56,784 nucleotides of DNA from Prevotella sp. GTDB lineage: Bacteria > Bacteroidota > Bacteroidia > Bacteroidales > Bacteroidaceae. Position numbers and translations under genes: made by a program. The notes beneath the pieces are model-generated. The model saw only the letters and a program-made list of their open reading frames with translations, did not search any database and was not told the origin of the DNA. Position 1 is the first letter of the stretch. Each line of letters opens with the position of its first letter. The stretch covers positions 1 through 56,784 of the forward strand of contig JAFZRU010000003.1 in NCBI GenBank assembly GCA_017619755.1, read 5' to 3'. Below, piece by piece: positions 1-56,784 of the stretch.

Positions 1-1248
1 GCGCAGATGGACAAGGCCTTGAGGGAGGAGGTCGTGGAGGCATACCCCAACGTGGAGGTGAAGGAGACCGACGACCTGATGGACTGCCTCTTCCGCATCG
101 CCGACGCCACGGGCGAGCGCTTCATCTTCATCATTGACGAGTGGGACGCCATCTGCCGCGAGTTTCCTTCTGGCACCACGGCCATGGACCGCTACGTGGG
201 GTGGCTGCGCCGCATGTTCAAGGATGTCATCGCCAACAGGGTCTTCGCCGGTGTCTATATGACTGGCATCCTCCCCATCAAGAAATACCAAACACAGTCT
301 GCCCTGAACAACTTCCAGGAGTACTCCATGGTGAAACCCGGCGGAATGGCTCGCTTTTTCGGCTTCACCAAAGACGAGGTGCGGGACTTGGCAGAAATGC
401 ACGGTATGGACTTCGACGACTTGGAGAAATGGTACGACGGTTATCAGATAGGCGACGAACAGTCCATCTTCAATCCCAACTCGGTGATGACGGCTCTCTA
501 TGAGGGGAGATGCAGGAGTTACTGGGCCACCACCGGTGCTTTCGACAAGGCGACCGACTACATTCAGATGAACTTCGAGGGGTTGAAGGATGCCATCATC
601 GCCATGCTCGCGGGAGAAAGGACGAAAGTGAACACCAACAAGTTCCAAAACGACATTTCCATCGTCAAAAGCCGCGACGATGTACTCACCGTTCTCATCC
701 ATTTGGGATACCTCTCCTACGACTGGAACAAGAACCAATGCTACATCCCCAACCTTGAGGTGGCAGGGGAGATGCAAAACGCCGTGGAGGACACCAAATG
801 GACCAATGTGGTGGAAACCCTGCAACAGTCGGAGCAACTCCTCCAAGCCACCCTCAACGGCGACGCAGAAGCCGTGGTGCAGGGGGTCGAAGCCGCACAC
901 GACGACAACACCAGCATCCTCTCCTACAACAACGAAAACTCCATGGCGTGCGTCCTCTCCATCGCATACTACTACGCCAAAAACGACTATGTCTTCCACC
1001 GGGAGTTGGCGTCCGGCAAAGGTTTCGCCGACCTCGTGCTGCTACCCCGCAAGAACGTCACCTCCCCCGCCCTCGTGCTGGAACTGAAATACGACAAGGA
1101 TGCCGACACGGCCATCACGCAGATCAAGCGGAAGAAATACCCGGCAAAGGTGGCGCAGCACACCGGCGAACTCCTCCTTGTGGGCATCAACTACGACAAG
1201 GACACAAAAACCCACTCCTGCCTTATTGAGCAGTGGAAGAAAGAATAA
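1..1248 (+). CDS. AAA-ATPase-like / PD-(D/E)XK nuclease-like protein, 3' part
   Basis: The reading frame is open from the first base, so the 5' end with the Walker A motif lies outside the window; 416 codons are visible. A Walker B-like strand (FIFIIDEWD) lies near residue 40. The C-terminal 90 residues carry a PD-(D/E)XK pattern: GKGFADLVLLPRK, then ALVLELKYDKDAD with the E-x-K pair, then a downstream Gln. This order matches the AAA-ATPase-like (PF09820) plus PDDEXK_9 (PF08011) proteins that occur in many copies in Bacteroidales. Their substrate and role are not established. They are often assumed to be mobile or defence-related, which is inference here. A hairpin terminator follows at 1281-1320. 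The gene is convergent with tRNA-Gln. Confidence 0.85.
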   Translation, partial: AQMDKALREEVVEAYPNVEVKETDDLMDCLFRIADATGERFIFIIDEWDAICREFPSGTTAMDRYVGWLRRMFKDVIANRVFAGVYMTGILPIKKYQTQSALNNFQEYSMVKPGGMARFFGFTKDEVRDLAEMHGMDFDDLEKWYDGYQIGDEQSIFNPNSVMTALYEGRCRSYWATTGAFDKATDYIQMNFEGLKDAIIAMLAGERTKVNTNKFQNDISIVKSRDDVLTVLIHLGYLSYDWNKNQCYIPNLEVAGEMQNAVEDTKWTNVVETLQQSEQLLQATLNGDAEAVVQGVEAAHDDNTSILSYNNENSMACVLSIAYYYAKNDYVFHRELASGKGFADLVLLPRKNVTSPALVLELKYDKDADTAITQIKRKKYPAKVAQHTGELLLVGINYDKDTKTHSCLIEQWKKE

Positions 1249-1280
1249 TTCGGGGATATTTCGGTTAGCTTTGAAAAACA

Positions 1281-1320
1281 AAAATCGCCACGTCTTGAAA
1301 ATCAAGAACTTGGCGATTTT
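1281..1320. terminator. Bidirectional hairpin terminator, family copy 1
   Basis: A 10-bp perfect stem (AAAATCGCCA at 1281-1290 pairing with TGGCGATTTT at 1311-1320) encloses an inner CTTG/CAAG pair. A-runs and T-runs flank it, so it can terminate both the ATPase gene (plus) and tRNA-Gln (minus). A closely related hairpin with the same stem and inner pair lies at 2233-2274. Confidence 0.75.
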
Positions 1321-1325
1321 TGATG

Positions 1326-1396
1326 TTGGGTCACCGGGATTCGAACCCAGAATGACAGAACCAAAACCTGTAGTGTTACCATTACACCATGACCCA
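1326..1396 (-). tRNA. tRNA-Gln (anticodon UUG)
   Basis: Read on the minus strand, the cloverleaf is complete. The acceptor stem TGGGTCA/TGACCCA is perfect. The D stem is GTGT/ACAC. The anticodon stem ACAGG/TCTGT encloses the loop TTTTGGT, giving anticodon TTG. The T arm CTGGG-TTCGAAT-CCCGG has one G-U pair. The discriminator base is A and CCA is not encoded. It has its own promoter immediately upstream and a hairpin terminator just downstream. Confidence 0.97.
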
Positions 1397-1406
1397 ATAG
1401 CGGCTG

Positions 1407-1438
1407 CAAAGGTAGTGCTTTTTTCATCCACCGCCAAA
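1407..1438 (-). promoter_or_regulatory. Promoter of tRNA-Gln
   Basis: On the minus strand, TTTG (1438-1435), 20 nt, then TACCTTTG (1414-1407) matches the Bacteroidota housekeeping promoter TTTG-N19-21-TAnnTTTG exactly. The expected start lies within a few bases of the tRNA 5' end. Confidence 0.8.
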
Positions 1439-1446
1439 TTTTTCGG

Positions 1447-1526
1447 AGGATTTTTTCGTGCGGAGTCGATGGTTTGCCTTTTGCAGGAAGGTCTGTAGGG
1501 GTCAAACAGCCACTCCAAGTCCACAT
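1447..1526 (-). repeat. Dispersed intergenic repeat, copy 1
   Basis: This stretch shares a long interrupted match with 2282-2357 and a shorter one with 12602-12660. The shared core is GCAGGAAGGTCT, preceded by GGTTTGCCTTTT and followed by GGGGTCAAA. It lies between the stop codon of the secreted protein gene and the tRNA-Gln promoter. Confidence 0.7.
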
Positions 1527-1534
1527 ACCCTGCG

Positions 1535-2089
1535 TTAGAATTCCCTGTTCATCAGCAAGTGGAATGCGTGCATCAATTCTCCAGCCACTCGTATGGCAAA
1601 GGGCGGTTCCATAGTGCGCGAACTGGTGTTGATTTCATACACCAGACCTCCGTCATCATGTTCACCATCTGGGTCGAAGTAGAGGCGGGTCTCCTGTCCT
1701 TCGTTCTTCTCATAATAGAATATCAAATTCTCCTCGTTGTCGAATAGGAATTCCTGATAATACTTGTTACCCGGCGTGTCGAAATTGTTAGTGATGAAGT
1801 AAGGACGATAGAGGTAACGGTCAAGATATTCATCTTCTACACCGTTATAATAATAAGTCACCACATTCAAGCCAGGTGAAGTCCCCAACTTGTAGCTGCT
1901 GTTCACCACGGTGCGGTTGGCGGGTTTGCCTTGCTTGCCCAATTGGTCGGCCTTGGCAATCTCCTGCTTGGCCTGATGATAGATTTTGCGAATCTGCGCC
2001 ACCCTATCCTTCGCGTCAGGTGTCTGTTGTGCCCCTGCTGTCTGGCAGATACTGAGCAGGATCATTAAAAACAAGATAGTCTGTCTCAT
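1535..2089 (-). CDS. Small secreted protein of unknown function
   Basis: A 184-residue protein beginning with a clear Sec signal peptide: basic start MRQ, hydrophobic core LFLMILLSI, then a probable cleavage after TAGA before QQTPDA. The mature part has a short helical stretch (KDRVAQIRKIYHQAKQEIAKA) followed by an acidic, aromatic-rich region with YYYNGVEDEYLDRYLYRPYF and a repeated pattern of Tyr/Asp/Glu. I recognise no family. It resembles the many small periplasmic proteins of Prevotella, and no catalytic motif is visible. A promoter lies about 75 nt upstream of the start. A copy of the dispersed repeat described at 1447-1526 begins directly behind the stop codon. Confidence 0.8.
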   Translation of the reverse strand: MRQTILFLMILLSICQTAGAQQTPDAKDRVAQIRKIYHQAKQEIAKADQLGKQGKPANRTVVNSSYKLGTSPGLNVVTYYYNGVEDEYLDRYLYRPYFITNNFDTPGNKYYQEFLFDNEENLIFYYEKNEGQETRLYFDPDGEHDDGGLVYEINTSSRTMEPPFAIRVAGELMHAFHLLMNREF

Positions 2090-2168
2090 AAATATCGATT
2101 TTTCATTCTACTTGGTAACTATGCCACACAACAAGTATAGAAAACACCATGCCTCGTGTCTGGCACGA

Positions 2169-2198
2169 CAAAGATAGCAAAAATAAAGCGAAAACAAA
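2169..2198 (-). promoter_or_regulatory. Promoter of the small secreted protein gene
   Basis: On the minus strand, TTTG (2198-2195), 18 nt, TATCTTTG (2176-2169). The -7 box is a perfect TAnnTTTG; the spacing is slightly short of the usual 19-21. It implies a leader of roughly 75 nt. Confidence 0.65.
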
Positions 2199-2232
2199 AA
2201 ATTTATGTCAAATTCGTGGCAATTCGTGTTGA

Positions 2233-2274
2233 AAAAATCGCCAAGACTTGACCATCAAGTGCTTGGCGATTTTT
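2233..2274. terminator. Hairpin terminator, family copy 2
   Basis: A 13-bp perfect stem (AAAAATCGCCAAG at 2233-2245 with CTTGGCGATTTTT at 2262-2274) holds an inner ACTTG/CAAGT pair. It lies downstream of the dockerin gene on the minus strand and is homologous to the hairpin at 1281-1320. Confidence 0.75.
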
Positions 2275-2281
2275 GATGCAG

Positions 2282-2357
2282 GGGATTTTCGTGCTTAGCC
2301 GAAGATTTACCTTTTACAGGAAGGTCTGTGGGGTCAAATAGCCCTTGGTTTCACATC
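2282..2357 (-). repeat. Dispersed intergenic repeat, copy 2
   Basis: Second copy of the repeat at 1447-1526, with the core ACAGGAAGGTCT and GGGGTCAAA. It starts within the stop codon region of the dockerin gene and runs to the terminator hairpin at 2274. Confidence 0.7.
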
Positions 2358-2706
2358 ATTCAGTCAATGGTGTGATGCCTCTTGGCATCTGCGCCGGGCC
2401 GATGGCTGGGTCGTCGGTCACTTCCCCGCTCTGGGTGTCCGGGATGAAGCTGTAATCGCCTCCGAGGATGATGTTGACCAAGATGGTCACGTCGGCCACG
2501 GTGATGTAACTGTCGCCGTTGAGGTCGGCGGCGTACTCGTCGTAGTCGTCCGTCTCGCCGAGGATGATGTTCACCAAGAGCGTCACGTCGGTCACGCTCA
2601 CCGTCTGGTCGCCGTTGACGTCGCCCTTCACCGACGCCCTCGCGCTGCCGGCCGCGAAGGCCAGCAGCAGGGCGAGGAATGCTGTTCTAAGGATATTTGT
2701 TTTCAT
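2356..2706 (-). CDS. Small secreted dockerin-type protein
   Basis: A 116-residue protein with a Sec signal peptide (MKTNILRTAFLALLLAFAAG, cleavage near SARA). The rest is essentially one type I dockerin: two EF-hand-like calcium loops, GDVNGDQTVSVTDVTLLV (about 28-45) and ADLNGDSYITVADVTILV (about 60-77), each followed by NIILG, and a short acidic tail. Dockerins bind cohesins in clostridial cellulosomes, but no cohesin is recognisable in this window, so partner and function are unknown. The start codon overlaps the stop of the giant upstream gene in the sequence TAATG, so translation is probably coupled and the two products may act together. Confidence 0.85.
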   Translation of the reverse strand: MKTNILRTAFLALLLAFAAGSARASVKGDVNGDQTVSVTDVTLLVNIILGETDDYDEYAADLNGDSYITVADVTILVNIILGGDYSFIPDTQSGEVTDDPAIGPAQMPRGITPLTE

Positions 2707-5700
2707 TATTTGCTGATGTATTTCTTTCCGTTGCGGATGTAGATGCCACGCTCCGGCTTGCCGGGCAACTCGCGACCGTCGAGGTCGTAATAACGCTCCG
2801 TGCCGTCGGTGTCGATGGTGCGGATGGTGTCGATGCCGTCGGGGTCCTCGATGTCGTCGAGAAGTTCCATGGAGAGGCTGTTGGCCCCCACCCCGCCGTT
2901 CTGCAACAAGTAGGTGCGCATGGCGGGGATGTTGGCGTTCTCATATCCCTCCGCTTTCTTCACCAAGTGCCACTTGTTGTCGGAGGCCTGGAGGATGTAG
3001 GCGTACAACTCCGCAGCCTTCTTGTAGTCGATGGTCTGCATGGTGCCGCGCATGGAGTAGCCCGGCACGTTGATTTGGTTGTTTGCGGTTTGGGAGATGG
3101 CCGATTGGGTGTTGGGGATTTCCCTCTTCCTGCCGACGCCGAGGTCTGCTGTCTGACCGGACACCACGACGAGGTAGGGCGTGAGGGTCTCCATCTTGCT
3201 GGGCTCCTGGAGGAAGGTGAGCGTACCGCCGCTTCTTCCCATGAGTTTGTACACCTTCGCGCCGGGCGGTACGGGCAGGTCGTATGGCAGACAGACGGTG
3301 TACTTGCTCTCCTCCTGACCCTTACGCGGCTCAAGCCGGCGCTCGTTGACGACGCTTCCCGCCGTGAAGGAGTATGGCACACAGTAGTCCTTGTCCACCA
3401 GACGGAAGGTCTCTGCGGAGAGCGAGGTTCCATTGGCGACGATGATATTCACGCCCTTGGCCGGGCCATATTCCTGGGGCAGATAGACGAGCGTCTGCAG
3501 GCTGTCGATGCCGAGTCGAGCGAAGCTCCTGGTCTTGATGTCGTCCACCAGCATGGTGGAGTCGCACATCAGCATGTCCACGTAGCGCAACCCCGGAGCC
3601 TTGGCGAAGACGCTGTCCTCAATGACCCTCAAGGTCACGGGCAGTGCCACCTTCTCCAACAGTGTCAGTGGTTGCATGTCGCCTGCGCGAAGGGAGTCGA
3701 TGGCGCTGAATCCCAAGTACGAGAGATCTTTCACATCCTCGTGTCCCTTGCTCCATCCCTTGATGTTATAGACACGCGTGAGGTCGTCCTTCGTGGCGGC
3801 GGCATGGCTGGCAAAATAGCGGAACGAGGCATCGTCGTCGAACTCCCCTTTCGAGATGTTGTTGGTGCGCTGCCACGAACTGCCCGTGTAGGCGTCGTCG
3901 TAGAGATAGTCCTCGTAGGTGCTTGGCAGCACGTAGAAGGCGTCGAACGTCGGGTTGTAGTTGTTGCACAATCTGCGCCAGAGGGCGTTCTGCGTGCTGA
4001 TGTTCAACTTCTTCTTGGTGAGGATGTACAAGCGCGTGAGCATGGCGTCGTCGTCCAGGGCGTTCCAGTTGAAGTCCTCGCAGTCGTCGCCGATGACCAG
4101 TGTCTCGAGTCCCTCGCACTCCTGCAGGGCGCGCGCCTCCACTTTCTTGCAAGTCTTGGGCAGGATGAGGGTCTTCAGGTTGTATGCCTTGAGGAAGGCG
4201 TGATGGGGCATGACGTCGTCATCCAATTCTAAATAGTCATCTTTGTTTCCGTCGAACGCCGACGTCTGTGCGCGAAGCCTGACTATCGTCTTACGGATTT
4301 GTGCATCATAGAGGTCGATGTACTCCAGGTGTCCGCTGAAGTTGCGGGCATGGCTCCATGGGCAGTAGCCGGCCATGTAGCGCAGCACGTCGAGGTCGCC
4401 TCCCGAGATGGGGCCGATGATTTTCAGCCGTCGCACCTTGTTGTAGTCGCCCCTCAGGTTAGACACCCTTTTGCCTGAAATGCTGGCACTCCAGACCAAT
4501 GAGGCATCCTCCACGGTCATCTCCAGTCCCAAAGCCTCTGCCACCTTGTTTGGCTCTGTCACCACGATGGTGATGATATCCTCACCAGCGGAGTTTCCGT
4601 TGTAGGGGTTGATGTGGTCGGCATACTGTGCCCATTTCTCTCGATAGAGCTTGCACAGATTGTTCGGCACGAGGATGCGGAAGTCTTCGGGCAGCGACTC
4701 AAAGGCGTTCTGTGCCAACTGCGGCACGCTGTCGCAGCCGACAAAGATGGTCTCCAGACTAGTGCAGCCGCTGAAGGCTCCGGCATCGATGCTCTCGATG
4801 CTATAGGGCAGCTTGATGGACTCCAGTTTGTCCATGTCGCTAAAGGTGCTTTCCAAAGACTTCACGTTCTGGAAGAAGGAGAAGTCATCGAAATTCGTGA
4901 TGGCGGTGTTGCCATTGAAGATGTTTTCCACGCTTTCCAACTCCAAGTATTCCGTGGGGAAGAAGTGTCCGGCGTCTGCCAACGCCCACATCACCTCGTC
5001 CGACGAAAGCGGATGGAGGATGCTCTGCGCCTGACGTGTCAGTTTCGGGTCGCCGAGGTAGTCGCCCACCTTCGACGGAAGCGTCCACACCACCTGAATG
5101 GGGGCCTCCCACGGGTCGGGCCAGAAGGAGTCGTTCTTGGCGACGCCCTCGGTGAGCAGCACCAGTTCCTCTATGCCGTTGAGGTTTTGCAGCAGGTCGG
5201 TGTCGTATTCGGTGGTTTTCCGTCCCACGCAGACTTGCTTCAGGCCTTTGGCATCCTCAAAGACGTTCTCGCCGATGAAGGTCGCCGCCTGCGGGAAGAC
5301 GACGGTTTCGATGGCCGTGCAGTTCTCAAACAGGTAGTCGGGCACCTCGTTGTCGTTATCGATATACTCGTCGCTGAAGTTGCCGTTATAGCTGTTCTTC
5401 TTGTCTTTCTTGATTTGTGCGTCCCAGAGGTTGAGGTAGCGCAGGCAGCCGTCGGTGGGGTCGCTGTCGTAGGCGTCGGCGCCGGCCATGTGCCTGATGA
5501 CGGCGAGGTCTTCGCCATTGAGCGGGCCGATGACGGTGAGTGAATCGTACTTGGCATACGGCCCCTGGATGTAGCGCACCTTGTCGCTCTCCTTCAAGAG
5601 AGTGAGGCCGAGTTTGTCAGCCAACTGGCCCACGTCGGTCACGGTGACCACCTTGTTTATCCTATAGGTGTCGTCGCCCACGATGTATGGGGCGTAGTCA

Positions 5701-8700
5701 CTCCACGCTTTCTTGTAGTTGCTGACCTTGGCCGTGGGAACGTAGATTTTCAGGCCGTCGTGCTTGTGGAAGGCATTGGCACCGAGCGTGGCCGGCGTGT
5801 TGCTGCGCACCATGATGGTGTTTAGACTTGTACAACTGGCGAAAGCATTAGCACCGATACCGATGACTGCCTCTGGCAGTTCCATCTCCTGCAGGGCGCT
5901 ACACCCATTGAAGGCTTTCTCGCCGATGGTAGCGATGGTTGACGGCAGCACGATGTTGCCCAGCTTGGAGCAGCCTTCGAACCATGATTCTCCGACGTAT
6001 GTGAGACCTACGCTCTCGAAGTATTTGAAATCGGCGAAGGAATAAATTTTGTCCTTCTGCCCCGTGAACCTGCCGTCGAGCCAGGAGAAGCCGGCACCGG
6101 CGATGCGGGCGTAGTCGCAGTAGTCGTCCCATGTGGACTGGTCGGCGCCGGTGTTGGCCGGGTCGTAGTAGGCCATCTCCTTCAGTGCGGCCTTGACTCC
6201 CGGGTCGGACAATTTGATGACGCAGGGCATGAAGCGGTCCTTGTAGGCCACCCATGAACTGTCTGCCTCGAACCATGCCACTTGCTGCGGCATCATCTTG
6301 AGACGGGCGGCGGTGCCGTCGAACACCCCCTTGCCGATGGTGAGCATCTGCGGGGTGATGGGGTCGAGGTGGTTGAGCCCGTCGGTCACCATGTAGAGCA
6401 GGTCGAGGTCGGCCAGGTTGGTGCAATCCACGAAGGCGGAGTCGCCGATGTGTACCTGCAGGGGAGTGTAGGTGTCGCCGGTGAAGCCGAGGCCGTAGAG
6501 GTCGGTGAACGATACGGAGCGCAAGAGCTGGTTGCCCTTGAAGGCCCCCGGCATCACCTGGTCGAGCTGGTAGTTGTTGTACCTGCCGATGTCGTTGCAC
6601 AGTTTCACGGCTCCCTGGTGGCCCTTGATGAAGTCGTCGTCGGGGCCTGTCACGATGGTGTGCTCGATGAGGTGGCCGTTCACCTTGTTCTCCTTCTTGA
6701 TGGAGTTCATCTCGTAGGCGTAAGCATACTGGGCGCCATACTCGCAATATTCAGTCTTGGGCTTGGCACTCGTGTAGGTGAAATAGCGTTCCAATGGCGC
6801 CCACGAGGCGTTGTCGAGGAAGTCCTGCTTGCGCATGGGGTCGATGACGATGTGGAAGGTCAGGGAGTCGAGGCCGACGAAGACGCTGTCGCCGCCGAGG
6901 ATGAAGTTCTCCGGGCCGAGGGCGCGGGTGTGGTCCTCATCATCGGTCTGCAGGATGGTGCTGAACTCCGTCAAAGCGGTGCATCCCACGAAGGCGGAGT
7001 CGGGGATGGTGATGAGCATCGGCATGCCGGTGTCGCTGGCTTGATTGTGGATTTCGTGGAACTTGACGGTCTTGAGGTTCGTCTTGTTACGAAAGGCGTG
7101 GCGACCGAAGGTCATCGTGCGGTTGGACGTGTTGACATTGTTGTCGTTGTCGAAGCCAGCATAGACGACGGCGTCGGTGACATCGTCGCCCACCTCCTTG
7201 ACGTAGGTGTGATAGACAAGGTTCTTCTGGGGCGTGGTGATGACATAGCCTCCGCCCACAAGTCCCACCTGTTGGATGTTGGAGAGGATGTTCTCCCGCA
7301 TGCCTTTCTGAAGCAGGTCGCCGTTGTACGTTCCGCTGCCGCCCCAGCATTCCGCTGCAATCTTTCCAGATACGGATGTCGTTACCGCAGCGGCACCCAG
7401 AACCTTTCCTAAGAATTGAAAAGAAAGATATTTATCTGTGGCAGCTTTCGCTGCGGCTGTTCTTGCGATAAGTTTAGCTTGTTCGCCCATAAAAAATGAG
7501 TATGCAACATTTTTTATCTGGGTGAGTTTCGGGAGAATGAGATCATTGACAGATTTTAACGAGAACAAAATATGGAGATAGTTATCTACTGTCAATCCTT
7601 CAACCACTTGATCGCCCAAGAAAGTATTGGCGAGTTCGCGAACCGCCTCGGTCTGCCATACTCCATTGGCATTGACAAATCCTTGTGCTACGATTGTCAC
7701 AAAGACATCCTCGGGCAATTGTACAACCATGTCTCCTTGAAGGATGGCGGCCTGTTGGTTGAGCGCGGTAAGGACATTTCCCGTCAATTGCTGGATAGCC
7801 TGCACAGAATTATCTATTTCGCTTTCAAAGAGTGTTTGTACTTTAAGGCAGTTGTTGAAGTTGAGAAGGGCTTCGTTGTATGTAGTTTGGAACATATTCG
7901 TCCCCACTTCGACGGTCTCTTCGGCAACGTTCAATGAGCCAAATGAAGCAAGTATCATGGCCACTTCGATGGCGATGCGCGGAACCGTCCACCACGACAC
8001 GTCCTGGCTCACCACCTGCGAGGTCTGGAGGATGCCGCCGGGAGAGGTCATAAAACTGTAGGTGAGGCCTCCCTCGGTGAAGTCTTTCTTCTTGCCGGTA
8101 GGCTCGAAATCGACAGGCTCTATATATCCTGCATAAAGCTGCCAGTTGGGGTCGTCCAAGAATTCCGGGTAGAGGTCGGGCGACACCAGGATTTTGAACC
8201 CTGTGGGTCCGAGCATGGCAGCCCTGAGCTCTTCCATGGTCATGCCATCGCTGTTTTCCACAAATGATCGTCCAAAGATGTTGTTGCCTGGAATGACATC
8301 CTTCGGCCCGAGGGTCTCCCAATGGTCATCGCCGTCCTGCACGTAGTAGAACATGCGCAGCTCCTTGAGGTTCTTGCAGTCTTGGAAGGCTCCGTTGGGG
8401 ATGACGAACTTCAGGTCGCTGTAGGAGTTCTCCGAGCGCCCGTTGGTCTGCCAGAACTCGATGTGTTTCACATGCTCGTTCCCGGAAATGGCGTTCCGGT
8501 CGAGGGTGATGGTCTTGTAGTTGTAGTAGGAGCCGGGGTCGTTGTAGATGCGCATGGTGCCACCCATGTCATCGATATCATCATTGTCAACCCCCACGAC
8601 GGCGGTGTAATAGACATTGCAGTTGTCCTTCGTTTCGAGGAGCGTGGCGGCACTGAAATCCCTATACATGGCGTTCCAGGGCCTGATGCGCGTCATCATG

Positions 8701-11700
8701 TCGGTCTTGCCGGACTCGTCGTTCTTCACGCCGTCGTTGTCCTCTGTCGCCACGTCGCGGTACCAGCGGTATTTCACGCCGTTGACGGTGAAGTCCGAAC
8801 CGGTGGCCTGGTAAATGATGAAGCGGTCCAGGTGCTTCTCCCACACGGGGGAGGAGAGGAAATTCTGGTATTGGGTGGCCTGGGTGCTGATTCTCAGCTT
8901 CGGGCAACCCTCAAAGGCGTCGTCGGCCACGCGGAACGTCTGTTCGGTTGTGAGGCCCTCCCAGTGGTTGTTGCCCTGGGTGGTGTATTGCATCATCATC
9001 ATCTCTTGGAAGTTCGCACAATTCTCGAAGGCCCTCTCGGCGATGAAGAAGTCGAACGGCATCAGTGCGTTGTAGAGGTTGGCGTCGGAGTCCTTGAAAT
9101 AGAGTTTCTCCAGCTTCGTACTGTTGCGGAAGGCATGTGGTGCGATGAGCCCCAGGTGAGTGTGCTTGCGCCAGTCTCCCACGAGGTCATTGATGACCTG
9201 CACCCCCGTCACGCCGTCTTCAGTGACGTTGAAGTCGCTGTCACTCTCGTCGCAGCCCGTGACGGCGGTGACCTCCGAGGTGTTGCCGTCGGAGTCCTTG
9301 ACAAGGAGGTTGGCGTCGCTGTCGTCGTCCTCAAAATACCAGCCCTTGGCCGTGCGGTCCTCGTCGCTGATGAAGTAGTGGTAGTCGCGACGTGAGAGGT
9401 AGCGGTAGGTCACGCCGCAGATGGTGCGCTCCGTCTCCGCTTCGGGGATGGCGTTCAAAGAAATATAGAAAAGTGGCCGGTATGCCATGTCCTTCAGCTG
9501 ATGCACGCCGCCGGCCGACCAAGGGTCGCTGATGAAGGTGCCGTCCGCGCTTTCCCAGTGGTTGAATGGCACGGAAGGGGCGGTGATGCTGATGTGGCAG
9601 CCATTCTTGTAATAGCCTTTCCCATTCAAGGTGACATCCGGCTCGCCCACGAACTGGTATTTGAAGCCCTCGGGGAGGCTCACCTCGTCGGTGACGAACA
9701 TGCCCTGCTTTGTGCTCATCTGCAATGTGGTGTAGCATTCCTCCAAGACAAGGTCTTCATTCCTCTTCATCCGGGCAAAGGTGGCTCCGCTGCTGACGAA
9801 CCTAATCTTGGTCTGCGGGTCGTACAGGCAGTGGCGCATGGTCACGGGAACATAGGAGTATCCGACGAAACCGCCACAGTTGGTGGTGGGTGAATTGATG
9901 TAGAAGAAGCCTCCCGAGAAAGAGCACTTCTCCATGACAAGCGAATCGACGCCGGAGGCGACGACACCCACGAGTCCGCCATGGGTGCCGTCCCCATTGA
10001 CGGCGCTCATAATGAGCATGTCGGAGGAGCAGTCGAGCATGCGCGTGCAGTCGGTGCCGCCGACATGCGAGACGAGGCCCGCGCCGAATTTGGCACTGGT
10101 GTACGTGGTGCCGGTGGTGCGAATGTGGCGGAAGGTGGCGCCGCCGGCCCACAGGAAGGGAGCCGCGCCCGTTGCCACGGGCTTGGTCATCGTGCCGGCG
10201 TTGAACGTCAGGGTGTGCCCGTCGCCGTCGAAGATGCCGAGGAATGGATGTTTCTCGGAACCCACCGTCACACCGTCGCAGTCGATGTCCTGCGTCATGC
10301 GGAACACTTTCCCCGCATGCGCCCATCCGAACTGCACGCTGGCGCTCAGCACATACCACTCATTGGTGTTCCTCACGAGGAAGGGGTCTGCCTCCGTGCC
10401 GCTGCCGACGAACTTGCCGGAGCTGGCGACATCTGCGCTGATGACGGCGTCACTTGAAGACAGCTTCAGCTTGTAGCCGTCGTCCGTCCGGGTGAGTGTC
10501 CCCTTGTCGGTGCGCACATTGTTGAAGGTGATGCCGTCGATGGCCTGGAACTGGAATTCCACTTCCTCGCCCGCTCCTGCGACACACAGTCCGTCATAGA
10601 GCAATCCCGTGGAGTTGGACTTGATGGAGGTCGTGGGGTAGGTGGCGAGCGAATGGCTGAAGTCGAACTTGAGCATGGGGTTGGCGGTGGAGATGGAATA
10701 GAAGCGCTTGCCTATGGCGAGGTTGCCGTTGCTGCCGTCGTGGTAGGTGTTTTTTACAGGGCAGGCTGCCGCCGTTCCATTGTTCCTGCTAACCCATGCC
10801 AAGTCCACATGGTTGCCGGAGTAGTAGCCCAAGGCCAGGCAGTCCTCCAACAACAGGTTGGAATCGCTTTCGCTCCAACCGATGAAGATGCCGTCGTATT
10901 GGAAATTCGAAGTGCCCACAATGATCTCGCCATTCATGAGGCAGCCACGCAACACGGTGGAGGAAGAGCCGGCGTATCCTATGAATCCTCCGCCATGGGT
11001 GCTCATGGCTATGATGACGGCGGAGACGCGGCAGTCCTCGATGGTGTTGGAGGCCGAACAAGAGCCCACAAGGCCCGCCACGTGCAGGTCGCCCTTGACA
11101 GAGCCCGTCACGTGCAGGTGACGGATGGTGGCCCCGTGGATGAAGCGGAAGGGAGCGGTGAATGTTTCACCAATGAGGTGGGCGGTGATGGTGTGGCCAC
11201 CACCGTCGAAGATGCCTTGGAAGGCATGGTCCTGGTCGGAGCCTCCCACAGGGGTGTGGATGTCGATGTCGTTGGTCAAGAGGAAATATTTACCCGAGTG
11301 GGTGGTGCCTTGGCGTACATCCAACGCCATCTGCATCCAGTCGGCCTCGCTTTTGATGAGATAGGGCTTCTCAGCCGTGCCACTACCCTCAAAGCCTTGT
11401 CTGAGGGAGACATAGGTGTCGCCATCGGCCATGGTGAGTGAATAGAGGCTGTTGGCACTGTCGTACGTCACTTCCTGCGGACTGCCGTAGAGGAGGGGGG
11501 TGTTGCCATTGGGAGAGGTGGCGGTGAAACGGATGGTCTCACCACTGCCGGCACGTAACGCACCGTCGTATTCCAAGCCGCAGGCGTGGGTATGGATGCC
11601 CGTGGTGGGATAGAGGACGTCGTTCCCTGTCAAGTAACTGATGTCGAGGTCGTCGGAAAGGTTGACGACCTTGTAGCCGTGCTTCACCTCGCCCCAGTAG

Positions 11701-12437
11701 TGGTTCAGCGTGTAGCAGTTGGTCGTCCTGACCGCCGTGGCACTGTGGTTTCTGTCATAGTTCATGCCCGCGTGGGAGATGAAACCGTACTCGGCGTTCT
11801 CGATGCAGTCACGGACGGTGATGTTGTCTTTGGATTCGCACCATCCCACGATGGCGCCGGCAAAGCTGAAATCCTGGGATTTGTTGGCATCCACCATTCC
11901 GTCGAAGATACAACCGGCGACGGTCAACGTGCCGTTGTTGCCATGGCCGACGATGCCGCCCACGACAATCATCCCGTTATCGACAAACGCCTTGATGTTG
12001 GCCGACACGTGACAGTCGGAGATGTTGTTGTTGCCACTGACTATGAAGCCCGCCACGCCGGCGGTGTGCAGACCGCCTTGGATGAGGCCTTTCACCTTGA
12101 GGTGGCTGATGGTGGCGTTGCTGATGTAGGCGAATGGTGCGGCGATGCCGCTCTCGGTGGAGAGCGAGGCGGTGATGGTGTGTCTTCCGCCGTCGAAAGT
12201 GCCGTTGAAGGGATGGTCGGAGGTTCCCACCGACTTCTTCACGGTGATGTCGCCCATGAGGCGGTAGCATGCGCCGTCTGTCGCCTGCCCGTTGTTGACA
12301 AGGTCGGACAGGGTCTCCCAGTCGCTGCTGTTCCTGACGAGGTAGGGGGCGTCCGCCGTGCCGGAACCATCCCAGCCCAACGCTCCCTGCAAGGATGTCA
12401 GCAGGAGGGTAAGAATGATAACTGTTTTCTTTTTCAT
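2706..12437 (-). CDS. Giant secreted GLUG/BspA-like repeat protein with helical insert
   Basis: This 3243-residue protein starts at the Met of MKKKTVIILTLLLTSLQGAL, a typical signal peptide; an in-frame extension to 12593 lacks such a signal. Three tandem units of about 330 residues follow (roughly 22-350, 351-690, 700-1010). Each opens with GSGT-x-x-x-PYL or PFL, then FDG-x-x-HT and GLUG-like short strands, as in right-handed beta-helix adhesins. From about 1020 onward there are BspA-type leucine-rich repeats (LRR_5) such as IGEKAFNGCSALQEMEL. Residues about 1465-1702 interrupt these with a long helical segment encoded by AT-rich DNA. The protein ends in GIYIRNGKKYISK, the tail shared with four other genes here. 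It is probably cell-surface or secreted and may be an adhesin; binding partners are unknown. The reading frame is intact across 9.7 kb. Confidence 0.85.
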   Translation of the reverse strand: MKKKTVIILTLLLTSLQGALGWDGSGTADAPYLVRNSSDWETLSDLVNNGQATDGACYRLMGDITVKKSVGTSDHPFNGTFDGGRHTITASLSTESGIAAPFAYISNATISHLKVKGLIQGGLHTAGVAGFIVSGNNNISDCHVSANIKAFVDNGMIVVGGIVGHGNNGTLTVAGCIFDGMVDANKSQDFSFAGAIVGWCESKDNITVRDCIENAEYGFISHAGMNYDRNHSATAVRTTNCYTLNHYWGEVKHGYKVVNLSDDLDISYLTGNDVLYPTTGIHTHACGLEYDGALRAGSGETIRFTATSPNGNTPLLYGSPQEVTYDSANSLYSLTMADGDTYVSLRQGFEGSGTAEKPYLIKSEADWMQMALDVRQGTTHSGKYFLLTNDIDIHTPVGGSDQDHAFQGIFDGGGHTITAHLIGETFTAPFRFIHGATIRHLHVTGSVKGDLHVAGLVGSCSASNTIEDCRVSAVIIAMSTHGGGFIGYAGSSSTVLRGCLMNGEIIVGTSNFQYDGIFIGWSESDSNLLLEDCLALGYYSGNHVDLAWVSRNNGTAAACPVKNTYHDGSNGNLAIGKRFYSISTANPMLKFDFSHSLATYPTTSIKSNSTGLLYDGLCVAGAGEEVEFQFQAIDGITFNNVRTDKGTLTRTDDGYKLKLSSSDAVISADVASSGKFVGSGTEADPFLVRNTNEWYVLSASVQFGWAHAGKVFRMTQDIDCDGVTVGSEKHPFLGIFDGDGHTLTFNAGTMTKPVATGAAPFLWAGGATFRHIRTTGTTYTSAKFGAGLVSHVGGTDCTRMLDCSSDMLIMSAVNGDGTHGGLVGVVASGVDSLVMEKCSFSGGFFYINSPTTNCGGFVGYSYVPVTMRHCLYDPQTKIRFVSSGATFARMKRNEDLVLEECYTTLQMSTKQGMFVTDEVSLPEGFKYQFVGEPDVTLNGKGYYKNGCHISITAPSVPFNHWESADGTFISDPWSAGGVHQLKDMAYRPLFYISLNAIPEAETERTICGVTYRYLSRRDYHYFISDEDRTAKGWYFEDDDSDANLLVKDSDGNTSEVTAVTGCDESDSDFNVTEDGVTGVQVINDLVGDWRKHTHLGLIAPHAFRNSTKLEKLYFKDSDANLYNALMPFDFFIAERAFENCANFQEMMMMQYTTQGNNHWEGLTTEQTFRVADDAFEGCPKLRISTQATQYQNFLSSPVWEKHLDRFIIYQATGSDFTVNGVKYRWYRDVATEDNDGVKNDESGKTDMMTRIRPWNAMYRDFSAATLLETKDNCNVYYTAVVGVDNDDIDDMGGTMRIYNDPGSYYNYKTITLDRNAISGNEHVKHIEFWQTNGRSENSYSDLKFVIPNGAFQDCKNLKELRMFYYVQDGDDHWETLGPKDVIPGNNIFGRSFVENSDGMTMEELRAAMLGPTGFKILVSPDLYPEFLDDPNWQLYAGYIEPVDFEPTGKKKDFTEGGLTYSFMTSPGGILQTSQVVSQDVSWWTVPRIAIEVAMILASFGSLNVAEETVEVGTNMFQTTYNEALLNFNNCLKVQTLFESEIDNSVQAIQQLTGNVLTALNQQAAILQGDMVVQLPEDVFVTIVAQGFVNANGVWQTEAVRELANTFLGDQVVEGLTVDNYLHILFSLKSVNDLILPKLTQIKNVAYSFFMGEQAKLIARTAAAKAATDKYLSFQFLGKVLGAAAVTTSVSGKIAAECWGGSGTYNGDLLQKGMRENILSNIQQVGLVGGGYVITTPQKNLVYHTYVKEVGDDVTDAVVYAGFDNDNNVNTSNRTMTFGRHAFRNKTNLKTVKFHEIHNQASDTGMPMLITIPDSAFVGCTALTEFSTILQTDDEDHTRALGPENFILGGDSVFVGLDSLTFHIVIDPMRKQDFLDNASWAPLERYFTYTSAKPKTEYCEYGAQYAYAYEMNSIKKENKVNGHLIEHTIVTGPDDDFIKGHQGAVKLCNDIGRYNNYQLDQVMPGAFKGNQLLRSVSFTDLYGLGFTGDTYTPLQVHIGDSAFVDCTNLADLDLLYMVTDGLNHLDPITPQMLTIGKGVFDGTAARLKMMPQQVAWFEADSSWVAYKDRFMPCVIKLSDPGVKAALKEMAYYDPANTGADQSTWDDYCDYARIAGAGFSWLDGRFTGQKDKIYSFADFKYFESVGLTYVGESWFEGCSKLGNIVLPSTIATIGEKAFNGCSALQEMELPEAVIGIGANAFASCTSLNTIMVRSNTPATLGANAFHKHDGLKIYVPTAKVSNYKKAWSDYAPYIVGDDTYRINKVVTVTDVGQLADKLGLTLLKESDKVRYIQGPYAKYDSLTVIGPLNGEDLAVIRHMAGADAYDSDPTDGCLRYLNLWDAQIKKDKKNSYNGNFSDEYIDNDNEVPDYLFENCTAIETVVFPQAATFIGENVFEDAKGLKQVCVGRKTTEYDTDLLQNLNGIEELVLLTEGVAKNDSFWPDPWEAPIQVVWTLPSKVGDYLGDPKLTRQAQSILHPLSSDEVMWALADAGHFFPTEYLELESVENIFNGNTAITNFDDFSFFQNVKSLESTFSDMDKLESIKLPYSIESIDAGAFSGCTSLETIFVGCDSVPQLAQNAFESLPEDFRILVPNNLCKLYREKWAQYADHINPYNGNSAGEDIITIVVTEPNKVAEALGLEMTVEDASLVWSASISGKRVSNLRGDYNKVRRLKIIGPISGGDLDVLRYMAGYCPWSHARNFSGHLEYIDLYDAQIRKTIVRLRAQTSAFDGNKDDYLELDDDVMPHHAFLKAYNLKTLILPKTCKKVEARALQECEGLETLVIGDDCEDFNWNALDDDAMLTRLYILTKKKLNISTQNALWRRLCNNYNPTFDAFYVLPSTYEDYLYDDAYTGSSWQRTNNISKGEFDDDASFRYFASHAAATKDDLTRVYNIKGWSKGHEDVKDLSYLGFSAIDSLRAGDMQPLTLLEKVALPVTLRVIEDSVFAKAPGLRYVDMLMCDSTMLVDDIKTRSFARLGIDSLQTLVYLPQEYGPAKGVNIIVANGTSLSAETFRLVDKDYCVPYSFTAGSVVNERRLEPRKGQEESKYTVCLPYDLPVPPGAKVYKLMGRSGGTLTFLQEPSKMETLTPYLVVVSGQTADLGVGRKREIPNTQSAISQTANNQINVPGYSMRGTMQTIDYKKAAELYAYILQASDNKWHLVKKAEGYENANIPAMRTYLLQNGGVGANSLSMELLDDIEDPDGIDTIRTIDTDGTERYYDLDGRELPGKPERGIYIRNGKKYISK

Positions 12438-12532
12438 TTGGTATATGGTTTGTATGATTGTTTTCTTTGTAAAAAGATGCCACATCTCCTTGTTTCGTTC
12501 AACCAAATTGCGTGAAATAGGCTTCAAGGGTG

Positions 12533-12540
12533 CAAAGGTA
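12533..12540 (-). promoter_or_regulatory. -7 box upstream of the giant gene
   Basis: TACCTTTG on the minus strand matches TAnnTTTG and lies about 100 nt upstream of the start codon. No TTTG is seen at -33, so this is a partial match. A second -7-like box, TATCTTTG, lies at 12684-12677, upstream of repeat copy 3. Confidence 0.4.
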
Positions 12541-12601
12541 TAAAAAAATCTGAAAATCACGCCCTTTTTGTGAGTTTTTCCACTTTTCTGCATAACTCAT
12601 C

Positions 12602-12660
12602 ATGTTGATGGTTTGCATTTTGCAGGAAGGTCTATTGGGTAATAGCACTTGGTTCATATT
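12602..12660 (-). repeat. Dispersed intergenic repeat, copy 3
   Basis: It shares GATGGTTTGC, then TTTTGCAGGAAGGTCT, with copy 1, and TAGC-x-CTTGGTT-CA-AT with copy 2. Unlike copies 1 and 2 it is not behind a stop codon but 165 bp upstream of the giant gene's start. Confidence 0.6.
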
Positions 12661-12782
12661 TTATGTTTTCTTCATGCAAAGATAAACCGACGTCACGGCC
12701 AAAAGATGTCATTTTAATATGGACGAACTTTTTTATGAAACCAACGAGCCCCTTCAATATGTGACAAAAGAATTGTTCAAAA

Positions 12783-12817
12783 TGCGAAGTTTTCACTCCC
12801 TTTTGCGAAGTTTTCAC
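12783..12817. repeat. Two direct 14-bp repeats, TGCGAAGTTTTCAC
   Basis: Exact copies at 12783-12796 and 12804-12817 start 21 bp apart, which is two helical turns. The layout is operator-like, but no adjacent gene is an obvious target. Confidence 0.6.
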
Positions 12818-13022
12818 AAACACACACTTCCAATATATTGATTTTCAACAACTTGAAAAATCGCCTTTAAATGACTAAAAAAGAAAAAAGAAGAAAATCC
12901 CCCTGCACCCCCTTAAAGAAGAAAAAATAAAAAAACAACCCACAAATACGCGTGCGCATGGAAGGAAAGAACATGGCGAAAAGAGTGAAAAAAAGGCGAA
13001 AGTGAAAATAATCCCGAAAAAA

Positions 13023-13054
13023 TTTGGAGGTTACATGATTATTCAATAAATTTG
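13023..13054 (+). promoter_or_regulatory. Promoter of gdhA
   Basis: TTTG (13023-13026), 20 nt, TAAATTTG (13047-13054): an exact match to the Bacteroidota consensus. The leader to the gdhA ATG is about 40 nt. Confidence 0.8.
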
Positions 13055-13102
13055 CGTACCTTTTAACGCAATATGGATTATTAACCTGTAAAACGAGTTA
13101 CT

Positions 13103-14440
13103 ATGGAAGTTGAGAAAATCATGAGAGCCTTGGAGCAAAAGCACCCGGGCGAGTCAGAATACCTTCAGGCGGTGCGCGAGGTGCTCCTGTCGGTGGAAGA
13201 GGTGTATAACAAGCACCCTGAGTTTGAGAAAGCGAAAGTCATCGAGCGCATCGTGGAACCCGAGCGCATCATCACCTTCCGTGTGCCATGGGTGGACGAC
13301 AAGGGCGAGGTGCATGTCAACTTGGGATACCGCGTGCAATACAACAGCGCCATCGGACCCTACAAGGGCGGCCTGCGCTTCCACTCCTCAGTCAACCTCT
13401 CCATCCTGAAATTCCTCGGCTTCGAGCAGACGTTCAAAAACGCGCTCACCACACTCCCCATGGGTGGCGGCAAGGGTGGCAGCGACTTCTCCATCCGTGG
13501 ACGCAGCGACGCCGAGGTGATGCGCTTCTGCCAGGCATTCATGCTCGAACTGCATAAAGTCATCGGACCCGACATGGACGTGCCGGCCGGCGACATCGGC
13601 GTGGGAGGACGCGAGATAGGCTACCTCTTCGGCATGTACAAGAAACTCACCCACCAATATCAGGGCGTGCTCACCGGCAAGGGCCTGGAATGGGGAGGAT
13701 CCATCCTCCGTCCAGAGGCCACCGGTTTCGGAGCCCTCTATTTCGTACACCAGATGCTCGACACCCACGGCATCGACATCAAGGGAAAGACAGTGGCCAT
13801 CAGCGGCTTCGGCAACGTGGCATGGGGCGCGGCGAAAAAGGCCACGGAGTTAGGTGCCAAAGTGGTCACCATCTCCGGACCCGACGGCTACATTCACGAC
13901 CCGGCAGGCCTCGACGACGAGAAGATAGCATACCTCCTGGAACTGCGAGCCAGCGGCAACGACATCTGTGAACCGTATGCGGAGGAGTTCGACGGCGCTA
14001 CTTTCTACCCGGGGCGCAAGCCATGGGAGGTGAAGGTGGACATCGCACTGCCCTGCGCCACCCAAAACGAACTCAACGGCGACGACGCCGACATGCTCCT
14101 TGCCAACAAGACACTCTGCGTGGCAGAGGTCTCCAACATGGGTTGCACGGCGGAGGCAGTGGACAAGTTCGTGGCAGCACACCAACTCTTCGCACCCGGC
14201 AAGGCCGTCAACGCCGGCGGCGTGGCCACGTCCGGCCTTGAGATGACGCAGAACTCCATGCGCCTGTCATGGAGCAAGGAGGAGGTGGACCAGAAGCTCC
14301 ACACCATCATGGCCAACATCCATGAGCAATGCGTGAAATACGGCACCGAGCCAGATGGGTACATCAACTATGTGAAAGGCGCCAACATCGCCGGCTTCAT
14401 GAAAGTGGCCAACGCCATGATGGCACAGGGCATCGTGTAA
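13103..14440 (+). CDS. gdhA: NADP-type glutamate dehydrogenase
   Basis: A 445-residue hexameric-type glutamate dehydrogenase, the usual length for the 50-kDa class. It interconverts glutamate with 2-oxoglutarate and ammonium in the cytoplasm, and is the main ammonium-assimilating enzyme in many Bacteroidales. Visible signatures are the substrate-binding segment YKGGLRFHSSVN, the conserved lysine region LPMGGGKGGSDF (about 123-134), PAGDIGVGGREIGYLFG, and the Rossmann motif GFGNVAWGA. NADP(H) use is inferred from overall similarity to the bacterial GdhA class. The start is preceded by a perfect promoter. The BASS transporter gene follows after 17 nt and is likely co-transcribed. Confidence 0.95.
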   Translation: MEVEKIMRALEQKHPGESEYLQAVREVLLSVEEVYNKHPEFEKAKVIERIVEPERIITFRVPWVDDKGEVHVNLGYRVQYNSAIGPYKGGLRFHSSVNLSILKFLGFEQTFKNALTTLPMGGGKGGSDFSIRGRSDAEVMRFCQAFMLELHKVIGPDMDVPAGDIGVGGREIGYLFGMYKKLTHQYQGVLTGKGLEWGGSILRPEATGFGALYFVHQMLDTHGIDIKGKTVAISGFGNVAWGAAKKATELGAKVVTISGPDGYIHDPAGLDDEKIAYLLELRASGNDICEPYAEEFDGATFYPGRKPWEVKVDIALPCATQNELNGDDADMLLANKTLCVAEVSNMGCTAEAVDKFVAAHQLFAPGKAVNAGGVATSGLEMTQNSMRLSWSKEEVDQKLHTIMANIHEQCVKYGTEPDGYINYVKGANIAGFMKVANAMMAQGIV

Positions 14441-14457
14441 GCTGCGACGACGGCACC

Positions 14458-15420
14458 ATGCTACAATCATTGCAAACCCTGAGCCGGTGGCTCGCCGCAC
14501 ACGCCTCCCTCTTCGTCACAGCCGTCGCCGTCGTGACATTCCTCGTGCCAGGCCTATTCGTGTGGGTGAGGGGAACGACACAAACCGTCATCCTCGGCAT
14601 CATCATGCTCACCATGGGCCTGACACTCACCACCAACGACTTCCGCATCTTGGGAAAGCGACCGTGGGACATCCTGACAGGCGCCTGTGCGCAATTCCTC
14701 ATCATGCCATGCGTGGCATACCTCCTGGTGCACGTCTTCCGATTGGAGCCGGCGCTGGCCTTGGGCATCCTCCTCGTGGGGTGCTGCCCGGGTGGCGTGT
14801 CGAGCAACATCATGTCCTACCTCTGCCATGGCGACGTCGCCTTCTCGGTGGGCATGACGTGCGCCTCCACCTTGCTCGCGCCCGTCATGACACCGCTGCT
14901 GATGCAGTTCACGGCGGGCGAGATCATCGAAATCGACACCATAGGGATGTTTCTCAACATCCTCATCGTGACCATCATCCCCGTTGGGATAGGCTGCTTC
15001 CTCAACTACACCTATTCCAAGCGTCCAGCCTTCCCCACCATACAGTCGCTCATGCCGGGCCTCAGCGTAACCTGCTTGGCATGCATCGTGGGAGGGGTCG
15101 TCAGCACTGTGCACGACACCCTCGTCGCCCGAGGACTGGTGTTGTTCGCATGGACCTTTGCCGTGGTGTTCTGCCACAATTCCCTGGGTTACCTCTTGGG
15201 ATGGGCGGTGGGATGGATGGCGAAATTCAACAAGGCCAAGAAACGCACCATCTCCATCGAAGTGGGTATGCAGAACGCCGGTCTGGCCACCGTCCTGGCC
15301 AGCACCTTCTTCGCCGCGCAACCCCTCTCCGTACTGCCATGCGCCATCTCCTGCGCCTGGCACAGCATCAGCGGCACCATCCTCGCCGGACTATTCCTGA
15401 AGGCGGACAAGAAAGAATAA
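14458..15420 (+). CDS. Bile acid:sodium symporter (BASS) family transporter
   Basis: A 320-residue integral membrane protein starting at MLQSLQTLSRWL. About nine to ten hydrophobic segments alternate with short loops. Family-like signatures include GCCPGGVSSNIMSYL (about 107-121), found in the BASS core domain, and the late segment EVGMQNAGLATVLAS, which corresponds to the conserved helix-crossing region. Bacterial BASS proteins carry organic anions with sodium; the substrate in Bacteroidales is usually unknown and may be pantoate, 2-keto acids or others. The link to gdhA 17 nt upstream suggests co-expression but does not identify the substrate. It ends 8 nt before a convergent gene. Confidence 0.9.
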   Translation: MLQSLQTLSRWLAAHASLFVTAVAVVTFLVPGLFVWVRGTTQTVILGIIMLTMGLTLTTNDFRILGKRPWDILTGACAQFLIMPCVAYLLVHVFRLEPALALGILLVGCCPGGVSSNIMSYLCHGDVAFSVGMTCASTLLAPVMTPLLMQFTAGEIIEIDTIGMFLNILIVTIIPVGIGCFLNYTYSKRPAFPTIQSLMPGLSVTCLACIVGGVVSTVHDTLVARGLVLFAWTFAVVFCHNSLGYLLGWAVGWMAKFNKAKKRTISIEVGMQNAGLATVLASTFFAAQPLSVLPCAISCAWHSISGTILAGLFLKADKKE

Positions 15421-15428
15421 AGTTGCCA

Positions 15429-16301
15429 TCACTCACCGATGGCGATGACATACTCACTCATGAACGAGGCGCCGGGCATCAGGTGATTGATGAAAGGCTT
15501 GTCCTTAAACTCACCCTTGTATCCGCGAGGGTCGCCCACACCATACCAAGGTTCGAGGCAGACGAAGGGGGCGTTTTTCTGATAGGGACTCCAAAAAGCG
15601 ATGATGGGACACTTGTAGCTGAGACTCACAGCCACTTTTCCGTCGGGGTCGAGGAGTTCCACACAACTGGTTTGACTCTTGTGCACTTTCACGGAGTCGT
15701 GAGCGAAGAACTCATCATTGAAGCAGATGAGGCCATCCTGTGAGGCAATCTCTATCTCCTCCATCTCTACAGAGCCATCAATATGGCTTTTCAGTCCCTG
15801 CAGCCGTCCCCTGTTGTCCACGCGAAGCACGCCTTGCAAAGGTTGACCAGCCTCGCAACCAGGAGCATAGAAAGCTGGATGACCACCAATCTGGAAATGC
15901 ATCTCACGCTTGCCTGTATTCTCCACGTGCCAAACGACATGGATTTTGTTTCCATCAAGTCGGTAGCTCACCGCCAAATTGAAGGGGAAGGGATAGACCT
16001 TCAGGGTTTCCTCGCTTTCATGCAATGCGAAGACCACCTTGTTGTCCGACTGAGCTACAAGGGCAAATTCCGTGTCGCGAGCAAAACCATGACGCGGCAG
16101 ATGGTACTCTTGACCGTCAACGGTGTAGGTGTCGTTTTCCACGCTGCACACGATGGGGAAAAGGATGGGTGAATGGCGGGGCCAAAACTTCGGGTCGGCC
16201 TGCCAAAGATACTCACGACCATCGCTATCAACAATACTCTGGAGCTCGGCTCCCATTTCTGCGACCTTTATGGTCAGTTGTTCATTACTTAGTTCTACCA
16301 T
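15429..16301 (-). CDS. Aldose 1-epimerase family protein (LacX type)
   Basis: A 290-residue cytoplasmic protein of the galactose mutarotase superfamily, LacX branch. Visible signatures are MGAELQSI near the start, WPRHSPILFPIVC, LPRHGFARD (about 69-77) with the conserved histidine region, and IGGHPAFYAPG (about 142-152). It ends with CLEPWYGVGDP, typical of this branch. Likely activity is anomer interconversion of an aldose or related sugar; the natural substrate is unknown. The first 13 codons and the bases just upstream are duplicated at 17683-17724, on the far side of the ATPase gene, so the present start appears regenerated or copied. No promoter with a good -7 box is seen directly upstream. 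Confidence 0.9.
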   Translation of the reverse strand: MVELSNEQLTIKVAEMGAELQSIVDSDGREYLWQADPKFWPRHSPILFPIVCSVENDTYTVDGQEYHLPRHGFARDTEFALVAQSDNKVVFALHESEETLKVYPFPFNLAVSYRLDGNKIHVVWHVENTGKREMHFQIGGHPAFYAPGCEAGQPLQGVLRVDNRGRLQGLKSHIDGSVEMEEIEIASQDGLICFNDEFFAHDSVKVHKSQTSCVELLDPDGKVAVSLSYKCPIIAFWSPYQKNAPFVCLEPWYGVGDPRGYKGEFKDKPFINHLMPGASFMSEYVIAIGE

Positions 16302-16305
16302 GATA
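16264..16305. repeat. Direct repeat A, epimerase 5' end
   Basis: These 42 bp are identical to 17683-17724. They cover the epimerase start codon and its first 13 codons. Looser AT-rich similarity continues to about 16332, the ATPase stop codon, and to about 17749 in the other copy. Confidence 0.9.
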
Positions 16306-16331
16306 TTATTGATATAGTTGTTTATGAATGA

Positions 16332-17459
16332 TCAATACATTTCTCTTTTGAACCAAATTTGGAAGAGGGGGTCGGCGAGATGAAATCCCGATGCCGTCAG
16401 CTCGACAATTTCACGGTCTATAAGTGCCTTTTTGAGTTTCACCAAGTTGGAGCGGCTCCCTAAATCAAAGTGCTTTGTCACCTCACTTTTACCAAAGTCA
16501 TTGTGAAATCCTGCACAGATGGCACGGATGAAGTTGAGCTGATAAACGGTCAACGTGGCAGTCTGCTCCACAAAGAGTGGTGACACCTGAGCCAACGTTG
16601 CCTCCAACCCATCATTGAACGACTGCTCGGTCACCGATTTGTCGGTCATCGCCATAACATTCCACGCCAGCTGCTGCACGTATGCGGAATAGTTGTCCAC
16701 CGTTGTGCAAATACGCCTTGCCATTTCCTCTGAGACCAATTTTCCTGCCTTCTCAAACCTTTCGACAATGAATAGCACCCACTTATCCGTAGGTATTTTC
16801 TTGAGGAAAAACATATCTCCGAATTGATAGAAAGGCATCTTTCTACTATAGAACAAGTTGCTCATCAGATGCTGTTTGCTGCCGAAGAGACAATAAGATA
16901 CTTTCCGATGGTGCTGCCACACACTTCTCATGGTCCTTTGCAAATTCAATGAGTTTTGCATCTCTCCGATTTGTTGAAACTCATCGATGCATACCACCAT
17001 TCTGATTCCTCTTTTCTCAGCAATTCTCTCTGGCAAATTGAGAATCTCCTCCGGCGTGTTCGATTTAGGGTCTATCCCTAATGATAAGGAGAAATCCGTA
17101 TTCGGAATAGGACTGTAAATGATTTTTGGAGTGACACTCATCAAAAACTCCTTAGCAGTCTCCATCATCTTTTCAATTTTGGTTGATGTCGCACGAATGA
17201 TGGCGGATGCAAATTTCTCATAAAATTCATACTCCGAACGGCAATTGTAGATGTCCACATACACAATCCTCAATTCCTCGCTCTCAGCAAGACCCTTCAC
17301 CCTCCTTACCAAAGAAGTCTTTCCCATACGCCGTGGTGAAATCAAGATGGAGTTCACGCCATTCTCAAAATTCAGGCGCAGACGCTGCGTCTCCATCTCC
17401 CTATCGGTGAAATGCTCGCCATCCACCGACATTCCAAAAACAAATGGCTTGTTTGTCAT
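16332..17459 (-). CDS. AAA-family ATPase of the archaeal/Bacteroidales ATP-binding type
   Basis: A 375-residue STAND/archaeal-ATPase-like protein. Walker A is SPRRMGKTSL (about 40-49), Walker B is MVVCIDEFQQI (about 153-163), and a C-terminal winged-helix-like part includes KSEVTKHFDLGSRSNLVKLKKALID. Such ATPases (PF01637-like) are numerous in Bacteroidales and their function is unknown. Base composition is visibly more AT-rich than in its neighbours. The gene sits inside a segment bracketed by a 42-bp direct repeat taken from the adjacent epimerase gene. Two identical 37-bp palindromic arrays lie upstream, one over its -33 region. This suggests an acquired, self-regulated module; that is inference. 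Confidence 0.85.
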   Translation of the reverse strand: MTNKPFVFGMSVDGEHFTDREMETQRLRLNFENGVNSILISPRRMGKTSLVRRVKGLAESEELRIVYVDIYNCRSEYEFYEKFASAIIRATSTKIEKMMETAKEFLMSVTPKIIYSPIPNTDFSLSLGIDPKSNTPEEILNLPERIAEKRGIRMVVCIDEFQQIGEMQNSLNLQRTMRSVWQHHRKVSYCLFGSKQHLMSNLFYSRKMPFYQFGDMFFLKKIPTDKWVLFIVERFEKAGKLVSEEMARRICTTVDNYSAYVQQLAWNVMAMTDKSVTEQSFNDGLEATLAQVSPLFVEQTATLTVYQLNFIRAICAGFHNDFGKSEVTKHFDLGSRSNLVKLKKALIDREIVELTASGFHLADPLFQIWFKREMY

Positions 17460-17485
17460 ACTGATACAATTTGGTAATGCGGAAG

Positions 17486-17518
17486 CAAAGTTAGCAAATT
17501 ATTCATTATGTTCACCAA
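17486..17518 (-). promoter_or_regulatory. Promoter of the ATPase gene overlapping a palindromic array
   Basis: On the minus strand, TAACTTTG (17493-17486) is an exact -7 box. TTG (17518-17516) lies 22 nt upstream and falls inside a CACCAAGTGGTG element, so a protein bound there should block the promoter. Confidence 0.5.
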
Positions 17519-17544
17519 GTGGTGTAACACCAAGTGGTGAACAT
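17508..17544. repeat. Palindromic array P1 (two CACCAAGTGGTG units)
   Basis: A 37-bp array: ATGTT, CACCAAGTGGTG, TAA, CACCAAGTGGTG, AACAT. The outer ten bases on each side are inverted repeats, and each 12-mer is itself nearly palindromic. The same 37 bp recur exactly 90 bp away. Confidence 0.9.
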
Positions 17545-17597
17545 TATAATTATTTAACAAAATCATTGGTATAAATGGAAATAAACATCCCAAAAAA

Positions 17598-17634
17598 ATG
17601 TTCACCAAGTGGTGTAACACCAAGTGGTGAACAT
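17598..17634. repeat. Palindromic array P2, identical to P1
   Basis: All 37 bp are identical to 17508-17544. The DNA between the two arrays is AT-rich and holds no gene. Confidence 0.9.
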
Positions 17635-17636
17635 TT

Positions 17637-17720
17637 TCAGCTCACTTTCTCAGCTCCTCCCGCCTTATACCAGTAACCCGCAACCTTTATGGTCAGTTGT
17701 TCATTACTTAGTTCTACCAT
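17637..17720 (-). pseudogene. Chimeric remnant: epimerase start fused to module end
   Basis: On the minus strand an ATG opens a 27-codon frame: MVELSNEQLTIKVA, identical to the epimerase N-terminus, followed by GYWYKAGGAEKVS and a stop. This is what remains if the ATPase segment was placed inside the epimerase gene at about codon 14. Whether the peptide is made is unknown. Confidence 0.75.
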
Positions 17721-17724
17721 GATA
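17683..17724. repeat. Direct repeat B, duplicated epimerase 5' end
   Basis: Identical over 42 bp to 16264-16305. It lies between the ATPase upstream region and the CotH gene, where the epimerase start would be expected if the ATPase segment were absent. Confidence 0.9.
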
Positions 17725-17771
17725 AATGAAATGATTATTGATGAATGATAAAAAGACACCCGAAGGTTTCA

Positions 17772-20700
17772 TCATCTCTTAATAAACTTACGTCCGTTCT
17801 TGATGTATATGCCCGGCGGCAAGTTGCCTCCAACGGCCTGGCCTTGCAAGTTGTAGATTTGCGAGGAGCCTTGGCGCAGGGTCACCAACTCGCGTATGTC
17901 GTTCACGGCTGGTTGGGCGACAGGAATGGAGTAACTGCCCATTATGTTCGCCTTTCCCATAGTAGGCACGTTCATCGTGAAGACGTCGCGACAGCCGTCG
18001 GGATAGCGGCCTACAGTCTCGTCACCCTTCATCGCAGCATAGATGACATGGTCACTCCAACTCTCATCAGCTGCCGTCAACAGAATCTCGCCACCATCGG
18101 CGTCCAACTTGAACGAGGCGTGCAGTTGCGACAGCGGTTCCAACTTGTCGCACCATATCGTAAGGAATCCATGTGCGGGGATGACGGTCGGGATGTCGTT
18201 TGTCTGGCCAATTTGATACTTCCTCGGATTCTCCGGGTCGTTGCTCAGGTACATACCAACAATGTCGATGTCGGCACTTGAGGTGTTATAAAGTTCCACC
18301 CAGTCGTTGTGATTGAAAAACTCATTGACATAGATGTCGTTGGCTGCACTCACCTCATTGATACAGACAGGCGTGATGCCTTCCGCTCTGCGCTCTGCCT
18401 CCGTCAGAGGTGTGAAGCAGGCAGTCAGCGCGACATTGCTTTCCCCGGACAGGTCGATGACGGACTCTGTCAAGATTTCGTCGTCGGTATTGGCACCAAC
18501 AGTCGTGAGAAGTTCGCAATCCCAATAGAGGTCGCTTGATGTGTAACTGGTGTTGTGCACCTCGACAGCGACGACATTGCTGCCTTTCTTGAAGAGCAAC
18601 GGATTCAGGTCGAGCGTGCCTTCCAAGGGGATTTCGGGGGCGTAAGTGGAAGAGAAGGTGTCATAGTTGACATTGCCTTGTCGCATATTGACACGACCAG
18701 CCTCCTGACCGTTGACCCAGATGATGCAGCCATCGTCAACCTGGTAGTTGAGTTGGAAAAGGTCGCTTGACTTAGGGTCTGCATCGATAGTGAATGTCTT
18801 GCGGAAATAGGTGGTGGGGTGCTTTCGGTCAGGGTTGTCACCGTAACTGACGGTGGTCCTCACGCCACTCATATTGTAGCCCAAGGGTGCCGCTCCCGAT
18901 TTCCACGATGCCTGGTTGAAACCCGGAGACTGCCATCCCGCAGCGGCTTCTCCGGAATCATAGTACCTCCATGTGGCTTTGTAGTCAAACACATGGACGA
19001 AATGGCCTGAAGACTTGCGCCAGCCTGTGAAGGTGTAGCCGGCCGGGGCTTTGGCTTCCAAACAGACGGGGGCGAACAGCTGGCCATTGAAATCCGCATA
19101 AGGCACGTCGATGTTGTTGATGAAGATGTTGGCACCCTCGGTGTCGGCGTCCACCTGAAGGCTCACCTTCTTCACGTTGCTGAGTTGCAAAGGTCTATAC
19201 TGCTGCAGCTGGCCCATCATTGTTTCCAAGCGATTCGCCAACTTGCCCTTGATATTGTTGGCGGACCCATCGGGACTCCTGCCATCGAGAGCCAGCATGG
19301 GACGCATGGCATCGGCCAATTCATCGACGATGGCCGTGGCGCGAGTCTTCTCGAAGACGCTGCCTCCCAAGATGCAAAACGTGTCGATGAACTTTTTGCG
19401 GTATTCGTCGTGCTGGAGCAAGTTCCTGAACAGGCGCACCATGGCGATGTTCCCGAACTGGTCAAGCTGCGAGAAGTTGCGCCCCCAGGCGTTGAAGGGC
19501 TGGTCCAGGTCGAAAAGGATGAAACGGAAACGTCCGTCATTCTGGCTGCGGTATGCCTTGACGTTGTTGTCGGGCCAGTCATCATTGCCGAGGAAAACCT
19601 CGGCGACAATGTAGTTGGTGAACTCGTCGATGTCGAGCAACGTCTTCACCTCGTCATAGACACCTTCGGCATTGACATTCTCACTTATCTCGCAGAGGTG
19701 ACGATAGACTTCATCGGTGCCGTTCCTGAACGTTCCGTTCTCAAACATATCGATTTCCTCGTCATCGTAGCCGTAGTTGGAATACACATACTTGTCGTTG
19801 TTTGGCTCACGCAAGTTCAGCACACCCTTGAACCTTCCGTTGATGTACTCCACCACTTGTACCGTGCTCTGCACGTCGAGGTCGATGCCCGAGCGCTGGA
19901 CGATGGTTGTAAGTGCAGGATCCATGAAGCGGCAGTTGGAGTCGTTGCCACCATTCCGCACCAGCAATGCCTTACTGCGGATGTTGGGTTTCTGCGGGAA
20001 GAAGGCATAGTCCAAGTGGTTCTGTCCGTCAAACAACTTGCTTGACTTCAGTTTCATCGAACGAGGATTGCTCATCCGCGACCATCCTCCGGAGACACTG
20101 ATGTTGACATCTTGGTTGAAGAGCATGCCATCGGTAGGACTGATGTAACTGAAGTTGACGGATCTGTCCCATGGCTGGTTCCAGTTGACTTCATCGTCAC
20201 GTCCGTTGCCGCTGATGCCGTTGGTGCCTTTCACATCAATGCCCCACATCGGGTCGGTGAAATAACGCTCGTCGCCGACGATGGAAATCACAGGTATGGA
20301 GTATTCGTTGTTAGTCTGTATATAACTGCGGGTGACAGGCACACTGGGAAGGTAGCCGTCGCGGAAAAGGCGGAACACATAGTTCGTCGTTTGAGTGACA
20401 GTGAACAGTCCGTCCTTGCTTTGCCGACTGGCGTTGTTGCCGGTACTTGCATCCGTGTATTCCTCCCACACGATATCGTCGAAATAGAAGTTGTTCTCCA
20501 TCGCACTTTCGTTCAGGTTGAAGGCAATGGTCTGCATGCCCGATGAACCGGCCTGAGTATCGGAAATGGTTCCTTCGAAGTCGATTTGTTGCCACTCCGT
20601 AGTGATGTTGTAGCCTCCATCAAGCATCTGCCAATGGATGTAATCGCCGGGGGTGTGGTGTGACTGCACTGAAACATGGCAGGGCTTGTCTGCCCGCATT

Positions 20701-21563
20701 TTCATGCGGAAGCGGTATCGGTCGCCGGCGTTCCAAAGGTGGTCGGGGGTATAGACAAAAAACTGGGAGTCCCAGTCGTTCGCCGGGTTTTCAATGGCAT
20801 GCACCATGGCGCCACGTGAGCCATTGAAACCAACACCGTCGGTGATGCGGCCGACGTCGCCACCGCCGTCGCCATCGCGGCAGACGAAGCAAGAGGCGTC
20901 GCTGCCTTCGCAGTCGCTATTACGCACCCAGTTCTTCCAACTTGGTTGAGACGTGTCATCATCGGCGACTTGCGAAGACTCTGGCACACTGCCGTCGGTG
21001 GTGTACATAAGCGTGGTGCCTTCCGGGATTTCGACCTTGACGGTGAGGGGACCGTTGAGAATCCGACTGCCTTCACTGACAACGGGTGAAGCGAGCCGTT
21101 TGGTGGCAAAGACCGACGTGGCATTAGTGGCACCGGGTGTTGCGTCTGCCGTCCAACCCCAGTTGTCGCCACCATCGATGGTGCGCGCCCAAGAGGTGCG
21201 ACTCAAAGCCTTGGGATACTCTACGCTGGTGACGAGTTGTCCGTCACGGTCGCTCAGGCAGATGACACCGCCGTCGCTGTCGAGCTTGAAGGGAGCCTGG
21301 TCGCTCCTTATCTCATCGGAGCCCAACCACACGACAAGGAAACCCTTGGCAGGAACGGCACCTATGCCGGAGGGAAGTTTCCAACGCTTCAAGTTGTAGG
21401 CGTCATCGCTCAAATACATGCCCGAAAGATTGACCGGCTGCTCTGTAGGATTGTAGAGCTCTATCCAACTGTCAAAGTTGTAGGCCGGACTCATCACCGA
21501 ACCGACGTTTGAGGCCATCAGTTCGTTGATGACGATGACGACACTGAGAATGCTTGATAACAT
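17772..21563 (-). CDS. CotH-family protein with two lamin-tail domains
   Basis: A 1263-residue protein starting at MLSSILSVVIVINELMASN. The first lamin-tail domain begins at INELMASN (about 12-115). A chitobiase-C-terminal-like strand (GTTLMYTTDGSVP) follows, then a carbohydrate-binding-like region, then a CotH kinase domain (about 420-780) with YSIPVISIVGDERYF, KALLVRNGGNDSN and ILFDLDQPFN. A second lamin-tail domain starts near INEVSAANDIYVNEF (about 1067). The C-terminus is GIYIKNGRKFIKR, the tail shared by other secreted proteins here. CotH domains are atypical kinases in spores; in Bacteroidota their targets are unknown. The hydrophobic start is shorter than a normal signal peptide, so the start or export route is uncertain. 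Confidence 0.85.
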   Translation of the reverse strand: MLSSILSVVIVINELMASNVGSVMSPAYNFDSWIELYNPTEQPVNLSGMYLSDDAYNLKRWKLPSGIGAVPAKGFLVVWLGSDEIRSDQAPFKLDSDGGVICLSDRDGQLVTSVEYPKALSRTSWARTIDGGDNWGWTADATPGATNATSVFATKRLASPVVSEGSRILNGPLTVKVEIPEGTTLMYTTDGSVPESSQVADDDTSQPSWKNWVRNSDCEGSDASCFVCRDGDGGGDVGRITDGVGFNGSRGAMVHAIENPANDWDSQFFVYTPDHLWNAGDRYRFRMKMRADKPCHVSVQSHHTPGDYIHWQMLDGGYNITTEWQQIDFEGTISDTQAGSSGMQTIAFNLNESAMENNFYFDDIVWEEYTDASTGNNASRQSKDGLFTVTQTTNYVFRLFRDGYLPSVPVTRSYIQTNNEYSIPVISIVGDERYFTDPMWGIDVKGTNGISGNGRDDEVNWNQPWDRSVNFSYISPTDGMLFNQDVNISVSGGWSRMSNPRSMKLKSSKLFDGQNHLDYAFFPQKPNIRSKALLVRNGGNDSNCRFMDPALTTIVQRSGIDLDVQSTVQVVEYINGRFKGVLNLREPNNDKYVYSNYGYDDEEIDMFENGTFRNGTDEVYRHLCEISENVNAEGVYDEVKTLLDIDEFTNYIVAEVFLGNDDWPDNNVKAYRSQNDGRFRFILFDLDQPFNAWGRNFSQLDQFGNIAMVRLFRNLLQHDEYRKKFIDTFCILGGSVFEKTRATAIVDELADAMRPMLALDGRSPDGSANNIKGKLANRLETMMGQLQQYRPLQLSNVKKVSLQVDADTEGANIFINNIDVPYADFNGQLFAPVCLEAKAPAGYTFTGWRKSSGHFVHVFDYKATWRYYDSGEAAAGWQSPGFNQASWKSGAAPLGYNMSGVRTTVSYGDNPDRKHPTTYFRKTFTIDADPKSSDLFQLNYQVDDGCIIWVNGQEAGRVNMRQGNVNYDTFSSTYAPEIPLEGTLDLNPLLFKKGSNVVAVEVHNTSYTSSDLYWDCELLTTVGANTDDEILTESVIDLSGESNVALTACFTPLTEAERRAEGITPVCINEVSAANDIYVNEFFNHNDWVELYNTSSADIDIVGMYLSNDPENPRKYQIGQTNDIPTVIPAHGFLTIWCDKLEPLSQLHASFKLDADGGEILLTAADESWSDHVIYAAMKGDETVGRYPDGCRDVFTMNVPTMGKANIMGSYSIPVAQPAVNDIRELVTLRQGSSQIYNLQGQAVGGNLPPGIYIKNGRKFIKR

Positions 21564-21619
21564 GGTGGTGGATTGGGATATGGTTTGTAATGAAAATGCG
21601 AAAATACGTCTTTTATGCC

Positions 21620-22933
21620 TTATACCAATAATTGCCGGGACTTCATCTCCATGTACTTGTTGATGGCATTGACAGTGAGATGCTCCGGCGATGTGAGCAG
21701 CGAGTGTATGCCGTTTTGCATGAGGGTGCTGGCAATGAGACGTCGCTCGTAGAGGAGCTTCTCCCCCACCACGTGCTGGTAGAGTTCCTCCATCGAGTGC
21801 GAGGGCGTTCGTGTGAAGTCCTCCAACTCCACATCCTCGAAGAAGACGACGAGGAGGCGGTGGTGGCGGTTGAAGAGCCTGAGGTATGGCAGTTGCCTTT
21901 CGAGCGTTTTGTAGTCGGTGAAATTGGTATATAGCATCATGAAACTCCTCTTCCCCACCAGTCGGTTGACATTGGGGCATAACATGGAGTAGTCGGCCTC
22001 CCCGAACGAGGTTTGTTGGTTGTAGAGGCTTTCGAGGATGAGTTGCATCTGCGTGGGCCTTCTGTCCGCCGGAACGAAGGTGTCGAATTGGTCGGCGAAC
22101 GTCACCAGTCCAGCCTTGTCCTGCCTGTTGATGGCCACATAGGAAAGGACAAGGGCGGCGTTGATGGCATGGTCGAGGAGCGTCATCCCGTTGAACGACT
22201 GCTGCATGAGCCTCCCCTTGTCGATGACGGAGAATATCTGCTGCGAGCGCTCGTCCTGGTAACTGTTGACCATGAGGTGACTTCTCCTCGCCGTGGCCTT
22301 CCAGTTGATGGTGCGGTAGTCGTCGCCCTGCACATAGTCCCTCACCTGTTCGAACTCCGTGTTGTTGCCGGCCCGCCTGACACGTTTGAGTCCCACCTCG
22401 GCGAAATTGTTGGAGACGGCCATCAGTTCATATTTTCTCAGCATGAGGAACGATGGATACACCTTCACCTCCACGGGAAGGGCCGTCCGTATGCGCCTTT
22501 GCGCCAATCCCATCCTGGTGGAGACGAAGAGCAAGACTTTCCCGAAGGCATACACCCCTCGCTCCAAGGGCCTTAACGAGTAGGTGAGCGTCTTTCCCTC
22601 CTTGGCCTTCAGCCTCGTTTTCAAGGAGAAGTCCCGTTGCTGCAACTGCGGGGGCAGTTCGTCCACCACCTCCATGTCCAAACCTATGGGCGAGCGGTTG
22701 GCCACGACAATGCGCACCTCGTTGTCGTCGCCCAAGGAGAAGCGTGCGGCGCACTCCCTCTTCGCCACCATCCTCGCGGCAATGTATAGCAGCAGGGCGT
22801 CCACCGTCAGGGCGGCCGCAAGGGCGACAAAGAGCCATTGCCCTACCACGAGCAGCGGCTCATACAGCACGCCGGCGGCCATCACGAAGGCCACCAGTCC
22901 CATCGCCCAATAGAATCTTCTCGTGAGGAACAT
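21620..22933 (-). CDS. DUF58 domain protein
   Basis: A 437-residue protein with two N-terminal membrane segments (about 7-22 and 26-52) and a large cytoplasmic or periplasmic part containing the DUF58 core: EQVRDYVQGDDYRTINWKAT (about 195-214), followed by a von Willebrand A-like region with VIDKGRLMQ. DUF58 proteins pair with MoxR ATPases in nearly all bacteria; the MoxR gene lies 14 nt upstream in the same direction. The pair is thought to act as a chaperone-like system for assembly or activation of protein complexes, but the targets in Bacteroidales are not established. It is the last gene of the cluster that starts with the SpoIIM gene. Confidence 0.9.
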   Translation of the reverse strand: MFLTRRFYWAMGLVAFVMAAGVLYEPLLVVGQWLFVALAAALTVDALLLYIAARMVAKRECAARFSLGDDNEVRIVVANRSPIGLDMEVVDELPPQLQQRDFSLKTRLKAKEGKTLTYSLRPLERGVYAFGKVLLFVSTRMGLAQRRIRTALPVEVKVYPSFLMLRKYELMAVSNNFAEVGLKRVRRAGNNTEFEQVRDYVQGDDYRTINWKATARRSHLMVNSYQDERSQQIFSVIDKGRLMQQSFNGMTLLDHAINAALVLSYVAINRQDKAGLVTFADQFDTFVPADRRPTQMQLILESLYNQQTSFGEADYSMLCPNVNRLVGKRSFMMLYTNFTDYKTLERQLPYLRLFNRHHRLLVVFFEDVELEDFTRTPSHSMEELYQHVVGEKLLYERRLIASTLMQNGIHSLLTSPEHLTVNAINKYMEMKSRQLLV

Positions 22934-22947
22934 GCCGGCAAGCGTTG

Positions 22948-23922
22948 TTATTTGGGTACTTCCACCTGATCGATGAGCGTCTCCACGATTCGCGGTGCGC
23001 TATATCCCTCCATCTCCGCCTCTGCCGAGAGGATGAGACGATGCCTCAGCACCGCCGGCGCCACCCTCTTGATGTCTTCCGGCGTGACAAAGTCTCTCCC
23101 TTCAAGCAATGCGTGGGCCTTGGAGGCGTTGAGCAATGCCACTGCGGCGCGTGGCGAAGCTCCGAGATAGACGGCCTTGGTGTTGCGTGTGAGCCTCACC
23201 ACCTGCACCATGTACTGCATGAGGCTCTCCTCCACCACCATCTTCCCGAGAAGTGAGCGGTAGAGCAGCAGTTCGTCGAGGTTGACAACCGGCTTCAGCT
23301 CCTCCAGTTTCACCAGTCGTGTGTTCTCGTGGTGGCGCTTGAGGATGAGCATCTCCTCCTCTTCCGAGGGATAGCCCATCACCACTTTCATCATGAAGCG
23401 GTCGAGCTGCGCCTCCGGCAGTTTGTAGGTGCCCTCCTGCTCCACCGGGTTTTGCGTGGCGAAGACGTTGAAGAGTTTGCCCAAGGAGTAGGTGGTGCCA
23501 TCGACGGTGGCTTGCCGCTCCTCCATCACTTCGAAGAGAGCCGCCTGCGTCTTCGCCGGTGCACGGTTGATTTCATCCACGAGGACGAGGTCGGCGAAGA
23601 CGGGACCCTTGTGAAACTCGAACTCCGCCTCCTTCATATTGAAGACAGAGGTGCCAAGGACGTCGGAAGGCATTAGGTCGGGTGTGAACTGGAGACGGCT
23701 GAAACGAGCGTCTATGAGTTTCGCCATCATGCGCGCCAAAAGCGTTTTCGCCACTCCCGGCACCCCTTCGAGCAGCACGTGCCCGTCGGCGATGATGGCC
23801 GTGAGGAGAAGTGTCACCGCTTCGTCCTGTCCGGCAACGACGGTGGCCACCTGCCTCCGCACCTCCTGCATTTTTTCTGAGAACGCCGTCAAGTCGAGGC
23901 GTTGTGAAATGGTTTCTTCCAT
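22948..23922 (-). CDS. MoxR-type AAA+ ATPase
   Basis: A 324-residue AAA+ ATPase of the MoxR class, normal length. Walker A is GVPGVAKT (53-60), Walker B is LVLVDEINR (112-120), followed by the sensor-1 region ATQNPVEQEGTYKLPEAQLDRF. It hydrolyses ATP to remodel or activate partner proteins, most likely together with the DUF58 product encoded next. The start lies 2 nt after the stop of the DUF4350 gene, which indicates a tight operon. Confidence 0.95.
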   Translation of the reverse strand: MEETISQRLDLTAFSEKMQEVRRQVATVVAGQDEAVTLLLTAIIADGHVLLEGVPGVAKTLLARMMAKLIDARFSRLQFTPDLMPSDVLGTSVFNMKEAEFEFHKGPVFADLVLVDEINRAPAKTQAALFEVMEERQATVDGTTYSLGKLFNVFATQNPVEQEGTYKLPEAQLDRFMMKVVMGYPSEEEEMLILKRHHENTRLVKLEELKPVVNLDELLLYRSLLGKMVVEESLMQYMVQVVRLTRNTKAVYLGASPRAAVALLNASKAHALLEGRDFVTPEDIKRVAPAVLRHRLILSAEAEMEGYSAPRIVETLIDQVEVPK

Positions 23923-23924
23923 TG

Positions 23925-25244
23925 TTATAGATGTTTCAAAATGTTGTTCATTCTCTGCACGCAGTCCATCAACTGCGTGTTGCCAAGTTCTTCTGTGGAG
24001 GCCTCCACAGCTTTTAAGAGCCGGAGGGTGTCGCTCAGCGTCTCTTCCTCCTCACCCGTGAGTTGAGCCAACGTGCGGGCGTTCACCTCCACTCCCACGT
24101 CATCAAGGTCGATGAGTTGTTTGCGCCGCAACTCCTCCCGGAAATAGGTGTATTTCTTCATAAAGAGGTCGTGGTTGTCGTGTCGCCGGTAGTAGATGGT
24201 ACCGAGGAGTTTGACAAACTCCAGGTTTCTATTGGCAGGTCTTCTGATGACGGGCATCACCCGCTGCCTTCTCCTTGCGGTGAACACCATGAAGAGGATG
24301 GCCAACAAGAGAAGCGTGTAGAAAGCCCATCGGAGCGGACGGTAGCCAAGGAGGTGGTCGAGGGGCGAGCGGTTGCTCATTTCATCCCAGTAATCATCAT
24401 CGCCTTTCGTCATTTGCCTTAGCGACTGGTGGGTCACGCGGACGACGGGCAGGTCGGCCACCATCCCCAAGTGATACCCTATGTAGCGTGAGATATCACG
24501 GTCGAGGACGCCGTAATTGGTGAAGAGCAGCGTATTGGTCACCACGTATATCCTTCCCTTGCCTTCCTTCACGTAGAACGACAAGCCTCTCTCAACATCT
24601 GCATAGTAGCCATCCTCGTAATACACGCTATCCACATCCTCCGTCTCCTTATAATCTCTCACCCATTCATTTTTCATTCTGTACGAAGTGACGACGGCGC
24701 CAGCGGGCATGACACTCCTCAAGTTTGCTTTGAGCAAAGTCTCCGGTATGAGCAGCGTGTCGCCACGTTCACCTGCCGTCATCCACACCTTGGCAAGCGG
24801 CTCATCGCCCAAGAGGGCATTCTTTAGTTTGTCCTTACTGAAATAAGTGTCGTAAAAAGTGGAGAAATCCAAGTTCCAGTCTTCATCATCATCGCCGGCG
24901 TCTTGGTCGTCGGTGACAAGCATCACCTTGTTGCCTTTTTTGGCGAATTTCACCAATTCGTTGAGAAAAAAGTGTGGCAGCGAGGAATGGGTGAAAATGA
25001 GCAGCGCACAGCGTTCCTCCCCTTTTTCAAGGAGGCTGTCCAAGTCTTCATCAAAGAGCCGGTAGCCGTTGGGCATCGTGGCCTCCGCCATCTTGTCGAA
25101 GAGTTGGCACCCGAAAGGTTCGTCGTCGTCATGCTGGAAGGTTGTGTCATCGTCCCACACGAACTGCCGTTCCTTGGTGAACAAATAGAGTGCGATGGCC
25201 GCCACCAAGACTCCCACCAACACCATCGACCACTTGTTGCTCAT
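23925..25244 (-). CDS. DUF4350 domain membrane protein
   Basis: A 439-residue protein starting at MSNKWSMVLVGVLVAAIAL, whose ATG overlaps the preceding stop as ATGA. One N-terminal membrane segment is followed by an acidic stretch and a DUF4350-type domain (EKGEERCALLIFTHSSLPHF, KKGNKVMLVTDDQD), the glutamine-amidotransferase-like fold often seen in this cluster. A second membrane segment (about 325-342) precedes a cytoplasmic C-terminus. Function is unknown; location suggests a membrane partner of the MoxR/DUF58 pair. Confidence 0.85.
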   Translation of the reverse strand: MSNKWSMVLVGVLVAAIALYLFTKERQFVWDDDTTFQHDDDEPFGCQLFDKMAEATMPNGYRLFDEDLDSLLEKGEERCALLIFTHSSLPHFFLNELVKFAKKGNKVMLVTDDQDAGDDDEDWNLDFSTFYDTYFSKDKLKNALLGDEPLAKVWMTAGERGDTLLIPETLLKANLRSVMPAGAVVTSYRMKNEWVRDYKETEDVDSVYYEDGYYADVERGLSFYVKEGKGRIYVVTNTLLFTNYGVLDRDISRYIGYHLGMVADLPVVRVTHQSLRQMTKGDDDYWDEMSNRSPLDHLLGYRPLRWAFYTLLLLAILFMVFTARRRQRVMPVIRRPANRNLEFVKLLGTIYYRRHDNHDLFMKKYTYFREELRRKQLIDLDDVGVEVNARTLAQLTGEEEETLSDTLRLLKAVEASTEELGNTQLMDCVQRMNNILKHL

Positions 25245-25855
25245 GAGGCACCTCCTTTCATCACTTGCTCCCTCCACGTCAGCATCTGCTCATAGAGGGC
25301 CTGGTTGGCGGGGAATTTCCCGTAGCGCACCCTGAGGAAATGCCGCGTCATCTCGTAGAACGGCTGCATGCGCACTTCCCTGGCAAGTTGCGTGGGTGTC
25401 TTGTAAATGCGCCATTCGATGCGCCCCGCCTCGTCGAGCGAGCGCAGGGTGGAGAGATAGGTAAGGCGCACCAAGGCTGCATGGTCGCCGTCACGTAGGG
25501 CCGCCTCCGTCTCCCCCTCAAGGTCGATTTCGTAGATGTCGTCGGCATCGTCGGCCACCACCTTCTGCTCGGAGAAGCCCCATCCCAGCATCCCCCGCCG
25601 GTAGAGGGTGTAAGCGACAAAAGCTGCCGCCACCAACGCGAGCACCACATAGACAGGCCACGGGAGCGACTGGAAGAACTCGCCGATGGCATCCATCACC
25701 TTGTTGGTGGAGTTGGATACCGCACTGTCCACGGCGTTCACCACGCTGCCATCGTCCGCCAGGTCATCGCCGACGAGCGAGCGTTTGTAGTCGTGGCCCT
25801 GTGCGAGGGTTGCCGCCACCGAGTCGTTGTTCATCACCATTGCCAATTGCTTCAT
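25241..25855 (-). CDS. DUF4129 domain membrane protein
   Basis: A 204-residue protein. The N-terminus is moderately polar, a single membrane segment (WPVYVVLALVAAAFVAYTLY, about 71-90) follows, and the C-terminal 90 residues match DUF4129: LVRLTYLSTLRSLDEAGRIEW and KTPTQLAREV. DUF4129 proteins commonly sit between membrane and MoxR/DUF58 genes. The stop overlaps the DUF4350 start by 4 nt (ATGA), so the two are translationally coupled. No catalytic motif is visible. Confidence 0.85.
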   Translation of the reverse strand: MKQLAMVMNNDSVAATLAQGHDYKRSLVGDDLADDGSVVNAVDSAVSNSTNKVMDAIGEFFQSLPWPVYVVLALVAAAFVAYTLYRRGMLGWGFSEQKVVADDADDIYEIDLEGETEAALRDGDHAALVRLTYLSTLRSLDEAGRIEWRIYKTPTQLAREVRMQPFYEMTRHFLRVRYGKFPANQALYEQMLTWREQVMKGGAS

Positions 25856-25867
25856 CCGCTTCTCCTC

Positions 25868-26737
25868 CTATAAATCTTCAAAATGAGCCACTTCCTCTTC
25901 GAGCGAGGTGGCATCCTCCTCTTCTGACACGCTGCCATACTCAAAAGCGCACACCAGCACCACCATGGAAGCCACGATGTGGAAGCCGAAAAAGGCCGCC
26001 GTGGTGAAGACGAAGCCCAAGGCATAAACGAAATGTTCCTCCAACTCGCTGACTTGCCTATAGGAGAATATCTCCTGCAACAAGGAGAGGAGGCCGGTGG
26101 GAAGCCACAGGAAGACAAAAACATACATTCCGAGCAAGGAGACAAGGGCGATGTTGAAAGCCAGTGGAAACCATGTCGAGAAGCCCATCTTCACCGTTTT
26201 CTTCAAAGCCGTCAACCACCGCTTGCCTTCCATCAACCAAAGCGATGGCAGCAAGGCCATAGGCACTGCCAGTACCGCCAAAAGGATGGTCAGCAGCGGA
26301 TTCGCCACCACAACTGCCATAGACGCCATGATGAAGAGGATGATGGGAATGCTCCACGAATGCTTTGCCGTTCGCAGCAGCCACGGCCTCATCTGTATGA
26401 GGGTGAGCCGGCTCACTCCCTTTTCCTCCGCCTCGTTGGCCAAGAGCAGTGCATAAACCTGAGTTATCACCATCCATACACCCACATAGATTGCCACAAC
26501 GAGTAACGTGGCATGCCGGTCGAGATTCTCCACCATGTTCTCAAACCAAAAGAAAATGTTGTGATTGATGCGGTCATCGTCGATCGTGGCAAACGTAGTC
26601 AGGGCCATCGCCAATGCCACCGGCAGGAAGAGCAGCAACGCCGTGCGCCACCACACGCGGCGGTTGGCGCGAAGGAAGTCCATCGTGGCCTCCAAGCATT
26701 CCAGCATAGAGCGTTGCTCATACAAGCGTATCTTCAT
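25868..26737 (-). CDS. Polytopic membrane protein of the MoxR cluster
   Basis: A 289-residue membrane protein starting at MKIRLYEQRSMLECLEAT, with about six hydrophobic segments, for example RTALLLFLPVALAMALTTF, TLLVVAIYVGVWMVITQVYALL and FNIALVSLLGMYVFVFLWL. The short tail is acidic. I recognise no named domain; it resembles the DUF975/DUF4013-like membrane proteins that accompany this cluster in Bacteroidales. Its start overlaps the 3' end of the SpoIIM gene by 20 nt, and the DUF4129 gene follows after 12 nt. Confidence 0.8.
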   Translation of the reverse strand: MKIRLYEQRSMLECLEATMDFLRANRRVWWRTALLLFLPVALAMALTTFATIDDDRINHNIFFWFENMVENLDRHATLLVVAIYVGVWMVITQVYALLLANEAEEKGVSRLTLIQMRPWLLRTAKHSWSIPIILFIMASMAVVVANPLLTILLAVLAVPMALLPSLWLMEGKRWLTALKKTVKMGFSTWFPLAFNIALVSLLGMYVFVFLWLPTGLLSLLQEIFSYRQVSELEEHFVYALGFVFTTAAFFGFHIVASMVVLVCAFEYGSVSEEEDATSLEEEVAHFEDL

Positions 26738-27695
26738 GGGCTTTCTCCTCCCTGTGCCGCTTGATGGGCAAATATACATAATAAAACATCACGAAGGCGA
26801 ACGAGAGCAGGATGACGGAGAGTCTGAGCAGGTCGCCCACATGGGTGAAGCGTGTGAAGAAGCCCTCGATGAAACCGGCCACCATCAGCACGGGAACGAC
26901 GGAGACGAGCACCTTCACGCTCCGCCTGGCCCCCATGACGAAAGCCTCCAACCGACTATAGGTGCCGGGGAACAACCACCCGTTGCCCAACATGATGCCG
27001 GCGCCGCCGGCAATGACGATGGCCGACAATTCGAGCGTGCCATGCAACATCACGGCGAGGATGCACGGCACGAAAAGGTGTCTCAGCGTGAAGAACATGA
27101 CAAAGGCTCCGAACATCACGCCGTTGTAAAGCAGGATGTACCCGGTGCCGAAGCTGGTGCAAAGGCCCATGGCGTATGTGCGGAAGGAGACGAATACGTT
27201 GTTGAGGGTGATGTCGAGGAAACTGCCGAACTGCGTGCCTTGCGCATAGACGGCCATCGGTTCGCCGGCCTCGATGTTTTCCAAAGTCATATTCACATAG
27301 TAATCGCCGAGGATGAGACGCGGGAAGTCATGGTCGCCCAAGGTGGAGACGGCTCCCACCACCACCGACAGCACGAAAATGGCCAACGAGAGGAGCAGCG
27401 GCCTCCTCGCGTGATAGACGGACAGCGGTATCTCATGGGTCCAGAACCGCCGCACCTGCGCCCATGTGGTGTGCTTGTGCTGGTAGAGGTCGCGGTGCAG
27501 TCCGAGAGCGATGTCGTTGAGGTAGGCGGTGACGGGGGATTCCGGGTACTGGGTTTGGGCAAACGCCAAGTCGGACGTGATGTCGTTGTATGCATCAGCC
27601 ATCTCGTCGGGCGTGGTGAACAATTCGTCGCCCACCATGTTCTCCATCTTCCGCCATTTGTTGATGTTCTTTCGGATGAATACCGCTTCTTTCAT
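26718..27695 (-). CDS. SpoIIM-like (DUF95) membrane protein
   Basis: A 325-residue protein starting at MKEAVFIRKNINKWRKMENM. The N-terminal 100 residues are soluble and helical; the remainder has about five to six membrane segments, including PLLLSLAIFVLSVVVGAVST, FGTGYILLYNGVMFGAFVMF and the glycine-rich ELSAIVIAGGAGIMLGNGW, which is typical of the stage II sporulation protein M family. The organism need not sporulate: this family is standard in the RDD/SpoIIM/MoxR cluster of Bacteroidota. It is the first gene of the minus-strand operon and its promoter is interlocked with that of the divergent RDD gene. Confidence 0.9.
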   Translation of the reverse strand: MKEAVFIRKNINKWRKMENMVGDELFTTPDEMADAYNDITSDLAFAQTQYPESPVTAYLNDIALGLHRDLYQHKHTTWAQVRRFWTHEIPLSVYHARRPLLLSLAIFVLSVVVGAVSTLGDHDFPRLILGDYYVNMTLENIEAGEPMAVYAQGTQFGSFLDITLNNVFVSFRTYAMGLCTSFGTGYILLYNGVMFGAFVMFFTLRHLFVPCILAVMLHGTLELSAIVIAGGAGIMLGNGWLFPGTYSRLEAFVMGARRSVKVLVSVVPVLMVAGFIEGFFTRFTHVGDLLRLSVILLSFAFVMFYYVYLPIKRHREEKAHEDTLV

Positions 27696-27721
27696 ACATG
27701 CACCATCTTTTCTCAAAATAT

Positions 27722-27753
27722 TTTGCAAAAATAAAAACATTTCCTTACATTTG
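27722..27753 (+). promoter_or_regulatory. Promoter of the RDD gene
   Basis: TTTG (27722-27725), 20 nt, TACATTTG (27746-27753): exact consensus. The start site is predicted near 27760, leaving a leader of about 14 nt. It overlaps the opposite promoter over nearly its whole length. Confidence 0.75.
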
Positions 27754-27757
27754 CAAA
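27726..27757 (-). promoter_or_regulatory. Promoter of the SpoIIM/MoxR operon
   Basis: On the minus strand, TTTG (27757-27754), 20 nt, TATTTTTG (27733-27726): exact consensus. The predicted start is near 27719 with a leader of about 25 nt. Confidence 0.75.
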
Positions 27758-27773
27758 AATTTTGGAGATTTTT

Positions 27774-28487
27774 ATGGCACAGACGAGCATTATCACCGGC
27801 CAATACGTTCGCATCCAGCAGACCGCCGCCACCGTGTTCCAACGGTTGTTGGCCTGGGTCGTGGACGGCATTGTCATCTCCCTCACCACGCTCATCCTCG
27901 CCAGTGCGGCCAACTCGCTCTCCCCCATTCTCTCTTCCGACGCCGAGGAGTTCATCGCCGTGTGCATCGTCTTGGTGGAGCTGCTCTATCCCTTTTATAT
28001 GGAGACGCTCAACAACGGTCGGTCGGTGGGCAAGATGCTGATGGGCATCCGCGTGGTGTGCTTGGACGGCACAAAGCCGTCGCTCAGCGCCTTCTTCATC
28101 CGATGGGTGACGCTGCCCATCGATATGTTCCTCGGTCTTGCCTTCATCATCTTCACGAAAAACAGCCAACGCATCGGTGACTTGGGTGCCGGCACCGCCG
28201 TGGTGCGGCGTTCAAGTGGCAAGGAGCCGGAAATGTTGAAATCGCTCTACTATGTCTCCCACAACTACCGACCCACTTACCCCGAGGCCAACACGCTGAG
28301 CATGCGCCAGGCCGCCACGATAGAAAAGGTACTGTTCATGGAGAGGGGTTTGCGTCGCGACGCCTATATGTTCAGACTCGCCTCGAAACTCTCCGCCATG
28401 CTTGGTTTGCCAATGGTTGCTGACAACGAGCGTTTCCTCAGCACCCTTTACAACGACTTCCAATACTATGCTACGAAGGTGGTGTGA
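27774..28487 (+). CDS. RDD family membrane protein
   Basis: A 237-residue protein starting at MAQTSIITGQYVRIQQTAA; an upstream TTG in frame is unlikely because the leader is so short. The RDD domain covers about 22-140: VFQRLLAWVVDGIVISL with the characteristic Arg and Asp, then NNGRSVGKMLMGIRVV and FFIRWVTLPID. About three membrane segments are present, with a soluble C-terminus of about 95 residues. RDD proteins are of unknown or transport-like function and frequently pair with SpoIIM and MoxR genes, as here, where the gene is divergent from that operon. Confidence 0.9.
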   Translation: MAQTSIITGQYVRIQQTAATVFQRLLAWVVDGIVISLTTLILASAANSLSPILSSDAEEFIAVCIVLVELLYPFYMETLNNGRSVGKMLMGIRVVCLDGTKPSLSAFFIRWVTLPIDMFLGLAFIIFTKNSQRIGDLGAGTAVVRRSSGKEPEMLKSLYYVSHNYRPTYPEANTLSMRQAATIEKVLFMERGLRRDAYMFRLASKLSAMLGLPMVADNERFLSTLYNDFQYYATKVV

Positions 28488-28533
28488 CTGCCGTTTTTCA
28501 TAGTAGCAAAGCTGGTGTCTGACATAAAGGCAC

Positions 28534-28558
28534 AAAAAAAGGAGTACCGCTGTACTCC
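28534..28558 (-). terminator. Intrinsic terminator of the small RNA
   Basis: A perfect 7-bp stem with a 4-nt loop is followed on the minus strand by seven T residues. It could also stop read-through from the acyl-CoA synthetase operon. Confidence 0.75.
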
Positions 28559-28597
28559 AACCTTTGTTAACCTTAAATCTAATACTATGAAAAACAC
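28534..28597 (-). ncRNA. Candidate small RNA with its own promoter and terminator
   Basis: A compact transcription unit on the minus strand. A perfect promoter (28633-28602) points at it. About 50 nt of AT-rich sequence containing TTAGATTTAAGG and GTTAACAAAGG follow. It then ends in a hairpin (GGAGTAC, loop AGCG, GTACTCC; 28558-28541) and seven T residues (28540-28534). Predicted length is about 64 nt. No start codon with a useful frame is seen in it. It lies downstream of the acyl-CoA synthetase gene and is convergent with the RDD gene. Function and exact 5' end are unknown. Confidence 0.65.
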
Positions 28598-28601
28598 GTT
28601 G

Positions 28602-28633
28602 CAAAGATACGGCCCATCCGTCATCCGTGCAAA
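28602..28633 (-). promoter_or_regulatory. Promoter of the small RNA
   Basis: On the minus strand, TTTG (28633-28630), 20 nt, TATCTTTG (28609-28602): exact match to the Bacteroidota consensus, 77 bp downstream of the preceding gene's stop codon. Confidence 0.75.
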
Positions 28634-28709
28634 TTTTTTCGGTGTTTTTTTGCCACTTTTGTTCAATTCTTGACATAAATCAAGTGATTGTGTTCGCCAA
28701 CAGCGATTT

Positions 28710-30380
28710 TCATTCCGCTTTTTCAAGTGCTCGGAAGTCGATTTTTCCCCTCTCCGTCCTTGGCATTTCCGTGATGAAGACCACCTCCTCCGGCATCATA
28801 TAGGGAGACAATTGTTGCCTGCACACATCGAGGATGCTCTCTTTCAACTGAGAGGATTTTTCCATCTCCTTGGTTGGTTGCACGAAAGCCTTTGCGATGG
28901 TGATGCGCTGCTCATCCGGCACGCCCACCACGCAACAAGCCTCCACGCCGGGAACGGTCATCAGCACCTCCTCCACGCGGTCGGGAAACACTTTCGAGAT
29001 CACCCCGTTGGCATCCCTGACGAGCAGGAGGCGCTTCATCCTCCCCGTGATGAAAAGCATGCCGTCGTCGGTGATGTATCCCAAGTCGCCGGTATGCAAC
29101 CACGGCGTGCCGTCGTCACCAGTATGCACCACCTGCCGCGTAGCCTCCGGGTTGTTGTAATATCCAGCCATGAGCGTGGGGCCGGCGAAGCATACCTCCC
29201 CCTCCTGACCATAGGAGAGTTCCTCGCCACTGTCGGGGTCCACCACTTTGCAGTTGGTTTTCACCAACGGACTTCCCACGCTGCCGGGCGGGTTGCGCCA
29301 CGGTAGCGAATAGGTGGTGGCGCAGGTCATCTCCGTCATCCCGGTGCCTTTGATCAGCCCCCCCTTTGCTCCGCAATGCTTGAGCAGACTGTTCACCGCC
29401 TCCTCCGTATGGAGGTCGATATGCTCGCCTCCCGAGGCGAGGAACCTGAGCGAGGAGAGGTCGGCCTGGTCGATGCCGGGAATGTGGAGGATGGCCTTCC
29501 AGTAAGCGGGAATGGTGAGGATGTGGTTGACATGGTACTTGGTGACGTATTCCACGAATTTCTCCGGTTGGTAGTGTGGTATGAGAACCACCTTCAGACC
29601 ATGCGAGAGATGCCGCAGGATGGTGCTCACGAGGCTGTAGTTGATGAACGGCGGCAGCGTGGCCATGATGCACTCTTGTCGCTGATACTCGATGCCGGCC
29701 AACCCCTGGAAGATTTCCGCCTGGATATTGAGATTGGTGCACACCACGCCCTTCTGCTCCCCCGTGGTGCCTCCCGTGTGTGAGATGAGAGCATAGTCGT
29801 GGGCGGCTCTTGCAGGTGGCGGCAGTTCCATGCCGCACCCAAGTTCCTCCATCTCCTTCCACGTCATCAGTTCCGGCCATTCTGGGGACGGCTGGGGTAT
29901 GTCGTCGTCACCCACCGGCACCACCACCGCCTTCTCCACCATGGTGGTGTGGAGGTGTGACGCCACGAGGCGGCATGTGCCGGTGAACATGAGAAACACC
30001 CTGCTCCCCACTTCACGGAGGTATCGGCAGGTGTCCTCCGCGCTGGCTAACGGATGGATCATATTGGCCACGGCTCCGAGGCGGTTGATGGCATAGAAAG
30101 CCACGACGGCCTCCGGCATGGCGGGCATGGCCACGGTGACGATGTCATCGCGCCGCACACCCATGGCCCGCAACCCCTTGGCACAGTTGTCGATGCTGCT
30201 GAACAGCTGTCCGTATGTAATAACGGTGTCGAGGTACAAGAGGGCGGTGTCGAAGGAATGCTCACGGTTGTTCTCCACCAACAGTTGGTAAACGGTGGTG
30301 GTGGGGATGGGCGCCTCGATGTCAGCACGGCTGTGGTAGCGAAGCCATGGCCTCTCCACGGAGGGAAGTCTTTTTGCCAT
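28710..30380 (-). CDS. AMP-dependent acyl-CoA synthetase/ligase
   Basis: A 556-residue adenylate-forming enzyme. Core motifs are all visible: the phosphate-binding loop ISHTGGTTGEQKG (about 193-205), the TGMTEM motif, PWLHTGDLGYITDDG and ITGRMKRLLL near the hinge, and the C-terminal catalytic lysine in RGKIDFR (Lys about 549). It activates a carboxylic acid to an acyl-adenylate and then probably to a CoA thioester; the acid, likely a fatty acid, is not predictable from the sequence. The start MAKRLPSVERPW lies 11 nt from the DUF4105 gene stop, suggesting one transcript. Confidence 0.9.
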   Translation of the reverse strand: MAKRLPSVERPWLRYHSRADIEAPIPTTTVYQLLVENNREHSFDTALLYLDTVITYGQLFSSIDNCAKGLRAMGVRRDDIVTVAMPAMPEAVVAFYAINRLGAVANMIHPLASAEDTCRYLREVGSRVFLMFTGTCRLVASHLHTTMVEKAVVVPVGDDDIPQPSPEWPELMTWKEMEELGCGMELPPPARAAHDYALISHTGGTTGEQKGVVCTNLNIQAEIFQGLAGIEYQRQECIMATLPPFINYSLVSTILRHLSHGLKVVLIPHYQPEKFVEYVTKYHVNHILTIPAYWKAILHIPGIDQADLSSLRFLASGGEHIDLHTEEAVNSLLKHCGAKGGLIKGTGMTEMTCATTYSLPWRNPPGSVGSPLVKTNCKVVDPDSGEELSYGQEGEVCFAGPTLMAGYYNNPEATRQVVHTGDDGTPWLHTGDLGYITDDGMLFITGRMKRLLLVRDANGVISKVFPDRVEEVLMTVPGVEACCVVGVPDEQRITIAKAFVQPTKEMEKSSQLKESILDVCRQQLSPYMMPEEVVFITEMPRTERGKIDFRALEKAE

Positions 30381-30391
30381 AAAACAGTCGT

Positions 30392-31651
30392 TCAGGGTTT
30401 TGCGGCGTTTCTCGTTTCAAAGTGCTTGCTGAGACACCGTGTGAGCAGGGTGGCGAAAATGAACTGGTGGGGCAGTTCGGGATTTCCAGTGTATAATGGG
30501 AAGAAAATCATCATGCCGAGGATGACGACGGCGTAGGGCAACCACAGTTTACGATGCCAAGCCTTCCTCCGCCCGATGATCCAGAGGAAGAACGGCAGGA
30601 GGTTGAACACGATGAGCAGCCAGTTGGCGAAGATGCCGAACATCCTCGTGCAGGAGGCGTAAAGGAGATAGGCCGAGAAGAGGGCATGGAGGGTGAAGAG
30701 ACAGGCGTCGAGAGCATGTGGCAACCGCCGCCAATGGAACCACCACTGCGCAGCCGTCAGCAGGAGGGTGACGGCGAGCAGGATGGCGAAGACCCGTGTG
30801 GGCGTCCAAGGCAGTGGCGGCACCTGCAAATGCTGTTGGAGCAACTGCCTTGGTTCGCCTTGCAGTGCGGGCCTTCGGCTTCCGTCGTTTCCAACGATGT
30901 CGGTTTGGGGCAGAAGTCTTCCCCACAGTTCGGGACAAATCATGACATCGATGGGCAGTTTGTCGTGAGCGTAGGCGGAGAGGAAGGTCATCCCCATGAA
31001 TTCGAGCCACGGCGTGTCGTGGTAGATGCTGGCAAAGCACTCCCTCGTGGAGAGGGTGAGCGGCTCCACTTGCGGAAATTCAAAGTCCTCGCGCTCCATG
31101 ATGGTGCTGACACACCTGAACAGCGTCGAAGTACAGTTGTTGAAAATGAAGTCGAAGGGCAGCGTGGGACCTTTGTGCTTTTGCTGGTCCATGAGCCTCC
31201 ATAGTTCCTGCTTCTCATGGAGGGTGAGGTTGAGGGTGTATTCCGTCACCCCCCTTTGCTCGCCCTTGTAGCGGTCCATGTAGGTGTCGTAAGGCACAGC
31301 CTCGTATGCCGCCTTCATCACTCCTGCGAGGAGCAGGACGTTGAAGAGTGGCCCCGGCTCCTCGGCGGTGTTGTATGAGAAGCACAGGTCGAGACCATGG
31401 ACGGGACTTTTCAGCCTCAGCGCACTATGCCCCAAGGCATAGAAACCTTCCATTCCGGATGATGCGATGAGCAGGCTGACCACAGCCAGGTTGCTGCTGT
31501 CGGGGAGGAGTGCCTCTTTCTCGGTGGCGGATGGTTCCTGCCCGCCGCCGTCAGCCTCCGGGGTTTGTGCCGTTGCGGCAACAGGCATGGCCATGACAGC
31601 GAGTGCCATCAAGAAAGCGGTAAACAGTACGCCCCTCTTTTCTTTTGTCAT
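30392..31651 (-). CDS. DUF4105 (Lnb N-terminal-like) membrane protein
   Basis: A 419-residue protein with a signal peptide or anchor (LFTAFLMALAVMAMPVAATA), then an outside domain (about 55-290) of the DUF4105 / lipoprotein N-acyltransferase Lnb N-terminal type. It carries ALGHSALRL with the likely catalytic His and DFIFNNCTSTLF with the likely catalytic Cys (about 171). The C-terminus has four membrane segments (about 295-400). By analogy with Lnb it may transfer or cleave acyl chains in the envelope; a neighbouring acyl-CoA synthetase gene 11 nt away fits lipid metabolism but does not prove it. Confidence 0.85.
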   Translation of the reverse strand: MTKEKRGVLFTAFLMALAVMAMPVAATAQTPEADGGGQEPSATEKEALLPDSSNLAVVSLLIASSGMEGFYALGHSALRLKSPVHGLDLCFSYNTAEEPGPLFNVLLLAGVMKAAYEAVPYDTYMDRYKGEQRGVTEYTLNLTLHEKQELWRLMDQQKHKGPTLPFDFIFNNCTSTLFRCVSTIMEREDFEFPQVEPLTLSTRECFASIYHDTPWLEFMGMTFLSAYAHDKLPIDVMICPELWGRLLPQTDIVGNDGSRRPALQGEPRQLLQQHLQVPPLPWTPTRVFAILLAVTLLLTAAQWWFHWRRLPHALDACLFTLHALFSAYLLYASCTRMFGIFANWLLIVFNLLPFFLWIIGRRKAWHRKLWLPYAVVILGMMIFFPLYTGNPELPHQFIFATLLTRCLSKHFETRNAAKP

Positions 31652-31690
31652 GTTGAAAGCGTCTTTTATGTTGGTGATGGAGGGTAAACC

Positions 31691-32323
31691 TCAATATTCA
31701 TTATAGAAGGAAAACTGGTGCTCGCTGAGATGGCAACAGGCCAACCCGAACCTCACGAGACGGGCGAGGATGGCCACGGTGCGATGATAACTCACGCCGG
31801 AAGTCCTCACCACCTGCTTGAGGGTGAGGCCCGGCGGCTCCCCGAGGGCTTGCATCACCTGCCGCTCCTCGTCGCCGATGCTGACGAGCAATCCTCCAGG
31901 TGCCTGCTCGTCACGCCAGAGGCGCAGATGCACCGGGGAGGCGACGATGTTCTCGTCGGCCACCCGGATGTAGGCCCTCCACCGCCCGTTGTCGCACAAG
32001 GCGCGCACAGGCTTGCGTCCGGCCTCCGGCACAGTGGCCACGACGATGGTGCGCCCCTCTGCCACAAAGGTCTCGAAGGCGATGTCGGCCGCCGGACGGC
32101 AGTAGTCGCTCGCCGCTCTCTGCAACATATAGGTCTCCTCCTCCGACCTGACCCCCGAGAGGTGTCCGTCGTCGCGCACGCCCACAAGCAGCCGCCCCCC
32201 GTCGGTGTTGGCGAAAGCCGACACCGACTTGGCGAGCTTGGCGGCATCCGTCACCTTGTATTTGAAGTCCTGGCGCTGATGCTCGCCCTCGTCGATGAGA
32301 CGCTGCAGGTAGTGCTTGCGCAT
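31691..32323 (-). CDS. AlbA_2 (Schlafen AAA_4) domain putative regulator
   Basis: A 210-residue protein. Residues about 15-130 form an AlbA_2 / divergent AAA_4 domain: EHQRQDFKYKV, then KSVSAFANTDGGRLLVGVRDDG, then the stretch PEAGRKPVRAL. The C-terminal 60 residues are winged-helix-like (GEPPGLTLKQVVRTSGVSYH). Such proteins are taken to bind DNA or RNA and nucleotides; the target is unknown. The 76-bp gap between it and the GH35 stop codon is almost wholly a 9-bp tandem repeat array. It lies 39 nt before the DUF4105 gene. Confidence 0.85.
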   Translation of the reverse strand: MRKHYLQRLIDEGEHQRQDFKYKVTDAAKLAKSVSAFANTDGGRLLVGVRDDGHLSGVRSEEETYMLQRAASDYCRPAADIAFETFVAEGRTIVVATVPEAGRKPVRALCDNGRWRAYIRVADENIVASPVHLRLWRDEQAPGGLLVSIGDEERQVMQALGEPPGLTLKQVVRTSGVSYHRTVAILARLVRFGLACCHLSEHQFSFYNEY

Positions 32324-32337
32324 GGCTTTTTATAGGG

Positions 32338-32398
32338 GCTATAGAAACTATGGAAGCTATAGATGCTATAGTAGCTATAGAGACTATGGTCACTATCC
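32338..32398. repeat. 9-bp degenerate tandem repeat array 1
   Basis: Seven units of consensus RCTATRGAN (GCTATAGAA, ACTATGGAA, GCTATAGAT, GCTATAGTA, GCTATAGAG, ACTATGGTC, partial ACTATCC). Each intact unit contains the palindrome CTATAG or one change from it. The array runs from 15 nt upstream of the AlbA_2 gene start to 2 nt before the GH35 stop. Confidence 0.9.
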
Positions 32399-32399
32399 T

Positions 32400-34730
32400 T
32401 TAATAGATATACACCTTGTAGTCCTTGATGCTGGCGGGTGCGCCTTGCTCCGCCCTTGGGAGGTACTCCATGGCGGTGACGGTCTGCTCTGCTCCAAGGT
32501 CGATGACGAGGAGGTGTGGCATGGCTGCTCCCTTTTCCGTCTGCCAGTAGGTGGACTCTTGCAGGTCAAAGACTTTATCGCCGGTGTGGTTGCCGTTTTC
32601 CTCTTCGGAGTCAGCGTATTTCGTTGTCCATGGCTCTCGCGAGATGCGCTTGCCGTCGGGGCCTTGGAGATATAGCTCGGCGATGGCCACGCGGTCGTTG
32701 GCCTTCTGCGTGGAGAGACATTCGATGGCGAGGAAGCGACCCTTACACGGTGCGCCGAACTTGACAGTCTGCCAGCCGTTGCCGGGAGCGAAAGCTCCTG
32801 TGGCCACCGGAGTGGCGGAATTGAGGTCGGGTTTGTCGCCGATGTTGTTGTGCTTGTTGGTCTTCTCTAATTGGAGCTTGTTGAGTTCAGGTTCCGCCTG
32901 CCCCCAGACAACGGCCTCTTTGGGGCCGACGACATCAAGGACGATGACCTCGTTCTTTCCCTTCTTCAACCAACAGCCGGGAACGTAGAGTGTCTGTTGC
33001 GGTCCGATGGACCAGATGCGACCCATGGCGTGACCGTTTACCCACACTTGGCCCTTGCCCCACGTCTCGAAGTTGAGGAAGGTGTCGCCCACCTTGCTGA
33101 GGTTGAAGTAGCCTCGGTGGTATCCGGCTTTAAGGAAGTCGCCCTTTGTCGTTGCGGGTGTCTCGGTTTTGAATGCCTCCACCGCCGTCGCATAGTCATC
33201 ATCGATAGGTACATTCACCCACGCCTTGGGTTTCCATGTCACCTCGCAGTTGTCCATTTCTCCCGTGATGGTCACATCGCCCACGATGCCCTTGAAGTCC
33301 TTGATGGCACGCCCGAAGTTGATGCGCCCCATCGCCTCTACGATGATGACAAGTTCGTAACCTTTCTTCACAGGCGGCAGGGTGAGAGACTTCTCGTTTT
33401 TCACGCGGTCGATTTTGCCAATCCTTTTACCATTGATGAACACCTGTGCAAAATCATGGAACTCACCCGAAAGCACGCTCTGTGAGGTGATTTCGGGCAG
33501 GAAGGTGGTGTAAATCATCGTACCCCAGCCTAAATCCATCTCTTCAAAAGTCTTCGGCTCAGAGGATGTCTCCACCTTGTTCAGGCCGGTGATGAGCGGT
33601 GTGAACTCCTTCAACTCGAATTTCGGCACGGTGATGATGGGCATGGGAGCCTTTGGCACGACGGGCATTTTCTTACCGTCGTTGTACTTCTCCATCATCT
33701 TGCGGAGTTCCCAGAACTTGGGTGTGGCGAGTCCCCATTCATTGATGGGGGCGTCGTAGTCATAACTGGTCACATCGGGTGCGAAGCCGGGGCTGTTGGC
33801 ACCCGCCCAATGCCCGAAGGAAGTTCCTCCGTGTGTCATATAGAGCGAGAAGGAGATGCCTTTGGAAAGCATCTCGTCCATGCCCTCCACCATGTCCTTT
33901 GCCGGTCGTGTCTCATGCTGCGCCCCCCACTTGTCAAACCATCCGCTCCAGAACTCGGAGCACATCTTGGGAGCGTTGGGTCGCAACTCGCCAAGGCGGC
34001 GGAACTGCTGGTCGATGTTGGCGCCGGTGCCGAAATTCATCGTCCACACGAGGTCGTCGAGACCGTTCTTCTCGAAGTTGGACGACCAGTCACACTGGAA
34101 GAGGGTGACATCAGTGCCGTAGATGCCTCTCAGACAGTCGCGTATCTCACTGACGTAAGGCTTGTCCTCGCCGTATGAGCCATATTCGTTCTCCACCTGG
34201 ATCATGATGATGGGGCCTCCGTGGTTGATGGTGAGCGGAGCGAGTTGCTCACCCACCTTCTGCTCGAAGATCTTCACCCTCTCCATGAAATAGGGGTCTT
34301 GCTCGCGCAGACGTATGTCCTTCTTCTTGAGCAGCCACCATGGCAGTCCTCCCATCTCCCACTCCGCACAGACGTAGGGTCCGGGCCTGACGATGACATA
34401 CATGCCGTTTTTCTGTGCCAACCGACAGAAGGCCGCCACATCGTTGTTGCCGGTGAAGTCAAAGACTCCCTCCCGCTGCTCGTGAATGTTCCAGAAGACA
34501 TAGAGGCAGAGGGTGTTCATCCCCAATGCCTTGCACATCTTGATGCGATGCTCCCAATAGGGTTGCGGGATTCGCGGATAATGCACCTCCGCCGCCTTGA
34601 CGACAAAGGGTTTGCCGTTGAGGAGGAACGTCTTTTCGCCAATGGCGAAGGTTTCTTTCTGCTGTGCCGTCATATCGGCGGCGAAGGCCAGGAGGAGGGT
34701 GGCCGTCAGCAATAGTTGATGGATTTTCAT
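32400..34730 (-). CDS. Glycoside hydrolase family 35 beta-galactosidase
   Basis: A 776-residue secreted glycosidase with signal peptide MKIHQLLLTATLLLAFAADM. The GH35 TIM barrel spans about 30-350. The acid/base glutamate lies in QVENEYGSYG (Glu182) and the nucleophile in SEFWSGWFD (Glu258). Beta-sandwich domains follow, including a GHAMGRIWSIGPQQTLYVPG segment seen in this family, and a C-terminal discoidin/F5-8-like domain (about 640-776). It should release terminal beta-galactose from oligo- or polysaccharides. No SusC/SusD pair adjoins it, so it is not part of a standard polysaccharide utilisation locus in this window. Confidence 0.93.
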   Translation of the reverse strand: MKIHQLLLTATLLLAFAADMTAQQKETFAIGEKTFLLNGKPFVVKAAEVHYPRIPQPYWEHRIKMCKALGMNTLCLYVFWNIHEQREGVFDFTGNNDVAAFCRLAQKNGMYVIVRPGPYVCAEWEMGGLPWWLLKKKDIRLREQDPYFMERVKIFEQKVGEQLAPLTINHGGPIIMIQVENEYGSYGEDKPYVSEIRDCLRGIYGTDVTLFQCDWSSNFEKNGLDDLVWTMNFGTGANIDQQFRRLGELRPNAPKMCSEFWSGWFDKWGAQHETRPAKDMVEGMDEMLSKGISFSLYMTHGGTSFGHWAGANSPGFAPDVTSYDYDAPINEWGLATPKFWELRKMMEKYNDGKKMPVVPKAPMPIITVPKFELKEFTPLITGLNKVETSSEPKTFEEMDLGWGTMIYTTFLPEITSQSVLSGEFHDFAQVFINGKRIGKIDRVKNEKSLTLPPVKKGYELVIIVEAMGRINFGRAIKDFKGIVGDVTITGEMDNCEVTWKPKAWVNVPIDDDYATAVEAFKTETPATTKGDFLKAGYHRGYFNLSKVGDTFLNFETWGKGQVWVNGHAMGRIWSIGPQQTLYVPGCWLKKGKNEVIVLDVVGPKEAVVWGQAEPELNKLQLEKTNKHNNIGDKPDLNSATPVATGAFAPGNGWQTVKFGAPCKGRFLAIECLSTQKANDRVAIAELYLQGPDGKRISREPWTTKYADSEEENGNHTGDKVFDLQESTYWQTEKGAAMPHLLVIDLGAEQTVTAMEYLPRAEQGAPASIKDYKVYIY

Positions 34731-34740
34731 AGTTTTTATA

Positions 34741-34843
34741 GGGGTTATAGGAGATTATAGGAAATCTAGGATATCTAAAGTATCTAGAAAATCTAGAGCA
34801 TCTAGATAATCTAGAGTATCTAGAGCATCCAGAAAATCCCAGG
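34741..34843. repeat. 9-bp degenerate tandem repeat array 2
   Basis: Ten to eleven units with period 9 (10 at the edges), consensus WATCTAGAR; middle units carry the palindrome TCTAGA. It fills the 117-bp gap between the esterase stop codon and the GH35 start. The sequence next to the GH35 start (TTTTTATAGGGG) is the same as next to the AlbA_2 gene start in array 1. Confidence 0.9.
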
Positions 34844-34847
34844 TCAT

Positions 34848-35675
34848 TTAGAAGCTTTCGAGCCAAGCCTTGAGCTCCATGATCATCTCGATGTGGTATT
34901 TGAAGCTGAGGCGACTTCCCCATCCATGCCCACCGTTGGGATAGACGTGGAGGGACGCTGGCACGTCGTGGCGGTAAAGCTCCATATAGTAGTTGGTGCC
35001 GTTGGCCGGCTCCACCACGTCGTCGTCGTCGCTCAATGCAATCCAAGCGCGTGGTGTGGTGCGTGTCACCTGCATGTCGCTGCTGTAGTTCTTCTCCTTG
35101 CGTTTTTGGTTGCCCTTTCCCAAGAAGTTGTCGTGCGAGCCTTGGTGGCAATACCCCTGCATCATGGTGATGACGGGATAGAAGAGTATCTGGAAGCTGG
35201 GCTTGGCGTTGCGCTCCGCGAGGGTGGCGACGATGGATGCCAAGTGGCCTCCTGCCGAGGAGCCCATGATGCCCACCTCGTTGGACTTGACGTGCCACTG
35301 CATGGCGTTTCTTCTCACCATCTTGATGGTCTCCTGTGCGTCGGCGATAGGCACGTCGGGGTTGCCGTGAGGCATGCGGTACTTGAGCACGAAGGCGGCA
35401 ATGCCCATGTTTTGGAAGAACTTGGCCCACTCGTGTCCCTCGTGGTCCATGGCAAGACCTGAGTATCCTCCACCCGGGCAGATGACGATGGCCCTTCCGG
35501 TGGCCTTCTTGTCAGCCGGGAGGTATGCCCACACCTTTGCCGTGTCTCCTGCGACGCCGTTCTTGTTGGGTGCGCCTTTGGGCCACAGGTTGATTACTTG
35601 AACTTTCTGGGCAGCTAAGGCTCCCGCGACGGCAATGAAAGCCGTCATCAATAGAATCTTTCTTATCATTTCCAT
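34848..35675 (-). CDS. Secreted alpha/beta hydrolase (acetyl-xylan esterase-like)
   Basis: A 275-residue esterase with signal peptide IRKILLMTAFIAVAGALAAQ. Oxyanion-type loop CPGGGYSGLA (about 72-81), nucleophile serine in GSSAGGHL (about 144-151), then DDDDVV and PNGGHGWG as likely acid and histidine positions. This matches the BD-FAE/Axe-like esterases of Bacteroidales that remove acetyl or feruloyl groups from plant glycans. It lies upstream of and in the same direction as the GH35 gene. The start could also be the second Met, two codons later. Confidence 0.85.
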   Translation of the reverse strand: MEMIRKILLMTAFIAVAGALAAQKVQVINLWPKGAPNKNGVAGDTAKVWAYLPADKKATGRAIVICPGGGYSGLAMDHEGHEWAKFFQNMGIAAFVLKYRMPHGNPDVPIADAQETIKMVRRNAMQWHVKSNEVGIMGSSAGGHLASIVATLAERNAKPSFQILFYPVITMMQGYCHQGSHDNFLGKGNQKRKEKNYSSDMQVTRTTPRAWIALSDDDDVVEPANGTNYYMELYRHDVPASLHVYPNGGHGWGSRLSFKYHIEMIMELKAWLESF

Positions 35676-35753
35676 TCATTCTTTGCGGGCGGGGGTGCAT
35701 CGCTTGCTCTCCATGAGAAAAAGCCCCCTCGCCTCTGATTATCCTTGAATTTT

Positions 35754-35785
35754 TTTGCAAAGATAGTGATTTTTTTGTAATATTG
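35754..35785 (+). promoter_or_regulatory. Promoter of the sialate O-acetylesterase-like gene
   Basis: TTTG (35754-35757), 20 nt, TAATATTG (35778-35785), one mismatch in the -7 box. It overlaps the -7 box of the divergent esterase gene (35765-35758). Confidence 0.6.
35758..35765 (-). promoter_or_regulatory. -7 box of the esterase gene
   Basis: TATCTTTG on the minus strand, a perfect TAnnTTTG, about 83 nt upstream of the esterase start. The expected -33 position holds GATG rather than TTTG, so the match is partial. Confidence 0.5.
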
Positions 35786-35827
35786 CATCGATTTAGAAAA
35801 TATAACCATCGCAACTACCCATTGAAT

Positions 35828-37276
35828 ATGGAAAAGAGAACATTTTTTCTTGCCATCGCGGTCATTCTGGCCGTCTGTACTCACGCCAAGGTGAGACTTC
35901 CCCACCTCATTGGCGACAACATGGTGCTTCAGCAAAACACAGAGGCCCGCCTGTGGGGGTGGGCCAAACCGGGAAAGACGGTTTCCGTTACTGTCTCATG
36001 GAATGCGAAGACCTACACCGCCCGCGCCTCGAAGGACGGCAAGTGGCTGGTGAAGGTTGACACGCCTCCAGCCAGCTACACCCCGCTGTCCATTACGTTC
36101 GACGACGGCGAGCCTCTCACCATCCAGGGCGTTCTCTCCGGCGAGGTGTGGGTGTGTGCCGGGCAGAGCAACATGGAGATGCCGGTGCGTGGCTTCGGCA
36201 ACTGCCCGGTGGAGGGGTACAACGACGCTGTCTTGGAGGCTCGCGACTATTCCGCCATCCACTATGTGAAAGTGCCCAGCGTGATGAGCATGACACCGTT
36301 GGAAGATGCCAACTGCGAGTGGCGCGTGACGGGTCCCCAAACAGTTGGGGAGGCCTCCGCTACCGGTTATTTCTTCGCCCAAGCACTCACCAAGGCACTC
36401 GATGTGCCTGTGGGATTAATCATGGCCAACAAGGGCGGCACACGTGTGGAGAGTTGGCTAACCCGCGAGAACTTGGAGAAATACACCAAGGAGCCGCTCG
36501 ACACGATGGGCATCGTCAACGGTCACGAGTGGGACTACCATCGTCAGTTGGTGTGGGGCAACGGCACCTTCAACCCCATCCTCAACTACACCGTCAAGGG
36601 CATCATCTTCTATCAGGGGTGCTCCAACGTGGGCGACCCCGGCAACCAGTACTCCGAGCGTCTGCAACTGCTTGTGGAGCAGTGGCGAGAGCAGTTCGGC
36701 TTAGGGGAAATCCCCTTCTATTTCGTGGAAATCGCCCCCTACCATTATGACGATGTGAACGGCGAGGCCGGCGCCCTCCTTCGCGAACAGCAATACATCG
36801 CATCCAAGAAGATTCCCAACAGCGGACTGGTGTGCACCAACGACTTGGCTTATCCCTACGAGACGACGCAAATCCACCCCGCCCAGAAGAAGCCGGTGGG
36901 CCGACGCCTGGCCTTCCTGGCCCTCAACCAAACCTACGGCATAGGCGACGTGTGGTGCAAAAGCCCGTCGCTGAAAAACATGAAGATTGACGGCAGCGTG
37001 GTGCATCTCCACCTGAACGACGACTATGGCAGCATCAACCGCTTCACCGACATCGTGGGCTTCGAGTTGGCCGGCGACGACCACGTGTTCCACCCAGCGA
37101 AGGCGGAGCATTTCTGGCAACCAGGAGGCGGAGAGTGGGACGAGACCATCATGGTGAGCTGCCCTGAAGTGGAGCACCCTGTGGCCATACGCTACTGCTT
37201 CCGCAATTTCCAATTAGGCAACCTGAAGAACGGGGCCGGCCTGCCACTGTTCCCTTTCCGCACGGACAACTGGTAA
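35828..37276 (+). CDS. Sialate O-acetylesterase-like protein (SASA family)
   Basis: A 482-residue secreted esterase, starting at MEKRTFFLAIAVILAVCTHA, a signal peptide. It has the family's N-terminal beta domain (LPHLIGDNMVLQQ), block I with the catalytic serine in CAGQSNMEMPV (about 114-124), and the later block FYQGCSNVGDP, where the commoner form is QGESN. A downstream catalytic Asp/His region is expected but not pinned. It probably removes O-acetyl groups from sugars such as sialic acid or plant glycans. The Nudix gene follows after 15 nt. Confidence 0.85.
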   Translation: MEKRTFFLAIAVILAVCTHAKVRLPHLIGDNMVLQQNTEARLWGWAKPGKTVSVTVSWNAKTYTARASKDGKWLVKVDTPPASYTPLSITFDDGEPLTIQGVLSGEVWVCAGQSNMEMPVRGFGNCPVEGYNDAVLEARDYSAIHYVKVPSVMSMTPLEDANCEWRVTGPQTVGEASATGYFFAQALTKALDVPVGLIMANKGGTRVESWLTRENLEKYTKEPLDTMGIVNGHEWDYHRQLVWGNGTFNPILNYTVKGIIFYQGCSNVGDPGNQYSERLQLLVEQWREQFGLGEIPFYFVEIAPYHYDDVNGEAGALLREQQYIASKKIPNSGLVCTNDLAYPYETTQIHPAQKKPVGRRLAFLALNQTYGIGDVWCKSPSLKNMKIDGSVVHLHLNDDYGSINRFTDIVGFELAGDDHVFHPAKAEHFWQPGGGEWDETIMVSCPEVEHPVAIRYCFRNFQLGNLKNGAGLPLFPFRTDNW

Positions 37277-37291
37277 TCTCACTGTTTTCTT

Positions 37292-37813
37292 ATGGCACAT
37301 CCTTTAAGCAAATTCGCCTTCTGTCCGGCATGCGGCAGCAGACGTTTCATGGACAATGATGAGAAGAGCCGTCGCTGCGCCGACTGCTCCTTCGTCTATT
37401 ACCTCAACCCCAGTTCGGCCTACGTGGCCGTCATCGTTGACGACAATGGCCGGCTATTGGTGGAGCGCCGGGGATACGAGCCGGCGAAAGGCATGCTCGA
37501 CCTTCCAGGTGGCTTCGCCGACATGGACGAGACGGTGGAGGAGGGTTTGAGCCGCGAGGTGTTGGAGGAAACGGGCTTGGAGGTGGTCTCGGCAGAATAT
37601 CTCTTCAGCCTGCCCAACGAGTACCACTTCTCCGATTTCACCATCCCCACGCTCGACTTGTTCTTCCGCTGCAAGGTGTCCGACATCTCGGCCCTCCATG
37701 CCGGCGATGACGCTGCGGAGTGTTTATGGATTCCTCTCGACGAGGTGGATCCCTCGCTCTTCGGCCTGAGTTCCATCCGCCGCGGTGTGGAGCGGTTGTT
37801 GACACAAAGGTAG
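37292..37813 (+). CDS. Nudix hydrolase with zinc ribbon
   Basis: A 173-residue cytoplasmic protein. The N-terminus has a two-Cys-pair zinc ribbon (FCPACGS and RCADCS, about 10-33) as in NADH pyrophosphatase-type enzymes. The Nudix box is complete: GGFADMDETVEEGLSREVLE followed by ETG (about 73-95). It hydrolyses a nucleoside diphosphate linked to another group; the substrate is not predictable. A strong hairpin terminator follows at 37827-37860. Confidence 0.9.
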   Translation: MAHPLSKFAFCPACGSRRFMDNDEKSRRCADCSFVYYLNPSSAYVAVIVDDNGRLLVERRGYEPAKGMLDLPGGFADMDETVEEGLSREVLEETGLEVVSAEYLFSLPNEYHFSDFTIPTLDLFFRCKVSDISALHAGDDAAECLWIPLDEVDPSLFGLSSIRRGVERLLTQR

Positions 37814-37826
37814 GCTGGATGATTCA

Positions 37827-37860
37827 CGAAGGGGATGGGCAGTGCAGCCCATCCCCTTCG
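37827..37860. terminator. Strong bidirectional hairpin terminator
   Basis: A perfect 14-bp stem (CGAAGGGGATGGGC at 37827-37840 with its complement at 37847-37860) and a 6-nt loop AGTGCA lie between the convergent Nudix and C10 protease genes. Confidence 0.8.
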
Positions 37861-37881
37861 TTTGGTATAAGGAAGCCGTCC

Positions 37882-40800
37882 TTATTTCATATATTTCTTT
37901 CCGTTGATGATATAGACGCCCTTTGGCAAAGTATTGAGGATTTCCCTCGCAGAGGCATCCGTATCAGCAGCCACCTTGCGGCCGGTGATGGTATAGACAC
38001 CTTTCAACGTGCTGCGCTGCATTTGGTCGGCGGCGGCCAACTCCTCCACTTGCTTGACAGCGGTGGGCGTGGTGTGTTTCTTGATATAGGACATCACATA
38101 GAGCTTGCTGTTGCGCTGGGGCTGTACCATGGAGGTGAAATATCCTCTGAAAGGTTGCACGGTGCTCTCTCCCTCGGTGTAGATGAAGTTGTTGCCGCGG
38201 TCCTCCTCGTCGAGAACATAGATGAACTTGCCGTAGGTACTTGCCTCGAAGTAAGAGCCTTGGAAGTCATAGTTACGAGCGTCGGCCACCACCTTTTTGC
38301 TTACCACCTGTGTGTTGTCGCCGCTGAACACCAATGGTTTGCCCACCAAGCAAGCTTCCTCTCCCACGTAGCTGCCCGGCACGGTGATGATGTAAGGCAC
38401 GTTGGCCCTCAACTGCTCCGCGTCAGTGAAATAGGTGTAGAAGCCATCCTCGCCGTAGAATTCCCTCAGCCAGAAATCGCCATCCTCTTGTCCGGGCTGG
38501 TACCATGTCACCTCTGTACCGTCCACGGTGTTATACACCTTGTCCACGTCGAACGGCAGCGCCAGGGTGGTCCAGTTGTTCTGATTGCGCCTGCCCATGA
38601 ATCCCTTTTCGAACGTCCGGGTGTAGCGGGCGTTATTGGCCTTGAAGTCCATAGGCACGTAGCATGGTATGCCGTCGGTCAGTGTGATGGAGTCTGCCTG
38701 TCCGTCAATGATTTGGTTGAAACCGTCGAGCTCGGGGTATGGAGCAGTGACATAGTAGAGCGTGTTGGGGTTGGTGTTGGGCACAATCTTTGACGGCTGG
38801 TTGATGTTGGGTGCCGTGAGGTCAAGCGCCAGGACATCCTCGGGAATGGTCAGTGTGGTCGTTTTCGCCTCCTGCGCATACATCTTTCCGTCGGTCTTCC
38901 ACATTCTCACTGCCGGCCTTGGCACGAAATTCCTGTTGTACGTGTAAGTAGAGATGATGTTGGCATCCCCGCTGCTGGAGGTCTTGTAATAGATGAAGAG
39001 CGAGAAGGTTTGGTAGTATGCCAAGTCCTTGCTGTCGAACTCAAACCATTGCGACTGACCCTTTTTGAGGTGAATGAGAGGTTTCACGGTGTCATACCAG
39101 GAACTCTTCTTCAACAGGATTCTGAAATAGTCATTATAGTCGGAGGGACCAGAATTGGTGAGTTTGAACCTGACGCGCAACTCGTTGCCATAGAGGTATT
39201 TCTTGCTTTCGTCGTAGTTGTCGATGATGATGGAGTCAACTTTCAGCGTGTATTTCACCCCCTCCTTCACATTGACATTTTTCTCATAGAGAATGTTCGA
39301 CCTCAAGGTGTCAGTGCACAGCCATAAGACGTGCTCGCCGGTTTCCTGTGGAATATATGTGAAATCATAGTCCATGGTAGCTCCCGCCGGCACCATGACA
39401 TTGGCATATTCCGCTATGTTGATGCTGTCCTCGAAGAAATAGAGTTTCCTGTTCACCAAGTCCATGGTGTTGTTGGTGAGGTTGAGGGTGAATGTCCTGG
39501 CGGCTCCCTTGAGGAAGGACAGTGAGTTGTCTGGCTCGAAAGAGTGATAAGCGATGGTTGGTACGAGAGAGAAGGTGGCCGACCCTCCTTTCACCACGGC
39601 CTTGACATGGCCGTAAGTACTTCTTACCTTGTCGTAATGCCAGATGCTGTCGCCATTAACCAACTGGCTGATGGCAAAGACCCTGTAGGTGCCGTCCTTT
39701 ATACCACTCAGGTCGTTGATAGTCCATGTCTTGGAGGTCACCTCTGACGAGTTCTTGAGTGTGATGCTGTCCCATGCAAGGACTTTCAGCATTTTGTTGT
39801 ACTCATCCACAAGTCCGAGACCCTGGAGGAAGGTGCCGCTATAGCCACTGTAGTTGGTTCTTTTGGTGACGATTTTCCCACCGCTGAGTGTGAGGGATGT
39901 CAAGTCGAGGTTGGCATGTTCCGACTGTGTCCTCACTTGCTGGTCGTATGTTTTCGGCTCGACATTATAGACGAACCATGTGTCTCTGTAATAGGAATAT
40001 GTGGCGACGTTCTTGTAGGGGCTGAGATGGGAGAAATTGTAGTATCCCTGTGCGCATCCGTTCCACCCCCAATCCACGTGATAGTAGCCGTCTTGGTCGT
40101 ATCCGTCGAAGATGAACACATGTCGTGCTCCGGAAACGGTGATGTTTCTTCCAGAGGCGATGACGGGCCTGCCATGGATGAGGTCGTCATAGAAGGTGTC
40201 CTCCCACACGGGGAGCAGTTTGCTGGTCATCTGCGTGATGGAGGACGAGCGGTAGCCGTAGTTCTTGAGCACCGTATAGACATAGTTGGAAGGAGACGAG
40301 GAGTCCTCCTGGAAGTCGGAGTGCAGCGCCTGCCCCAAGTGGTTGATGAAGCGGGCTATCTCGTCACACTGTGTCTGGTCGTAGTCGAAGTCTGTATAAT
40401 TGGGCAGAATGTTGTTCCAATCCACCGTATAACCCGGGAGGTCTGGAAGTTCGATTTCCAATGTCTCTGTGGTGTAGCCGTATGCCTTGGGTAGCTTTTC
40501 CGGATATTTGTAGTGTGCCATCACTTCTGCGAGTGCCACCGTGGCGCAGGCGCATCCCGACGGCGTCTTTCCGTCGTACGTGGGATTGAAATTGTAGTAG
40601 GGCGCGTAGTGTCCGAAATAGGTGGTGAGGAAAGGTTTCACCGGGTTCTTGGTGAGTGTCATGGCCTTTCTCATACCAGCAGACTCATCAAGTTGGAGTG
40701 TGCCGTTGGCCTCGTTGTAACGCAATTCCTCCACCAGTTGCCTGTAGCTGTCGAGCAATGCCGCCAAGCCGTCGGGGATGTTGTCGGGGTCGATGCTTCC

Positions 40801-41079
40801 CTTGTCGGAATATCCCAGGATGGGGGCGACCAAGTCGTCACCAGCAACGATGACAAAACCTTGTTCGTCTGCGGAGTTGAAAATGTAATAGGGTTGGTCG
40901 CTCGCGCCGGCGTTGGCAGGAGCCTTGAGCATTCTGTTCTCAGTCAAGTTCAGGGCATAGCCTTTTTCTTTTACGAATGTCTGTGCCTTCAACAAAGCGG
41001 ACTGTTTGTCGATGGGGGCTGCGAACACGCTTGACGTGAATGCAAGGAGGAACGCTAAGTTTGTTATTTTCTTCAACAT
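37882..41079 (-). CDS. C10-family cysteine protease (streptopain/interpain type)
   Basis: A 1065-residue secreted protease, starting at MLKKITNLAFLLAFTSSVFA, a signal peptide. A Spi-like propeptide (about 21-150) precedes the catalytic domain. The catalytic Cys is best assigned to Cys178 in GCACATVALAEVM, by alignment with the streptopain pattern CVATATAQIM, and the His to His320 in GARHVFIFDGYD; YYHVDWGWNG (about 332-341) is also characteristic. Long beta-rich C-terminal domains follow, and the end is GVYIINGKKYMK, the shared tail. It is related to interpain A of Prevotella. It has a perfect promoter, which suggests separate transcription. Confidence 0.92.
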   Translation of the reverse strand: MLKKITNLAFLLAFTSSVFAAPIDKQSALLKAQTFVKEKGYALNLTENRMLKAPANAGASDQPYYIFNSADEQGFVIVAGDDLVAPILGYSDKGSIDPDNIPDGLAALLDSYRQLVEELRYNEANGTLQLDESAGMRKAMTLTKNPVKPFLTTYFGHYAPYYNFNPTYDGKTPSGCACATVALAEVMAHYKYPEKLPKAYGYTTETLEIELPDLPGYTVDWNNILPNYTDFDYDQTQCDEIARFINHLGQALHSDFQEDSSSPSNYVYTVLKNYGYRSSSITQMTSKLLPVWEDTFYDDLIHGRPVIASGRNITVSGARHVFIFDGYDQDGYYHVDWGWNGCAQGYYNFSHLSPYKNVATYSYYRDTWFVYNVEPKTYDQQVRTQSEHANLDLTSLTLSGGKIVTKRTNYSGYSGTFLQGLGLVDEYNKMLKVLAWDSITLKNSSEVTSKTWTINDLSGIKDGTYRVFAISQLVNGDSIWHYDKVRSTYGHVKAVVKGGSATFSLVPTIAYHSFEPDNSLSFLKGAARTFTLNLTNNTMDLVNRKLYFFEDSINIAEYANVMVPAGATMDYDFTYIPQETGEHVLWLCTDTLRSNILYEKNVNVKEGVKYTLKVDSIIIDNYDESKKYLYGNELRVRFKLTNSGPSDYNDYFRILLKKSSWYDTVKPLIHLKKGQSQWFEFDSKDLAYYQTFSLFIYYKTSSSGDANIISTYTYNRNFVPRPAVRMWKTDGKMYAQEAKTTTLTIPEDVLALDLTAPNINQPSKIVPNTNPNTLYYVTAPYPELDGFNQIIDGQADSITLTDGIPCYVPMDFKANNARYTRTFEKGFMGRRNQNNWTTLALPFDVDKVYNTVDGTEVTWYQPGQEDGDFWLREFYGEDGFYTYFTDAEQLRANVPYIITVPGSYVGEEACLVGKPLVFSGDNTQVVSKKVVADARNYDFQGSYFEASTYGKFIYVLDEEDRGNNFIYTEGESTVQPFRGYFTSMVQPQRNSKLYVMSYIKKHTTPTAVKQVEELAAADQMQRSTLKGVYTITGRKVAADTDASAREILNTLPKGVYIINGKKYMK

Positions 41080-41244
41080 TATGATGGGTTTGTCTTTAAT
41101 TATCATTATCATCCATGAACACATGACGTCTTGATGAAGTGACCCTCTTGCTTTAGGATGCCGACATGGCCAAATGGCTGCATGCCTTATTGGCATAACA
41201 GTTATTCAACCGCCCTTTCAGACGGTCTTATCCACAATTCGGTG

Positions 41245-41276
41245 CAAAATTACAATTATGCTGGAAATTTCCCAAA
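41245..41276 (-). promoter_or_regulatory. Promoter of the C10 protease gene
   Basis: On the minus strand, TTTG (41276-41273), 20 nt, TAATTTTG (41252-41245): exact consensus. The leader to the start codon is about 160 nt. Confidence 0.75.
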
Positions 41277-41352
41277 CAAAAAGGTGGTTTTCACACCTCC
41301 CCAAAAAGAATTTTAACTAATTTTGGAATATTTTATGTTATTTAACGGGAAG

Positions 41353-42804
41353 TCAATATGCCTTTTTGTCTGGGACGAACAGCGTGACGAAGGTGCGAAG
41401 GATGATCTTCATATCAAGCCAGAAAGTCCAATTCTCTATGTACCAAATGTCTTTCTGCACTCGCTCCTCCATCTCCCACACCTCTTTCGTCTCTCCTCGG
41501 CTTCCACTCACCTGCGCCCATCCCGTGATGCCTGGCAGACAGAAATGCCGCACCATGTACTTGTCGATGATTTGCCCGTACTGGGTGGTGTGAGCAAGCA
41601 TGTGCGGCCTTGGTCCGACAATGCTCATGTCCCCCCGCAGGACGTTGAAGAACTGCGGGAACTCGTCGATGTTGGTACGGCGTATGAAATTGCCAAATGG
41701 GAATTTCCTCGGGTCGTCCTTGGTGGCCTGCAGTTTGTCGGCGTCGGCATTGACGTGCATGGAACGGAATTTGATGCACGTGAACGTCTTTCCGTTGAAG
41801 CCCGTTCGCTCCTGCTTGAAGAAGAGCGGCCCCGGGCTCTGCCGCTTGATGATGAAGGCGATGATGGGAATGAAAGGGAGCATAAAGACACACATGATGG
41901 CGCTTACCACGATGTCGAAAAGCCTCTTGACGAACCTGTTGAAAGGATGTGAGAGCGGCTCGTGATGGTTGGTGAACACCAAGGCGTCTCCCAGTTGCTC
42001 CGGCTGTAGGTTGAGCAGGAAATTACCCATCATCCTCGGCACGTAGTAGAAATGGATGAGGTTTTTGTCGCAGAAGCGAATGATGCGCATGATTTCATCG
42101 TTCTCGTCGTGAGAAAGGCAGCAGAACACCTCGTCGGTGTGCGAGATGTCCATGGAATCCTCTCCCGGCCCTCCGATGATGGAACAGCTGTCGATGAGTT
42201 GGTTGAGCTGCGCCATGGAGCCATGGTATTTTATTTCCGGCGGGCAGTTTTCCATCAATTCGTCGGCGAAGTACCCCTTGATTTTATAACCCGTGGAGGA
42301 GTCGGAAATGAGGTTGCGGTAAAGCATGAGCAGCGCCGGGTCGCTCCCCACAAGCAGCACGCTGCGAGTGTTTCTCCCCGCCTGCCGGAAATAGCGTATG
42401 AACAATTTCTCCAACTGCCGACAGAGAAAAATCAGAAGCACCTCTGAAGTGAGGAAGATGACCATGTACTTGAACATGCGCGTACTTCCCCTGCCTCCAA
42501 GCAGTCTTAGGCAGAAGAACATGATGGTGATATGCACGAGGCACAACTTCGTCACGTTCACCAACACCTCGTCGATGGTGGTTCGCCGGCGGTGGATGAC
42601 GGTTCCCACGGAGAGGTGTGCAATGACCATCGCCACGTTGGCGATGATGAATGTGATGCGCGGCTCCCTGCTGAAATAGAGAGGATACACCTCGTCGAGG
42701 TATTTCTTTGAAAGGAGCATCAACACGTTGAGGATGACAAAGTCCAATATCACCACCACCGCTTTGATCAGCCCGTTGCCCATCGAATATTTTCTGGTGC
42801 GCAT
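41353..42804 (-). CDS. Undecaprenyl-phosphate sugar phosphotransferase (WcaJ-like)
   Basis: A 483-residue membrane enzyme starting at MRTRKYSMGNGLIKAVVVIL. Four N-terminal membrane segments are followed by a Rossmann-like middle part and, after about residue 285, the bacterial sugar transferase domain: KRLFDIVVSAIMCVFMLPF, IKRQSPGPLFFKQERTGFNG, CIKFRSM, RRTNIDEFPQFFNVLRGDMS and IVGPRPHM. It links a sugar-1-phosphate, usually glucose or a related sugar, to undecaprenyl phosphate, the first step of capsule or exopolysaccharide synthesis. No other exopolysaccharide genes flank it, so it stands alone here. A -7 box (42836-42829) lies just upstream. Confidence 0.9.
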   Translation of the reverse strand: MRTRKYSMGNGLIKAVVVILDFVILNVLMLLSKKYLDEVYPLYFSREPRITFIIANVAMVIAHLSVGTVIHRRRTTIDEVLVNVTKLCLVHITIMFFCLRLLGGRGSTRMFKYMVIFLTSEVLLIFLCRQLEKLFIRYFRQAGRNTRSVLLVGSDPALLMLYRNLISDSSTGYKIKGYFADELMENCPPEIKYHGSMAQLNQLIDSCSIIGGPGEDSMDISHTDEVFCCLSHDENDEIMRIIRFCDKNLIHFYYVPRMMGNFLLNLQPEQLGDALVFTNHHEPLSHPFNRFVKRLFDIVVSAIMCVFMLPFIPIIAFIIKRQSPGPLFFKQERTGFNGKTFTCIKFRSMHVNADADKLQATKDDPRKFPFGNFIRRTNIDEFPQFFNVLRGDMSIVGPRPHMLAHTTQYGQIIDKYMVRHFCLPGITGWAQVSGSRGETKEVWEMEERVQKDIWYIENWTFWLDMKIILRTFVTLFVPDKKAY

Positions 42805-42828
42805 GTTTAGATTGTTGGTTTTATGGCG

Positions 42829-42836
42829 CAAAGGTA
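42829..42836 (-). promoter_or_regulatory. -7 box of the sugar phosphotransferase gene
   Basis: TACCTTTG on the minus strand matches TAnnTTTG; no TTTG is seen at the usual distance. Confidence 0.45.
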
Positions 42837-42890
42837 ATACAAATTCCTAATATTTTTACCTTTTTCCTATTTTTGTCGCTATTTTTTTAT

Positions 42891-42898
42891 ATTTTTGC
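42891..42898 (+). promoter_or_regulatory. -7 box of the TonB-dependent receptor gene
   Basis: TATTTTTG matches TAnnTTTG, about 58 nt upstream of the start. A -33 box at the right distance is not evident. Confidence 0.4.
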
Positions 42899-42955
42899 AC
42901 ACTAAACAAGCCACAAAGGCATTTATTGGCATTGGAGAACTAAAAACAAGCAGAC

Positions 42956-44815
42956 ATGACAATGATAAAAATCCTTTATTCCCTCATGGCCTCCACATTG
43001 GCCACGGGGGTGTTTGCCCAAACCGACTCCTTGCAGTTGCAAGAGGTGGTGGTGACAGGCACGCGCAACGCCACCGACGTGCGCCACCTCCCAATGACGG
43101 TCACGGTCATCGACCGCCAATCGCTCACCGAACAGCACCAAACCAACGTACTGCCCACAGCGATGCAGCAAGTGCCGGGACTGATGGTCACCAGTCGCAC
43201 CATGATGGGCTACGGCGTATCGACAGGGGCCGCCGGCGGCATCAACCTTCGCGGCATCACCGGCGGCTCGGGGCAGTTGATGGTGCTCATCGACGGCCAC
43301 CCGCAGTACAACGGCGTTTACGGCCACCCCATCGCCGACAGCTACCAGACGCTGATGGCCGACCGTGTGGAAGTGCTCCGTGGCCCTGCCTCCGTGTTGT
43401 ATGGCAGCAATGCCATGGGCGGCGTGCTCAACATCGTCACACGCTCCATGCACCAGGACGGCGTGAAGACCAACGTCAGCGTGGGAGCCGGCAGCTACGG
43501 CACGGTGCAGACGGAGGCCTCCAACCAAGTGCGTAGCGGGAATTTCAGCAGCACCGTGGCGGCACAGTATGGCCGCAGCGACAACCACCGGCCTCGCATG
43601 GGCTTCGAGCAGTATGGCGGGTATATGAAATTGGGCTATGACTTCACCCCACATTGGAACGCATACGTGGACGCCGACCTCACCCATTTCAACGCCTCCC
43701 ATCCCGGCTCGGTGCAAAGCCCGCTCTTCGAGGCCAATCAGTGGATTACCCGAGGTGTGGTGTCGGCTGCCTTGGAAAACCACTACGGCAACACCAACGG
43801 CGCACTGAGCGTCTTCTCCAACTTCGGAAGGCATAAAATCGACGACGGCACAAGCAACCCGCAGAATCCCACCCAGCGCTATTTCCGCTCCCGCGACGCA
43901 CTCACCGGTGTGTCATGGTATCAGAGTTTCCAACTCTTCGAGGGCAACCGCCTCACTGCGGGGTTCGACTACCAGCACATCTACGGCAGGGCCTTCTACA
44001 CGTCGAAGCAGACGGGAGAGGTGCTCGACACCCCCAACAAGCAGAGCGGGCACTCCCACCGCAACGAGGTGGCCGGCTACGTGGACTTCCGCCAAGACCT
44101 GCTGCAATGGCTCACCATCGACGCCGGTGTACGACTGGACCACCACTCCATCACCGGGACGGAATGGGTGCCGCAGGCCGGCCTCGTGGCGAGACCGATG
44201 GAAAACGGCGAGGTGAAGGCCATGGCAAGCAAGGGCTTCCGCAACCCCACCATGCGCGAGATGTATCTCTATCCACCCTCCAACGAGGAGTTGGAGCCGG
44301 AAAGGCTGTGGAACTATGAGCTGTCGTGGCGTCATCGCCCCGGTGCGCTCACCTACGGTGTCAACCTCTTCTACATCAAGGGTGACAACATGATCCAAAC
44401 CATCAACCGAAAGAACGTCAACACGGGCGAGATAGAGAACTATGGCGTGGAGATGGAAGCGCAATACCGCATCGGCAATCACTGGAGGCTCACCACCAAC
44501 CATGCTTACCTGCACATGGAGAACCCCGTCGTGGCGGCCCCGGAGTACAAGGGCTTCCTCGGCGCCGACTTCTACTGCAAAAAATGGACGGTGAACGCCG
44601 GACTGCAATACTTCAACGGCCTCTACACCGAGGTGGGTGACAACGAACAGAAGGAGAATTTCTGCCTGCTCAACCTCGCCGCCACCTACGCCCTCAACCA
44701 CAGCATCGCCCTCTGGGTGCGCGGCGAGAACCTCTTGGCGCAAAACTATGAAATCAACCTCGGCTATCCCATGCCACGCGCCACATTCATGGCCGGTGTG
44801 GACATCCATTTCTAA
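42956..44815 (+). CDS. TonB-dependent outer-membrane receptor (BtuB/CirA-like)
   Basis: A 619-residue outer-membrane receptor. The signal peptide IKILYSLMASTLATGVFAQ is followed by a TonB-box-like stretch LQEVVVTGTRNATDV and a plug domain: MQQVPGLMV, GGINLRGITGGSGQLMVLID, VEVLRGPASVLYGSNAMGG. The barrel follows and ends at VDIHF with a terminal Phe. It is shorter than SusC proteins, lacks the N-terminal carboxypeptidase-like domain and has no SusD next door. This fits a vitamin, haem or iron-chelate receptor; the ligand is unknown. A strong terminator follows at 44863-44896. Confidence 0.92.
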   Translation: MTMIKILYSLMASTLATGVFAQTDSLQLQEVVVTGTRNATDVRHLPMTVTVIDRQSLTEQHQTNVLPTAMQQVPGLMVTSRTMMGYGVSTGAAGGINLRGITGGSGQLMVLIDGHPQYNGVYGHPIADSYQTLMADRVEVLRGPASVLYGSNAMGGVLNIVTRSMHQDGVKTNVSVGAGSYGTVQTEASNQVRSGNFSSTVAAQYGRSDNHRPRMGFEQYGGYMKLGYDFTPHWNAYVDADLTHFNASHPGSVQSPLFEANQWITRGVVSAALENHYGNTNGALSVFSNFGRHKIDDGTSNPQNPTQRYFRSRDALTGVSWYQSFQLFEGNRLTAGFDYQHIYGRAFYTSKQTGEVLDTPNKQSGHSHRNEVAGYVDFRQDLLQWLTIDAGVRLDHHSITGTEWVPQAGLVARPMENGEVKAMASKGFRNPTMREMYLYPPSNEELEPERLWNYELSWRHRPGALTYGVNLFYIKGDNMIQTINRKNVNTGEIENYGVEMEAQYRIGNHWRLTTNHAYLHMENPVVAAPEYKGFLGADFYCKKWTVNAGLQYFNGLYTEVGDNEQKENFCLLNLAATYALNHSIALWVRGENLLAQNYEINLGYPMPRATFMAGVDIHF

Positions 44816-44862
44816 ATAGTCAGGTGGAGTTCACTACTCCCCAAGGAACCCACTTGCATCGA

Positions 44863-44896
44863 GATAGGGCGTGACCATCATCGGTCACGCCCTATC
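44863..44896 (+). terminator. Intrinsic terminator of the receptor gene
   Basis: A perfect 14-bp stem (GATAGGGCGTGACC with its complement) and loop ATCATC are followed by a T-rich stretch. Confidence 0.85.
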
Positions 44897-45007
44897 CTAT
44901 TATCTTTTTATTCGTCTTATTGTTTTTATCAGCGAAGCGGTTTTTTCTTTATTTTCATCACTGAAAGATTTGGATATATTTGTAAGATTTGATGTCATAA
45001 TGCTTTT

Positions 45008-45088
45008 GCCCTGTTAGGGCGCAATCTACTCCGTTATTACATACCCAGGGCGTTGCCCCGTGTTGGTATCTCGTTGGCCTTGTAGGCC
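45008..45088. repeat. Three mini-hairpins, REP-like cluster
   Basis: Three stems with 3-nt loops: GCCCT-GTT-AGGGC (45008-45020), GGGC-GTT-GCCC (45048-45058) and GGCCT-TGT-AGGCC (45076-45088), about 30-40 bp apart. The arrangement resembles REP-type dispersed sequence. Confidence 0.6.
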
Positions 45089-45149
45089 GTCTTTGTACAA
45101 AATCCATCCACACAAAATTTCGTGCAGGTCGAAAAACTTCGTCTTTTGT

Positions 45150-45180
45150 TTTGCATTTCGCTCGGATTGCACTATCTTTG
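45150..45180 (+). promoter_or_regulatory. Promoter of the metallophosphoesterase operon
   Basis: TTTG (45150-45153), 19 nt, TATCTTTG (45173-45180). The leader is about 105 nt. Confidence 0.7.
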
Positions 45181-45291
45181 CAGAAAATACTAACCTAATA
45201 TCATTATTAGCTGCATTTTCCAATACGCTCGACGTGTGGAACACGCCATTGATGATTGAATAAGTAAATCATTTTTTAACAACACATATCC

Positions 45292-46692
45292 ATGAGAAAA
45301 ACAGTACTTTTATTATTCATGTGCGCGAGTGCCGTGCTCACTTACGCACAGATGACTTTCACACTGAGCGGTCTGAACTATGCGGACTGTGCCGAGGTGA
45401 ATCCCATCGATGGTTCAACTACCATCAAAGTTCCCGCTGGCACCGACCTGTCGAGTCTGATTACCAATGTGAAAGTTGATGGCGTGACGGTCAGCGACCT
45501 TTCTTCCATCAAGCCCAATCCCACGACAACCTACCTGGCTTATGATGAGCTTGAGGTTTTTGTGTACAACAACAAAGCCTATGGTTTCCGCTTCGTGGAG
45601 GACGTGTGGTTCTGCGCCGTCTTCATCTCCGACTGCCACGTCAACCAGGATGCCTCCCACGACGGCACAAGTGCAGAAAAACTGACATCCATCATACAGA
45701 ACATCTGCGCCATGGGCAAGGACGGCACGAAAAAAGTGAACTTCACCACCGAGGGCGCCACGTCGTTCATCCCGACGACCAGCATCATTTTCTGCTTGGG
45801 CGACATCGACCAGGACAAGGGCGACGATGGTAGCAGTGGAACTCATAGCAACTTCCTCACTGCCACCGCCGAGGTTTGCAAGACTGCCAATGTGCCATTC
45901 ATCTTCATCGCCGGCAACCATGATCTCTCTCCTGACTATTGGAATGACAGCAGCAAGGGAGCGACCTACGGAAGCACCGGCGGCTCGCATGCCGATGACC
46001 AGACCATCACGGCCATCCAGAGCAACAACTCCTATTGGAACGGCAAGAACATCTTCGACGAGAACATCGAATATTTTGTGGACAACAAAAAAAGCAGCTG
46101 TTTCCAATCCAAGCCCTTCACGTTCAAATTCAAGGATGTGCGTTTCTACTGCGCCCAAACTTACTGGTTCCAGAAACTCTACTCCAAACCAGGAATACTG
46201 TCAAGCGCCACCTATTACGCCCCCGATGAAGTCATCTCCGCGCTGGACAACTTTGTGGAGAGCCACTCCGACGAAGCGTCGGTATGGATGCAACACTATC
46301 CCTTCCTGGCCGGCAGCGACTGTGACAGATGGTGGCTCGACCAGAATAGCAACGGCAACTACATCCCCACGACGGACGATTCCAAATATGGCACGTCGGT
46401 CTCAGGCATCACCTACAACAACAAAAACGCCGCCGACACCTACAAGAAGAATCCCATCTCGGTCATCATGGACAAGGCTGCGGGCAAGTCATCCGACGGC
46501 AAGGTCTTCCACTTCTCAGGACATTACCATCTTTTCGCCGACCACACCTACACCAACACCACCAACAGTGCCTGCAAGGTGCATGACTACACGGTGGCAG
46601 CCAACGGCAACACCAGTCAGAGCAACAATGCCTTTGTGGTGCTCCTCAAGCGTGGCGAAGGCGTAAAAGAAGTCATCCAGACCCAATTCTAA
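45292..46692 (+). CDS. Secreted metallophosphoesterase
   Basis: A 466-residue protein with signal peptide MRKTVLLLFMCASAVLTYAQ. A beta-rich N-terminal domain of about 85 residues precedes a calcineurin-like phosphoesterase domain with all core motifs: FISDCHVN (D-x-H), FCLGDIDQD (G-D), IAGNHDLS (G-N-H-D) and SGHYHLF (G-H-x-H). Two metal ions are expected; the substrate, a phosphomonoester or diester, is unknown. Only 6 nt separate it from the 1613-residue gene behind it, so they are probably co-transcribed from the promoter at 45150-45180. Confidence 0.88.
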   Translation: MRKTVLLLFMCASAVLTYAQMTFTLSGLNYADCAEVNPIDGSTTIKVPAGTDLSSLITNVKVDGVTVSDLSSIKPNPTTTYLAYDELEVFVYNNKAYGFRFVEDVWFCAVFISDCHVNQDASHDGTSAEKLTSIIQNICAMGKDGTKKVNFTTEGATSFIPTTSIIFCLGDIDQDKGDDGSSGTHSNFLTATAEVCKTANVPFIFIAGNHDLSPDYWNDSSKGATYGSTGGSHADDQTITAIQSNNSYWNGKNIFDENIEYFVDNKKSSCFQSKPFTFKFKDVRFYCAQTYWFQKLYSKPGILSSATYYAPDEVISALDNFVESHSDEASVWMQHYPFLAGSDCDRWWLDQNSNGNYIPTTDDSKYGTSVSGITYNNKNAADTYKKNPISVIMDKAAGKSSDGKVFHFSGHYHLFADHTYTNTTNSACKVHDYTVAANGNTSQSNNAFVVLLKRGEGVKEVIQTQF

Positions 46693-46698
46693 CCAAAC

Positions 46699-49600
46699 AT
46701 GAGAAAGGATCCCATCATGCAATTGAAATCCATCATCCTCACGGCTCTCCTGCTGACTGGTGTCGCAGGAAGCCTCTCCGCCCAAAGAGACATCACCAGC
46801 CAATACATCGTCAACGCGAAACTCGTCCCCGGGACCAACGGCTGGACCGACTGGACTGTTCAAAACTTCAACACTCCTGAACAAGGCAACAACACCGTGG
46901 GATACGCCACGGAGGCCTATGCCGGCTGGGATAACTTGAAAGTCGAGACTTTCTCCTTGACGCAGAATATCACCCTCCCTGCTGGCAGTTACCGTCTGGT
47001 CAACTATTCTTTCTTCCGCCAGGGCGAGGCTTTCAACACCAACGCCACCAAGTCGCTGGGTTACCTGAAAGCCGGCAGCAGCCAGGTGGCCCTGCAGACG
47101 CTTGGCAGCATTTCAGCAGACTCCTACGCCAACGACCAAAAAGAGGGTGCCAACTGCTTCGATGCCAAGATGTACCGCAACGTGGTGGAGTTCGAACTCA
47201 CCACCCAAACCACCCTTGAAATCGGTGTCGTAGGCACCTTCGACGAGATGCGCTCATGGTGCATCGTCGGTTTGTTCGAACTCTTTGATATGAATGATGT
47301 CGCCTCTATCAGTTCACCCACCGACGTGACCTACGCCATCACCAATTCCGGCTTTGAATACCGCAACGGAACGGGTTGGACCTCGAACGGCGGCGGTGGA
47401 TACGCCAACAACAACAACTACAGTTCGAAAGCCGGCATCGGTTTTGTGGAGCGTTGGCAGTCGACGAGCAGCGGCGGTCTTTCCAATGGCACGTACACCC
47501 AGCAACTCACCAATATGCCCAATGGCCTCTATGAACTGTCGGTCTATGCCCACAACATAGAGCAGTACAACAATAGTGCAGGTGGTAGCGGCATGTATTT
47601 GAAAGCCAATGATGACAGGACAGAAATCAGCACCAACAAACAATACAAAGTGCGCACGACGGTGACCGACGGCAACCTGACAGTGGGCATCCAGCTCGAC
47701 GAGTGCACCGGCAACTGGATTGCCTTCGACCGTTTCGGCCTGCTGTTCTACGGCGACCCTCTGCAAGCCTACAAGGACATGCTCGCCGAGAAGGTGGCTG
47801 CGGCCCAGGCTTTGGTTGATGGCAACACGCTTCGCACAGGTGCCGCCGATGCGCTCCAGGCCGTAATCGATGCCAACGACAACGACGATGACGCCTTCAC
47901 GGAGGAGTCACAGTTCAACACCGCCATCTCTAACATCGAGGCCGCCATGGCAACCGCCAATTCTGTTGCCGAGGCCTATCCCGCCTACGATGCCTTCAGG
48001 GCGAAGGTTGCCGCTCTGGAGGACGGCGTGCCTAACGGTCAGAGCAAGACACAGTTTGACAATGCGTTGGCTGCCGCCGATGCCGCCGTGGACGCCGCCA
48101 CCAGCGACGCCGCTGTCAACGAGCAGATTCCGGCTCTCCGCTCTGCGGCGATGACCTTCATCTCAACGACCGACGGCTCGTTCGACATCACCTTCCTCGC
48201 CTCGCAGCAATATACCGACTGGAAATTGAAAAACGGCAGTCCCGCAGGCATCGTGGCAGACCAATTCCTGACGGGTCGTCCCTCCACCATCCCATCCTTC
48301 GCAGAGAGTTATGAGACCACCTGCGCCACGACGGGCACCGTGCTCTACCAGACGGTGAGCGACCTGCCCGAGGGCTACTATCAAGTGGAGATGTATGCCC
48401 AGGCTCTTTTCACCCCAGGCCGCGACTTCACATCCGAAGCCACAGAGGGTGATGCCAACCGTTCGTTCGCCTTCGCCGGCAACCAGCGCACCGGCTTGCC
48501 CATCAAGTTCGGCACCTCTGTCGCTTTCGCCGACCTCACCACCCTCAATGTCAACGTGCATCTCACTTCGAGTGTCAACGACCTCACCTTTGGCGTGACG
48601 AAAGATGCCAACGGCTCCAATTGGCACTTTGCACAAATAGCCTCCATCGTCTATAGCAACGCTCCAGACCTGACCAACCTGCAGGCCACCCGCGACGCCC
48701 TTGTGGCTGAGGCCACGGGACTCCTTGGCAGTTCGGATGCCAGCCTCCTGACAGCCGAGCAGCAGCAGACCCTCCAGAATGCCATCGATGCTGCCAATGC
48801 CGCCAACACTTTCGAGACGCTGAACGAAGCCACCCTCACCACGCTGCCCAACGCCATCGCCAACGCCCGCCAGCAGATTGTGGCAGCGAAGGAGAGCCGG
48901 GTGAGCCTCATCGCCGCCCTGGAGCGCTTTGAAAGAGACTACAACCTGACAGACGGCACCAACTATGGAAGAGTGACCATGAGCGCAGAGGCCTGGACCA
49001 CGCTGCTCGCCAAGGTGAACGATGTGACGGAAGCCTTGGACGACATATCGCTCGTGTCGGAATTTGCCACCAGGGCACAAGCCCTCGAAGACCAGATGGA
49101 CGCCACCGACGCCAGCATCAAGCTCTTCAGCGGCTATCTCTCATTGCTCAATGGTGTGAACAGTTTCAACGACAACGACCTGGGCACCGCCTACGACACC
49201 TACGGCACCGACACGCAGTACACTGCCGATGACGACCTAGTGCAGGCCGCCATCACCGCCCTCGACGCTGCCTTCCAGGGCTATGCCGCCCGTCAGACCA
49301 GCAACTTCGAGGCAGGGGGCTTCCTCGGCGAGAACTTAGACTTCGAGACCGCCAACGGCGCAGCCATCGACGCCACCTGGCCCAGCGTCTATCAGCAAGT
49401 GGGTTGGAAGACCACCTTCATCTCGGAGGCTACTGAGAAAAACAAGCAGTATGCTTACCTCACCCAAGACAACGCCACTCCACGCGACGGAGGCACCAAC
49501 TATGTACGCCTGCGCCAGAACTGGGCTTCCTCGGCCAACCCCCGCCTTCAGATAGAGAAAAACGCCATGTTGCCCACTGGCACGTATGAACTGAAATTCT

Positions 49601-51540
49601 TCATCAGCTCCGAGAACAGCGGCGCCAACATGACCACCGACCTCAACTACTACCAGTTGGGCGACGCCACTGCTGTCTCGCTGAAGCCCACCAACACCGA
49701 TTGGACCGAGCGCACCTATCAGCTCGAGGTCACCGAACCCACTTTCTTTGACCTCTCGTTCGGTTTCATCACAGCCAATGACAACTCCCCCGCCAGCGTA
49801 TGGGTGGACGACATCACACTCACCTACATCGCCGTGTCGGAGTTCCAAGTCGCCCTCGACGAAGCCCGCACCGTCAACCATGCCGCCACGAACTCTGCCA
49901 TCGCCGAATATGAAGACTATGAAGGCCATGAGGACAACTTCACCACAGAGGAGGCCCGTCAGGAAGCCATCCAAGTGCTACGCAATGCCAAGACGATAGC
50001 CGACAGCAACGGCGATGCCACCTCACTGGTCTCTAATGCCGACATGACAGGCAGCACCACCTCCAAGCCCATGCAAGGCAGTGGCGGCAATGTGTTGATA
50101 CCTTCCGGCTGGGAGTTCGACTACAGTTATGAAGGGTGGAACGACACGAATGTAAACAACGGTGTCTTCAATGCCTGGGCTGGTACCATCAACAAGGCAG
50201 AGCTGATGCAAACCATCCACTATCTGCCTAAAGGCATCTACCGTCTCACAGCACAAGCCGGCACCGATGTCACCGATGGCTCCTCAACGGTGGCCATCTA
50301 CATCAACCCCAACGACTACGACCATGTGGGAAGGTCGCAAGAGGTCATCACGCTCAACAATCCAGACAATCGTGATTTTGGCGACTATTCTTGCGCCGCC
50401 GAGGTGTCAGACGTTTCCAACCATCAACTGACATTAGGCATCTACTCCTCGAGGTGTTATTACCAAGTGAAGAATTTCACCCTCACCTATTTGGGCATGA
50501 CCGAGGAGGCACAAGTGGAGGCTGCCTCCAGCTACCTGCGCCAAGACTATTTCTGGCAGCGCAACCAGCTGGAATGGACAGCGACGGACGAGAAATACGC
50601 ATTGGCCGACAACGTGGTGGTCTATCCCCAGCAAAAGAACCAACTCATCACCACCACATCGCTTGACTGGTGGGCGGACAAGACCAACAAGATTGTGAAT
50701 GGTGTCTGCAACGAATTGGTTCTCACCGATGGGCAAGGCATGCATTCCGGCTATGGCTTCCATGCCAGCACCGCCTTCACAGCCACCTCCGTCACCCACG
50801 ACCGTGTCTTTGCCGCCGGAACGAAGCTGACGGTGTGCCTCCCATTCGTACCGACAAACTACAACGGCCAGTTCTATGTGTTGAGCAACGCCACAGGGGA
50901 GACCTTGAAGTTTGAGAGCGTAGAGACCCCCGAAGCCTACACACCCTACATCTTCATTGCTGGTGACGGTGGCAGCACCTTGGGCACATCCAACGCATCC
51001 ATCGGAAAGACACCCGACGAAATGGTTGGAAACACGGTGAACGACCACTTCATGGTGGGCGTGCTTGACAACACGCAAGTGACGAACATCTACGGGTTCA
51101 CCAAGACTGGCCAGTTGGCCTTTGCGGAGACAAGTTCGATGAACCCCTTCCGCTCGTACATTCAAGCACCTTCTCTCACGAGCCGCTACAACAAAGCCTT
51201 CTTCGCCAACATGGCACCCGTCAATCCCAACAGCATCCTTGGTGATGCCAACGGCGACAAAAACGTGAGCATCTCCGACATTACCATGATGGTGGATTAT
51301 ATCCTCGACAATCCCTGCGGATACTTCATTTATTCCAACGCCGATGTCAACAAGGATGAAAGTATCTCAGTCTCAGATATCACATCCGTCGTCAACATCA
51401 TTCTCAATGAGGATGCCAAGCCAAGTAATATATCCAGCTCAGACAACAGCCAACCGTATGTGGCAGCCCCTGAGCTTAAGGATGACACAACATCGGCGAG
51501 CAGTAAAGTGAATAAAGGTGAAACAAAAATCTTGAAGTAA
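46699..51540 (+). CDS. Large secreted multidomain protein with C-terminal dockerin
   Basis: A 1613-residue exported protein. The signal peptide is best seen from the second Met (MQLKSIILTALLLTGVAGSL), so the start may be at 46717. Several beta-sandwich, carbohydrate-binding-like units are visible (for example NITLPAGSYRLVNYSFF, LTNMPNGLYELSVYAHN and MLPTGTYELKFFISSENSG). They are separated by alanine-rich helical FIVAR-like segments (AYKDMLAEKVAAAQALVDGN, YPAYDAFRAKVAALEDGV). A type I dockerin sits at about 1515-1575 with GDANGDKNVSISDITMMV and ADVNKDESISVSDITSVV. The extreme C-terminus is Ser/Thr/Lys-rich and lacks the GIYI-x-NGKK tail. Role is probably surface binding; the ligand is unknown. 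Confidence 0.8.
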   Translation: MRKDPIMQLKSIILTALLLTGVAGSLSAQRDITSQYIVNAKLVPGTNGWTDWTVQNFNTPEQGNNTVGYATEAYAGWDNLKVETFSLTQNITLPAGSYRLVNYSFFRQGEAFNTNATKSLGYLKAGSSQVALQTLGSISADSYANDQKEGANCFDAKMYRNVVEFELTTQTTLEIGVVGTFDEMRSWCIVGLFELFDMNDVASISSPTDVTYAITNSGFEYRNGTGWTSNGGGGYANNNNYSSKAGIGFVERWQSTSSGGLSNGTYTQQLTNMPNGLYELSVYAHNIEQYNNSAGGSGMYLKANDDRTEISTNKQYKVRTTVTDGNLTVGIQLDECTGNWIAFDRFGLLFYGDPLQAYKDMLAEKVAAAQALVDGNTLRTGAADALQAVIDANDNDDDAFTEESQFNTAISNIEAAMATANSVAEAYPAYDAFRAKVAALEDGVPNGQSKTQFDNALAAADAAVDAATSDAAVNEQIPALRSAAMTFISTTDGSFDITFLASQQYTDWKLKNGSPAGIVADQFLTGRPSTIPSFAESYETTCATTGTVLYQTVSDLPEGYYQVEMYAQALFTPGRDFTSEATEGDANRSFAFAGNQRTGLPIKFGTSVAFADLTTLNVNVHLTSSVNDLTFGVTKDANGSNWHFAQIASIVYSNAPDLTNLQATRDALVAEATGLLGSSDASLLTAEQQQTLQNAIDAANAANTFETLNEATLTTLPNAIANARQQIVAAKESRVSLIAALERFERDYNLTDGTNYGRVTMSAEAWTTLLAKVNDVTEALDDISLVSEFATRAQALEDQMDATDASIKLFSGYLSLLNGVNSFNDNDLGTAYDTYGTDTQYTADDDLVQAAITALDAAFQGYAARQTSNFEAGGFLGENLDFETANGAAIDATWPSVYQQVGWKTTFISEATEKNKQYAYLTQDNATPRDGGTNYVRLRQNWASSANPRLQIEKNAMLPTGTYELKFFISSENSGANMTTDLNYYQLGDATAVSLKPTNTDWTERTYQLEVTEPTFFDLSFGFITANDNSPASVWVDDITLTYIAVSEFQVALDEARTVNHAATNSAIAEYEDYEGHEDNFTTEEARQEAIQVLRNAKTIADSNGDATSLVSNADMTGSTTSKPMQGSGGNVLIPSGWEFDYSYEGWNDTNVNNGVFNAWAGTINKAELMQTIHYLPKGIYRLTAQAGTDVTDGSSTVAIYINPNDYDHVGRSQEVITLNNPDNRDFGDYSCAAEVSDVSNHQLTLGIYSSRCYYQVKNFTLTYLGMTEEAQVEAASSYLRQDYFWQRNQLEWTATDEKYALADNVVVYPQQKNQLITTTSLDWWADKTNKIVNGVCNELVLTDGQGMHSGYGFHASTAFTATSVTHDRVFAAGTKLTVCLPFVPTNYNGQFYVLSNATGETLKFESVETPEAYTPYIFIAGDGGSTLGTSNASIGKTPDEMVGNTVNDHFMVGVLDNTQVTNIYGFTKTGQLAFAETSSMNPFRSYIQAPSLTSRYNKAFFANMAPVNPNSILGDANGDKNVSISDITMMVDYILDNPCGYFIYSNADVNKDESISVSDITSVVNIILNEDAKPSNISSSDNSQPYVAAPELKDDTTSASSKVNKGETKILK

Positions 51541-51704
51541 TGAAAAAGACATATATAACACCCGAAACTGGTATATATGAGGTCATCCCTGAGTTTCCAA
51601 TCCAGGAATCATTCTCGGAGTCGAAGGAAGGGGCGTCGGACACTGAAACGCCCGATGATGATGACTGGGGTGCAAACGAACGTCATACGCTATGGGATGA
51701 TTAG
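51540..51704 (+). CDS. 54-aa Asp-rich small protein
   Basis: The start codon overlaps the previous stop as TAATG, so translation is likely coupled. The peptide begins MKKTYITPETGIYEVIPEF, continues with a Ser/Glu-rich middle, then DDDDWG and ends LWDD. There is no signal peptide. I recall similar tiny proteins with a basic start and an acidic Trp/Asp end in Prevotella genomes, but that is recollection, not a search. Function is unknown. A strong terminator follows 16 nt later. The same TAATG arrangement joins a giant repeat gene to the small dockerin gene at 2706. Confidence 0.7.
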   Translation: MKKTYITPETGIYEVIPEFPIQESFSESKEGASDTETPDDDDWGANERHTLWDD

Positions 51705-51720
51705 TAGCTATTGAGACAAG

Positions 51721-51766
51721 AAAAAGCCATTTCCTCACTCATTTTGAGTTGGGAAATGGCTTTTTT
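51721..51766 (+). terminator. Intrinsic terminator of the metallophosphoesterase operon
   Basis: Stem AAAAAGCCATTTCC with GGAAATGGC plus an inner ACTC/GAGT pair, followed by six T residues. Confidence 0.85.
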
Positions 51767-52227
51767 ATTTCATAGACGACTACTTTTACGATTCGCTGAA
51801 CAAATATTAGCACATTTCAACCGCACAGCACGCATCAATTCGACCTGAGCGGATGGTTTTGTGCAAAGACGTCCTTGCAGGCCGTTTTCATTCGTACAGG
51901 TCAAAAATGTTTTGATTTTTGAACCAACATTAGAAGGCTATTCGAGCATTGTCTGAAATCGTTTTCGTATAAAAACACAATAAAAAGAAAAGATATTGAC
52001 AATATCTGCTACATTTACTGTAACTTTGCACGCTAAAGCGTGCACATAGGTCTTTCATAGGCTTTTAAAGGCTCTTGCCCACCTGCCCTTGCATCATGAA
52101 GTGTTATGTTTACAGGACAACATAAAAACTTAATGTTCAAGTCATTGAAGTTGTAGCGAGGCAAAACCATTCAAGAGGTGAAAGGAAGCGCAACCGCAGG
52201 GTAAAGCGGGAGGAAGGAGGTATTAAC
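51767..52227. other. Intergenic region upstream of the TlpA-like gene
   Basis: No gene is seen. About 51850-51915 is a diverged relative of 45090-45140, sharing CAAAGACG (reverse-complement partner there) and CGT-x-CAGGTC-x-AAAAA. A promoter lies at 51995-52028, followed by an inverted repeat GCACGC-TAAA-GCGTGC and about 190 nt of leader. Confidence 0.55.
51995..52028 (+). promoter_or_regulatory. Promoter of the TlpA/Omp28 operon
   Basis: ATTG (51995-51998), 22 nt, TAACTTTG (52021-52028). The -7 box is exact; the -33 box and spacing are slightly off. It implies an unusually long leader of about 190-220 nt. Confidence 0.55.
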
Positions 52228-52257
52228 GTGAATTTTGAAGAAGAATATATGGGAATG

Positions 52258-53340
52258 ATGAAAAAAGTGATTGTATTAGCAGCATTTGCCATGGCAGCAG
52301 TGCCTTTAATGGCGCAGGTGAAGTATGCCGTCAGCGGAACTTATGACGGAAGCGGCAAGAAAATCTATCTGATAGACCTGTTGACAGACAAGGCTATCGA
52401 CAGCACGGTTGTTGCCAACGGCAAGTTCTCTTTTAGCGGCACTGCCGACAAGGACGCCCTTATGGCCGTCAAGGCAGCGGACAGGAAATGGACGATTGAG
52501 TTTTTCAACGATGGTACGCCCGTCAGCATCAATGTCAACGACAGTACGCTGAAAGGTTCTCCGCTGAATGAGCGTCTGACGAAGTTGGAAATAGAACAGG
52601 ACATGCCCAAAAGAATCTTTTATGCGAAGAGTGTCAAGATGACCGATGAAGAACGATTGGCACATCAGGATGAACTCATTGACGAGATGAACAAGATGTT
52701 TGACGAGCAGACTGCCTTTGCCAACAAGGTGTTCAAGGAGGAGCGCCATTCGCTGATACCCGTGGCATTCTGCGGCTTGTACTTCTTGGACAATGGTGTG
52801 GAGGCATACGACGAACTGGTGAGGCAGCAGGTGATGTTTGCCAGCCATCCCTATCTGAAGAAGACCAGAGATGACGTGGAAGAATTGCTAAAGCCGGAGG
52901 ACAGTCAGAAGACAGCCTTCATTGGCCAGCAGTTCACCGACATGGAGATGGCTGACCCTGAAGGGAAGACGCACAAGATCAGCGAGCTTGTGGGTGAGGG
53001 CCATTGGGTGCTTGTTGACTTCTGGGCTTCGTGGTGCGGCCCTTGCCGCGCAGAGATGCCCAACGTGCTGGAGGCATATAACAAATTCCACGACAAGGGC
53101 TTTGAGGTGATAGGTGTCTCATTCGACGAGAAGAAGGAGGCTTGGGTCAAGGCCATCGACCAACTGAAGATGCCGTGGCTGCAGATTTCCGACTTGAAAG
53201 GTTTCAACTGTGCCGCCGCTCCAATCTATAAGATTGACGGCATCCCCGACAATATCCTCATCGACCCACAAGGCAAGATCATCGATCGCGCCCTTCGCGG
53301 CAAGGCGCTGCACAACCGACTGCAGAAGATTTTTGAATAA
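52258..53340 (+). CDS. TlpA-like thiol-disulfide oxidoreductase with DUF4369
   Basis: A 360-residue periplasmic protein starting at MKKVIVLAAFAMAAVPLMAQ, a signal peptide. A DUF4369-like beta domain (about 20-115) is followed by a helical linker and a thioredoxin fold (about 225-360) with FWASWCGPCRAEMP as the redox centre and the cis-Pro segment DGIPDNILIDPQG. It probably reduces or isomerises disulfides in exported proteins. An in-frame GTG at 52228 has a strong AGGAGG sequence 8-9 nt upstream, which is unusual for this organism; that start would put acidic residues before the signal peptide. The next two genes follow at 6 and 23 nt. Confidence 0.88.
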   Translation: MKKVIVLAAFAMAAVPLMAQVKYAVSGTYDGSGKKIYLIDLLTDKAIDSTVVANGKFSFSGTADKDALMAVKAADRKWTIEFFNDGTPVSINVNDSTLKGSPLNERLTKLEIEQDMPKRIFYAKSVKMTDEERLAHQDELIDEMNKMFDEQTAFANKVFKEERHSLIPVAFCGLYFLDNGVEAYDELVRQQVMFASHPYLKKTRDDVEELLKPEDSQKTAFIGQQFTDMEMADPEGKTHKISELVGEGHWVLVDFWASWCGPCRAEMPNVLEAYNKFHDKGFEVIGVSFDEKKEAWVKAIDQLKMPWLQISDLKGFNCAAAPIYKIDGIPDNILIDPQGKIIDRALRGKALHNRLQKIFE

Positions 53341-53346
53341 TCAAAT

Positions 53347-54111
53347 ATGAACATCAAACTACACACACCGAAGAGTCTGAAGGCTGGCAGCGGAATGTCT
53401 TCAATGAAGCAATTCCTGTTGTCGATTCTCGCCACCAGCGTATCCATTGCGCTTACGTTTGGTACGGCAGCCATCATCGACCATCATGCGAAACAGAAGT
53501 CAAAGCGCGAGATCGTGATGATGGTGATGTACGACATGTACACTTCGTTGAATTCAATAGAAAAGGCCGACTCGATGATCCGTCAGTCAATAGATGTTCA
53601 GCGACAGATAGCAGAAGACACCACCCAATTCAACAAACTGAGGTTTGAAATGGCTTCCATACTGCTAAGAGATGGCTACACAGAGACAACGGAGCGTATT
53701 TTCTCGTCGAACATCGAAACCATCAACACCGTGGGCAACGTACTTTTCACCGAAAATGTAGCCAAGTTCTATCAAAGTCGTCAGATGTACAAGACAGAGG
53801 TATGCGACTCGCTTTACAATGAGGTCAACCGAGACAAGCCTTTAACCACCGTCAAGGACGCGCTCGATTTTCAATACTTTTTCTATGCACTGATGAGCAA
53901 TGATATTCTAAAAGACATGCGACATCTATTTGCCCTGTGCAAGCAGATGATGGAAGTTACCGACGAGGAGATAGATGCTTATCGGAAGGAAAGAGAGCAG
54001 ATGGAAAAAGACATGGCTGATGATAAGGGAGTGAGAGACTCTGTCTATAATGAAACCATACAACAACAAAAAAACATAAATGAGTTGAAGTCGAAACTGA
54101 AATTGGAATAA
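53347..54111 (+). CDS. Membrane-anchored protein of unknown function
   Basis: A 254-residue protein with one N-terminal membrane segment (FLLSILATSVSIALTFGTAA, about 23-42) preceded by a basic stretch. The rest is mainly helical, with a basic patch KQKSKREIVM and a coiled-coil-like C-terminus rich in Lys, Glu and Gln (EREQMEKDMADDKG, QQQKNINELKSKL). I recognise no named family. It lies between two thioredoxin-fold genes in a probable operon, so it may share their envelope role. The start could be later, at MSSMKQF or MKQF. Confidence 0.75.
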   Translation: MNIKLHTPKSLKAGSGMSSMKQFLLSILATSVSIALTFGTAAIIDHHAKQKSKREIVMMVMYDMYTSLNSIEKADSMIRQSIDVQRQIAEDTTQFNKLRFEMASILLRDGYTETTERIFSSNIETINTVGNVLFTENVAKFYQSRQMYKTEVCDSLYNEVNRDKPLTTVKDALDFQYFFYALMSNDILKDMRHLFALCKQMMEVTDEEIDAYRKEREQMEKDMADDKGVRDSVYNETIQQQKNINELKSKLKLE

Positions 54112-54134
54112 CGTGCATTAAACAAGGAGATGAA

Positions 54135-55661
54135 ATGAAACGCACCTGCCTTTTGTCAACACTTCTGCTGGCTGTCACAGTCTCTGCACAGAATCGTATT
54201 GTACTTGTCGAGGAATTCACCAATACGGGATGCGGTCCTTGTGCGTCATGGTCTCCCGAACTCGATGCCGTGATTGAAAACCGCTTAGGTGATTGCGTGG
54301 CTATCAAGTATCACAGTAATTATCCCAACCGTCACGACGAGTTCTATAATTACGATTCCGACACGCAGCAAAAGCGCCACGATTTCTATGAAGTAACTGG
54401 CGTGCCAGCCACTTTTGTCAATGGAGAAGCGTTGTCTTTCCGCACGTCTTCCTGCTTAGATGAAACCATCACCCGGCAGATGGCTCAGCCGGAAAGATTC
54501 TCGCTCACACTGTCGAAAGGAATTGAAGACCACAGGATGTCGGTTCATGCCAACCTTACACCGCTACAGGAAATCGAGAGTGGCACATCGCTGAGGTTGT
54601 TCGTGGCCGCCATCGAGGAGCATATCACCCCATCCAAACCATATCCCAATGGCGAGACCTCGCTCCATTACACCATGCGCAAGATGTTCACCGGTGGAGA
54701 CGGTATTCAGATAAGCGATGATGGCCTCCATGCTGGCCAGACCTACTCCTATGGTGCTTCGTGGGAAATCGACTTCTGCGATGACGAGACTCAACTCGAT
54801 GTGGTCGCTTTCCTGCAAGACATTGAAACCAAGGAAGTGGTATGTACAGCATATAGCGGCCCCGGGACAAACAAGGAAAACCACCTGAGGTTGGTAGCCT
54901 TGGCCGACACCCCTGATTTCATCTGCGTGTCCGACTACTATGGACAAGTGGTGTTGCGGAATGATGGTTATAACACGCTGACCACCGCCACACTCAATGT
55001 GAAGGTCAACGGGGCATTGGAGCAATACCCTTGGACAGGTGCACTCAACTATCTTGAGCGCGACACGATGACATTCGGCGGATTCCACGATTTCTCTCTT
55101 TCCGATGAAGAAAACCAGGTGCAAATATGGTTCTCCGATGTCAATGGCTCCGCTGCCGAGAGCAATCGCATCAATAGTTCTTTCTCTAATTCCCCGCAGG
55201 CACACCACGCCGTGCAGTTGAGGCTTTATACAGACAACAAGCCCAATGAGACAACATGGAAACTCTACAATTCAGCGGGGGATGTGGTGCATGAAGGAGG
55301 ACCGTATGCTGAACCTATGAAACTATATATCGAAAACTTCCATCTGACACAAGACGACTGCTACCTGCTCGAATTCCTCGATGCTGGCAATGATGGTATC
55401 AAGGGCGAAAACGGAACCGGCTACTATCAACTCTTCCAAATTGATAATGCAGGAACGACCCAACACCTCACACAAGGCAATTACGACGGGGCGGTACACG
55501 ACGTGTACTTCAATTTGACCGAGGCGTCATCGACAGGTGTCGTGGAGATTCCTACGGAAGAGCTCTCTTCTGGCTCGTGCCACGACTTGCAAGGACGCAG
55601 AATACCGCATCAAGAAAGAGGAGTCAACATTGTGAATGGGAAGAAAGTGGTTGTGAGATAA
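54135..55661 (+). CDS. Omp28-like thioredoxin-fold secreted protein
   Basis: A 508-residue exported protein with signal peptide MKRTCLLSTLLLAVTVSAQ. The first domain is Omp28-like: VLVEEFTNTGCGPCASWSPE with a CGPC pair at residues 33-36, then GVPATFVNG as the cis-Pro segment. Beta-rich domains follow, and the end is the shared tail in a variant form (VNIVNGKKVVVR). Omp28 proteins are outer-membrane or surface proteins of Porphyromonas and relatives. With the TlpA-like gene two genes upstream it forms a thiol-redox pair. The C-terminus lies 9 nt from a convergent gene. Confidence 0.85.
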   Translation: MKRTCLLSTLLLAVTVSAQNRIVLVEEFTNTGCGPCASWSPELDAVIENRLGDCVAIKYHSNYPNRHDEFYNYDSDTQQKRHDFYEVTGVPATFVNGEALSFRTSSCLDETITRQMAQPERFSLTLSKGIEDHRMSVHANLTPLQEIESGTSLRLFVAAIEEHITPSKPYPNGETSLHYTMRKMFTGGDGIQISDDGLHAGQTYSYGASWEIDFCDDETQLDVVAFLQDIETKEVVCTAYSGPGTNKENHLRLVALADTPDFICVSDYYGQVVLRNDGYNTLTTATLNVKVNGALEQYPWTGALNYLERDTMTFGGFHDFSLSDEENQVQIWFSDVNGSAAESNRINSSFSNSPQAHHAVQLRLYTDNKPNETTWKLYNSAGDVVHEGGPYAEPMKLYIENFHLTQDDCYLLEFLDAGNDGIKGENGTGYYQLFQIDNAGTTQHLTQGNYDGAVHDVYFNLTEASSTGVVEIPTEELSSGSCHDLQGRRIPHQERGVNIVNGKKVVVR

Positions 55662-55670
55662 CCCCTCACT

Positions 55671-56784
55671 TCATCTGGCAAGCAGTTTCTTCCCATTCTG
55701 GATATATAAGCCCCGCATGGGCTTGCCTTTCAAACGACGGCCTCCCATGTCGAAATATGGGGCGTCATTGTGATCAACAACTGAAGGAGAACCAACGGCG
55801 TCATCGTTCATTTCAGAAATGATTTGGAAGTCGCGCCATCCACGTTTGGATAGATATTTGTCTCTGGTGCCCGCCGGGACATGAAGAATCGCCCTGCTTG
55901 TCACCACATCGGAGAAACATTTGCCTTGCCATGGAAGTTCATCATAGTCCAATAAATCAAATGGCTCCTCTATATACGACCACACTTCCCAGATATTATC
56001 ACACCCCCAGAAAGTGCCGCCTGCCAATGTCGTCACCGAAGAACCTATCGACGCGTCCTCCAATCCGCTACAATCCCAAAAGGCATTCCAGCCCACATAT
56101 TCCACCTTGTCGGGAATGACAAGTTCCTTGGGTGTACAACAGCCCTGAAAAGCATACTGGTCGATGGTGGTCACTCCCTGCGGAATCTGGAACACGGGCA
56201 GACTGCTGCATCCGCGGAAAGCACACCAGCCGATATAGTTCACACTGTCGGGTATGGTCACTTCGCTGAGACTGCTGCAACCGTCGAACGTCCACCCCTC
56301 GATGCGGGTAAGCCCCTCCGGGAGATGGATTTTCACCAACGACGTACATTCGGAAAATGCCGATGTGCCAATGCTCTGCACAGTGTTGGGGACATACAAC
56401 TCCGTCAGGCTGGAGCATCCACTGAGAGCAGCAGAACCAATGGTTGTTACTGTGGCGGGTATGGAGATGCTTTCCAATTGGGCGCAACCGCTCAGCCAAC
56501 TGTTGCCTATTGTAGTCAGTGTCGGTGGCAGTGTGATATTTTTCAGTTTGCTGCCCATAAAAGCTGCGGGAGTGATGTCCGTCACTGTTGGCGGAATTTC
56601 ATAACTTGTTCTGTCGCTCTGTGTCGGGTAGAGCATCAGCGTAGTCATGGCTTGGTCGAAGAGCACACCATCCTCGCAAATGTATTTGGGATTTCCTTCT
56701 TCCATGGTGATGCTCCGCAATCCTGTACATCCTATGAATGCTGTCGAAACAATGTCGGTCAGCGTTTTCGGAAGGGACAATTCC
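55671..56784 (-). CDS. BspA-like leucine-rich-repeat protein, 3' part
   Basis: The frame is open to the window edge, so the N-terminus is missing; about 371 codons are visible. At least eight LRR_5 (BspA/TpLRR) repeats of about 23 residues are present, for example ITPAAFMGSKLKNITLPPTL, IGTSAFSECTSLVKIHLPEG and VGWNAFWDCSGLEDASIGSS. The C-terminal part ends in GLYIQNGKKLLAR, the shared tail. BspA proteins mediate adhesion to host proteins or other bacteria. It is convergent with the Omp28-like gene. Confidence 0.88.
   Translation of the reverse strand, partial: ELSLPKTLTDIVSTAFIGCTGLRSITMEEGNPKYICEDGVLFDQAMTTLMLYPTQSDRTSYEIPPTVTDITPAAFMGSKLKNITLPPTLTTIGNSWLSGCAQLESISIPATVTTIGSAALSGCSSLTELYVPNTVQSIGTSAFSECTSLVKIHLPEGLTRIEGWTFDGCSSLSEVTIPDSVNYIGWCAFRGCSSLPVFQIPQGVTTIDQYAFQGCCTPKELVIPDKVEYVGWNAFWDCSGLEDASIGSSVTTLAGGTFWGCDNIWEVWSYIEEPFDLLDYDELPWQGKCFSDVVTSRAILHVPAGTRDKYLSKRGWRDFQIISEMNDDAVGSPSVVDHNDAPYFDMGGRRLKGKPMRGLYIQNGKKLLAR

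Follow-up and report, generated by a model that had tools for sequence, protein, structure and literature searches.

The window analysed here, a 56,784-nt stretch of Prevotella DNA, raises the question of how an AAA+ ATPase gene came to lie between two copies of the start of its neighbour, a gene encoding an aldose 1-epimerase family protein (Table 1). The two copies, each 45 nt long, form a direct repeat in which 44 positions are identical, 42 of them contiguous, with a start-to-start distance of 1,419 nt. Past the repeat, the 31 nt that reach the ATPase stop codon match at 74% without gaps. The original prediction, made from the letters of this DNA, had described an identical 42-bp repeat, a live start on the epimerase side, a far copy beyond the ATPase gene and a weaker similarity extending to the ATPase stop; each of these descriptions was upheld, with the repeat slightly longer than proposed and the far copy ending within codon 14. 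The 42-mer occurs at these two sites only, and a search allowing up to three mismatches found it nowhere else in the 3.7-Mb, 67-contig assembly. Shuffled-flank controls (n = 5) gave best scores of 7–10, against 42 for the observed repeat.

Table 1. Features of the epimerase-ATPase locus, numbered by position in the window.
Feature	Position	Strand	Basis
Target gene, aldose 1-epimerase family protein, 290 aa	15429..16301	-	
Live repeat copy, start of the epimerase gene	16261..16305	-	Repeat alignment and orthologue starts
Leader running from the ATPase stop to the epimerase start, with about 74% similarity to the dead-copy leader	16306..16335	-	
AAA+ ATPase, 375 aa, Pfam ATPase_2, predicted SSO1545/Orc-Cdc6-like fold	16332..17459	-	
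Putative operator 1, a pair of 12-bp palindromes with a 15-bp period, lying close upstream of the ATPase	17508..17545	.	Sequence
Putative operator 2, identical to operator 1, 90 bp further out	17598..17635	.	Sequence
44 nt separating the outer operator from the dead copy, probably the left end of the insert	17636..17679	.	
Dead repeat copy, epimerase start broken off in codon 14	17680..17724	-	Sequence, repeat alignment and genome-wide search
Upstream neighbour, LTD/CotH-domain protein	17772..21980	-	

The copy adjoining the ATPase stop is the true start of the epimerase gene, as all 17 epimerase orthologues (82–92% protein identity) align with it from their own start codons. The nearest epimerase loci belong to Prevotellaceae metagenome assemblies from ruminants, and on this basis the host is probably a rumen Prevotella. 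As predicted, the segment is AT-rich, with 43.6 %GC against 52.1 %GC in the epimerase gene, 54.0 %GC in the upstream gene and 54.4 %GC in the window as a whole. Between the copies, the ATPase is the sole coding-strand open reading frame of at least 80 aa; it is overlapped by a 107-aa antisense frame, and no transposase, integrase or terminal inverted repeats are present there, which agrees with the original prediction for the first two.

Alignment of orthologous loci from related genomes, the check suggested with the prediction, yielded part of what had been hoped for. The ATPase is absent from all 17 epimerase orthologues, and no second start copy occurs in the 16 whose upstream sequence runs to 829 nt or more (20–24 mismatches of 45); the remaining orthologue, L232 (loci are designated by L numbers), has only 212 nt upstream and is uninformative on this point. 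The repeat therefore corresponds to a target sequence that is single-copy where the insert is absent (16/16 informative orthologues), and ATPase-free relatives carrying both copies, which would have spoken against an insertion, were not found among them. The genes upstream of the epimerase orthologues differ from that in the window, however, so that these orthologues are not true empty alleles, and neither two concatenated-flank searches of 398 genomes each nor an epimerase contig scan revealed a relative that keeps both neighbours at any locus. In relatives of the CotH gene (L317, L319 and L320) the match ends at the CotH stop codon. The nearest approach to an empty allele is the L199 site, where two genomes keep the upstream gene and a toxin-antitoxin-like pair replaces the ATPase. 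In L316 and L318, the gene that comes before the L199 ATPase is immediately followed, at about 1880–2420, by a toxin-antitoxin-like pair.

The ATPase scores 39.2 bits against the ATPase_2 profile (PF01637; curated cut-off 33.2). It has no NCBIfam match, and a PDB sequence search returned nothing below E 0.22. Scans with PHROGs gave weak matches only, and the best PADLOC hit (E 0.0072) is confined to residues 25–59, with no convincing match to an anti-phage defence system. Pfam, NCBIfam and PADLOC scans revealed no nuclease or recombinase domain. An AlphaFold2 model built with 35 relatives as input (mean pLDDT 90.3, pTM 0.83) was used for a fold search, in which the archaeal structures 2qen and 2fna ranked best, followed by Orc/Cdc6 proteins, with RuvB and the Tn7 protein TnsC lower. 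The archaeal AAA+ ATPases SSO1545 (2fna) and PABY2304 (2qen) align with the greater part of the protein (query TM 0.72 and 0.73, respectively) at a sequence identity of only 15–17%. The Orc1/Cdc6 initiators (1w5t, 2qby and 1fnn) match through the AAA+ fold with query TM 0.46–0.56, which makes a DNA-binding role plausible for the modelled protein.

Just upstream of the ATPase lie two identical 38-nt palindromic sequences, putative operators that the original prediction did not describe. They occur on one side of the ATPase only, and no further copy with up to three mismatches was found elsewhere in the genome. Palindromes scoring at least 8 within 130 nt upstream are present in 138 of 171 ATPases of the family, compared with 4/171 in-gene, 30/169 downstream and 11/167 far-upstream control stretches. 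The usual build of two 12-bp palindromes at a 15-bp period is common across the family, and the sequence varies by ATPase subfamily. The ATPase probably binds its own operators and regulates through them. At L135 and L209, palindromic operators are found on the downstream side of the ATPase as well.

Homologues of the ATPase are widespread in the genus, occurring in 90 of 120 sampled genomes (E ≤ 0.001), with close homologues (E ≤ 1e-50) in 114 of 398 genomes; they are found on 26 of 72,556 plasmids and in 2 of 50,697 phage records. The genome under study holds one close copy and two further, remote paralogues. Genomes with ATPase copies of 92–98% DNA identity carry them at unrelated sites, and their glutamate dehydrogenase genes are mostly 76–84% alike. 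In 11 of 13 hand-chosen pairs, ATPase identity lies 7–18 points above glutamate dehydrogenase identity, the difference being only 1–3 points in L221/L223 and L027/L069. Among 30 pairs of ATPase loci with at least 90% DNA identity, 13, falling into six groups, share nothing outside positions -116 to +10 of the open reading frame, and 8 of these 13 are included in the glutamate dehydrogenase comparison. The other 17 pairs share the same site, one common flank or a longer match, extending to +40 in L067/L075 and to +253 in L028/L070. The unit is thus sharply delimited, beginning a little outside the operator and ending at the stop codon. Together, the sharp-ended pairs and the excess of ATPase over glutamate dehydrogenase identity argue that the ATPase unit is foreign and that its family is horizontally mobile, moving between genomes. 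The open-licence literature searched contained nothing on mobility of this ATPase family. In two genomes (L067 and L075), ATPases that are 95% identical lie in opposite orientation to the same neighbour gene, with hairpins flanking both sides, as after an inversion.

The frequency of flanking repeats was surveyed across the family, scoring 700 nt upstream and 500 nt downstream of each gene. The survey comprised 171 open reading frames of at least 330 aa out of 174 found (L089 being among the three dropped, and L225 and L226 substituting for L002 and L003), of which five lacked flanks, leaving 144 close and 22 remote ATPases. Repeats scoring at least 25 were detected in 16/144 close ATPases versus 6/466 other open reading frames (Fisher 9e-7), with N counted as a mismatch and with the caveat that the loci are related, so that such frequency tests are not independent. 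In an earlier scan, the top match, L171, was a run of N. One of the six positives among other open reading frames is the short ATPase L089, and 2 of the 22 remote ATPases also reach the threshold. Convincing copies of a neighbour account for 9 of the 16 positives: starts or leaders in L001, L187 and L206, a gene end in L199, and hairpins or intergenic pieces in L014, L015, L066, L067 and L070. At L070, a match to the final codons of the neighbour was considered and rejected, since translation places the repeat past the stop codon, as a hairpin. The other positives reflect extra operator copies (L135, L209), a tandem array (L012) or other repeats farther out (L028, L162, L171, L195).

The flanking repeats differ between loci in sequence and in length, ranging from 20 to 205 nt in relatives. 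These lengths, like the 45 nt in the window, greatly exceed the target duplications that transposons usually make. At L089 the repeat consists of the last codons, the 3' end, of the neighbouring gene; nine relatives that lack an ATPase at this place each have this target end once, and in 8 of the 9 it is matched by the far copy. The expectation that other ATPases would be bracketed by copies of their neighbours was thus realized at loci in other genomes but not for the two remote paralogues in the same genome, neither of which has flanking repeats. Unflanked relatives, which had been named as evidence against the proposal, are also the majority among close ATPases, 128 of 144 having no repeat of score 25 or more.

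A constant attachment site was considered from the leader ATATGNCACAAGATATGA at L206 and L213, and rejected because this leader is the repeated start of giant secreted proteins. It was found in 5 of 8 genomes searched, with several copies around both loci. In L352 the leader ATATGNCACAAGATATGA lies at 8267, 7541, 6213 and 3191, and in L353 at 8239, 9513 and 10931, in the order leader, small gene, leader, ATPase, leader, giant gene; L353 has additional open reading frames that by eye resemble KilA-N and RelE.

Flanking repeats are not confined to the ATPases. Within the same genus, they were found at 5/26 YafQ-like toxin-antitoxin genes and 4/30 PDDEXK_2 (Rpn-like) genes, each family exceeding other open reading frames and their combined rate not differing from that of the ATPases (p 0.35). 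Toxin-antitoxin pairs likewise end at the stop codon, while Rpn-like pairs are less sharp. Since these control families are flanked as often, a link specific to the ATPase is weakened, and the simplest reading suggested by these comparisons would be a general process acting on small gene units.

The likely history, in our view, is that a unit of one gene, acquired horizontally, was placed into codon 14 of the epimerase gene through insertion with long target duplication. The entering unit would have comprised the operators, a promoter, the AAA+ ATPase and its stop codon. The 45-nt repeat would represent the duplicated target, with the copy at the ATPase stop serving as the working start and the other persisting as a dead remnant. 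Insertion and duplication would have been a single event, in a process that may be host-driven and indifferent to its cargo. Of the prediction that a module interrupted this gene and restored its target by duplication, the foreign and mobile unit, the interruption at codon 14 and the intact start on the other side are borne out, whereas an empty site with both neighbours was not found. The original prediction had called the mechanism unknown; in fact a named precedent exists, even if the joining step can be put forward only conditionally. The passages cited here describe insertion with long target duplication in restriction-modification genes, where the duplications are on the order of 100 bp (Nobusato et al., 2000, as cited in PMC1643837, PMC3031569 and PMC3874152). 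The feature in common with that precedent, as these passages present it, is a small transposase-free unit inside long, variable direct target duplications, and the locus is assigned to this class by its mode of insertion, not by its cargo. The cargo consists of restriction-modification genes in the precedent as cited, whereas here it is an ATPase with operators and, at other loci, toxin-antitoxin and Rpn-like genes. According to the same passages the precedent was found by comparing two Helicobacter pylori strains, whereas the Prevotella case was inferred without a strain-level empty site. On this reading, a mode of insertion already known has a new cargo in the ATPase.

For the joining of the ends, the leading candidate, put forward tentatively, is homologous pairing at one end and homology-free joining at the other. 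One end of the incoming DNA would pair with target sequence that it partly matches, and the other would be joined without homology to the sister copy slightly further along, so that the intervening stretch would be doubled. Homology-facilitated illegitimate recombination, with one homologous and one non-homologous junction, is reported in the cited passages as shown experimentally in transformable bacteria (PMC2884548, PMC5361080), and as described there it would explain copies that differ more on one side. In 12 hand-chosen loci, differing columns amount to 96/489 on the ATPase-stop side versus 43/496 on the far side, a bias that local alignment may inflate. It is carried mainly by L187, L001, L213 and L014, and is absent in L066, L089, L211 and L168; in the L187 copies the signal-peptide half differs and the remainder is nearly identical. 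The comparison of the copies yielded no donor sequence for the homologous side. Given this asymmetry between the two sides, one-sided pairing appears to fit better than a uniform target duplication, and we regard this as no more than suggestive.

The ATPase is more likely a passenger than a motor. ATPase-specific transposition was attractive given the sharp ends, and was demoted to a rival explanation when toxin-antitoxin and Rpn-like repeats proved as frequent. It would make the unit a self-mobile element whose AAA+ protein binds end-marking palindromic operators and drives insertion by widely staggered target cleavage. This is in line with the sharp limits of the unit, a little beyond the operator on one side and at the stop codon on the other, with upstream palindromes of subfamily-specific sequence in most ATPases and with an ORC/Cdc6-like fold that has RuvB and TnsC among its weaker matches. 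We nevertheless judge it unlikely, given the lack of a nuclease or recombinase domain in the profile scans, the wide range of repeat lengths, the single close copy in its own genome, and the control cargoes, which are flanked equally often and, for toxin-antitoxin pairs, share the end at the stop codon. Quite improbable, too, is the broader proposal that these ATPases are self-mobile one-gene elements or trans-acting movers of other small units, which would act as ORC/TnsC-like, operator-guided and transposase-free agents making 20–200 bp duplications.

The repeated leader copies around L206 and L213 lend some colour to another order of events, in which the epimerase start was duplicated first and the ATPase landed between the copies later. 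The single copy in the informative ATPase-free orthologues argues against this, and a separate origin would need to have happened repeatedly, at numerous unrelated targets, and to have left the cargo between the copies; we see little chance that it applies. An integrase acting in trans on the repeat as its attachment core would also leave direct repeats around the unit and a restored target gene, yet repeat sequence and length vary by locus and no integrase lies between the copies, making this very unlikely. An assembly error or a chance repeat is hardly credible: the genome is fragmented (67 contigs, 85.88% complete), but an identity of 44/45 stands far from the shuffled scores, and a similar anatomy is seen at L067 in the single-contig genome G045.

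If insertion with long target duplication is indeed the cause, it would be a general entry route for small units into Prevotella chromosomes that leaves neighbours intact, would not be peculiar to restriction-modification genes and would account for foreign genes without an integrase or transposase. The set of recent insertions could then be used to work out the joining reaction, and an ATPase family with diversified palindromic operators, itself uncharacterised, would be among the commonest passengers.

Several further loci show repeats around small genes. In the window itself, a minus-strand open reading frame at 1535–2089 has a hairpin-like repeat copy on each side (score 28). In L255, a DUF1648 gene at 5436–6001 lies between a decayed epimerase-start-like piece and an intact start. 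The piece is nearer to the start in the window (87.5% over 32 nt) and matches its own start at 26/45 positions; as a parallel to the ATPase locus it was set aside as weak. In L235 (4775–5623) and L236 (2670–3518 and 1334–2233), direct repeats reaching 114 nt in length surround genes just upstream of the epimerase, and one of these repeat-flanked genes is a PDDEXK_2 (Rpn-like) gene.
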